From Candidatus Woesearchaeota archaeon (GTDB lineage Archaea; Nanobdellota; Nanobdellia; Woesearchaeales; UBA10216): a DNA stretch of 32,684 nt. Positions within the stretch are counted from its first letter, which is position 1; every line of letters begins with the position of its first letter. Positions 1-32,684 of the stretch are shown one piece after another. The stretch is taken from the NCBI GenBank assembly GCA_016192945.1, contig JACPTE010000027.1, positions 1-32,684 on the forward strand. Reading direction: 5' to 3'. Position numbers and translations under genes: made by a program. Below the pieces are notes generated by a model. The model made no database searches. It was given only the letters and a program-made list of their open reading frames with translations, and was not told the origin of the DNA.

Positions 1-55
1 AAAGACCATTGAAAAGTGAGAAGTTGTTATTCTGAATGTTTTGTCTAAATATCAT
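1..55 (-). CDS. Possible 5' end of a further operon gene (partial)
   Basis: An ATG at 55 overlaps the TGA stop of the DUF655 gene in an ATGA arrangement. The frame stays open for 18 codons to the window edge. ATGA overlaps are used for translational coupling elsewhere in this window, which is the only support. The short peptide does not resemble the KsgA N terminus that often follows DUF655 in archaea. It could be chance. Confidence 0.2.
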   Translation of the reverse strand, partial: MIFRQNIQNNNFSLFNGL

Positions 56-609
56 CCAACAAACAGGTTGTGCTTCTCTGTGCCGTTTATCTCCATGAGT
101 ATGCGCTTTGCTATGGCATTTACAGGGTCTGGAATCAGCTTGACGCGATGCTTCATGTCCTCAAACGACTCAAACGGCTTTACCTTTCTCTCGTCAAGTA
201 TCTCCCACATTCGCTTTTTTCCAAGCCCGGGGATTAGTTCCAGGGAGTGCATTCTGGTGCTTAACGGCTGCGCCTTGTTGAAGAAGTCCATAAATAGCGC
301 CTCGTTCTTATTTATGATTTCGCGTATAGTGAATTCAAGCTCAGCGCTTGCTGTTGCTGTCAGCCTTGAAGGGGATAGCTTTCCATTTATGTGGTGTATG
401 TGCTCCCTTTTCCCATCGCCTATGTAGACCTCATCATGAGGCTGCAGCCCTACATCCTTTTTCGGGACAAGCTCAAGCAGCACGAAGTGGGTTTTGCCTA
501 GAGCTTGGACTATTGGAGTCTTCATGTGGCTGGGCCTTTTGTCAGAATGGTATCCGTTTGGCAAAAAGTCAAGCACCACGCCATATTCCTCGTGAAGGGG
601 CTTGTCCAT
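52..609 (-). CDS. DUF655 family nucleic-acid-binding protein
   Basis: This 185-residue protein matches the archaeal DUF655 family (COG1491), predicted to bind nucleic acid. The first ~100 residues look like an OB-type beta region. The C-terminal half has a helix-hairpin-helix signature, IPGLGKKRMWEIL, near residues 125-137. In many archaea DUF655 follows rpl21e and rpoF, as it does here, which links it to ribosome or RNA metabolism; its exact role is unknown. A TATA-like box at 629-641 lies about 26 bp before the ATG, so the gene probably has its own leaderless transcript in addition to any read-through from rpoF. Confidence 0.85.
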   Translation of the reverse strand: MDKPLHEEYGVVLDFLPNGYHSDKRPSHMKTPIVQALGKTHFVLLELVPKKDVGLQPHDEVYIGDGKREHIHHINGKLSPSRLTATASAELEFTIREIINKNEALFMDFFNKAQPLSTRMHSLELIPGLGKKRMWEILDERKVKPFESFEDMKHRVKLIPDPVNAIAKRILMEINGTEKHNLFVG

Positions 610-628
610 GCTGCCGGAAAATGCACGA

Positions 629-641
629 GTTTATATAAAGG
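629..641 (-). promoter_or_regulatory. TATA-like box of the DUF655 gene
   Basis: On the minus strand this reads CCTTTATATAAAC, centred about 26 bp before the ATG at 609. That spacing fits an archaeal TATA box driving a leaderless mRNA. Confidence 0.55.
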
Positions 642-684
642 TTTCGTGGTAATTTATGGCTTTTTTTTGGCAGAAAAATAGTTT

Positions 685-1029
685 TTAATCGGCATATTCC
701 TTCACTATGTCAACTATTTTCTTAAGGTTTTCATTGCTGACAGTTATGGTGTAGCCCTGCAGAATCAGCTTCAGCTCATTTGCTTCAGCAGGCATCATGT
801 CTATGATTTTGCATATGTGAATGTCTCTCAGCCTTGGGATGTTCAGGGCGCTTAACTTCTCGTATAGTGCTGCAGAGTCTTTTCCATTCAATTTGCTGAA
901 AACCGAAATATACTCCTCTGTTCTCTTTACCCTGAAGTTGGGGTCGCTGTCCCGCTTCCTTATCCTTGCAATGCCTTCTTTCAGGTCTGCAAGGGTTATT
1001 GGAGTTTCAGATGTTATTGCCAGCTGCAT
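685..1029 (-). CDS. rpoF: DNA-directed RNA polymerase subunit F (Rpo4/RpoF)
   Basis: This 114-residue protein is the archaeal counterpart of Rpb4. With Rpo7 it forms the stalk of RNA polymerase, which helps open-complex formation and binds nascent RNA. Family features are an N-terminal segment with SETPITLADLKE and a C-terminal HRDC-like helical region containing the IIDMMPAEANEL motif. Length is typical. The start lies inside the end of rpl21e (23 bp overlap), and GAGG sits six bases before the ATG, so translation is probably coupled. The order rpl21e-rpoF-DUF655 is conserved in archaea and supports the call. Confidence 0.9.
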   Translation of the reverse strand: MQLAITSETPITLADLKEGIARIRKRDSDPNFRVKRTEEYISVFSKLNGKDSAALYEKLSALNIPRLRDIHICKIIDMMPAEANELKLILQGYTITVSNENLKKIVDIVKEYAD

Positions 1030-1321
1030 TTTTATGCCTCACAAGATGGACTGGGTTGATTATCAGCTTTTTCTGCTTGCTTCCCTCTGAAAGGCTTACC
1101 TCATAGCATTTGCCGTTCTTTCCGATTATCTCGCCTATCCTTCCATGGAATCGCCTGAAGTACAGTCCCTTATGGATTGATGGCTCTGCCTTCAGCACTA
1201 CCTTTTCGCCAGGGGCGAATGCCTGTATCATGCCCTGAATTGGGTAGCGGCCCTTTACTGAGCGGGGCTTTGTCATGAACTGCTTTGTTTTTCTTCTCCT
1301 AGAACCAATCCTCTTAGTCAT
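1007..1321 (-). CDS. rpl21e: 50S ribosomal protein L21e
   Basis: This 104-residue basic protein of the large ribosomal subunit occurs in archaea and eukaryotes only. It has the typical N terminus TKRIGSRRRKT and the KOW-like middle with GRIGEIIGKNGKCYEV. It leads the rpl21e-rpoF pair, overlapping rpoF by 23 bp. A TATA-like box at 1341-1352 is about 26 bp before the ATG, so the mRNA is probably leaderless. Length and sequence are ordinary for the family. Confidence 0.93.
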   Translation of the reverse strand: MTKRIGSRRRKTKQFMTKPRSVKGRYPIQGMIQAFAPGEKVVLKAEPSIHKGLYFRRFHGRIGEIIGKNGKCYEVSLSEGSKQKKLIINPVHLVRHKNAAGNNI

Positions 1322-1340
1322 AGCTCTGGCAAAAATGCAG

Positions 1341-1352
1341 TTTTATTTAAAG
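1341..1352 (-). promoter_or_regulatory. TATA-like box of rpl21e-rpoF
   Basis: The minus strand reads CTTTAAATAAAA, centred ~26 bp before the rpl21e ATG. It fits a leaderless archaeal promoter. Confidence 0.55.
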
Positions 1353-1382
1353 GTATCGTTAGGAATCGGATTTTAGTCCTGC

Positions 1383-1820
1383 TTAGCGCCTTTTTCTCTT
1401 TTTGCCCTTGCGTGCACTGGCTTTTTTCTTCCTTGGCGAATGCTTCTTCTTTGGAAGCCTTTTTTTCGGGTATTTTGCCTTTTTAGATTTTCTCACGCTT
1501 TTTTTGGAGCTTTTCTTAACAATCTTCCTTAATTCCTCTATCCTTTCAAGAATCTTCCTGACTAGTGTCTCGCGGGTTTTTATCCTTGAAATCTCCCTTG
1601 CCAGCTCCTTGTCCCTTATGATGTCCCTTATCCATGTCTCAAAGTCGTTCTTGTCCCTATTGACGTGGTATTTGAAGACCTCATCATTCACCATTTGAAG
1701 TGCTTTTCCAAGAGATTCCAGGTTCCTGAGGTGCTCATTTGTGCACAGCCAGAAGCTCACTTGCTGGGGAACCCTTGCCAATATGCGCCGGGCATCTGCT
1801 GTGCTGAGATTGCGTTTCAT
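1383..1820 (-). CDS. DUF5752-like protein with lysine-rich tail
   Basis: The 145-residue product resembles DUF5752 proteins of archaea. Helical core motifs include VSFWLCTNEHLRNLESL, FKYHVNRDKNDFETWI and a segment beginning DKELA. Function is unknown. The last ~45 residues are almost entirely K, R, S and P, like a disordered nucleic-acid- or ribosome-binding tail. The frame is open further upstream to 1883, but that extension would begin before the TATA box at 1860-1871. The ATG at 1820 is therefore the likely start, with a leader of roughly 20 nt. Confidence 0.7.
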   Translation of the reverse strand: MKRNLSTADARRILARVPQQVSFWLCTNEHLRNLESLGKALQMVNDEVFKYHVNRDKNDFETWIRDIIRDKELAREISRIKTRETLVRKILERIEELRKIVKKSSKKSVRKSKKAKYPKKRLPKKKHSPRKKKASARKGKKRKRR

Positions 1821-1859
1821 ATATGAACACTTCTTTTCTCTTTTTCTTCTTGTGGCGAA

Positions 1860-1871
1860 CTTATATATATT
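1860..1871 (-). promoter_or_regulatory. TATA-like box deciding the DUF5752 start
   Basis: The minus strand reads AAATATATATAA, about 46 bp before the ATG at 1820. A transcript starting ~25 bp downstream cannot include the longer frame start at 1883. Confidence 0.5.
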
Positions 1872-1932
1872 TTTCTTTATCACTTTTTAGTTACAGCATA
1901 TGCTTAAATAATCTTCTCGCTGAAAACCTGAG

Positions 1933-2061
1933 ATGGGGCTGAAGGATTTCCTTTTCGTGGATATGAAGGACATAACCAACTGGATAGCCATATTAATAGC
2001 TTTGCCATTGCTTTACTGGGGCATAACCGCTATCATCAGCACCTTAAGCTCTGGCAAGTGA
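1933..2061 (+). CDS. Small membrane protein, 42 residues
   Basis: The ATG at 1933 opens a 42-codon frame ending in TGA. The predicted product is MGLKDFLFVDMKDITNW, then a hydrophobic stretch (IAILIALPLLYWGITAII) long enough for one membrane helix, then a short polar tail. A TATA-like CTTAAATAA at about 1903-1911 lies ~25 bp upstream, matching promoter spacing elsewhere in the window. It lies in a 540-bp gap with no other plus-strand gene before the next micro-gene. No family is recognised. The promoter spacing and membrane segment make it plausible but unproven. Confidence 0.45.
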   Translation: MGLKDFLFVDMKDITNWIAILIALPLLYWGITAIISTLSSGK

Positions 2062-2145
2062 ATATGTACATTTGATATAAGACGAATATATTTCTATACG
2101 CAAGATTTATATAGGCAGGTTCATGGAGTATGTGTAAATCTGCCA

Positions 2146-2289
2146 ATGATGAACTTTTTTAATTCGCTTGATTATTTGGAGCCCCGTTGCCCTAACTGCA
2201 AGGCAGTGCTTGACTACGGGGTTAGCACTTCTTATAGCGAGAAGCATAGCGGGCATATATGCGTTAACTGCAATTCCCTCCTTAAATAA
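2146..2289 (+). CDS. Small zinc-ribbon protein, 47 residues
   Basis: A 47-codon frame starts with two consecutive ATGs (2146 and 2149). The product has two CxxC knuckles, CPNC at residues 15-18 and CVNC at 39-42, separated by ~20 residues, as in a single zinc ribbon. A TATA-like TTTATATA at 2106-2113 lies about 35 bp upstream, allowing a short leader. Such lone zinc ribbons in archaea often act in transcription or translation, but nothing here assigns a role. The paired cysteine knuckles make a chance frame unlikely. Confidence 0.6.
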   Translation: MMNFFNSLDYLEPRCPNCKAVLDYGVSTSYSEKHSGHICVNCNSLLK

Positions 2290-2361
2290 TAGATGAGGGT
2301 TTTTTCCTGAAGCTCCCTGATTGAACAAACTTTTTAAACTTGTTATTTTTTTCCCGTAGTT

Positions 2362-5300
2362 ATGGCAGGAGCTTATAATCCGAAGGAGATTGAGCCCGGG
2401 ATTCTCGGGTTTTGGGAGAGCAGCAGGATTTTTGAAAAGGCAGTCCAAAAGAACAAGGGGAAAAGGGTTTTCTATTTCATTGATGGCCCGCCTTACACAA
2501 GCGGTGCCATACACATAGGCCATGCCTGGAATAAGTCTCTTAAGGATTGCATTCTGAGGTACAAGCGGATGAAGGGCTTTGATGTCTGGAGCCAGCCCGG
2601 GTTTGATATGCATGGGCTTCCCATAGAGGTTGCGGTTGAGAAGAGGCTGGGCATCAGGGATAAGAGGGAGATTGTTGAAAAAGTCGGCATCAGGCAGTTT
2701 ATTGATGAATGCGAGAAATTCTCTCTTGAGCAGATGCACCCCATGATTAAGGATTTTTCCAGGCTGGGAGTCTGGATGGACTGGGCTAATCCCTACATGA
2801 GTATAAAGAATGAGTATATTGAGGGCGCGTGGTGGGCCCTGTCGCAGGCTGACAGGAACGGCTACCTTTATGAGGGCAAGAAGAGCATGACCTGGTGCCC
2901 GAGATGCGCTACAGCGCTTGCAAAGCACGAGCTTACTTACAAGAATGTGAATGACCGCTCTGTGTTTGTGAAGTTCCCTGTTACAGGCAGGGATAAGGAG
3001 TTCCTGGTTGTCTGGACAACTACACCCTGGACTCTGCCCTTCAACATGGCTGTAATGGCCCATCCTGAATTTGAGTATGTCAAGGTCAATGTTCAGGAAC
3101 TTGGTGAGGACTGGATTATTGCAAAGCCGCTTGCAAAGACTGTTATTGAGGGAATTTGCAATTTGCATTACGAAATCAGGGAGGAGTTGAAGGGGATTGA
3201 CCTTAAGGGCATGGGCTACAAGTCTCCCTTCCATGAGGAGATAGCCTTCCACATGCAGCATGGAATCAGGAATGCGTATACTGTTGTGATGAGTGCGGAG
3301 TTTGTTGACTTAAGCTCTGGCACTGGCCTTGTGCATACTGCTCCGGGCTGCGGACCTGAGGATTTTGAGATAGGCAGGAGAAATGGGCTTCCCGCCTTCA
3401 ACACTGTTGACGAGACTGGAAAGTTCACTGAGGCAGGGCCTTATGATGGCCTGTTTGCAAAGAAAGATGATGAGGCTTTCATAAAGGAGCTGGAGAAGAA
3501 GGGGCTGCTGGCTGCAGTAACTCAGGTGACTCACGAGTATGCTCACTGCTGGAGATGTGAAACTCCTGTCATTTTCAGGGCGACTGAGCAGTGGTTCCTT
3601 GCTGTTGAGAAGCTCAGGGATGAGATGCTTGAGGAGAATGGCAGGGTGAGGTGGGTTCCTGACTGGGCAGGCAGCAGGTGGTTTGATTCGTGGCTCCAGA
3701 ATCTTCAGGACTGGTGCATATCAAGGCAGAGGTTCTGGGGAATACCCCTTCCAATCTGGAGATGCACTGCCTGCTCTAAAACGAGGATTATAGGCTCAAG
3801 AAAAGAGCTTCCAGTGAAGATGGACAACCTGCACAGGCCGTGGATTGATGAGGTTTTTCTGAAGTGCAGTTGCGGCAGCGATATGAAAAGAGTGAGTGAT
3901 GTTCTTGATGTGTGGCTTGATTCAGGCGCAGCATCATGGGCACCATTGAATTATCCCTCTGAGACAGGGCTTTTTGAAGGCATGTGGCCTGCAGACTTCA
4001 TCCTTGAGGGAAAGGACCAGATTAGGGGATGGTTCAACAGCCTGATATGCCTTTCAATGGTGTCGCTGAAGAGGAACTGCTACAAGGCGGTGTATATGCA
4101 CGGGTTTGTCAATGATGCGCTTGGCAGGAAGATGTCAAAGTCTCTGAAAAACACAATCTCGCCTTACGAGGTCATAGACAGCTATGGGGCTGACACGCTG
4201 AGGTATTATTCCATTGGCGGAGCAAAGCCCGGGTTTGACCTGAACTACAATTTTGATGATATGAAGCTGAAGCACAAGAACCTCATGGTGTTCTGGAATA
4301 TCCAGAATTTCCTGCTTGAGCTTGCAGGCTCTGCAAATATTGATGGCGAAAAAGAGCTTTCAGTTGAGGAGAGATACATCCTATCCAGGCTTCACTCATC
4401 CATAAAGGGAGCCACTTACATGTTTGACAGCTATTACATTAATGAGGTTCCCTGGATTGTGGAGGATTTGCTTCTTGAGCTCAGCAGGACATACATTCAG
4501 CTCACCAGGGACAAGGCAGGTGGCAGCGAGATTGAGAGGGATACTGTCCTTCACACTGCGTTCACTGTGTTTTTTGAGTCTCTGAAGCTTATTGCCCCGA
4601 TAGCCCCATTCATTGCAGAGCAGATGTACCAGAACCTCAGGAAAGAATTTGACTTTGCTGAGGAGAGCATACACCTTTACAGCTGGCCTGATTTTGACAA
4701 GGAGATTATTGATGAGCAGCTTGAAAAGGATTTCGGGGTTGCGAAGAGCGCAATACAGGCAGTGCTTGCTGCAAGGGAGAAGGTAAAGCTGGGAATAAGA
4801 TGGCCTCTGAAGGAGGCGATAATAGTTACAAATGAGCTTCAGGGCACTGAGCTTGTTGAGTCAATCAGGAAGCAGGCGAATGTGAAGGAGGTAATAGTAA
4901 CGTCAGGATTTGATGGGGTAAAGACCTCTGTGAAGGCTGATTATGAGAAGCTTTTGCCGCAGTTCGGCCAGAAGAGGGCTACGAGCATCATAGCAGCATT
5001 GGCGCTCACATCGCCTGAGACCCTCCTGAAATACCTTGAGAGGGATGGCAAGTACTCTGTCAGCCTTGATGACGGCAAGGTAACCCTCACAATGGAGCAC
5101 ATGATTATTGCCAAGCAGCCACCGCATGGCTACGAATATGCTTTGTTTGAGCAGGGCGAGGTTTATATCAACATAATATCAACACCCGAGCTTGAGGCAG
5201 AGGGCTTTGCACGCGAGCTGATAAGGCGGGTTCAGAACATGAGAAAGGAGGCTGGCTTGAAGAAGAGCCAGTCCATAAGCCTGTGGGTAAAGTGTGGCGA

Positions 5301-5469
5301 TGGGATTGGTGCCATGCTCAGGGCTCATGCCAGCCAGGTTAAGGATAAGGTTGGGGCTGGTGCCATGGAGATTTCATCATCATCTCCCGGCAGGAAGTTC
5401 ATGCATGAGAAAGTTGAAAAAATAAGGGAGCACGGGATTGGGCTGTTTCTTGATGTCAATTTTTCTTAA
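2362..5469 (+). CDS. ileS: Isoleucyl-tRNA synthetase
   Basis: A 1035-residue class I synthetase charging tRNA-Ile. The HIGH motif is HIGH at residues 51-54, inside PPYTSGAIHIGHAWNK. The KMSKS loop is at 590-594. The CP1 editing domain lies between, with WTTTPWTLP typical of Ile/Val/Leu enzymes. CxxC pairs (WCPRC, and cysteines near CTAC and CSCG) suggest zinc binding. Length and domain order match archaeal/eukaryotic IleRS. A TATA-like TTTTTAAAC ~26 bp before the ATG suggests a leaderless mRNA. The last 14 bp overlap the end of the convergent DUF2156 gene. Confidence 0.96.
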   Translation: MAGAYNPKEIEPGILGFWESSRIFEKAVQKNKGKRVFYFIDGPPYTSGAIHIGHAWNKSLKDCILRYKRMKGFDVWSQPGFDMHGLPIEVAVEKRLGIRDKREIVEKVGIRQFIDECEKFSLEQMHPMIKDFSRLGVWMDWANPYMSIKNEYIEGAWWALSQADRNGYLYEGKKSMTWCPRCATALAKHELTYKNVNDRSVFVKFPVTGRDKEFLVVWTTTPWTLPFNMAVMAHPEFEYVKVNVQELGEDWIIAKPLAKTVIEGICNLHYEIREELKGIDLKGMGYKSPFHEEIAFHMQHGIRNAYTVVMSAEFVDLSSGTGLVHTAPGCGPEDFEIGRRNGLPAFNTVDETGKFTEAGPYDGLFAKKDDEAFIKELEKKGLLAAVTQVTHEYAHCWRCETPVIFRATEQWFLAVEKLRDEMLEENGRVRWVPDWAGSRWFDSWLQNLQDWCISRQRFWGIPLPIWRCTACSKTRIIGSRKELPVKMDNLHRPWIDEVFLKCSCGSDMKRVSDVLDVWLDSGAASWAPLNYPSETGLFEGMWPADFILEGKDQIRGWFNSLICLSMVSLKRNCYKAVYMHGFVNDALGRKMSKSLKNTISPYEVIDSYGADTLRYYSIGGAKPGFDLNYNFDDMKLKHKNLMVFWNIQNFLLELAGSANIDGEKELSVEERYILSRLHSSIKGATYMFDSYYINEVPWIVEDLLLELSRTYIQLTRDKAGGSEIERDTVLHTAFTVFFESLKLIAPIAPFIAEQMYQNLRKEFDFAEESIHLYSWPDFDKEIIDEQLEKDFGVAKSAIQAVLAAREKVKLGIRWPLKEAIIVTNELQGTELVESIRKQANVKEVIVTSGFDGVKTSVKADYEKLLPQFGQKRATSIIAALALTSPETLLKYLERDGKYSVSLDDGKVTLTMEHMIIAKQPPHGYEYALFEQGEVYINIISTPELEAEGFARELIRRVQNMRKEAGLKKSQSISLWVKCGDGIGAMLRAHASQVKDKVGAGAMEISSSSPGRKFMHEKVEKIREHGIGLFLDVNFS

Positions 5470-6397
5470 TTATGGCATATGTGTATGTCCTGTATGTCCT
5501 TGTTGGCCTGAATTTCAGCTTGAAGTTAAGCAGCGGCAGCGGGCTTCCCCCAAAGTCAACGCTCTTGTAACCGTTTTGCTTTAGCCTGCACAGGTCGTCA
5601 AGGTTTGCTGCTTCTGAAAGCCCTTCAAAGCGGTAATTGGATATCCCTATGGCTGAATAGTATGCCCTGTCTGAATTGGGAATCTCCCAGCCTGCTGTTA
5701 TCGTGCTTGGCACGCCGTTGACAACAAGGGTTTTTGCGAACTTCATCTCGCCGAAGCCTATGTTTATCAGGTTTATGTACGGCTCAATATATGTGAAATT
5801 GGAGTCCTTCCTGTCTGTGCCAATGCTGTTCATCCTTCGCCGTTCAACCCACTCGGATATTATGCCCTTCAGCAGGTCCTTTCCTATTGTGGAAGTGTCA
5901 ACTGCTTCCACCTTGTTTTCCCTGTAGAATCTGTTTTTTATGTTCCTCATGTTTTTCCATTTTTCGCCCTGCATTGCATCCCCGTCCCAGCCTTCCATGT
6001 CAAACACAGGCCAGAAAAGGGAATATCTCGGGTCCAGGCCCTTATACCCTGTGCCTTTTAGCGCATGGAGCGTCTTCTCCCTTGCCTTTTCATCCTGCTC
6101 AACCACGAACTTGGTTATTTTCAGATTTTTGAAGCATGTGTCAAGGGCATCCATGATAAGCCTTAATGCTTCTTCCTCAGGGGCAAGCGGCTCAGAGAGA
6201 ATCATGAATTCGCCTGCCTTTTCCCTGTAATTCGCCAGGAGTCCGTAGCCATCGCCTGATTGCAGGAATACATTCCTGGCTCCAAGCTCTGCCTTTGACA
6301 GGTAATATGAGTAGTTGTGCTCAGGCGCATGCCCGTGCCTGGCTATGCACTTCTTTATTTCGCTGCTGTAATCAGAAATATTCTCTATGATATCCAT
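5456..6397 (-). CDS. DUF2156-like GNAT-fold acyl/aminoacyl transferase
   Basis: A ~313-residue protein resembling the DUF2156 family, a tandem GNAT fold related to the catalytic part of bacterial phosphatidylglycerol lysyltransferase (MprF). Typical C-terminal features are a RNIKNRFYREN segment before the second GNAT lobe, then a VDFGGSP turn and FKLKFRPTRTYRTY. No transmembrane flippase part is present, so it is a soluble transferase of unknown acceptor. The frame extends to an ATG at 6442, but a TATA-like element at about 6422-6434 favours the ATG at 6397. Its divergent neighbour belongs to the same family. Confidence 0.65.
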   Translation of the reverse strand: MDIIENISDYSSEIKKCIARHGHAPEHNYSYYLSKAELGARNVFLQSGDGYGLLANYREKAGEFMILSEPLAPEEEALRLIMDALDTCFKNLKITKFVVEQDEKAREKTLHALKGTGYKGLDPRYSLFWPVFDMEGWDGDAMQGEKWKNMRNIKNRFYRENKVEAVDTSTIGKDLLKGIISEWVERRRMNSIGTDRKDSNFTYIEPYINLINIGFGEMKFAKTLVVNGVPSTITAGWEIPNSDRAYYSAIGISNYRFEGLSEAANLDDLCRLKQNGYKSVDFGGSPLPLLNFKLKFRPTRTYRTYTYAIIKKN

Positions 6398-6450
6398 TGA
6401 AAATGCCCAAAAGCCGCATAGAATAAAAATTTTATCAGTCATTGCACAAA

Positions 6451-6460
6451 TTTTATAAAA
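6451..6460. promoter_or_regulatory. Palindromic TATA-like element between the divergent DUF2156 genes
   Basis: TTTTATAAAA is a perfect palindrome between the two divergent genes. For the plus gene it lies ~30 bp before the ATG at 6486. The minus gene may use it or the second AT-rich element at 6422-6434. Confidence 0.45.
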
Positions 6461-6485
6461 AACTTCCCTGATGTTTCAGGCTGGG

Positions 6486-7424
6486 ATGACTGTGAAGCTT
6501 TCTGACTTAAAGCCGATAAGGCTCAGCGACCGCTCTGTTTTCCAGGAATGCTTCAGCAGGATTAGTGAGCCGATTGCCGACTCAACATTCGCGATGCGGT
6601 TTATCTGGGCAGGGCCTTTCAGGCACAGCTGGGCCATGATTAACGGGCATCCGTGCGTTTTTGGCTTCCTAAAGGGCAGGTTTGCTGTCTGGGGCTCAAT
6701 GGCATTCAGGTCAGCCAGTGGCATGAGCGAAACTTTCAATGAGTGCCTTGGCATTGTTGAAAAGCTGAACCTTAATGAGGGTGTTAACGCCAATCCTCTG
6801 GCGGTTTACATTCCCGAGTGCCTTAAGGGCATTTATGGGGAATTCGCGGTTCTTAACAGCTGCGAGCTCAATTACTGGACTCAGGATTACATTTACAGCA
6901 CTGGAGAGCTGTCTGGCATGAATGGCGGCAATTATCATAGCAAGAGGCGGGAGATTAACATTTTCCTCAGGAATAACCCTGATGTGTCTGTGGAGGAGTT
7001 CAGTTCCTCATTGCATAAGCAGCAATGCCTTGAGCTGATAGGCTTGTGGAGTGACAGGAAAGCCGGCTCTGTTGGCGGCGAGGACAGGCAGGCCATGATT
7101 GCAGAGTCAGAGGCTGCAAGGAGGCTGGTTGATTATTCAGCAGAGCTTGGCGTCAGGGGGATTGTGCTGAAGGCAGGCGGCAGGCTGATAGGCGCCGGCC
7201 TTGGCGAGCAGCTTTCAAGCAATGTTTACAGCAAGATAATTCTGAAGACAGACTACGAGTTCAGGGGGGCTTCTGATTTCCTTATTAGGGAGCTTGCAGG
7301 ATTCTGTGGCTCTTATCCCTTCCTGGATGCGCAGGATGATTTTGGTGTTGAGCCCCTGAAGAGGATGAAGCTCAGCTATCATCCAGCGAGGCTGCTGAAG
7401 AGCTACTCTCTTGAGAAGAAGTAG
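6486..7424 (+). CDS. DUF2156 (phosphatidylglycerol lysyltransferase C-terminal-like) protein
   Basis: A 312-residue DUF2156 protein. Family signatures are a GMNGGNYHSKRREINIFLR segment leading into the second GNAT lobe, and near the C terminus DAQDDFGVEPLKRMKLSY followed by HPARLLKSY. Members transfer aminoacyl or acyl groups; some archaeal members are thought to act on lipids or glycans, but the substrate is unknown. An earlier ATG at 6471 is only ~15 bp from the TATA palindrome, so 6486 is the better start. Its last 22 bp overlap the end of speB. Confidence 0.75.
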   Translation: MTVKLSDLKPIRLSDRSVFQECFSRISEPIADSTFAMRFIWAGPFRHSWAMINGHPCVFGFLKGRFAVWGSMAFRSASGMSETFNECLGIVEKLNLNEGVNANPLAVYIPECLKGIYGEFAVLNSCELNYWTQDYIYSTGELSGMNGGNYHSKRREINIFLRNNPDVSVEEFSSSLHKQQCLELIGLWSDRKAGSVGGEDRQAMIAESEAARRLVDYSAELGVRGIVLKAGGRLIGAGLGEQLSSNVYSKIILKTDYEFRGASDFLIRELAGFCGSYPFLDAQDDFGVEPLKRMKLSYHPARLLKSYSLEKK

Positions 7425-8290
7425 CCAATAAGCTTGTAGGCCAGCTTTGCCGCAAGAAGGTCTGGAGCGTGGTTCCCGGGTATTGGCATCAGCTCTGTCA
7501 AGTCAAAGCCTACGACATTCCTTGAGCCTGCAATCCTCCTGAGGAATGCAAGCAGCTGGTACCATTCCAATCCCCCTGGCTGTGGGGTTCCCACTGACGG
7601 CATTATTGAGGGGTCAAGGGCATCCAGGTCTATTGTGACATATACATTCCTGCCCAGGTGGCTTATTGCCTGCTCCATCCATTCATCATTGCCTCTCTGG
7701 CAGATGTCCTTTGCAAAGAATGCCTTTATCCTGCCTGCATTATCCCTGATATGCTGGATTTCCTCTTCAGATATGCTTCTCACGCCCACTGAAACCAATG
7801 GGCACATCTCAGATATCCTTCTGGCAACGCAGGCGTGGTTGTGCCTGTTCCCGCTGAAGTCATCCCTCATGTCAGCGTGTGCGTCAATGTGCAGCACAGT
7901 AAGGTCAGGGTAAATCTCCAGGTGAGCCTTCACAGAGCCGCTGCTTATTGAATGCTCACCTCCTATAACCAATGCCTTTTTGCCGTCTGCGAGAATGGAC
8001 TGGACAGATTCGTAAACCCTTGCTGCGGTTTTCTCTGAATCATCAACCACCTCAAGCTCCTCAAGCGTGCATATGCCTATGCTTGAGATGTCCCTGCCCA
8101 GCTCTTCATCATAAGCCTCAAGCGAGCGCGATGCGTCTATTATGGCAAGGGGCCCGTTTCTTGTCCCCGGCTGGTATGTGGTGGTGGCATCAAAGGGGAC
8201 TGGAAGTATTGCTACCCGGGACTTTTTGTAATCAGAAAGCTCTTTTGGGAGTGCGCAGAAATTGAAGGGCATTGAAAAGTGCTGGTTCAT
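7403..8290 (-). CDS. speB: Agmatinase / ureohydrolase
   Basis: A ~295-residue arginase/agmatinase-family enzyme that hydrolyses agmatine (or aminopropylagmatine) to putrescine (or spermidine) plus urea. The binuclear manganese ligands are visible in GGEHS, HIDAHAD and DLDALDP, and the family turn PVPFDATTTYQPGTRNGP is intact. It lies 68 bp downstream of speD on the same strand, so both belong to polyamine synthesis. The frame extends to 8329, but the TATA-like box at 8312-8323 is centred 27 bp before the ATG at 8290, giving a leaderless start there. The real substrate cannot be told from sequence. Confidence 0.9.
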   Translation of the reverse strand: MNQHFSMPFNFCALPKELSDYKKSRVAILPVPFDATTTYQPGTRNGPLAIIDASRSLEAYDEELGRDISSIGICTLEELEVVDDSEKTAARVYESVQSILADGKKALVIGGEHSISSGSVKAHLEIYPDLTVLHIDAHADMRDDFSGNRHNHACVARRISEMCPLVSVGVRSISEEEIQHIRDNAGRIKAFFAKDICQRGNDEWMEQAISHLGRNVYVTIDLDALDPSIMPSVGTPQPGGLEWYQLLAFLRRIAGSRNVVGFDLTELMPIPGNHAPDLLAAKLAYKLIGYFFSRE

Positions 8291-8311
8291 GAATTGAAGG
8301 AATCTTGTATG

Positions 8312-8323
8312 TTTTATAAAATT
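8312..8323 (-). promoter_or_regulatory. TATA-like box deciding the speB start
   Basis: The minus strand reads AATTTTATAAAA, centred 27 bp from the ATG at 8290. It excludes the longer frame start at 8329 and gives speB its own promoter. Confidence 0.5.
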
Positions 8324-8358
8324 TCCCAAAAATTAATGCAGAAAGCTGAAAACAGGCA

Positions 8359-8853
8359 CTACTGCTCGCTTGTTTTTGCCCTGTCGCTGTCCATTATGTT
8401 TTCCACCATATCCATGTCTTTCGGGAACTCCCTTCCCCTGTGGTGGACTCTCTTGCTGAAATTGCCTATTCCAAAGGCCTTGACAACGTATTCAACTGTC
8501 CTTTCTATGTCAAAGCTCTTGCATGAGTAGATATCAAAGGTCAAAAACCTCTTCTCAGGGTAAGTGTGTATGCTTATGTGGGATTCTGCTATTATCACTA
8601 CGCCGCTGAACCCCCTGTCTTCAGGCTTGTCCTTCCCGTCATAGTAAAGGATGTATGGGGGCATGATTTTGGTCATGCCTATCATTCCCGGAAGGGTGTC
8701 AAGCAGCCCGTACAGGAAATTCATGTCATCCAGCTTCCTGGAGTCGCATTCATACCCATCCAATGTTAAATGGGGGCCGAATCCGAACTTGACTCCGAAT
8801 TTTCCTCTTTTTGAAGTTTGTTTATCAGAAGTTTTTTCTTCAGTTAAAGACAT
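8359..8853 (-). CDS. speD: S-adenosylmethionine decarboxylase proenzyme
   Basis: A 164-residue pyruvoyl-dependent decarboxylase that makes decarboxylated SAM, the aminopropyl donor for spermidine. The self-cleavage motif AESHISIHTYPE is present; Ser91 should become the pyruvoyl group after cleavage of the Glu90-Ser91 bond. The frame is open for 58 more codons upstream to 9027, but that part is a basic, low-complexity extension atypical of the family. The AGGTGAT ribosome site at 8863-8869 and an AT-rich box near 8890-8900 set the start at 8853. speB follows on the same strand. Confidence 0.93.
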   Translation of the reverse strand: MSLTEEKTSDKQTSKRGKFGVKFGFGPHLTLDGYECDSRKLDDMNFLYGLLDTLPGMIGMTKIMPPYILYYDGKDKPEDRGFSGVVIIAESHISIHTYPEKRFLTFDIYSCKSFDIERTVEYVVKAFGIGNFSKRVHHRGREFPKDMDMVENIMDSDRAKTSEQ

Positions 8854-8862
8854 CTGGTTATT

Positions 8863-8869
8863 ATCACCT
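8863..8869 (-). promoter_or_regulatory. Ribosome-binding site deciding the speD start
   Basis: AGGTGAT on the minus strand ends nine bases before the ATG at 8853. It matches the archaeal anti-Shine-Dalgarno sequence and rejects the 58-codon upstream extension. Confidence 0.65.
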
Positions 8870-9111
8870 GAACTTTTTTTATGATGAAACCTATATTTAA
8901 ACTTTTCTCTTTTCTTTTCAAAAAGTTTTTTTCTCGTCGGGGATTTTTTAAAACACAAATTGAAAACCAGCCCGGATTTCAGCCGTTTTTGGGCGTTTTT
9001 TTTGTCAAAAAGGGCCGGTTCATGCAAAAAACATGATTTGTCGTCGGGAGTTTGAAAATATCCTGATTTTTTCAGAAAAGTATTTATACAGCTTTAATCA
9101 TGGTGGTTGTG

Positions 9112-9570
9112 ATGAAAATTTCAAGAGACACGCCGCTTGCCGAGATAACACTTAGAAAATATGAAAGGCCTTCCAATATCAGGGAAAGGGAGCTGGTCAA
9201 GAAATTATGCCTGACGCTCGGCCTTCTCCAGCCCGGCGACTCAAGGGATGTTGTTGTTGATGTTCTTCACGTGCTCCTGAAGCAGCGCAGGGCGAAGAGG
9301 CTTGTTTCCTGCAGCGAGATTGAGAGGAAGGTGGTTTTGAACAGGAAAATGCACAGGCTTCCCATGCTCGGCATAGCATCATCAAACATCAGGAGGCAGC
9401 TGAAGAGGCTGAAGGAGCTGTTTATTGTTGAAAAGGTGAAGGGCCTGTACAGGATAACAGAGTTCATGCCGCTGGGCGAGATTTATGACGCCAAACTGGA
9501 GAAATTCCTGCTTCAGAGCATTGTCCAGAGGGCCAGGGAGTATTTTTCGCGGATAGATGAAGCTTTCTGA
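9112..9570 (+). CDS. Winged-helix-like putative regulator
   Basis: A 152-residue protein of no recognised named family. It starts with a conserved-looking MKISRDTPLAEITLRKYERP stretch, then a helical region (RERELVKKLCLTLGLLQPG). A winged-helix-like middle follows (VVVDVLHVLLKQRRAKR, then SSNIRRQLKRLKELFIVEKVKG) with a YRI beta wing. This suggests DNA binding. An ATG at 9100 is in frame, but GGTGG lies just before the ATG at 9112, and TATTTATA at 9081-9088 is ~27 bp upstream of it. Its target is unknown. Confidence 0.6.
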   Translation: MKISRDTPLAEITLRKYERPSNIRERELVKKLCLTLGLLQPGDSRDVVVDVLHVLLKQRRAKRLVSCSEIERKVVLNRKMHRLPMLGIASSNIRRQLKRLKELFIVEKVKGLYRITEFMPLGEIYDAKLEKFLLQSIVQRAREYFSRIDEAF

Positions 9571-9596
9571 CATGAGCTTACCGACGATAAAACGCA

Positions 9597-9610
9597 AACT
9601 TTATATATAA
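9597..9610 (+). promoter_or_regulatory. TATA-like box upstream of the tandem-repeat protein
   Basis: AACTTTATATATAA fits a strong archaeal TATA box. Transcription would start near 9635, leaving a ~50-nt leader that contains a GGGGGG ribosome site. A real leader is unusual in this window, where most single genes look leaderless. Confidence 0.5.
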
Positions 9611-9683
9611 CCATTCCCCCAGATTGAGAGGAAAACAAACTTTTTTTCCGAGAGTAAAAAGAAGTGAAAGGGGGGAATGCTAA

Positions 9684-9932
9684 ATGGCAGAAAAAGTTGC
9701 AAAAGTAGGCGTTAGGAAGGAGAAGGGATACCTTTACTTCGTTGACAAAAAGGGAAATGTTTCCCGCGCCAGGATGGCAAGGGGCGGGGGAAAGAAGGGA
9801 AGGCAAAAGCAGGAAGTAGTCGCCAAGCCAGGCGTTAGGAAGGAAAAGGGATACCTTTACTTCATTGACGGGAAGGGCGACGTCTCCAGGGCAAGGATGT
9901 CCCGTGGAGGAAAGAGGAGAAAGAGAAGGTAG
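9684..9932 (+). CDS. Basic tandem-repeat protein, 82 residues
   Basis: The product consists of two copies of a ~26-residue unit of the form GVRKEKGYLYFVDKKGNVSR, each followed by a short RARM and a glycine/lysine linker, with a KRRKRR tail. It is strongly basic and probably forms two beta hairpins. I do not recognise a functional family. The charge suggests nucleic-acid or ribosome binding. A strong TATA box, a ~50-nt leader with a G-rich ribosome site and a T-rich terminator-like tract suggest an independently and perhaps highly expressed gene. No cysteine or histidine metal site is present. Confidence 0.75.
   Translation: MAEKVAKVGVRKEKGYLYFVDKKGNVSRARMARGGGKKGRQKQEVVAKPGVRKEKGYLYFIDGKGDVSRARMSRGGKRRKRR
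9708..9907 (+). repeat. Direct repeat: two ~77-bp copies, 123-bp period
   Basis: Copy one (9708-9784) and copy two (9831-9907) are highly similar at DNA level. Both start GGCGTTAGGAAGGA and share GGGATACCTTTACTTC. They encode the two protein units of the 82-residue gene. Near-identity at synonymous positions suggests a recent duplication or gene conversion. Confidence 0.85.
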
Positions 9933-9964
9933 TTTTTTTCCCTTATTCTTTTATTTTTATATTA
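9933..9964 (+). terminator. T-rich terminator-like tract
   Basis: Right after the stop codon the plus strand has a run of seven T, then further T-rich stretches, typical of intrinsic archaeal termination. It separates this gene from the convergent rpe gene. Confidence 0.45.
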
Positions 9965-10612
9965 TTATTGCTTCCCCTTTAGGCTTTTTATTGCAGCTAT
10001 CGGGTCTTTACTGTTGAATATGTAAGAGCCTGCCACCAGTATGTCTGCCCCTGCAGCTGTAGCCTTTTTTGCAGTTTCAGCGTTTATGCCGCCGTCAACC
10101 TCCACTTCTGCCTGCAGCCCCCTCTCCCTTATCAGTTCCTTGAGCTTCCTTATCTTCGGGAGCATGGACTCTATGAATTTCTGCCCTCCAAAGCCGGGGT
10201 TTACAGTCATTACAAGAACCTGGTCAACCTCTTCAAGTACGTATTCTATTGCTGAAACTGGGGTTGACGGGTTCAGGGATACGCCTGGTTTTTTGTCCAT
10301 GCCCCTTATCCTGTTCAGCGTGCGGTGTATGTGCCTGTCTGCTTCTATATGGACTGTGATTATGTCAGCCCCTGACTTTGCGAAGTCTTCAATGAACTCA
10401 GAAGGGTTGCTAATCATGAGGTGCGCCTCTATTGGCAGCCTGGTTGACCTCCTGACAGCCTGCAGGACTGCTGGCCCGCAGGTGATGTTGGGCACGAAAT
10501 GCCCGTCCATCACGTCAAAATGAATCTGGTCTGAGTATTTCTCAACAAGCTTAACCTGTTCCCCCAGCCTGGAGAAGTCCGCGGACAGCAGGGAAGGCGA
10601 TACTTTAGCCAT
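9965..10612 (-). CDS. rpe: Ribulose-phosphate 3-epimerase
   Basis: A 215-residue TIM-barrel enzyme interconverting ribulose-5-phosphate and xylulose-5-phosphate. Metal and catalytic residues are present: His31, Asp33 and Asp36 in HFDVMDGHFVP, His64 in EAHLM, and Asp173 in EVDGGI. The phosphate-binding MTVNPGFGGQKF loop and GAD..VAGS segment are intact. Length is normal. It starts 25.5 bp from the centre of a palindromic TATA box shared with divergent uppS, so its mRNA should be leaderless. Confidence 0.95.
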   Translation of the reverse strand: MAKVSPSLLSADFSRLGEQVKLVEKYSDQIHFDVMDGHFVPNITCGPAVLQAVRRSTRLPIEAHLMISNPSEFIEDFAKSGADIITVHIEADRHIHRTLNRIRGMDKKPGVSLNPSTPVSAIEYVLEEVDQVLVMTVNPGFGGQKFIESMLPKIRKLKELIRERGLQAEVEVDGGINAETAKKATAAGADILVAGSYIFNSKDPIAAIKSLKGKQ

Positions 10613-10631
10613 GTTGCGGCTTTACGATAAC

Positions 10632-10643
10632 TTATTTAAATAA
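10632..10643. promoter_or_regulatory. Shared palindromic TATA box, rpe / uppS divergent promoter
   Basis: TTATTTAAATAA is a perfect 12-bp palindrome centred at 10637.5. The rpe ATG (10612, minus) and the uppS ATG (10663, plus) are each exactly 25.5 bp from that centre. One TATA element could therefore direct leaderless transcription both ways. Confidence 0.65.
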
Positions 10644-10662
10644 TTGTTGATTAGCCTGTTTT

Positions 10663-11355
10663 ATGTCTCTGAGGCACATTGCTGTGATTCTTGATGGGAA
10701 CAGGAGGTTTGCCAGAAAAACGGGTTCAGACCCCTTGAAGGGCCACGAGTATGGCGCTGAAAAGGTAAGGGAGCTTCTCAGGTGGCTCAAGGAGCTGGGC
10801 ATAAGGGAAGTTACATTATATGTCCTTTCCACAGAGAACCTTAAAAGAACGCCCAATGAGGTGGCTGCCCTGATGTCAGTATTCAGGAATTCCCTGAAAA
10901 AGGCAGTGCAGGATGATACGCTAAAGGAGAACAGGATAAGGATAAGGTTTATTGGAAGGCTTGAGATTCTCCCGAAGGATGTCCAGCTGGAGATGAGGGA
11001 GCTTATGGAGCAGACAAAAAGCTATTCTGATTACATAGTCAACCTGGCAGTTGCTTATGGGGGAAAGGCAGAGATAGTGGACGCTGCCAGGAAGTTTGCA
11101 GGAGATGTCAGCAAGGGAGCGGTTTCAATTAACAGCCTTGACGAGGAGGCTTTTTCAGGGTATCTTTACATGCCTGATGAGCCTGATTTGCTTATAAGGC
11201 CCGGCGGGGAATGCAGGCTCAGCAATTTCCTTCCGTGGCAGCTTGCCTATTCTGAGCTGATATTCCTTGACAAGCTGTGGCCTGAACTTACAAGGCAGGA
11301 TGTGGTTGGCTGCATTGAGGAATTCGAGAGAAGGGAGAGAAGGTTTGGAAAATAA
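10663..11355 (+). CDS. uppS: cis-Prenyltransferase (undecaprenyl/polyprenyl diphosphate synthase)
   Basis: A 230-residue cis-prenyltransferase that extends an allylic diphosphate with isopentenyl units. In archaea this yields the polyprenyl (dolichol-type) carrier for glycosylation. Catalytic Asp11 lies in VILDGNRRFA, where the usual tryptophan is Phe. The C-terminal substrate motif RPGGECRLSNFLPWQLAYSE matches the family. The start is leaderless from the shared promoter at 10632-10643. The TAA stop abuts, with no spacer, the stop codon of the convergent membrane-protein gene. Confidence 0.93.
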   Translation: MSLRHIAVILDGNRRFARKTGSDPLKGHEYGAEKVRELLRWLKELGIREVTLYVLSTENLKRTPNEVAALMSVFRNSLKKAVQDDTLKENRIRIRFIGRLEILPKDVQLEMRELMEQTKSYSDYIVNLAVAYGGKAEIVDAARKFAGDVSKGAVSINSLDEEAFSGYLYMPDEPDLLIRPGGECRLSNFLPWQLAYSELIFLDKLWPELTRQDVVGCIEEFERRERRFGK

Positions 11356-12021
11356 TTACAATCCCTTCTTTAGCTGCTTTATGATTCCCTTTGCCTCTTC
11401 CTTCATGGCGAGCCCGAATCCCAGCCCAACTGCTATGGCGAGCCCGATTGAAAGCCCTGCAACTAAAATCAGTGTTGTTGATGATGCCAGGCTTACATCA
11501 ATGCCTATCTGGTTGAGGGCTGTCAGCATCACGAATATTATCAGGAACCATCTTGTTGCTGCGCTGAAAGCCCTGACTCCCTTCCTCCTGGCGTGGAGCA
11601 TCCTGTCTGCCAGGTAGTCTGTTATTATCAGGCCTGCAAGCACTATGATTATTGCGATTATCAGGCCAGGTATCCATCTTGCAAAGTCTTTAAGGAATGT
11701 TGAGAGCACGCCCAGCCTCATAAGCTCTGCTGCCGGGACTATGAACAGGGCCACTATGTACCATTTCAGGAGCGCCCCGATGAGATTTGAAACGCTTATG
11801 AACCCTATTGAGTGGGCAACGCCTGCCTTTCTTATCTGGTCGTCAAGCTTTAAGTGCTCAAGGAACTTGTGGAGAAGGTATCCGAAGGCCATCCCGACAA
11901 TGTAGCCAATTGCTATCACGAGAAGCCCGCCTATGATTCCGGGGATTATTGTAACAAACTTGTCCCAGAGAATTACCAGGGGATCAAGGAGCGCGTTTCC
12001 TGTATTCTGGAGAAAAGACAT
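11356..12021 (-). CDS. MscS-like conserved TM-helix membrane protein
   Basis: A 221-residue integral membrane protein with about five hydrophobic segments (near residues 25-50, 76-100, 118-140, 155-172 and 182-206). The repeated glycine-rich helices (PGIIGGLLVIAIGYIVG and PGLIIAIIIVLAGLIITDYL) match the conserved TM-helix repeat found in small mechanosensitive-channel-related proteins. The beta domain of full MscS is absent, so channel function is uncertain. GAGGTGAT sits just before the ATG, and a TATA-like box lies near 12055-12070. It is downstream of the lon gene on the same strand but probably separately transcribed. Confidence 0.65.
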   Translation of the reverse strand: MSFLQNTGNALLDPLVILWDKFVTIIPGIIGGLLVIAIGYIVGMAFGYLLHKFLEHLKLDDQIRKAGVAHSIGFISVSNLIGALLKWYIVALFIVPAAELMRLGVLSTFLKDFARWIPGLIIAIIIVLAGLIITDYLADRMLHARRKGVRAFSAATRWFLIIFVMLTALNQIGIDVSLASSTTLILVAGLSIGLAIAVGLGFGLAMKEEAKGIIKQLKKGL

Positions 12022-12093
12022 TAAATCACCTCTTTTTCAGAAGGCTGGACTGAAAATTATAAATAGTTTTCTTACTATTATATAGTGGAGAAC

Positions 12094-13470
12094 TTACTTG
12101 TTGCTTAAGCTGGGGGCAATCCTTTTAAGAACTGCCTCATTGCCCTTCCAGTCAAGGGCCTCTTTAAGAACCTCAATTATGTTGTCAACAGGAATTATCC
12201 TGATTTTTGCTGCATCATTGCTGTCCACTATTATGTCCTTGAGGTTTGTCCTGGGCACAATTACATTCTTTATTCCTGCCTCTATTGCAGCCTCTACCTT
12301 TGATGACACCCCCCCGACTGGAAGCACTTCTCCCCTTACTGAAAGGCTTCCTGTCATTGCGTATTCCTGCTTTACAGGTATTCCCTTAAGTGCAGAGATG
12401 ATTGAGGTTGCTACTGCGATGCTTGCAGAGTCGCCCTCAACACCCTCCCCATATGTCTGGAGGAACTGGACGTAAATATCCCTGGTCTTCCTTATGTCCT
12501 CGCCGAAGTATTTCTTGATTATTGCTGACACGTTGAGTATGGCCTCCTTGGCTATTTCGCCCAGCTTCCCTGTTGCTATGATATCCTTCGCCTCGCCTCC
12601 TGGAGTGACTTCCGCCTCTATGGGCATTATCAGCCCTGAGTAGGATGTGCCGCTTCCAATCACCGCAAGTCCATTTACCCTTCCTACCTTTTTCCCTGCT
12701 GTTATTATCACTTCGTACTCTTTCCTGTGCTCTATTATCTTGTCTGCTATCTGCTGCTCAAGCGTCCTTGCAATGTTTTTAGCATTCTTGACGTGTTTCT
12801 TCTCAACAAGCTTTGCGCCCTCCTCTGCTGCGAGGTCGCCTGCCGCCCTCACAAGCCCGCCCAGCTCCCTCAAGTGCAATGTAAGGTGGCCTTTCCTGTT
12901 TGCAGCTCTTCTTGCCGCAATGATTATCTCTTCAACAGCATCCCTTGTGAAGTGGGGAATCTTCTTGTCCTTCGTAACCTCCTGCGCAACAAAGTGGGCT
13001 ATTTTTTCCCTGTTTTCATCTGTGTCAGGCATTGTTTCCTTCATGAAAACCTCGTATCCGTAGCCCCTTACCCTGGACCTGAGCGCGGGGTGCATGTTCC
13101 TTATGGTTTCTACGTTGCCTGCTGCAACCAGTATGAAGTTGCACGGCACAGGCTCTGTCCTTACCATTGCGCCTGCTGACCTTTCGCTCTGCCCTGTGAT
13201 TGAGTATTTCCCCTCCTGAAGCGCTGTGAGCAGTTCCTGCTGTGTTGATGGCTGTAGTGTTGCAACCTCGTCTATGAACAGGACGCCCATGTTTGCCTTG
13301 TGAATCATCCCGGCAACCACCCGCTCATGTGCAGGAGTTCCCAGTCCGCCTGAGTTTTTACACAGGATTCCGTTGGCTATGAGGTTCCCCGAACTTGTGG
13401 TGATGTTGTAGAGCTTTCCCTTGTAGTGTACCTCTTCCTTTTTTACGATTTTTTGTTTTTCTAGTATCAT
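12094..13470 (-). CDS. lonB: LonB protease, C-terminal part with intein C-fragment
   Basis: 458 residues. Residues 1-39 are an intein C-fragment ending GILCKN, followed by Ser40, the first C-extein residue. The rest is Lon[13 protein letters not shown], Walker [11 protein letters not shown], sensor/arginine-finger region [11 protein letters not shown], and the Lon protease domain. The catalytic dyad is Ser348 in [10 protein letters not shown] and Lys391 in [10 protein letters not shown]; the 43-residue gap equals that of known Lon enzymes. The ATG is in the same frame as the preceding gene and lies three bases past its TGA, fitting termination-reinitiation. Alone it lacks Walker A and membrane anchors, so it must be joined to the upstream product. 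Confidence 0.92.
13354..13470 (-). mobile_element. Intein C-fragment of LonB (IntC, 39 residues)
   Basis: It has the block F/G shape: [19 protein letters not shown] followed by Ser as +1 nucleophile. Asn39 would cyclise to release the C-extein. The penultimate residue is Lys instead of the usual His, and the block F His is replaced, so chemistry may be slow or altered. The length is that of a typical split-intein C-fragment. Confidence 0.85.
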
Positions 13471-13473
13471 TTT

Positions 13474-15522
13474 TCAGTTGAAATCTTCATTTAAGATATA
13501 ATAAAGCGCTTTGGGTGTTAGTTTCAGTATTCTCATTGCTGACTCGGCCCCGTAGCCTCTTGAAGTTAAATCATTGAATTTGTCTTTTTTGATCGTGGCA
13601 AACTCACTTATTGCATTATTCAATTTTATTTTTTTATGGTTGCAATAGTTCATTTTCACATTCTTGATAAAATTGACAACATTTTCGAATTTTATTGAAA
13701 TCATTAATCTGAACAGGAATAAATCCTCATTATTGGTTTTTCTCTTTATTAGCGATGTCGAATTGATGCCTTTTTCGGCAAGGTATTTTCTTATTTTATT
13801 AAAAAACAATCGCCGGTTTTCATCTAGTTTTTCTGTGCCTGTAATTGCCAAATCAAGCGTTTGTAGCCTGTTTCTTTGTTTGTGCACTTTAGGCACTCCA
13901 AGCTCGCTGCCAAAGAATGAACCGTAAAACTCATCCTGTAATGTTTCGTTCAGGCTTATCCATAACGGAATGTTTAGCTCAAGGCTGGTTTTGTTTCCTT
14001 TTGGAGCTCCCAAAGCGAGAAAAAACCTTATGATATTTCGGTTTGTGTTCTGATAGCACCAAGAATGTCCTTTTTCTCCACATTCTATAATCCTGCTGTT
14101 TAAATGAATTTCATCACCGAAAACGGTTTTCAGGTCATTTCCAAATTCCATGACTGCTTCCTTTTCCATGCTTGAAAGAAAAATGCCATTTAAGTTTTTG
14201 AAGATTCCTCCATCACCAAAGGTCGCTCCAAGAATTTTTGAGATAGTTTGTGTTCGTTTATCTTCACATTTCAACGGCAGCAGGCCTTTGTCTTTCAGCC
14301 AGCGTATTGTTTGTATGGGAACAGGAATATGCCTGCCTTGGTGCCACCATCTTGTTTTTCCTGTTTTTTGTCCCATTGATTTTGCTATTTTTTTATAGCC
14401 CCATAACGGGTTTTGTGATTTGATGTCCAAATATTGGTAATATAAGCTGCATTGTTCCTGCTGTCTGGAATCGTACGTTTTGATTATCCCTTTTTCATCA
14501 ATTATTATGTCTTCTGATTTTGTGATTACTTCCTGCCCTGTTTTTATTTTTCCTGCTTCAACGAATGACGTTTTTCCATTTTCGTTAACAGCTATTTTGT
14601 GTTCAGGTGTCACGATTAATTCCTGATTTTGGGAGGTTTTTAGTTTGATCATTTTGCCGTCATAATCTTGCTTGTTGATTGACAAAACTTCTACGGGCGA
14701 AATTTTTCCTTTTGTTTCCCCCAAAATTGTAAGTTCTTCCTTATTAAGGAATATCGCCTCATACCCTTTCTTATTCCTTATTATTTCTTTTTTGTGTTTA
14801 TATTGAATATCCATGAATATTCTTTCAAGCAGCTGAGGCTTGAAGGCACCGCCCGATTTTTTATTAACGGCTGCATAGTAAAAACATTGAAAAGGGTCAT
14901 GAAGTACATCTCCCAGCAGCGCTCCTGCGTGAGCGCCTGTGGCATCAAAGAATGGCGATTGCTTCCTGCTGTGGTTATCCACAACCACCTTTGGCGCTTT
15001 CATCCTGCCATCAGCCTTTCTGCCCAGGTTCATGAACAGTATGAATGAAGCGAAGAACAGGAGCCCTCCAAAGAAGAATGCTATGAACATCAGCCCCCCG
15101 AGCAGATAGCCCCCGATTGCAGTATAGTGATTGAATGCCCATATCGGGGCTATCAGTGTTAAAATCATTATCACAATCATTATCATGTTCTGGAACCTGA
15201 ATACGTTTGCAGATTCGTAGCGTGACTTGTTGACAAGCTCCCTGCCCTGCCCTGCCGGCAAAGTCCTTATGAATGGCTGGTTTTCATCATTGGGGTTAGG
15301 GAATGCCACTACATCAACCAGCTTTTCCTTTGGAAGGAGCTCAGCAAGTGCCATTCCAAGCATTGACTTCCCGGTTCCAGGATCTCCGATAAGCAGCACG
15401 TGCCTTCTCTGCCTGGCTGCCTTCCTGATTATCCTTACAGCATCCTCCTGCCCTATGACCTGGTCAACAATCCTCGGAGAAACCTTTAGTTCAGCGGTTG
15501 TATTGAATTTATCGCCTGCCAT
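13474..15522 (-). CDS. lonB: LonB protease, N-terminal part with intein N-fragment and homing endonuclease
   Basis: 682 residues. 1-212 are the LonB N-extein: Walker A GDPGTGKS at 46-53, two membrane helices at about 112-165 that anchor archaeal LonB, and a segment ending GALLGDVLHDPFQ. Cys213 starts the intein, which runs to a TGA stop after Asn682. The intact enzyme would be an ATP-dependent membrane protease degrading damaged and regulatory proteins. GAGG lies four bases before the ATG, and a TATA-like box is centred ~27 bp upstream. The product has no Walker B or protease domain; those are in the next gene, in the same frame. Confidence 0.92.
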   Translation of the reverse strand: MAGDKFNTTAELKVSPRIVDQVIGQEDAVRIIRKAARQRRHVLLIGDPGTGKSMLGMALAELLPKEKLVDVVAFPNPNDENQPFIRTLPAGQGRELVNKSRYESANVFRFQNMIMIVIMILTLIAPIWAFNHYTAIGGYLLGGLMFIAFFFGGLLFFASFILFMNLGRKADGRMKAPKVVVDNHSRKQSPFFDATGAHAGALLGDVLHDPFQCFYYAAVNKKSGGAFKPQLLERIFMDIQYKHKKEIIRNKKGYEAIFLNKEELTILGETKGKISPVEVLSINKQDYDGKMIKLKTSQNQELIVTPEHKIAVNENGKTSFVEAGKIKTGQEVITKSEDIIIDEKGIIKTYDSRQQEQCSLYYQYLDIKSQNPLWGYKKIAKSMGQKTGKTRWWHQGRHIPVPIQTIRWLKDKGLLPLKCEDKRTQTISKILGATFGDGGIFKNLNGIFLSSMEKEAVMEFGNDLKTVFGDEIHLNSRIIECGEKGHSWCYQNTNRNIIRFFLALGAPKGNKTSLELNIPLWISLNETLQDEFYGSFFGSELGVPKVHKQRNRLQTLDLAITGTEKLDENRRLFFNKIRKYLAEKGINSTSLIKRKTNNEDLFLFRLMISIKFENVVNFIKNVKMNYCNHKKIKLNNAISEFATIKKDKFNDLTSRGYGAESAMRILKLTPKALYYILNEDFN
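13477..14886 (-). mobile_element. Intein N-fragment with LAGLIDADG endonuclease (470 residues)
   Basis: Protein residues 213-682. Cys213 is the splicing nucleophile; block B is TPEH at 305-308. A DOD/LAGLIDADG motif, ILGATFGDGGI, is at 430-440, and a degenerate second copy, FYGSFFGSELG, at 532-542. Helix-turn-helix-like segments lie at about 373-397 and 650-676. After Cys1 the sequence is FYYAAVNKKSGG, unlike usual block A. The stretch is visibly more AT-rich than the exteins, fitting horizontal acquisition. Confidence 0.85.
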
Positions 15523-15558
15523 ATTGCCTCGGGATATTGGTTTTGTATTTAAAACTAT

Positions 15559-17187
15559 TTACTTGGCAGTGTGGCTGTTTTTGTCTGCCCTGTTTATTCC
15601 AAAGAAATAGGCGAAATCCGAGCTCGTTATCGGACTTTTCGGTATTCTGTTAGCTGCGAATACTGCTGAATTTCTCTCCAGAATCCTCACATACTCATCA
15701 AGCTGCCTCATCAGCCTATCCTTGTCTCCGGCTTCTCCCAATTTTTGCAAAAACATTTCCCTGCATTCATCAGGGCTCTTAAGGTAAGCGCCTATTCTCT
15801 GGAAATATGCTGCTACCTTTACAGGGCGCGGTTCTTCCCTGATGAGAGAGGCGAATTCTGATGCAGTTAGGGGATTTATTGGCTGGGTTATTGCTCCTGA
15901 AAGCCCTGTTGCGTATCCCTGCATAATTTGAATCAGGGCATCAGGGCTTCTGCCTGATGCAGCTTCCTGGAGAAGCATTGCAATGCCTGCTTCAGGCTCC
16001 TTTATGTAGGGCGAGATTACCCTGAATTGGCTGAGCAGCGGCTTCACAAATGAGTCTGTCAACGCCTTCAATGAGTATGTTTCCAGCATTTTTTCAAGCT
16101 CCTGAGCCCTGCCCACGTATGGCTTAAGCCTGCTGTCCTCTTCAGAGAGCTCAACAGCCCCTGATGCCTCAAGAACCCTCAGATATAGCGCTGCCTGAAT
16201 CCTGCGGTTGTTGCCCCAGACAATCCGTTTCAGCTGAATTGCCTCAACACCCAGTTTTTTTGCTGCTGCTGCATATTTTGCTGAAATCCGGGCAAGTGAT
16301 GTGCATTTCTTGCCTGGATTGAACGATTCCACATAAGCCCCAATGAGCTGCCTTCTTGAAGCAGTGTTCCTGATATGACCTGCCATGTGGATTTCCTGCC
16401 AGTGGATGCCCTCTTCACTTGCGCCTGCTATCATGTCGTAATATCCTGCGGCTATTCTTATCCTGACTACTGTTGCCATCAGGCTATGCGCTATGTTGCT
16501 TATGTAGCTGTTATTCCAGTAAGCTGGCTTGAGCCCGAAATATTGAATCATTGAAACTGCATCTTCAATTGTTCCCCCAGTTAGGAACTGCCTTATCAGC
16601 TGCCTCTCCTTTTCGCGAATCCTGCGGTATCCGGCCATGTGCAGCATGGGGTGTTCATCAGCAGTAAGCCCATTGCCTGTTGCATAATGACCTGCCGGAT
16701 TGGCTGGTGAACTGGCAGTTCTTATTTTTTCAAGGACTGCAACAGGTATGTTCCTTACACGAGTGCGGGGATTGTAAAGAGGCTGTAGCATGCTGCGGTT
16801 CATGCCCAAATCCCCTGCCGCTTCTTTTACGGTTCTTCCCCTGATAAATCGCCTTACCTCTTCCCTTATCTCCGGGGTTAACTGAACATACAGCTCTTCC
16901 CTGTCTTTCTTTGTAGGCCTGTGGGCCCTAAATGAGAAGTTTCCTTCAGGCTGGCTTATTCCAAGCGCTTCGCACGCCCTCCTGTAAGCATCTGCAGGGA
17001 TTGCCCTGAGATTCTGCCTGGTTCCAGCCCCTTTGGCATAAGACTCCTTTAGCTGGTGAAAAGTCAGTCCGGTTATTTCAGCAGCGCGTTTCCTTCCATG
17101 GAGACCAACAATCGTTTTCATTACGCCGATAGAGCCCTCGTCAAGCCGGACAATCTCATCAAGGGTTGGTGTTTGCAGTGCTTTCAT
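15559..17187 (-). CDS. Unknown protein with repeated HTH-like units
   Basis: A 542-residue soluble protein of no recognised family. It seems to contain several helix-turn-helix-like units, each followed by a short amphipathic helix: RKRAAEITGLTFHQLKESY near 32-50, TVKEAAGDLGMNRSMLQPLY near 119-138, a weaker one near 205-250, and AAKKLGVEAIQLKRIVW near 311-327. The C-terminal ~190 residues are helical and alanine-rich. This suggests a multi-site DNA- or RNA-binding protein, by inference only. A TTG at 17190 is in frame, but the ATG at 17187 is the better start. It lies just after the 221-residue gene and is probably co-transcribed. Confidence 0.6.
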   Translation of the reverse strand: MKALQTPTLDEIVRLDEGSIGVMKTIVGLHGRKRAAEITGLTFHQLKESYAKGAGTRQNLRAIPADAYRRACEALGISQPEGNFSFRAHRPTKKDREELYVQLTPEIREEVRRFIRGRTVKEAAGDLGMNRSMLQPLYNPRTRVRNIPVAVLEKIRTASSPANPAGHYATGNGLTADEHPMLHMAGYRRIREKERQLIRQFLTGGTIEDAVSMIQYFGLKPAYWNNSYISNIAHSLMATVVRIRIAAGYYDMIAGASEEGIHWQEIHMAGHIRNTASRRQLIGAYVESFNPGKKCTSLARISAKYAAAAKKLGVEAIQLKRIVWGNNRRIQAALYLRVLEASGAVELSEEDSRLKPYVGRAQELEKMLETYSLKALTDSFVKPLLSQFRVISPYIKEPEAGIAMLLQEAASGRSPDALIQIMQGYATGLSGAITQPINPLTASEFASLIREEPRPVKVAAYFQRIGAYLKSPDECREMFLQKLGEAGDKDRLMRQLDEYVRILERNSAVFAANRIPKSPITSSDFAYFFGINRADKNSHTAK

Positions 17188-17199
17188 CAAGGTTAAGAC

Positions 17200-17865
17200 T
17201 CAATTGATATCTATCGCACTTTTTATTTTCTTTCCTTCTGCCTTCCAGTTGCCCACCATGCTTAGGGATAATGTTATGCCTGTTCTAAAATTCTCAGAAA
17301 CCTGCGCAGCATAATCCCACTTGTCCCGGTTCAGGAGACTTAAGGCTTCAGCAGAGCCTTTAACCTGCCTGAGCAGTTCATAGAATAATCGGGATTCCTC
17401 GCCATTGAGCAGGCCTTTTTGAGGGCCTTCTTCAATAGTTCTTCTTCCCAATCCCCTTAAGCTCTCAAACCCGAGTGCGGCATTAAAGTAAGCGCACAAG
17501 ACTATAGCGGCTGTTGCATATTTTGGGAGCTCTAACTTAGTGACATGCTTCCACATTGCGAGCATATCCACAGTATCCAGGGTGAACCTGTCTCTTTCAC
17601 TTAGAGCCAGTTCCTCAACAGATTCTGCAAATGCCCCGTAATTCGCGGCAACATACCTATGTTCATCTTCAGGAGTTGTGGTTCTTCTGTAGCCATCCAT
17701 GAACACGCCAATCTGGCGTGCATTTTCCTCAAGAAACCTGATAAAAGGGTGCTCAACACTGCGAATAAGGCTGCTGACTGCCTTGTCTGCCTCCCAGCAG
17801 GTTTTGTACGGTGCTTGTGCAAGCCATTTTTCTGGCTCTGGATGCTCTGGCAATATGTATGTCAT
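17200..17865 (-). CDS. Unknown helical protein, 221 residues
   Basis: No family is recognised. The sequence is mostly helical, with motifs such as ADKAVSSLIRSVEHPFIRFLE, a hydrophobic stretch (YATAAIVLCAYFNAALGF) around 118-135 that could be a buried helix, and RRTIEEGPQKGLLNGEESRLFYELL. No signal peptide is apparent. A TATA-like element near 17885-17897 is ~26 bp before the ATG, so this gene starts its own leaderless transcript, 50 bp after argS ends. The stop is 12 bp before the ATG of the 542-residue gene, suggesting a two-gene operon. Confidence 0.6.
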   Translation of the reverse strand: MTYILPEHPEPEKWLAQAPYKTCWEADKAVSSLIRSVEHPFIRFLEENARQIGVFMDGYRRTTTPEDEHRYVAANYGAFAESVEELALSERDRFTLDTVDMLAMWKHVTKLELPKYATAAIVLCAYFNAALGFESLRGLGRRTIEEGPQKGLLNGEESRLFYELLRQVKGSAEALSLLNRDKWDYAAQVSENFRTGITLSLSMVGNWKAEGKKIKSAIDIN

Positions 17866-17915
17866 AGCATGAGGGATTTGCTGATAATTTAAAAATATTG
17901 CTATGCTGTGCAGGG

Positions 17916-19598
17916 CTACATGCTTTCAGGTGACTCAATTCCCAGCAAGCTAAGGCAAATCTCCAGTACATATTTTACGCACAGGATAAGCTGAAGCCTT
18001 GCATTCATCAGCTCCTTTTCCTCGCTCAGCACAGGGCATGCGTGGTAAAACCTGTTGAAGCTGTCTGCCAGGAGATAGGCGTAATTCGCAATAAGGTGAG
18101 GCCTTAGCTGTGAACAGGCCCTTTCAGCTATTTCAGGAAAGTTCGCAAGGGCGCTTGCCAGGCCTGTTTCCTCTTTTGCCCCGAGTAGCGAGAAGTTTGT
18201 CTTTTTTGATTTTGGAAGGCTGGCTTTCTTAAGTATGCTGCAAATCCTCGCGTGGGCGTATTGTATGTATGGGGCTGATTCTCCATCAAAGCTTAATGCC
18301 TGCTCCCAGTCAAAGACAACATTTTTCTCAGGGCTCACCTTTATTATGTGGTATTTCAGCGCGCCATAGCCGATTGCCTTTGCAAGCGGCCTGGAGTTTT
18401 TCATGCTCTTGCCTCTTGATGCTAACTCCCTTACAGCCTTCTCAAGAGCCTGCTGCATGAATTCCTCAAGCAGCACAAGGTTCCCTGAGCGGGTTGACAT
18501 CTTGCCTGAGGCGAGCAGAATGAATGAATAATGGACTGCTTCAGGGGCCTTCAGCCCCATTAGTGAGAGCGTTGATTCTATCTGCCTGAAATACAGCTTG
18601 TGGTCCTCTCCCAAAACCACTATGTTCCTGTCCTTGGCCCTGCTTATCTTGTCAAGGTTATATGCAAGGTCCCTCAGCCCGTAAAGTGATGTCTTGTCTG
18701 CCCTGGTAAGCACGAAAACAGGGATTTCCATGGCAAGGCCAAAGCCCTCCAGGTTCAGCACGTTCCTTCCATCAGCGTCAACAAAAACCCTGCCGGTTCC
18801 CTGAAGCTGCCTCAGGACATCCTCTGTTTTTTTATCCCAGAGGTATTTTGACTCGTAGTCAAAGAAATCATATCTTATCCCAAGCTCTTCAAACAGCTTT
18901 GCCTGCCCTATTATGCACAGCTCCACAACTCTCCTGAACCGTGCAATCACCTGCTTGTCGCCATCTTCCAGCTTTTTGAGCAGCTCAAAAACCTTTTTTT
19001 CAAGCTCAGGGTTTTTTTCAAGCTCAGCATTAATCTTTACATATTCATCCAGCAGGTCCTTGAACTCAAGCCTCTTTGAGCCGCAGCCAAAGACGAGCAT
19101 GGCTATCTGCTTTCCTATGTCGTTGACAAAGTAGTGCACTTCTGTCCTGTAGCCGTGGAACCTCAGGATTCTTGAAAGAGAATCCCCTATTATGGCGTTT
19201 CTCGCCCTGCCAACATGAGGGCTTGCATTTGGGTTTATGCTTGTGTGCTCTATCAGGGCTTTCCTGTTCTTCAGGTTCAAAGAGCCGTATTTTTCTTTGC
19301 TGGCTGATATTTCTGAGATTACTGCCTCTGCCAGCATTGCCTTGTTAAGAAAGAAATTAAGGTAAGGCCCGTTTGCAACTATCTTCTCAACAATTCCAGA
19401 GGGCTTGATTCTCTGCTGAAGCCCTGAGGCTATCTCTGCAGGGTTTTTCTTCATTTCTTTTGAAAGCGCAAAGCATGGAAATGAAAAGTCCCCAAGCTCC
19501 TTGTCAGGCGGAACTGCAATCATCCCTTCAGCAGTTTCAGCCGGTATTCCTGACTCCCGGGCAACTAATCCTGCAATAGCCTTCCTGTAATCGTTCAT
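17916..19598 (-). CDS. argS: Arginyl-tRNA synthetase
   Basis: A 560-residue class I synthetase. The N-terminal additional domain that binds the tRNA D-loop is present. The HIGH motif appears as HVGR at 128-131 within NPNASPHVGRARN; KMSKS appears as KMSTRSGN in the middle third, as is common for ArgRS. The C-terminal ~120 residues are the DALR anticodon-binding domain, starting near the SFNRFYHACPV segment. Length is normal. A TATA-like box at 19618-19633 is ~27 bp upstream, so the mRNA is probably leaderless. It diverges from the Lrp-like gene. Confidence 0.96.
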   Translation of the reverse strand: MNDYRKAIAGLVARESGIPAETAEGMIAVPPDKELGDFSFPCFALSKEMKKNPAEIASGLQQRIKPSGIVEKIVANGPYLNFFLNKAMLAEAVISEISASKEKYGSLNLKNRKALIEHTSINPNASPHVGRARNAIIGDSLSRILRFHGYRTEVHYFVNDIGKQIAMLVFGCGSKRLEFKDLLDEYVKINAELEKNPELEKKVFELLKKLEDGDKQVIARFRRVVELCIIGQAKLFEELGIRYDFFDYESKYLWDKKTEDVLRQLQGTGRVFVDADGRNVLNLEGFGLAMEIPVFVLTRADKTSLYGLRDLAYNLDKISRAKDRNIVVLGEDHKLYFRQIESTLSLMGLKAPEAVHYSFILLASGKMSTRSGNLVLLEEFMQQALEKAVRELASRGKSMKNSRPLAKAIGYGALKYHIIKVSPEKNVVFDWEQALSFDGESAPYIQYAHARICSILKKASLPKSKKTNFSLLGAKEETGLASALANFPEIAERACSQLRPHLIANYAYLLADSFNRFYHACPVLSEEKELMNARLQLILCVKYVLEICLSLLGIESPESM

Positions 19599-19617
19599 AA
19601 GATTCCTCAGAAGACGG

Positions 19618-19633
19618 ATTTTATAAATTTATT
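19618..19633 (-). promoter_or_regulatory. TATA-like box of argS
   Basis: The minus strand reads AATAAATTTATAAAAT, centred ~27 bp before the argS ATG, consistent with leaderless transcription. Confidence 0.5.
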
Positions 19634-19724
19634 GTGTTGGCTGTGCAGCAACTTCAGGATGTTTCGTAACATTTCCGAAAATTCTGAGCATAAATTTATT
19701 TACTTAATTATATTCCCGCCATCT

Positions 19725-20177
19725 ATGAGAAGAAACAATCAGGTTAAATTAGATAGGAATGCGGCTGCCATCATGAGCCATTTGCGCCGGAACTCAAGGC
19801 TCGCCCTGATGGAAATAAGCCGCATTGAGGGAATCCCTGAAACAACATTGTTTGACAGGCTGAAGAGTCTTGAAAAAACAATAATCAAGTATTGCGCACT
19901 CCCTGATTTCAGGAAGCTGGGGTTCCCAATCAGGCTCTATTTAGTGTTAAGCGCTAAAAGCAGGGCCTTTTCGGAAGATGAAAAGAGCCTTCTGTTGGGC
20001 AAAAAAGGGATTAACAATGTGTATGTTGACGCTTCAGGAAGCATCATTGCTGACCTGATAATGCAGGATATGGCTGAGGCAGATTCACTGCTCGCCGAGT
20101 TGAGGCTGGATGAAAATATCTGTCTTGATGCCCATTTCATTCTTGAAGAGCTTGAAATTGAGAAATTTTGCCCGTAA
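19725..20177 (+). CDS. Lrp/AsnC-like transcription regulator
   Basis: A 150-residue protein. The N-terminal ~60 residues are an Lrp/AsnC-type winged helix: LDRNAAAIMSHLRRNSR, then ISRIEGIPETTLFDRLKSLEK and the wing IIKYCALPDFRKLGF. The C-terminal part resembles a degenerate ligand-binding RAM domain and is a little short for the family. The frame continues upstream to 19632, but an AT-rich TATA-like stretch at about 19692-19705 is ~26 bp before the ATG at 19725, and the upstream residues do not look Lrp-like. A T-rich terminator follows. Target and ligand are unknown. Confidence 0.7.
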   Translation: MRRNNQVKLDRNAAAIMSHLRRNSRLALMEISRIEGIPETTLFDRLKSLEKTIIKYCALPDFRKLGFPIRLYLVLSAKSRAFSEDEKSLLLGKKGINNVYVDASGSIIADLIMQDMAEADSLLAELRLDENICLDAHFILEELEIEKFCP

Positions 20178-20228
20178 ATCCCTTTCATAAATCCGGAAAT
20201 CCGTTTCAGGAGGGGAATTTTATTGAAA

Positions 20229-20239
20229 CATTTTTTTTA
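20229..20239 (+). terminator. T-run terminator after the Lrp-like gene
   Basis: A run of eight T at 20231-20238 lies ~50 bp past the stop codon in an AT-rich stretch, as expected for archaeal intrinsic termination. Confidence 0.4.
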
Positions 20240-20324
20240 GTCAGCCAGTCCTATGCGGATTTAGCAGAAATTCTCCGGTTTTCAGGCAGAAACCGATATT
20301 AAACCAGGATTCTAAATAAGCTGC

Positions 20325-20885
20325 ATGATAAGCGCAAATTACCAAAGGGGAAGATACAATGCGAGCCTTTTCACCGGGCTCAAAAGGTTTGTTGTTACTG
20401 CAGCGTCTATTGCAGCTGTGGCTTACGCTGGCGCAAAAACAGACTTTGACCAGAAGCTTGATGGATTCATCAATGGCCAGAGGCAGGTTGCAGAGGGATA
20501 TGCTGCAGTAACCCTGCAGAGAAAAATAGCCCGGGATGGCAGCGTGGAATTCTACATGGGCTATAATGACGGCAAGAATGAGCTGCCAGTCCTTCAGGGA
20601 GTTAAAGGCCCTCAGGCAGGCGGCATTGAGTATGTTATCCAGAACACTGATTTCAGCAAGCTGACACAGGCGCAGGCATCACAATTGGCTGAGAAGGGGC
20701 TTGAAAGGATGGGCCCTGACAAAAAAGCTGATTATCTTGCGCAAAAAGCGGACTTCAGCAGGATGTCCCAGCAGCAGGCATTTGAATACGCCAGGAAGAG
20801 CTGGGATTTTATTGAGCCTAAGCAAAAATACGAACTCGTAAAGGCAGAGCTTGAAAGGCTGTTGAATCAGCTCATATCAAAATAA
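20325..20885 (+). CDS. Unknown anchored protein with 34-residue helical repeats
   Basis: 186 residues, no family recognised. Residues 15-37 (FTGLKRFVVTAASIAAVAYAG) look like a signal anchor or signal peptide, so the rest is probably outside the cell. The C-terminal half has two degenerate 34-residue helical repeats, 109-142 and 143-176, both starting with DFS followed by a Q/A-rich helix. A TATA-like GATATTAAA near 20294-20303 is ~27 bp before the ATG. The next gene starts 18 bp after the stop and is probably co-transcribed. Confidence 0.55.
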   Translation: MISANYQRGRYNASLFTGLKRFVVTAASIAAVAYAGAKTDFDQKLDGFINGQRQVAEGYAAVTLQRKIARDGSVEFYMGYNDGKNELPVLQGVKGPQAGGIEYVIQNTDFSKLTQAQASQLAEKGLERMGPDKKADYLAQKADFSRMSQQQAFEYARKSWDFIEPKQKYELVKAELERLLNQLISK

Positions 20886-20903
20886 GCAGAAAGGGGTGCG
20901 GGA

Positions 20904-21989
20904 ATGTATGTGTTGAAGGGAGAGGCAGCAAAGCCCCAGGAAGACGAATCAGATGATGAGGAATTCCTTAAAAAGCTTGGCCAGGAGGGATTTGCCAGTG
21001 GCTCTGAAAACTGCGCTCGCGAATCAGGCTCGGTTTACGAAAACCTGCGAAAGGCTCTTGGAAAGAAAAAGGGCAGCGGAACAGGCTTTGTTCAGGTAAA
21101 AAAAGGGTTGGATGAGCTTGTTTCAGTGCAGTCAGAAATCAACAGGGCATTAAGGGTTGAAAGCTCATCAGCACTTTACATGGGAATGTACATTGCAAAC
21201 GGGATTGTGCATAGGCTTACAGGAAAGAGGGCTGAGCCAAAGACACTTGAGCAGTTATTTGAAGAGGAAATCCGGGTCGTATCAGGGCTAATCAGCTCTG
21301 TTGCAGGCACATCAGACTATTCAAGGGATGTTCTTGATTCAGTGGTTAAGTACAGGGACTTCAGGGTTTTGCCTGCAAGGCAGCAGGCCATCGCAGATTA
21401 TGTGCAGGCAGAGCATCGCGCAAAAGAAATTTTTGAGCTGTTCCAGGAAACAGAGCAACGGCTTGGAAGGACCATGATTGCGAGCCCTAATTACGCAGAG
21501 CTCTACCGGGCTCATGGAGCCCTCCAAAGGGAGATGATGCTGTTATATAATGAAATGTCAAAGTCCAACCAGTCAACAGACTTCAGGACTACCGAGCTGA
21601 AGATTCTTACAATGCACATAGGCTATATCCAGCACGGGGTCCTCCTTCTTGACAGGCTGAACAGCCGCGTGAGCGATGTAGTTGAGCATGTTGAAAACAC
21701 AAGGGAACCATTCAGGTTCTTCAGGGAGAGCCATCAGGGAATGAGCGCAGTGTACATGGCGTTTAGCGAGATTTCAAGGTGCGTCATGCTTGCTGTTGAT
21801 GAGATGGGAAGGGAAATTTCAATGATGTCCGACATGGCGCAGTCAGCAACCAGCCATAATGGGCTGCCTGAAGTTATTGAAAGGATGCTTTCAGGCTACA
21901 GGTCATCAATTTTTGCAGCTGAAGAGAAAAGCAGGCAGGCCTTTACATCAAGGGCTGACAGCATAAGAAACAGCTACGGCCCTGAATGA
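20904..21989 (+). CDS. Unknown helical protein, 361 residues
   Basis: No family recognised. The first ~60 residues are acidic then basic and probably disordered (EDESDDEEFLKK, then GKKKGSG). From residue ~65 the protein is almost wholly helical, with long amphipathic stretches such as AEHRAKEIFELFQETEQRL, suggesting helical bundles or coiled coil. It lacks an obvious signal peptide or membrane helix. GGGGTG lies about six bases before the ATG, and the upstream gene ends 18 bp away, so the two are probably an operon. Confidence 0.55.
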   Translation: MYVLKGEAAKPQEDESDDEEFLKKLGQEGFASGSENCARESGSVYENLRKALGKKKGSGTGFVQVKKGLDELVSVQSEINRALRVESSSALYMGMYIANGIVHRLTGKRAEPKTLEQLFEEEIRVVSGLISSVAGTSDYSRDVLDSVVKYRDFRVLPARQQAIADYVQAEHRAKEIFELFQETEQRLGRTMIASPNYAELYRAHGALQREMMLLYNEMSKSNQSTDFRTTELKILTMHIGYIQHGVLLLDRLNSRVSDVVEHVENTREPFRFFRESHQGMSAVYMAFSEISRCVMLAVDEMGREISMMSDMAQSATSHNGLPEVIERMLSGYRSSIFAAEEKSRQAFTSRADSIRNSYGPE

Positions 21990-22056
21990 GAATGTGAGCT
22001 TAGGAAAAATTATTTAAACAGATTTTAATATAATATGGCTCATAAAGAGGCTTAAT

Positions 22057-22155
22057 ATGATTTATATGCTTGCTTTTTGGATTATAACACTCGTTTTCTT
22101 ATCAGCCTATTCTCTTGCAGGCATTTTCAAAAGAAAAAATATCAGCAGGAAATAA
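22057..22155 (+). CDS. Micro-membrane protein, 32 residues
   Basis: A frame of 32 codons: a short start (MIYML), a hydrophobic stretch AFWIITLVFLSAYSLAGIF that could span the membrane once, and a basic tail KRKNISRK consistent with positive-inside orientation. AGAGG lies about seven bases before the ATG, and an AT-rich promoter-like stretch is at 22008-22035. No family recognised. The 214-bp gap around it has no other gene. Support is moderate because the frame is short. Confidence 0.4.
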   Translation: MIYMLAFWIITLVFLSAYSLAGIFKRKNISRK

Positions 22156-22203
22156 AAGGGATTATCCAAAGAGGAAACCCTGCAGAGCAGTAGAGACTGT
22201 TGC

Positions 22204-22740
22204 TCAGAGGAATTCCTTCACTGTCTTCTGCGACAGGTTGAGCACGTTTGTTTTTGCCTGCAGCTCCTTGAAGCGGTGGTCAAGCTCAACGTGTGCCACA
22301 TTGCCTATGTACCTTTTCCTGATTGGGATGCTTTTCTGGATAAGGCTTGTTATGTAAGTCCTCACAAGGAACTCTGAATCCCTCACTCCCTGCGCGATTT
22401 CCCTGTAAGTGAGCATCCTCTTCTCTGCTGTGTAAAGCACAAGGAAGACTGCCTTTTCCTTTTCTGTAAGGTTATACTCCTGGGCGTTCTTTTCTTCAAT
22501 GCTCTTGCCATCCTTGCTCAGAAGGAGAACTACCTGCTCAACCCTTGCTGATATGAGCTCAATCTTCTCATCAAGCCTGCACAAGTACTCATAGTTTGAC
22601 TGGACCTCTTCTGTTGTCTGGTTTACTGTCTCAAGGTGCTCATCAAGCTCCTCTCTCACGCCCTTTAGCGCCATCTCAAGCTCTGCCTTTAGCGCATCAG
22701 TCTCAGAAATGCAACTAACTAAAACCTCTTTCCTAACCAA
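22204..22740 (-). CDS. Coiled-coil plus winged-helix regulator
   Basis: ~178 residues. The N-terminal half (about 12-85) is a heptad-like coiled coil (ELEMALKGVREELDEHLE and onward), probably for dimerisation. The C-terminal half is a winged helix: LTEKEKAVFLVLYTAEKRMLT, recognition region REIAQGVRDSEFLVRTYITSL, then a wing with VAHVELD. It is a probable transcription regulator with no named family. The start is not ATG: GTG at 22749 or TTG at 22740. GGGGTGG sits at proper distance before the TTG, so that is chosen. It diverges from the methylase gene; targets are unknown. Confidence 0.6.
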   Translation of the reverse strand: MVRKEVLVSCISETDALKAELEMALKGVREELDEHLETVNQTTEEVQSNYEYLCRLDEKIELISARVEQVVLLLSKDGKSIEEKNAQEYNLTEKEKAVFLVLYTAEKRMLTYREIAQGVRDSEFLVRTYITSLIQKSIPIRKRYIGNVAHVELDHRFKELQAKTNVLNLSQKTVKEFL

Positions 22741-22897
22741 TATTACCACCCCACACGAAGGGACTTACTTTCCTCTGGGTTGCTTAAATAGTTTATGGTT
22801 GTGGAAACAATAGTTTAAGCTGCAAGTATATACAACTATGGATAAGTATCGTAAAATATCAATAGAATTAATAACCCGCAGTGTTGCCTATGGGGCT

Positions 22898-23524
22898 ATG
22901 GATAAGCGAATCACCAAGTCAGGGCTTGCAATAATCCTTTCAGGGCTTAGCCAGTTTGAAAAGCCCAGCATGATGTCAGAGCAATACGCAACAGACTCTG
23001 AATCAGCAGCAGAAGTGCTGTGGCTTGCTTTCATGAACGGCGCCATTAAGGAAAAGGTTATAGCTGATTTCGGCTGCGGGACAGGGATTCTCGGGATAGG
23101 CGCGCTGATTCTCGGTGCTGAAAGGGTTTTCTTTGTGGACAATGACAAAAATTCAATAGAGCTCGCAAGGAAGAATTACCAGCAGCATAAGGAAAGGATA
23201 AGAGGCAGGGCTGAGTTTATAGCTGCTGATGTCAGCGATTTCAGGGAGAAGACTGATGTAGTTGTTCAAAACCCGCCCTTCGGGACAAAGATGATTCACG
23301 CTGACAGGGAATTCCTGCTGAAGGCATTTGAGACAGCAGATATTGTTTACAGCTTCCACAAGGCATCAACAGGGGGATTTGTAAGGTCAATAAGCAATGA
23401 CAGCGGGTTTGTGATAACCCTGAAGCTGGAGTTTCTGCTTCCGCTGAAGAGAACACTGGATTTCCACAAGAGAAGGATAAAGAGGATTGAAGTATGCTGC
23501 TTCAGGCTGGAAAAGTCCCATTGA
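22898..23524 (+). CDS. METTL5-like RNA adenine methyltransferase
   Basis: A 208-residue class I SAM-dependent methylase. The SAM-binding motif DFGCGTGILGIGA is at about 58-70 and the N6-adenine motif NPPFGT at 125-130. The N terminus (SGLSQFEKP, then EQYATDSESAA) matches COG2263/METTL5 proteins, which methylate rRNA adenine. Archaeal members are predicted to act on 16S rRNA. The frame also opens at an ATG at 22838, adding 20 residues not typical of the family. TATA-like elements near 22795 and 22828 do not settle the choice. Confidence 0.82.
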   Translation: MDKRITKSGLAIILSGLSQFEKPSMMSEQYATDSESAAEVLWLAFMNGAIKEKVIADFGCGTGILGIGALILGAERVFFVDNDKNSIELARKNYQQHKERIRGRAEFIAADVSDFREKTDVVVQNPPFGTKMIHADREFLLKAFETADIVYSFHKASTGGFVRSISNDSGFVITLKLEFLLPLKRTLDFHKRRIKRIEVCCFRLEKSH

Positions 23525-23597
23525 ATTTCCAAGCCCGTGTTTTCTGTGTTTTGCAAAGCGAAAGTAATATAAATTACCTTTTTACCCTGTTTTTAAT

Positions 23598-23824
23598 ATG
23601 GAGCTTAATATTCTTGAGGAGTCGCCTAAAAAGCTTGTTTTTGAGCTGAAGGGAGAGGGGCACACCCTTTGCAGCGCCCTGAAGACTGCTTTGTGATAGG
23701 GCTGCCTAAGTTTATTGTTGAGACTGATGGCGAAGTGAAGCCCAGGAAGGCTCTTTCAGAGTCAGTTGACAGGCTGCAGAAGGATGCTGAGAAGCTCGGA
23801 AAGGAGATTTCTAAGTTCAAGTGA
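23598..23824 (+). pseudogene. rpoL: Broken RNA polymerase subunit L gene (Rpo11/RpoL)
   Basis: The start is a normal RpoL: residues 1-32 include VFELKGEGHTLCSALKTAL, then TGA and TAG follow at once. Two bases out of frame the typical C-terminal half resumes at 23696 (IGLPKFIVETDGEVKPRKAL) and runs to a TGA at 23822-23824. About 20 codons that normally lie between, including the segment up to the HPL motif, are missing. This looks like a deletion not divisible by three. The promoter is intact: a TATA-like box at 23565-23576 is 27 bp before the ATG. RpoL is a core subunit, so either an intact copy exists elsewhere or the assembly is wrong here. Confidence 0.75.
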
Positions 23825-23829
23825 CCTGG

Positions 23830-24345
23830 TTAGTAGCCTGGAGATAAGCCATCGCGTTCCAGCGAGAGCTTTATCTCCATAAGCTCCTTGTCAAATGCCC
23901 ACGGCACTGAAAGCCGTTTTGGGAGGGCTACCCTGCTGTCTCCCTTTCTTATGCCAAGGGTTCCTGCAATGTCATATGTGATGTTTTCCACGCAGTCATG
24001 GTAAGTCTCCCCATACCCCCTTATCCTCCTGATTGAGCCTGGCTCAGGGTTCCCAAGCCGTTCTGTAATGTCTGCTCCAGCAATCCTGCCATAGCATTCC
24101 AGCACGTTATCACCAAGAATGCCTCTTGCGTGCTGCATCAGGCTGTTTATCAGCCCACTCACATTAGGCTGAATAGGATGTGCGCTAAGCCTTACGAAGA
24201 TGAGATAATCGTCAGGAGGGCTTAATTGCCCGATTGCCTCGCGCCAAATTGCGGTTTTGCGCCCTGTGCTGATAGCCTGGGTAAGCCTGAGTGCCTCTGT
24301 GTAGTATGCGTGGACTACAACATCTATGCAGATTTTCTTATTCAT
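23830..24345 (-). CDS. Unknown protein, 171 residues
   Basis: No family recognised. A mixed alpha/beta sequence with a strand-like start (KKICIDVVVHAYYTEAL), YLIFVRLSAHPIQP, and a GYGETYHDCVENITYDI segment. There is no signal peptide or membrane helix. A TATA-like AATATATAATTT near 24366-24377 is ~26 bp before the ATG, supporting a leaderless independent gene. It ends 5 bp after the convergent rpoL remnant and lies 56 bp downstream of lgt on the same strand. Confidence 0.55.
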   Translation of the reverse strand: MNKKICIDVVVHAYYTEALRLTQAISTGRKTAIWREAIGQLSPPDDYLIFVRLSAHPIQPNVSGLINSLMQHARGILGDNVLECYGRIAGADITERLGNPEPGSIRRIRGYGETYHDCVENITYDIAGTLGIRKGDSRVALPKRLSVPWAFDKELMEIKLSLERDGLSPGY

Positions 24346-24401
24346 TATTGTTTCTGGGAAGCGGCTAAATTATATATTGTTTGCCCAAAACGCCTAAAAA
24401 A

Positions 24402-25157
24402 CTATGCGGCAGATGCAGCTTGCCTTCTTATCTTCAGGAGAATGAACCCTAAGGAAGCTAAAAACAGCCCTATTGCAAGGTATTGGGCTATGGTAAGGCC
24501 GTAGTATGTTGGGTCTTCCCTGTAGAACTCAACTGCAAACCTGAGAAGGCTGTATGAGGCAACATAGGCTGCGAAAACAATGCCCTCAAGCGATTTTGAC
24601 ATTTTCCTGTTGCCTAGCCATAGAAGGAATGCAAAAATTCCAATAAGCCCCAGGAATTCGTATAGTGGGGTTGCATGCCTCAGCTTGCCCTCGTACATGA
24701 CTGCCCATGGTACGCTTGTTTCCCTTCCTATATGCAGCCCGGTGGCAAAGCAGCCAATCCTTCCTATGGCGTGCCCTACAGCTATTGCCGGGGCTATCGC
24801 GTCAGCATATTTCCACAGGCTTATCTTTTTTCTCTTCACATAGGCAAGGAATGCCAGTATCCCCCCGAAAAGCCCGCCATGAAAAGCCAGCCCGCCGTTC
24901 CATACGCTTATTATGTCAAGGGGCCCGGAGACAGCCCAGGGGTTTTCAAGAAGGAAGACTATTCTTGCGCCTATCACGCTGCCTATTATAACCCAGGGGG
25001 CTGCGTCGTAAATAACCTCTTCATCCAGCTTTCTTCTTCTTGCCTCTCTCGCTGCAATCAGGATTGCTGCGAGGAACCCGAGGGCTGCAAAAATCCCCCA
25101 TACGTGCAGCTTCAGGAAGCCAATGTCAATGGTCTTGATTGTGCTGTAAGGAATCAT
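24402..25157 (-). CDS. lgt: Prolipoprotein diacylglyceryl transferase-like protein (Lgt)
   Basis: A 251-residue polytopic membrane protein of the Lgt family, which in bacteria attaches a diacylglyceryl group to the lipobox cysteine. Key motifs are present: GGLAFHGGLFGG with His93, GHAIGRIGCF with Arg133 matching the essential arginine, and RHATPLYE. The position of the acidic residue in the E. coli GELWG motif is not Glu here. It has about seven membrane segments. GGGTGAT precedes the ATG and the ZIP gene stops four bases upstream, so it is the last gene of the BlaI-to-Lgt operon. The operon also encodes a lipobox protein, a possible substrate; in archaea the lipid would presumably be an ether lipid. 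Confidence 0.88.
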   Translation of the reverse strand: MIPYSTIKTIDIGFLKLHVWGIFAALGFLAAILIAAREARRRKLDEEVIYDAAPWVIIGSVIGARIVFLLENPWAVSGPLDIISVWNGGLAFHGGLFGGILAFLAYVKRKKISLWKYADAIAPAIAVGHAIGRIGCFATGLHIGRETSVPWAVMYEGKLRHATPLYEFLGLIGIFAFLLWLGNRKMSKSLEGIVFAAYVASYSLLRFAVEFYREDPTYYGLTIAQYLAIGLFLASLGFILLKIRRQAASAA

Positions 25158-25161
25158 ATTA

Positions 25162-25893
25162 TCACCCTACTGCTGCCCTGACTGCCCAGATGACAACTAT
25201 TCCGAGCAGGAAAACGGCAAGCTGGATTGAGGATGCCTTTGTATCGTGCTCTTTGTTCAGCTCAGGCAGGAGGTCTCCTACTGCTATGTAAATGAATCCG
25301 CCTGCTGCAAACCCGATAAGGAAGTTATTGATGCCCTGCAGGTGTGAGAAGAAAAAGAATGTCAGCAGGGCCCCTGCCATGGCTGTCAGCCCTGTGACGA
25401 AGTTTAGCATAGCTGCCTTGAAGCGCCCCATGCCGCTGTGAAGGAGTATCCCTGCATCCCCCAATTCCTGCGGTATCTCATGCATCACAATTGCTATGGT
25501 GGCTGCTATGCCTAATTGTATGTTCACCAGGAAGCTGGCCGCTATTATGGAGCCGTCTATGAAATTGTGTATTGCGTCTCCTACTGTAACCAGGTAGACC
25601 AGCGAGACTGCCTGGCTTTTGTTCTTGTGGTTTATGTGATGGTGGTGCCAGATTAGCCTTTCCATAAGGAAAAAGGCCACCACACCGAGGAGCGCAAACA
25701 CTGGAGCGTTTCTTCCTTTCTCAAGGGCCTCAGGGAACAGGTCAAGAAAGGCGGCTGCAAGCATTGAGCCTGCTGCAAAGCTTACGAAAAAGAACAGCTT
25801 TTTCTCCCCTGCCTTCATGAAGTAAATCGCCACAAATGCAATGGAGCTTACAAGAAATACAGAAACAATGATATACGCCAGGATGGGCAGCAC
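25162..25893 (-). CDS. ZIP family metal transporter
   Basis: A 243-residue membrane protein of the ZIP (zinc/iron permease) family with about eight helices. Metal-site motifs in helices four and five are HNFIDG and HEIPQELGD; a cytoplasmic HHHHINHKNK loop is a further metal-binding segment. ZIP proteins import zinc, iron or manganese into the cytoplasm. The start is GTG, with GGGGAGG eight bases upstream. It sits 14 bp after the small membrane gene and four bp before lgt, in a tight operon. Confidence 0.9.
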   Translation of the reverse strand: MLPILAYIIVSVFLVSSIAFVAIYFMKAGEKKLFFFVSFAAGSMLAAAFLDLFPEALEKGRNAPVFALLGVVAFFLMERLIWHHHHINHKNKSQAVSLVYLVTVGDAIHNFIDGSIIAASFLVNIQLGIAATIAIVMHEIPQELGDAGILLHSGMGRFKAAMLNFVTGLTAMAGALLTFFFFSHLQGINNFLIGFAAGGFIYIAVGDLLPELNKEHDTKASSIQLAVFLLGIVVIWAVRAAVG

Positions 25894-25907
25894 TAAAACA
25901 ACCTCCC

Positions 25908-26105
25908 CTACTCAAACCTTCCCTTTACCTTGTGCTTGTCAGAATTCATTATCCTGTCAATCTCCTGCTCATAATCGCTCTTTGCAGGCTTTAAGTTCCT
26001 GGCAATTATGTACGCCACATATAAGGCCAGCACAATGGCTCCCAAAACCATGTATGTCCTGTTTTCAATGATGTTTTCAAGCAATTTGAACACCTTGCAT
26101 TTCAA
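25908..26105 (-). CDS. Small membrane protein, 65 residues
   Basis: One membrane helix (YMVLGAIVLALYVAYIIA, about 18-35) is preceded by a short amphipathic N terminus and followed by a charged cytoplasmic tail. No family recognised. The frame starts with TTG at 26105; a GTG at 26093 is possible. It sits between the CcdA-like and ZIP genes with 19- and 14-bp gaps, all on one strand, so it is probably part of the same operon and may be a partner of one of these membrane proteins. That is inference from position only. Confidence 0.55.
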   Translation of the reverse strand: MKCKVFKLLENIIENRTYMVLGAIVLALYVAYIIARNLKPAKSDYEQEIDRIMNSDKHKVKGRFE

Positions 26106-26124
26106 TCAGGATTTTGAATGATAA

Positions 26125-27252
26125 TTAATATATAATGTTTGCCCTTTTCAGCAGGAATTTCCACACGAGGGCTGCGAACAGGATGAGCATGGCAGCCCCT
26201 ATTATGTTGAATAGCTGCGTATTCTGCAGGAGCAGCCTGTCAAAATCCTCGGCAAACCCCACAGTGGTTATTACGTAATGTGAGTCTATGTAGCTGAATG
26301 CGGCAACCGAGAGCATAAGCAGGGCTGCAAATGCAATGTGCCTTGCATTGCTGCCTGTGAAAACCCTTGTTATGGCTGCTTTGTATACAAGGTATGCTGC
26401 AAGGAGAATTATTGAAAACACTATCAGCCTTCCGAACAGGTCTGCTGTTGTAAGCACAGTTGTTCCCTTGTAGGCTATGAACAGCACTCCAAGCCCGATG
26501 AGCATGAGCCCTGAGATGGCTGTTGTGGTGTGTATAATAAACTCGTGGCCGAGCATTCTGAAATTGAACTGCTTTCCCCTTATTAGCCTGTTTTCAGCAA
26601 GGTTGTATGTGTCAAATGCGAACGCCATGACAAACAGCGGGATTGCAATCCCAAGCGAGTAGAAGAACAGAAGGAGCGCTGCAGACGTGTAGTCATTGAA
26701 CGAGGCTGCTATTGAAAGTATGCCCGAAATCACAGGGCCTGAGCATGCGCTCCAGCCGACTGCGAAGAGCATGCCGAAAAGGAAGGTTCCTGGAAAGTCA
26801 TGCCTTGGCTTAATCCCGAAGTTCAGGAATGTGAATCCCTTGCCCAGAAAGGTCATTATCCCAAAAAATACGAGGATGAGCCCTATCACCTGAATTACGA
26901 GTGAGGAGTCGTTCTGGAAGTAGACGAATGATACTTTCCCAAGGTATGCTATAAGCAGCCCGAGGGCTATGAATGATGCTGAGAACCCAAGGAAGAATAT
27001 GCCTGTCATCTTAGCTATCTCCCTCTTCTCCTTGAAGGTGTATGCTATGAATGACGGCAGGACTGCAACTGTGCACGGCGAGAATATGCTGAGAATCCCT
27101 GCCAGGAACGCGATTATGAAAGATACATTCCTGAGGCTTGTCACAGCGTTAAGCGATGCAACGCCATTCATGCTGTATACATAAACGAAAATCCCTGCTA
27201 TGAAGACAATGAACAGGGAAAAAAAAAGAAGGAACAGGCTCTTTGGTTTCAT
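26125..27252 (-). CDS. CcdA/DsbD-type thiol-redox membrane protein
   Basis: About 375 residues, with nine or more membrane segments. The first ~240 residues match CcdA/DsbD transmembrane domains that carry reducing equivalents across the membrane: SIFSPCTVAVLP and GWSACSGPVISGIL hold the paired redox cysteines (Cys60 and Cys170). The C-terminal ~130 residues add several helices not in minimal CcdA. In bacteria CcdA reduces apocytochrome or copper-site thiols. Here it directly follows a CuA-type cupredoxin, whose two-cysteine site needs reduced thiols. A GTG at 27258 is possible; the ATG at 27252 is preceded by GGGTGA. Confidence 0.78.
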   Translation of the reverse strand: MKPKSLFLLFFSLFIVFIAGIFVYVYSMNGVASLNAVTSLRNVSFIIAFLAGILSIFSPCTVAVLPSFIAYTFKEKREIAKMTGIFFLGFSASFIALGLLIAYLGKVSFVYFQNDSSLVIQVIGLILVFFGIMTFLGKGFTFLNFGIKPRHDFPGTFLFGMLFAVGWSACSGPVISGILSIAASFNDYTSAALLLFFYSLGIAIPLFVMAFAFDTYNLAENRLIRGKQFNFRMLGHEFIIHTTTAISGLMLIGLGVLFIAYKGTTVLTTADLFGRLIVFSIILLAAYLVYKAAITRVFTGSNARHIAFAALLMLSVAAFSYIDSHYVITTVGFAEDFDRLLLQNTQLFNIIGAAMLILFAALVWKFLLKRANIIY

Positions 27253-27254
27253 GT

Positions 27255-27656
27255 TCACCCTTTGACAATAATGCTTGCCTTCATGTTAGGATGGCCATCG
27301 CCGCAATACACTGAGCAGTAAGCCTTGAAGGTGCCTGCCTTGTCTGCTGTGAACTCAACAAGGACAGTCCTTTTCGGGCTCAGGTGAACGTCAATATTGT
27401 ATTCAGGAAGGTTAAACCCGTGGTTTACATCAGAGCTTGTAATGAAGAGCCTTACCTTTTCCCCCTTGTTGACAACTATCTCGCTCGGGTTAAAGCCCCA
27501 CTGGAATGCACTCATGTTTATATCCTTCACAACCGGGGGCGCCTGAACTTCATTGACAGGGGGCAGCACAACCGTCTGTGGAGGTTTGCTGGCGCAGCCT
27601 GCTGCAATTAGTGCAATGCCCAAAGTTAAGATAACTGCTATTGCTAATGCCCTCAT
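27255..27656 (-). CDS. CuA-type cupredoxin lipoprotein
   Basis: 133 residues. The N terminus is a lipoprotein signal peptide with lipobox IAAGC (Cys21). After a proline-rich linker comes a cupredoxin domain with full CuA ligands: His79 in DVNHGF, then Cys114, Cys118, His122 and Met125 in YCSVYCGDGHPNM. This spacing matches subunit II of cytochrome oxidase and nitrous oxide reductase, but no oxidase is in the window. It may be an anchored electron carrier or copper chaperone. The start overlaps the M56 gene in ATGA, and the CcdA-like gene follows at once. Confidence 0.85.
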   Translation of the reverse strand: MRALAIAVILTLGIALIAAGCASKPPQTVVLPPVNEVQAPPVVKDINMSAFQWGFNPSEIVVNKGEKVRLFITSSDVNHGFNLPEYNIDVHLSPKRTVLVEFTADKAGTFKAYCSVYCGDGHPNMKASIIVKG

Positions 27657-28426
27657 TTTACCCCTCCCTTTAATATATTTTCAAAATAGGAATACTCATC
27701 AACGCTTGCCTTTGCAGAATCAATGTAGCTCCTGGTTCCCTGCCTTCTGGCTGCAAACTCGTCAGCCATTGCCTCCTCTTCTGAAAGCTCGTGCCTGAAC
27801 GAAGTGAAAAGGGAAACCGGGCTGAACAGCCTTGCAAAGAAGGCTGAGAATTTAACAAATGGCGCTCCCCTCTTTATGTGCATGAGTTCATGAAGCAGCA
27901 CTGCCTCAGATTCCCTCCTCTTGAGAAGGTCAAGCAGGCCTACAGAAAGGAAGATTGCAGGCCTTATGCTTGAAAACGAGAATGCCACAGGCCTTGACTG
28001 GTCAACAAGGTAGACTGCTGGGGGCTTTATTCCCATCCTCTCAGCCTCGCTGCTTACAAATCCTGCGAGATGCCTGTCCTCAAGCGGCCTTGCAGAGAAT
28101 GACTTGCTGTACACGAAAAGCACAGGTGCTGCAAGGGAGCCTATGATAGCTGAAAGCATTCCTGTAATTCCCAGCAGGTAAAGCGTCGGCATCAGGCTGC
28201 TGCAGCCTGAAAAAAGTGCCTTGCACCCATTGAAGAACAGGTAGTACACAAACGGGAACAGGATGGCAAACACATTGACATATACCAAAAGCACCCTCAT
28301 GTTGAGGGGGGTGCTTTTCCTGAGCATCATAAACAGGCTGGCTGCTGCAACAGCAACAGATGCCAGCACAATGCCTATCATCAGGGGGTCATTGAAAAAT
28401 GAAAATGCGCACTCATTGCATACCAT
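27653..28426 (-). CDS. M56/BlaR1-like membrane metallopeptidase
   Basis: 257 residues, with about three hydrophobic N-terminal helices, then a cytoplasmic-type peptidase domain. Zinc motif HELMH is at 179-183 and a downstream Glu ligand lies in EEEAMADEFAA near 217-223, as in M56 (BlaR1/MecR1) and M48 peptidases. It has no penicillin-binding sensor domain. In bacteria the M56 partner cleaves or inactivates the BlaI-type repressor. Here the repressor gene is directly upstream (10 bp), so the pair could work the same way. AAGGTG precedes the ATG; it overlaps the cupredoxin gene by 4 bp. Confidence 0.85.
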   Translation of the reverse strand: MVCNECAFSFFNDPLMIGIVLASVAVAAASLFMMLRKSTPLNMRVLLVYVNVFAILFPFVYYLFFNGCKALFSGCSSLMPTLYLLGITGMLSAIIGSLAAPVLFVYSKSFSARPLEDRHLAGFVSSEAERMGIKPPAVYLVDQSRPVAFSFSSIRPAIFLSVGLLDLLKRRESEAVLLHELMHIKRGAPFVKFSAFFARLFSPVSLFTSFRHELSEEEAMADEFAARRQGTRSYIDSAKASVDEYSYFENILKGGVK

Positions 28427-28436
28427 AATGGCACCT

Positions 28437-28793
28437 TTATTTCTTGAATCGCTCGTTAAAATAGCTGACAGCAGTAACCCCGAACCTGTCTATCAGCCCG
28501 TTAACAGTTGTTTCAACTATGGACTTTTCAAACTGCTTCCTGTCCTTGAGGGGGAAGTAGACATATCTTATGCCGCCCCTGCCTGTTTCAACATCCCTGC
28601 CCACAACGCCCTTCTGGTGCAGGCGGTCAAGAATCACTGCTATGCTGCTGAGGGCAACATTCCTGCCTGGCTTGAGCTGCTCATAGATGTTCCTGACCCT
28701 CATCTTCCTGTCAGGCCACAGCACCTTTATCACATCAGTCTCAAGCGGGCTCAGGACTGACTCAAAGCCAGAATTAAACTTTATTGACTTCAT
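28437..28793 (-). CDS. BlaI/MecI/CopY-type repressor
   Basis: 118 residues. Winged-helix signatures of the family include LSPLETDVIKVLW, VRNIYEQL, SSIAVILDRLHQKGVVGRD and the wing GGIRYVYFPL. The C terminus is a helical dimerisation region. Family members repress beta-lactamase or copper genes until a partner peptidase or metal relieves them. It heads an operon with an M56 peptidase and copper-type redox genes, so metal or redox sensing is likely by inference. A TTG at 28811 is in frame, but the TATA box at 28814-28826 overlaps it; the ATG at 28793 fits leaderless start. Confidence 0.85.
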   Translation of the reverse strand: MKSIKFNSGFESVLSPLETDVIKVLWPDRKMRVRNIYEQLKPGRNVALSSIAVILDRLHQKGVVGRDVETGRGGIRYVYFPLKDRKQFEKSIVETTVNGLIDRFGVTAVSYFNERFKK

Positions 28794-28813
28794 ATCCTGC
28801 CTAACACCCAACT

Positions 28814-28826
28814 ACTATAAATAGTT
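28814..28826 (-). promoter_or_regulatory. TATA-like box (and possible operator) of the BlaI-to-Lgt operon
   Basis: The minus strand reads AACTATTTATAGT, centred ~26 bp before the ATG at 28793. It is nearly palindromic (ACTATTTATAGT). A BlaI dimer could bind here and block the TATA box, which would give autoregulation; that part is inference. Confidence 0.5.
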
Positions 28827-28882
28827 TACGCCGGCTGTAACTGTTTGTTCGGGTAGCTTGCAGCTTTTGCTGCTTTTCAGAA

Positions 28883-30400
28883 TCACTTCTTCACTAACAG
28901 GGGTTCTGTTTCAGGGGAAAATGTCCCTTCCTCAGCAGCCAGCTCTATCCCCATGTCAACCAGAACCGGCTCGTCATGGCTTGCCCTGAGCGGAAGCTCC
29001 CTTACCATCAGGACAGCCAGCAGGGCAACTGCTGAGAAAACCGCTCCGAGGATGAATGCATAGTGTATGGAGTTTGCAAGGGCAATCCTCCCTGCCTCTC
29101 CTGCGCCTGAAATTGTGTCCATATGCCCTGTTGTCATGTTGATTATGCTGCCATAAATGCTTATCCCAGCCATTGAGCCCAGTGTCCTGAAAAACTGCAG
29201 TGAAGATGTGGCTATCCCGATGTGGTTCCTGTCAAACGCGTTCTGGACAGCTATGGTAAACATCGGGAAGCTTGAGCCTGCGCCCACTCCCAGTATCACT
29301 GTGTATGCTATGACCAGTGCAAAGCTGGTATTGGCATTGATTGTTGCAAGCAGCACAGCCCCGCTCAGGGCTATAACCTGGCCGGTTATCCCTGCAATCC
29401 TGTACTTTCCTGTTCGGGATATTACCTGCCCGGTCACTGCACTTGAAGCAGCAACTGCAAGCGTGAAAGGCACAAGCAGGAATCCTGAGCTGATGGCAGA
29501 CTCTCCTGCAACTCCCTGAAAAAACAGGGGCATGATTGTTATTGTGCCGAACATTGCAGGCGCCAGGAATATCATGCTTATTGAGGATGCTACCAGTATG
29601 TCATTCCTGAATATATACAGGGGCATTACAGGCTCTTTTGCCCTCTTTTCAGCTAAAATGAATGCGGCAGTCACAATTATTGATGCTGCCAGGAGCGCAA
29701 TCAGCATTGGCGAGCCCCATTCCCAGCCAGGGCTTCCCCCTAAAATCAGGAAAAGGACAAACAATGTGATTGCCGAAACAAGCAATGCAGAGCCGAGTAT
29801 GTCAAGTGAATGGCTGTGCGGCTTTGTTGACGGGAAATTCCTGTGAAGCCCGTAAATCGCAATCAGCCCGAGCGGGATGTTTATGAAGAATATCCAGTGC
29901 CAGCTTATGCTGTCTGTCAGGAAGCCCCCGACAGCAGGGCCTATCACTGACGCCAGTGCAAAGCTGGCTCCAATAAGCCCCTGGTATTTCCCCCTCGCTG
30001 CAGGCGGGAATATGTCTGCTATGCTCGCCATGGCGCACACCATTATCGCCCCGGCCCCTATTCCCTGAATCCCCCTGAAAATTACCAGCTCAAATATGTT
30101 CCCCGAAATCCCGCAAAGGACAGAGCCTGCAAGAAATACCACAATTCCCAGGATAAAGACCCGCTTTCTTCCATAAATGTCGCTAAGCCTCCCAAGAATG
30201 ATTATTGACGCAACAAACGTGAGCATGTATGCCGAGAAAATCCAGCTGAAGAACCTCAATCCCCCCAGCTCCTGGATTATTTTCGGGACAGCTGTGGCAA
30301 CTATTGTCTGGTCAAGCGCAGAGAGGAAGATTGCGAGGAGTATGCTTCCCAATAGGATGAAATTCCTGCTTTCCCTGATGCGCCTGAGCCTTGAAATCAT
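28883..30400 (-). CDS. MFS drug efflux transporter, DHA2 (EmrB/QacA) family
   Basis: A ~505-residue polytopic protein with about 14 hydrophobic segments, as in the DHA2 family of proton-driven multidrug exporters. Diagnostic motifs are [15 protein letters not shown] in helix one, [13 protein letters not shown] (motif A), [10 protein letters not shown] and [25 protein letters not shown] (motif C region). The frame opens at 30439, but a TATA-like CTATTTTAACC at about 30423-30433 is ~27 bp from the ATG at 30400, so that start is chosen. Substrate is unknown. It lies upstream of, and apart from, the BlaI operon. Confidence 0.9.
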
Positions 30401-30483
30401 GAAAAAAAGGTTAAGTCTGTGGTTAAAATAGTTTTGCATTCACGCGTGAAAGTATCGTAAATTGCAGTAATCTGCGCAATTCT

Positions 30484-30960
30484 CTATATGTTTTCAAACA
30501 TTCTTTCAATGTCTTTTAAGTCAAGGTGCAGTGCTTTTATCTCATTCATCCTTTTTAGTGCTCTTTCCGTGAACCCACTCTTGGAAATAAACAGGAATTT
30601 GTATTCTCCAGTGAAGTTGATGTATTTTGATTTTTTCAACAGGTTATCCACGACATCAATGTCTGTCAGGGTATTTGTCCATTTTACTTCGCTGACTAAG
30701 ATTTTTCTTGATTTGCGGTTGTATGCAACTATGTCTATTTCCTCTCCAGCCCTGTTCCACCAGCTGCCGATATTCTCAAAGTCCAGGAGGTATCCGTTCA
30801 CTTCTTTAGTCAGGTATGAAATGAGCAGTTCTTTGCTTATGTCTTCAAATGCTTTAACAGCCATTATCAATCCATAATAAATATCACCTTTGAATGAAAA
30901 ATACCATGATGCGAAACTTTCATCACGCCATTTTTGTCCTTTATGCTCTATTATCGTCAT
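30484..30960 (-). CDS. DUF234 nuclease-like domain, stand-alone
   Basis: 158 residues matching the DUF234 region, the C-terminal domain of archaeal STAND-like ATPases. The PD-(D/E)xK-type core is visible: IGSWWNRAGEEIDIVAYN with Asp76, and LVSEVKW with Glu91 and Lys93. The usual ~300-residue ATPase and winged helix are absent; only a few residues precede the conserved FASWYF segment. It may be a separate nuclease or a remnant. The ATG overlaps the upstream TGA (ATGA) with GAGGTGAT nearby, so it is still well placed for translation. Confidence 0.7.
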   Translation of the reverse strand: MTIIEHKGQKWRDESFASWYFSFKGDIYYGLIMAVKAFEDISKELLISYLTKEVNGYLLDFENIGSWWNRAGEEIDIVAYNRKSRKILVSEVKWTNTLTDIDVVDNLLKKSKYINFTGEYKFLFISKSGFTERALKRMNEIKALHLDLKDIERMFENI

Positions 30961-31430
30961 CTAATCACCTCTCCTTTTAAGATATTATTTTGCTCATAAA
31001 ACCTCCATAAATGTTCTTTTCCGCTGGCATCTTTTAGTTTTAGCCAAAATTCATCAAGAGGAGTATTAGGATTTTTTAAATTATTCCAAAGGTCGTTTAA
31101 TCTACCTTTGGTTATTAATTCATTAGGGCTTTTTAATGTGACGGTTCTTTCACGTGCATCTATATGAATCGTTCTGATTGGGTCGTTAATTATTTTCTGT
31201 GAACCTCTTAGTTGTAACACTGCGTCCTCAAGAGAGTCTTTTATTTCACCTCTTTCAGCTCCATTAATCATATCTCCTTGTTGTAATGTTTTTGCTTCAA
31301 TTACGTAAGTGTCTATCTGCATATCCGGTGTCTCTACATTAGGAAGTTCCAGTATTTTTCTTACAACTTTCGTTTGGTCTTCAAGTATGCTTGTGATGTA
31401 TTCTTTTCCTTTTATTTTTTCGTCATACAT
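30957..31430 (-). CDS. Unknown protein, possible ExK nuclease-like
   Basis: 157 residues, no recognised family. The only suggestive motif is TPDMQIDTYVIEAKTL near 34-49, a PD...ExK arrangement (Asp36, Glu45, Lys47) that could be a restriction-like fold; this is weak. The rest includes a strand-rich IRTIHIDARERTVTLKSP. GGGTGAT lies before the ATG, and the gene is translationally coupled to the DUF234 gene by a 4-bp overlap. It is AT-rich, with codon use unlike genes to the left. Confidence 0.5.
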   Translation of the reverse strand: MYDEKIKGKEYITSILEDQTKVVRKILELPNVETPDMQIDTYVIEAKTLQQGDMINGAERGEIKDSLEDAVLQLRGSQKIINDPIRTIHIDARERTVTLKSPNELITKGRLNDLWNNLKNPNTPLDEFWLKLKDASGKEHLWRFYEQNNILKGEVIR

Positions 31431-31450
31431 ATTATCACCCTTTAGCCGAG

Positions 31451-31479
31451 TTCGAAATTTATCACTATCTTCGAAATAT
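31451..31479. repeat. Direct repeat TTCGAAAT, two copies 19 bp apart
   Basis: TTCGAAAT at 31451-31458 and again at 31470-31477. Each holds the palindrome TTCGAA. They lie in the 48-bp gap upstream of the 157-residue gene and could be paired operator half-sites, or chance in an AT-rich gap. Confidence 0.3.
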
Positions 31480-32084
31480 TAATTAAATCTTATTCTCGAA
31501 AACTTTTTCCTTTCTTCACGAATTGATTTGAAAGCTTGTTCAGATAGGTCTGAATTTTTAATAGTCAATGATAAACTTTCAAATGTTGCTTTTAATTTTC
31601 CGTGTTCCCTGAACTTTAAACCGGTGTCCAAAAGAAATTTGATGAACAAATAGATGTTTATGCAAAAAGTGTCTTCTTCTAAGTACCCTTTAAGATTATC
31701 AGATTCAACAAGATTTCGGTGTATGCTTAATAACAGAATTTTTAAATCTAATAAAGTAGACTTCACAGCTTCATCAATAGTTAAATTTCTATATCTTAAA
31801 TTCGCATAGGCTGTGAAAACATATTGGTGTAAGAGAAAGTTTTGTTGACCTATTTTATCATCGGCTTCTTCATTTAAATATGGGAATTTTTTATTTAATT
31901 CTTTAGCCTGCAACTTTCTCAATTTCGGAGCCACTATTTTGAAATTCTCTATGTTTAAAATTTCATCATTATTCTTACTTATGCTTTGTTTTGCAGCTTC
32001 CAATAGTTTATTGTCCAACACATAAAATAATTTAATTACAGCGATTTTTTTAAAATCACTTATGTAAATCTCGTCTTTTTTCAT
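31479..32084 (-). CDS. Unknown helical protein, 201 residues
   Basis: No family recognised. It is AT-rich and mostly helical, with segments such as KLRKLQAKELNKKFPYLNEE and INIYLFIKFLLDTGLKF. No signal peptide, metal site or nuclease motif was seen. The upstream metallopeptidase gene ends one base before its start, and GGAGGAT in that gene's tail serves as its ribosome site. The two therefore form one operon and may act together. Confidence 0.5.
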   Translation of the reverse strand: MKKDEIYISDFKKIAVIKLFYVLDNKLLEAAKQSISKNNDEILNIENFKIVAPKLRKLQAKELNKKFPYLNEEADDKIGQQNFLLHQYVFTAYANLRYRNLTIDEAVKSTLLDLKILLLSIHRNLVESDNLKGYLEEDTFCINIYLFIKFLLDTGLKFREHGKLKATFESLSLTIKNSDLSEQAFKSIREERKKFSRIRFN

Positions 32085-32085
32085 T

Positions 32086-32684
32086 TTATCCTCCCTTTAA
32101 ACTATAAGTTTTTTTTGCTATTGAATTAAGGATTTCTTTTTGTTCATTTGCTGATTTTGAAATTATATCTGAATTTTTGACAAAATCATTTGAAAGATCT
32201 TTTATCTTAGTTGAAGCACTGGGATAATTATCGAGGGCATCATCTATGATGCTTAATTTTGCTTTATTATTCCCTCTAAGGGCCACCGCTCTCCAATAAA
32301 CCACGTGGTCTGGCCTGTTTAATATGGCAGCCTCTACACCAATTCGACTTGTAAATTCGTTTAATTTGATGGAAAAGTCATAATCAGAAATTTTATTTTT
32401 TGCAAGAATATCTGCGCTGAATTCTTCAAATTCTTCTATAGATGAATCGATTTGACTTAGAGGTACGGAATCTATTAACTCTTCAGGAATCCCGATTTTT
32501 TCAATTAATTTCGCATGTGAGTATTCATGGAATATTATGATCTTATGTTTCTTCTCCCGTTTTGGGATAAAAATTAAGGATAACCACCCTCCCTTTAGAG
32601 AGGATGGAAACCCTCTATTCGGTCTTAAGAAACCTGTTTCCCTATGAAGGATATAAATTTTCTGTTTTTGAGAACGGAAACCGT
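32086..32684 (-). CDS. HExxH metallopeptidase-like protein (5' end outside window)
   Basis: The frame is open from the window edge for 198 codons; the start lies beyond 32684. It contains IIIFHEYSHAKLIEKIG, a zinc HEYSH motif at 32515-32529, followed ~30 residues later by EEFEEFSADILAKN, which may give the third ligand. The layout resembles ImmA/IrrE-type peptidases that cleave repressors or regulate mobile elements; the match is by motif only. A shorter GTG start at 32304 would lose the zinc motif and is rejected. The stop is one base from the next ATG. Confidence 0.65.
   Translation of the reverse strand, partial: GFRSQKQKIYILHRETGFLRPNRGFPSSLKGGWLSLIFIPKREKKHKIIIFHEYSHAKLIEKIGIPEELIDSVPLSQIDSSIEEFEEFSADILAKNKISDYDFSIKLNEFTSRIGVEAAILNRPDHVVYWRAVALRGNNKAKLSIIDDALDNYPSASTKIKDLSNDFVKNSDIISKSANEQKEILNSIAKKTYSLKGG

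What the first reader, a model, noticed from the sequence alone, without database searches (positions are those of the whole stretch)
13354..14886. LonB intein split by a single in-frame UGA: a candidate naturally split intein in an essential protease
The LonB gene holds an intein between HDPFQ and SGGLGTP. The intein frame is cut by TGA (13474-13476), then AAA, then ATG in the same frame. The N gene has Walker A and the membrane anchors; the C gene has Walker B and the Ser-Lys protease. Neither works alone. The cut falls just before a 39-residue C-fragment, where known split inteins are divided, and the ATG is ideally placed for reinitiation. Possible explanations are trans-splicing, UGA readthrough followed by cis-splicing, or a sequencing error. 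A split intein still carrying its endonuclease and lying in tandem would be an early stage of splitting.
Basis: partly seen in the sequence, partly recalled or inferred. Interest (0 to 1): 0.88.

Follow-up and report, generated by a model that had tools for sequence, protein, structure and literature searches.

The report
Mobile split intein divides archaeal LonB
In this tiny uncultured archaeon and dozens of its relatives, the gene for the membrane protease LonB is cut in two inside a self-splicing insert that also carries a DNA-cutting enzyme, so the two protein halves must apparently be joined after they are made; the cut is a real, old and spreading feature and not a sequencing error.

Summary
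On the minus strand, LonB-N + Hint-N + LAGLIDADG endonuclease (15522-13474) ends at TGA. AAA and ATG follow, then a 39-residue Hint-C fused to LonB-C (13470-12094). It is the only LonB in this assembly.

Relatives settle the matter. The same split, with a 39-residue IntC, occurs in 28 distinct LonB loci of the same order (29 of 353 genomes, 12 families). N genes end at TGA, TAG or TAA; 17 of 28 junctions are out-of-frame ATGA/TTGA overlaps, and eight have extra sequence between the halves. Sister orders carry three genes (LonB-N-IntN / free endonuclease / IntC-LonB-C), halves up to 5.4 kb apart. Sequencing error, fresh mutation and UGA readthrough fail as general explanations.

Splicing residues are kept: position 1 is C/S/T in 43/43, last residue Asn and +1 Ser in 42/42. 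The model (pLDDT 92) is a Hint plus LAGLIDADG fold whose one disordered segment is the split.

Intein and LonB trees conflict (AU p<1e-30), and split alleles are scattered among intact ones. The element is therefore mobile and probably splits an intact lonB as it arrives. Trans-splicing and homing are inferred, not shown. No report was found in the library searched.

The parts
14887..15522 (-). LonB N-extein: start codon, Walker A (GDPGTGKS), two membrane segments, ending HDPFQ
   Evidence: TIGR00764 positions 3-196
14500..14886 (-). IntN: Hint N-part, Cys1 at 14886-14884, block B Thr93/His96 (14610-14599)
   Evidence: TIGR01445 and PF14890; alignments A1 and A4; model
13477..14499 (-). LAGLIDADG endonuclease with helical DNA-binding-like parts; conserved acids Asp225 (14214-14212) and Glu328 (13905-13903)
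   Evidence: alignment A4; Foldseek matches to PI-PfuI, TliVMA, I-DmoI
13474..13476 (-). TGA stop of the N gene
13468..13470 (-). ATG start of the C gene, three bases (AAA) after the stop
   Evidence: Met conserved in relatives
13354..13470 (-). IntC: 39-residue Hint C-part ending CKN (terminal Asn 13356-13354)
   Evidence: alignment A2; model strands 481-515
12094..13353 (-). LonB C-extein: +1 Ser (13353-13351), Walker B, lid, Ser-Lys protease
   Evidence: TIGR00764 195-605, PF05362, PF20436
13474..15522 (-). whole N gene, LonB-N-IntN-endonuclease, 682 aa
12094..13470 (-). whole C gene, IntC-LonB-C, 458 aa

Best explanation
lonB is held as two genes by a naturally split, class-1-like intein. 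LonB-N-IntN-endonuclease and IntC-LonB-C are made as separate polypeptides, probably by coupled termination and re-initiation at the stop-start junction. IntN and IntC fold into one Hint domain, which ligates HDPFQ to SGGLGTP and so restores LonB. The endonuclease is kept for mobility: the split intein moves as a unit into intein-free lonB alleles and divides each target gene in two as it arrives. Shown here: the split architecture and its conservation, conserved splicing residues, a compatible predicted fold, no other LonB in this assembly, and horizontal movement of the intein. Inferred: the trans-splicing reaction, re-initiation, and endonuclease-driven homing.
For: Same split in 28 type-A loci of 12 families, with TGA, TAG or TAA and mostly out-of-frame overlaps. 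Three-gene relatives with halves 1.07-5.36 kb apart. Position 1 C/S/T 43/43, last Asn 42/42, +1 Ser 42/42; Thr93 and His96 invariant in type A. Codon positions 1 and 2 more conserved than 3 in every part. Model pLDDT 92, with the only segment below 50 at the split, and fold matches to inteins and LAGLIDADG enzymes. The matched lonB is the only one in 45 of 46 other genomes searched. Intein and LonB trees reject each other, identities uncorrelated, split alleles scattered among empty ones.
Against: No splicing, expression or cleavage data. The penultimate residue is Lys (canonical inteins have His) and Thr at position 1 is rare in known inteins (own knowledge). Block A is poorly conserved. The endonuclease's second motif is degenerate (GSFFGSELG). 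A general co-conversion signal near the site was not found, and codon-bias tests on independent pairs are borderline. The trees are of metagenome assemblies.
Confidence: 0.86

Rival explanations
1. UGA readthrough in the window's organism makes one continuous precursor, which then splices in cis.
For: The window junction is in frame, TGA-AAA-ATG, and the read-through protein models well. L067 has the same spacing with TAG.
Against: 17 of 28 type-A junctions are overlaps in another frame and eight have extra sequence between the halves, so readthrough cannot join them. TGA ends 13 of 31 window ORFs. The C-gene Met is conserved.
Confidence: 0.04
2. Sequencing or assembly error, or a fresh nonsense mutation in an ordinary continuous intein.
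For: A single in-frame stop in a metagenome assembly, seen alone, would suggest it.
Against: Every distinct type-A locus is split at the same place, with different stops and spacings, and free-endonuclease relatives exist. The endonuclease clade has no continuous member.
Confidence: 0.02
3. The LonB halves work as a two-subunit enzyme held together by the intein fragments, without ligation.
For: No ligation has been shown here; Hint halves could act as an assembly domain.
Against: Cys/Ser/Thr at position 1, terminal Asn and +1 Ser are kept without exception in readable loci although neighbouring residues vary freely; assembly alone would not need them.
Confidence: 0.05
4. The split intein is real but no longer homes: it was inherited from an ancestor of the class and is repeatedly lost, with the tree conflict coming from ordinary recombination of lonB.
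For: The split is shared by several orders. Some loci have lost or decayed endonucleases (L014, L155, L157, L184, L185, L186). No relative was found in viral contigs. No general co-conversion signal.
Against: The intein tree rejects the LonB tree and the reverse, and intein and host identities are uncorrelated. The endonuclease frame and its acids are kept in most type-A members. Silent codons at the target differ between split and empty alleles.
Confidence: 0.25

Closest known systems
Naturally split inteins (cyanobacterial DnaE, Nanoarchaeum equitans PolB; own knowledge)
   Same: Two genes, short IntC of about 35-40 aa, split at the usual endonuclease-insertion site, trans-splicing expected.
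   Different: Those lack an endonuclease and are treated as fixed; here IntN carries a LAGLIDADG domain, the host gene is lonB, and the element moves between lineages. PMC6801210 describes natural split inteins as split mini-inteins.
'Fractured genes' with split inteins and a free endonuclease (Dassa et al. 2009, cited in PMC11766414; paper not held)
   Same: The three-gene relatives (IntN / endonuclease gene / IntC) have that layout.
   Different: Those were phage-like or metagenomic genes with another endonuclease family (own knowledge). Here it is a cellular archaeal protease with LAGLIDADG, and in the window the endonuclease is fused to IntN.
Continuous LonB inteins at the same site: G370 locus L156/L181, and other continuous inteins in L036, L041, L046, L050
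   Same: Same insertion point HDPFQ/HDPYQ | S. L156 has a recognisable homologous endonuclease.
   Different: One open frame; L156 lies outside the split clade, and L036, L041, L046 and L050 give no match to this endonuclease.
KlbA intein of Methanocaldococcus (2jmz), and TliVMA and PI-PfuI inteins
   Same: Hint fold by sequence (2jmz, E 1e-9) or by structure.
   Different: Low identity (12-20%), other hosts and sites. KlbA is a class 2 intein with Ala at position 1 (own knowledge).

Membership tests
Naturally split intein | Hint N- and C-parts on two separate, conserved genes | tested here: met
   28 type-A and 15 other split loci
Naturally split intein | Nucleophile at position 1, terminal Asn, Ser/Thr/Cys at +1 | tested here: met
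   43/43, 42/42, 42/42
Naturally split intein | Block B Thr and His | tested here: met
   Thr93 and His96 invariant in 28 type-A sequences
Naturally split intein | Penultimate His | tested here: not met
   Lys 34, Ser 5, Arg, Ala, Thr 1 each. Known inteins can splice without it (own knowledge), so this is not decisive
Naturally split intein | Both parts together complete a Hint fold | tested here: met
   predicted only: model pLDDT 92, fold matches to inteins
Naturally split intein | Trans-splicing activity | not testable with these tools
   needs co-expression or proteomics
LAGLIDADG intein endonuclease | Two LAGLIDADG helices with catalytic acids, and the fold | tested here: met
   Asp225 and Glu328 in at least 90% of 28 rows; I-DmoI and PI-PfuI matches. 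The second motif is degenerate
LAGLIDADG intein endonuclease | Cuts intein-free alleles and promotes homing | not testable with these tools
   indirect only: tree conflict and patchy distribution
Fractured gene with free endonuclease | Separate endonuclease gene between the two halves | tested here: not met
   Not met in the window (endonuclease fused to IntN); met in relatives such as L145, L146, L147, L149, L150, L173, L177, L178
Archaeal LonB | Walker A and membrane segments plus Walker B, lid and Ser-Lys protease | tested here: met
   TIGR00764, PF20436 and PF05362 across the two ORFs

The most novel reading that the evidence does not exclude
A split intein with a built-in endonuclease is actively homing among DPANN archaea and turns an intact lonB into a two-gene, trans-splicing-dependent lonB in a single invasion step. 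In sister lineages the endonuclease is a separate gene and the gene halves have drifted apart, giving a recorded series from adjacent to separated host-gene fragments.
Probability: 0.6. Interest if true: 0.87.

Novelty: new variant of a known kind. Interest (0 to 1): 0.78.

Why it matters
Naturally split inteins are few, usually lack an endonuclease, and are thought of as fixed endpoints. This family shows many states side by side in one cellular gene: endonuclease fused to IntN, endonuclease as a separate gene, endonuclease decayed, halves kilobases apart. It also suggests that a selfish element can break a host gene in two merely by homing, which makes the origin of split inteins and split genes directly testable. 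Practically, it offers dozens of new split-intein pairs with a short 39-aa IntC, including Ser1 and Thr1 versions.

Tried and rejected
Sequencing error, recent nonsense mutation, and UGA recoding or readthrough: rejected for the family by relatives and by ordinary TGA use in the window. A second intact LonB: none in this assembly; one relative, G278, has two. General co-conversion of flanking DNA: seen clearly in one pair (L007/L051), not significant overall (Mann-Whitney p 0.32). Near-site DNA identity by intein status: no excess. A viral carrier: no relative in viral contigs. Class 3 intein: not pursued, since the position-1 nucleophile is present in all. Literature: ten searches found no paper on LonB split inteins or on split inteins of Woesearchaeota; subscription journals and preprints are not held, and Dassa 2009 could not be read. 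Rfam: nothing in the window at gathering thresholds. The first mixed alignment misplaced IntN tails on IntC and was replaced by A5.

Full report
WHAT IS THERE. On the minus strand of the window, the LonB gene is held in two ORFs. The first (15522-13474) encodes the LonB N part (Walker A and membrane segments, ending HDPFQ), then a Hint N-part and a LAGLIDADG endonuclease, and ends with TGA. After AAA an ATG begins the second ORF (13470-12094): a 39-residue Hint C-part ending CKN, then SGGLGTP and the rest of LonB with Walker B, lid and Ser-Lys protease. The intein is exactly 13354-14886. The genome assembly (41 contigs, 1.07 Mb, 92% complete) shows no other LonB. TGA ends 13 of 31 longer ORFs in the window, so it is an ordinary stop.

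IT IS NOT AN ERROR. The intein region was searched in 98 relatives, then in 353 genomes of the order and in samples of the class and phylum; a LonB-C search of named genomes added more loci, nearly all titled Woesearchaeota or other DPANN archaea. In the order, 29 of 353 genomes in 12 families hold the IntN-endonuclease. After removal of duplicates there are 28 distinct type-A loci, window included, and all are split at the same place. N-gene stops are TGA 26, TAG 1, TAA 1. Seventeen junctions are 4-nt stop-start overlaps in another frame (16 ATGA, one TTGA), one overlaps by 11 nt, two are in frame with three bases between (window and L067), and eight have 224-597 nt between, sometimes with another ORF such as a DUF3795 protein. 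One of the 28, L136, also has a frame break at the IntC/LonB-C joint. The IntC Met is invariant in the first alignment of 15; L142 starts with TTG and L138 further upstream. Readthrough cannot join halves that lie in different frames or have other sequence between them.

THREE-GENE RELATIVES. In other orders of the class the layout is LonB-N-IntN, a free-standing endonuclease gene, and IntC-LonB-C (L145, L146, L147, L149, L150, L173, L177, L178; L176 similar but with a frame break). The distance from the N stop to the IntC Met ranges from 1.07 to 5.36 kb, with opposite-strand ORFs between in L176, L177 and L178. In several loci the endonuclease is decayed or lost (L014, L155, L157, L184, L185, L186). 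The endonuclease tree puts the LonB split members in one clade (support 99, 38 rows) without a continuous member; the continuous LonB intein L156 and the divergent G278 copy L144 fall outside it. So the split is old and most simply arose once, before the spread seen today. Whether the fused or the free endonuclease came first is not settled.

WHY IT SHOULD SPLICE. Position 1 is Cys, Ser or Thr in 43 of 43 loci, against 13% of such residues at positions 2-31; the last IntC residue is Asn and the +1 residue Ser in 42 of 42 readable cases. Thr93 and His96 of block B are invariant in the 28 type-A sequences. All parts are more conserved at codon positions 1 and 2 than at 3. A model of the window's intein (TGA read as Trp, 57-row alignment) has mean pLDDT 92. 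Its only segment below 50 is residues 471-479, which are NEDFN, the TGA, AAA and ATG codons, and the next residue; the IntC strands complete the Hint fold. The best PDB matches are endonuclease-bearing inteins (TliVMA, Tko intein II, PI-PfuI), mini-inteins, and I-DmoI for the endonuclease; by sequence the KlbA intein 2jmz is closest. In 45 of 46 other genomes examined the matched lonB is the only LonB. LonB-N lacks Walker B and the protease and LonB-C lacks Walker A, so joining is the natural reading; this step is inferred.

WHY IT IS MOBILE. On a tree of 112 LonB exteins the split alleles are scattered among intein-free alleles: at least 13 changes are forced by well-supported branches, and close LonB pairs such as L007/L051, L047/L081 and L012/L059 differ in presence of the element. 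For the 28 type-A members the intein and extein trees share 2 of 25 splits, and each data set rejects the other's tree (AU p 7e-31 and 7e-50). Intein and extein identities are uncorrelated over 378 pairs (rho -0.008). The window's nearest LonB relatives carry, at this same site, a different continuous intein (L036, L041), a split intein that has lost most of its endonuclease (L014), or nothing (L037), while its own intein is nearest to L131 and L138. Silent codon choice at the target differs: the +1 Ser is TCN in 42/42 split alleles against 37/55 Ser codons of empty alleles (p 9e-6), and the Leu codon is CTT in 24/27 against 24/64 (p 6e-6). On independent pairs these are borderline (median p 0.06-0.07). 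They may reflect endonuclease preference or carried-over flanks. A general co-conversion signal was not found. Homing by this endonuclease is therefore likely but inferred. If true, arrival of the element converts one lonB gene into two in a single step, because the stop and start lie inside the homing unit.

COMPARISON. The element works like a naturally split intein and meets most sequence and predicted-structure criteria for one; activity is untested. It differs from the textbook cases (DnaE, N. equitans PolB; own knowledge) in keeping a LAGLIDADG domain on IntN and in moving between lineages. PMC6801210 describes natural split inteins as split mini-inteins, and PMC7090010 equates the natural split site with the canonical endonuclease insertion site. 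The three-gene relatives resemble the 'fractured genes' of Dassa et al. 2009, cited in PMC11766414 but not held. A survey table in PMC10643990 covered only two DPANN genomes with one intein-bearing gene. No held paper reports LonB split inteins. Unusual residues are Lys as the usual penultimate residue, Thr1 in 13 of 43, and Cys at -3 in all readable type-A loci where type B mostly has Val.

VERDICT. The split-intein reading is right, the 'early stage' reading is not, and the larger finding is a conserved, class-wide and mobile split-intein family in LonB. New variant of a known kind; interest 0.78.

Noticed in passing
L009, L010, L047, L121, L131 between the lonB halves: A conserved small ORF (about 50-75 aa, e.g. 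MKTPIKKFPLTKLEQKKYV...) sits between the type-A halves; the L009 copy has no Pfam match.
   Followed up: partly
L173, L176, L178 between the type-B lonB halves: TrmB-like transcriptional regulators recur between the separated halves (L178 copy confirmed by Pfam, the others by eye); a ~100-aa GKPAWDM protein recurs in L145, L155, L173.
   Followed up: partly
all split loci, intein position 1: The position-1 residue switches freely among Thr (13), Ser (20) and Cys (10); Thr1 is rare in known inteins (own knowledge).
   Followed up: partly
IntC position -3 (window 13362-13360): Cys in all 27 readable type-A loci, mostly Val in type B; role unknown.
   Followed up: no
L036, L041, L046, L050: A different continuous intein (ending THN) occupies the same LonB site in close relatives, including the window's nearest LonB, L036.
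   Followed up: partly
L136 (G194): The IntC-LonB-C frame breaks near NGI at the joint: sequencing error or pseudogene.
   Followed up: no
G278 (C40 and C46; L187): Two LonB genes in one assembly, one in a 622-aa open frame and one divergent, split and next to a free endonuclease; could be binning contamination.
   Followed up: no
window 31001-32000: G+C falls to 31% against 41-52% elsewhere, near ORFs at 30957-32084.
   Followed up: no

Follow-up and report, generated by a model that had tools for sequence, protein, structure and literature searches.

The seven genes at positions 24402-28793 of the DNA analyzed here (the window: 32,684 nucleotides from a Candidatus Woesearchaeota archaeon, assembly GCA_016192945.1, contig JACPTE010000027.1) probably form one arm of an extracytoplasmic thiol redox regulon that is controlled by a BlaI-type repressor and an M56 metalloprotease and that would also mature or use a CuA lipoprotein. 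That thiol reduction is the regulon's job we hold with fair confidence. Within its genome (G000; 1.07 Mb, 92% complete) the window makes up contig 13; it also carries what we take to be the eL21 and Rpb4 genes, which, with the small genome and an order sampled in at least 88 families, would fit a DPANN archaeon, probably of the Woesearchaeales.

All seven open reading frames are intact and lie on the minus strand in the order BlaI, M56, CuA, CcdA, a 65-aa single-TM protein, ZIP and Lgt; the spacing, from BlaI to Lgt, is 10, -4, -4, 19, 14 and 4 bp, and six of the seven genes belong to Pfam families above cut-off. With every frame intact and gaps of -4 to 19 bp, the co-transcription proposed in an earlier note on this DNA holds up, as does the extent of seven genes, except that the unit has to be extended upstream to take in an operator and TATA box at 28816-28841.

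The neighborhood check that the same note had set as its own test found the set again in relatives: the operon is conserved in five genomes of the same family, G000 counted and with G003 spread over two contigs. G004 has BlaI-M56-CuA-CcdA, then an inserted restriction-methylase gene, then the small TM protein and Lgt, and G003 carries M56-CuA-CcdA on a first contig and, on a second, the genes for an MVGGC protein and a triple thioredoxin, the operator, and BlaI-M56. The order in G001 is BlaI-M56-CcdA-small protein-ZIP-Lgt, without CuA; that in G005 is similar, likewise without CuA, with an inserted 405-aa gene that we take to be glutamate dehydrogenase-like. BlaI, M56 and CcdA are thus the constant genes of the operon and CuA, missing from G001 and G005, is an optional one.

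Across the order, sampled in at least 88 families, BlaI-M56 adjoins a conserved cluster: a one-TM protein of the form CE[FY]CC…CGCxH…MVGGC (the MVGGC protein), a triple-CxxC thioredoxin, small one-TM membrane peptides that also end in MVGGC, CcdA and, often, CuA. Of 24 BlaI-M56 loci from the order, 17 have an MVGGC or triple thioredoxin gene nearby; the set is biased in that some loci were reached through CcdA or CuA searches. Each of the 27 full-length triple thioredoxins carries three CxxC motifs, no more and no fewer, and the codon pattern for a terminal MVGGC turns up in 16 of the 19 family genomes, 30 times in all, against zero in a reversed control. In G000 the MVGGC/triple-thioredoxin arm is on contig 25, and the gene ahead of it is presumably a PEP carboxylase. 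The MVGGC protein has no confident match in Pfam, NCBIfam or PDB; a CcmH-like identity, considered for its SDxEI...FFP stretch, was dropped when a PDB profile search and a scan of 29 members against Pfam proved unconvincing. A literature search for “MVGGC” returned only unrelated papers, and the BlaI/M56-CcdA-triple thioredoxin-MVGGC context appears not to have been described in the literature searched.

What ties this arm to the window is chiefly the operator. The BlaI gene (28437-28793) encodes a 118-aa winged-helix repressor of the BlaI/MecI/CopY type (Pfam Penicillinase_R, 9.4e-14) that contains no cysteine. Its own promoter carries a palindrome, the putative operator GTTACAGCCGGCGTAAA (28825-28841, minus strand), followed directly by the TATA box TATTTATA (28816-28823, minus strand), 22 nt upstream of the BlaI ATG. 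The arrangement TTTACA-N5-CGTAAA-N-TATTTATA is conserved upstream of BlaI in G001, G003, G004 and G005, as well as in G084 from another family; the copy in the window departs from it at one position (GTTACA), and the operator-plus-TATA pattern has a single match in G000, the window site. The palindrome TTTAC-N7-GTAAA is present at 20 exact sites in 787 kb of loci from the order, where Markov simulation gives an expectation of 0.9, and 15 of these sites adjoin a BlaI or MVGGC gene. In G000 it stands upstream of both genes, on different contigs: the exact copy at 3776-3792 of contig 25 lies 28 bp before the MVGGC gene of the second operon. This shared palindrome is our main argument that BlaI very likely controls both operons and, the MVGGC and triple thioredoxin genes of G000 being on another contig, it is also what their joint function with the window genes rests on.

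BlaI adjoins an HExxH protease, the 257-aa membrane metalloprotease M56 (27653-28426; HELMH at 179; Pfam Peptidase_M56, 4.9e-9). M56/M48 are its only Pfam families above cut-off and it has no added extracytoplasmic sensor domain; the C-terminal penicillin-binding sensor domain of the BlaR1/MecR1 type is absent, and the protein ends soon past the protease domain. Its only four cysteines, C3, C6, C68 and C75 (a CxxC and a C-x6-C), are all predicted from hydrophobicity and the positive-inside rule to lie on the outer face; a single-sequence AlphaFold model (pLDDT 48.5) was too poor for placing them. Both pairs are kept in 15 cluster-type M56 loci, the window included. The M56 proteins of G017, G174 and G059 have the loop pair only, within Met/Cys-rich loops in G017 (CLMPVMSC) and G174 (CMMPMMNC), and the cluster-linked M56 of G117 has a different cysteine spacing. 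Outside the cluster, divergent M56 proteins mostly lack both pairs; those paired with BlaI in G108, G177 and G042 lack the signature. The four conserved cysteines make M56 a candidate thiol or metal sensor, and the signal for the regulator is likely the thiol or metal state that they would read.

The third gene (27255-27656) encodes a 133-aa lipoprotein with a CuA domain (Pfam COX2, 2.3e-10), a lipobox AAGC with C21 as the lipidation cysteine, and a complete H...CxxxCxxxHxxM ligand set: H79, C114, C118, H122 and M125 line up with the CuA of T. thermophilus (PDB match 2lln/2cua, 7e-16), and the same residues are found in 17 of 17 relatives. CuA proteins are already known in DPANN archaea, where a study of oxygen-deficient zones termed them NosZ-like (PMC10936187). 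COX1 has no match above cut-off in any of the 145 genomes of the order, G000 included, which speaks against an oxidase remnant, and the NosZ propeller/CuZ part has no match in G000 and 18 relatives, the CuA-region positions alone being matched in 19 genomes. The suggestion that this archaeon is without an evident respiratory chain stands as far as the absence of a detected oxidase gene goes, the test having covered COX1 and the NosZ propeller only.

The proposed CuA-CcdA link is borne out across the order: a CcdA-type gene lies within 5 kb of 18 of the 62 strong CuA matches, where 0.67 would be expected. A single open reading frame (L150:6525-7994) fuses a triple thioredoxin to a CuA domain. 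Copper uptake by CuA requires its ligands to be thiols, apo-subunit II is reduced by TlpA, and CcdA is the outward carrier of reductant (PMC9145763); a relay of this kind would suit the present genes, the triple thioredoxin standing in for TlpA. We see an even chance that CuA is a client or electron carrier of the thiol system.

CcdA itself (26125-27258) is a 377-aa transmembrane thiol-electron carrier of the CcdA/DsbD type (Pfam DsbD_TM, 1.8e-12) that matches the solved CcdA structure 5vkv (PDB, 8e-14) and has the paired membrane redox cysteines, C62 (in SPC62) and C172 (in AC172SGP). The 65-aa single-TM protein (25908-26105) has no Pfam family above cut-off; its homologues, with a conserved tail DRI(M/L)xSDKxKVKGxFE, are syntenic in G001, G004 and G005 and lie near the redox cluster in G010, G012 and G013. 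The 243-aa ZIP metal transporter (25162-25893; HNFIDG and HEIPQEL; Pfam Zip, 4.2e-40) is syntenic in G001 and G005. The last gene (24402-25157) encodes the 251-aa prolipoprotein diacylglyceryl transferase Lgt (Pfam LGT, 6.6e-58; TIGR00544, 136 bits against a cut-off of 118.9), with its catalytic motifs FHGG, GRIG and FYREDP retained. It is the one copy detected in G000, 160 of the phylum's 193 genomes have an Lgt, and LspA is encoded outside the operon, on contig 12, so Lgt is presumably a general enzyme that serves the whole cell; these facts rule it out as a CuA-specific part. Our literature search on Lgt in DPANN archaea found no paper.

Building on gene content, synteny, the operator and the conserved ligands and cysteines, we infer a course of repressor binding, signal, cleavage, electron flow and copper loading in which BlaI dimers would occupy TTTACA-N5-CGTAAA, a site that overlaps the BRE/TATA region, and hold the operon off, and would silence the separate MVGGC-thioredoxin-triple-thioredoxin operon alongside it through the same operator. 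M56 would read the outside by its CxxC and C-x6-C, as a thiol/disulfide state or a bound metal, and, once triggered, its cytosolic HExxH domain would cleave BlaI. The induced CcdA would then move electrons outward from cytosolic thioredoxin, and the triple-CxxC membrane thioredoxin, taking TlpA's role, would hand them on. Three kinds of cysteine client would receive them: the MVGGC protein with its CE[FY]CC and CGCxH motifs, the small peptides with the MVGGC tail, and CuA, whose cysteines have to be thiols before copper is bound. Lgt and LspA would anchor CuA and other lipoproteins, and ZIP would supply metal. More tentatively, and rather as a conjecture, the window and MVGGC operons may amount to a new extracytoplasmic redox system, in which otherwise dissimilar membrane proteins would use their MVGGC tail as a movable cysteine arm; CcdA and the triple thioredoxin would keep this arm reduced, electrons or copper would be exchanged with the CuA lipoprotein, and the cysteine-sensing M56 would switch the whole.

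The genes could instead be independent housekeeping genes packed onto one promoter in a small genome, with no joint function. ZIP and Lgt are indeed generic, and relatives do carry inserts (a restriction-methylase gene and, as we read it, a glutamate dehydrogenase-like one), but the BlaI-M56-CcdA association is seen again in other families of the order, the operator is common to a second operon, and a triple thioredoxin-CuA fusion exists, all of which make mere packing very improbable. We also think it unlikely that the operon serves copper homeostasis, with BlaI/M56 as a CopY-like copper sensor, CuA buffering or oxidizing surface Cu(I), ZIP and CcdA adjusting metals and thiols, and thiol redox secondary. 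The CuA site, the Met/Cys-rich M56 loops of G017 and G174 and the best NCBIfam match of BlaI (CopY_TcrY, weak and below cut-off, as is the match to the BlaI model) would fit such a role; however, the C-terminal CxCxxxxCxC of CopY is missing from BlaI, neither a copper ATPase nor CopZ is encoded in the operon, thioredoxins and CcdA are the partners that keep recurring, and G001 and G005 keep BlaI-M56-CcdA without CuA, which weakens a copper-only module in particular.

Those two operons bear equally on the view taken in the earlier note, that of a self-contained module to build, anchor and regulate a surface CuA, which now looks improbable. The tightness of the operon, the proximity of CuA and CcdA across the order and the need for reduced cysteines in CuA assembly (PMC9145763) all agree with it, but a set that two relatives keep without CuA is not built around CuA, nor is it self-contained when the regulon reaches, beyond the window, to an MVGGC and triple thioredoxin operon under the same operator, and Lgt, the sole and general enzyme of its kind, with most of the phylum having it and LspA elsewhere, drops out as a part of any such module. 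We give very little credence to a split nitrous-oxide reductase in which CuA would be the half where electrons enter, a role suggested for the DPANN NosZ-like proteins of oxygen-deficient zones. The best NCBIfam match of CuA is to a lactonase-type NosZ model, at the CuA end only (377-479 of 480), and DPANN CuA proteins have been annotated as NosZ-like, but the propeller part is unmatched in G000 and its 18 relatives, and complementation of a nosZ mutant of Pseudomonas with DPANN NosZ-like genes led to no significant consumption of N2O (PMC10936187).

The thiol redox regulon that we favor has recognizable counterparts. As in BlaR1-BlaI and MecR1-MecI, a BlaI-family repressor and an M56 protease are encoded together, with a TACA/TGTA-type palindrome at the repressor's promoter; unlike those systems, the M56 of the window has four predicted outer-face cysteines in place of a penicillin-sensor domain, the promoter is an archaeal TATA promoter, and the targets would be thiol-redox genes. 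With the CcdA/DsbD-TlpA/ResA relay of Bradyrhizobium and Bacillus (CuA or cytochrome maturation) it shares CcdA, a membrane thioredoxin and a CuA that needs reduced cysteines, whereas here the thioredoxin has three domains, there are extra MVGGC proteins and putative BlaI control, and no oxidase gene was detected. SoxYZ, with SoxV/SoxW, offers a further lead: there a Gly-Gly-Cys tail near the C-terminus is kept reduced by a CcdA-thioredoxin pair, although the MVGGC tail is at the very end of the protein and differs from the GGCGG arm of SoxYZ. The CuA protein belongs by sequence to the same cupredoxin family as the CuA domain of cytochrome c oxidase subunit II and NosZ, with all CuA ligands, but is a stand-alone lipoprotein for which no subunit I or propeller partner was found. 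The DPANN NosZ-like CuA proteins likewise occur without respiratory partners, but mostly beside acyl carrier protein genes, with no BlaI/M56/CcdA/MVGGC context there (PMC10936187).

In this group of archaea the Lgt/LspA pathway is now documented as the norm, and the analysis points out protein families that share a striking tail and to which neither Pfam nor NCBIfam assigned a model. The presence of CuA in DPANN archaea without oxidases has been puzzling; CuA is now placed in a defined, if still putative, regulon with thiol carriers, and this regulon offers both an operator and a sensor that can be tested.

The exact C-terminus MVGGC is common to two distinct types of membrane protein, one of about 230 aa and the other of about 70 aa. 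Such a pair is encoded on contig C25 of the genome that carries the window (G000; L247:3820-4521 and 4568-4774), and proteins with this ending are also encoded in many loci of the order. The codon pattern for this ending with its stop occurs 30 times, in 16 of the 19 family genomes, and those occurrences whose surroundings were read (a subset of the 30) all lie within the BlaI-M56-linked thiol-redox clusters. Alongside the MVGGC peptides, these clusters also encode small lipoproteins that share a conserved motif, GGGCGV (L136:6367-6588; L137:11112-11315; L142:12483-12707; L144:6535-6765; L217:13710-13982; L218:11458-11670; L219:8085-8312).

Another contig of G000, C35, encodes a second, more divergent CE[FY]CC protein (L248:8013-8666) with its own small MVGGC peptide (7638-7934); neither CcdA nor the triple thioredoxin adjoins this second gene. 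The triple thioredoxin and the CuA domain are fused in one 489-aa protein in genome G095 (L150:6525-7994). In G059, a further exact operator site (L217:3773) adjoins neither BlaI nor an MVGGC gene, possibly marking an additional regulon member.

Elsewhere in the window, a LonB-type protease gene (12094-15522, minus strand) lies in two ORFs (13474-15522 and 12094-13470). It appears to hold an intein between DPFQ and SGGLGTP; the ORF break falls within this apparent intein, which is perhaps a naturally split one.

Although archaeal lipids are ethers, 160 of the 193 genomes of this archaeal phylum carry a bacterial-type Lgt, and LspA is present in 17 of the 19 genomes of the family.
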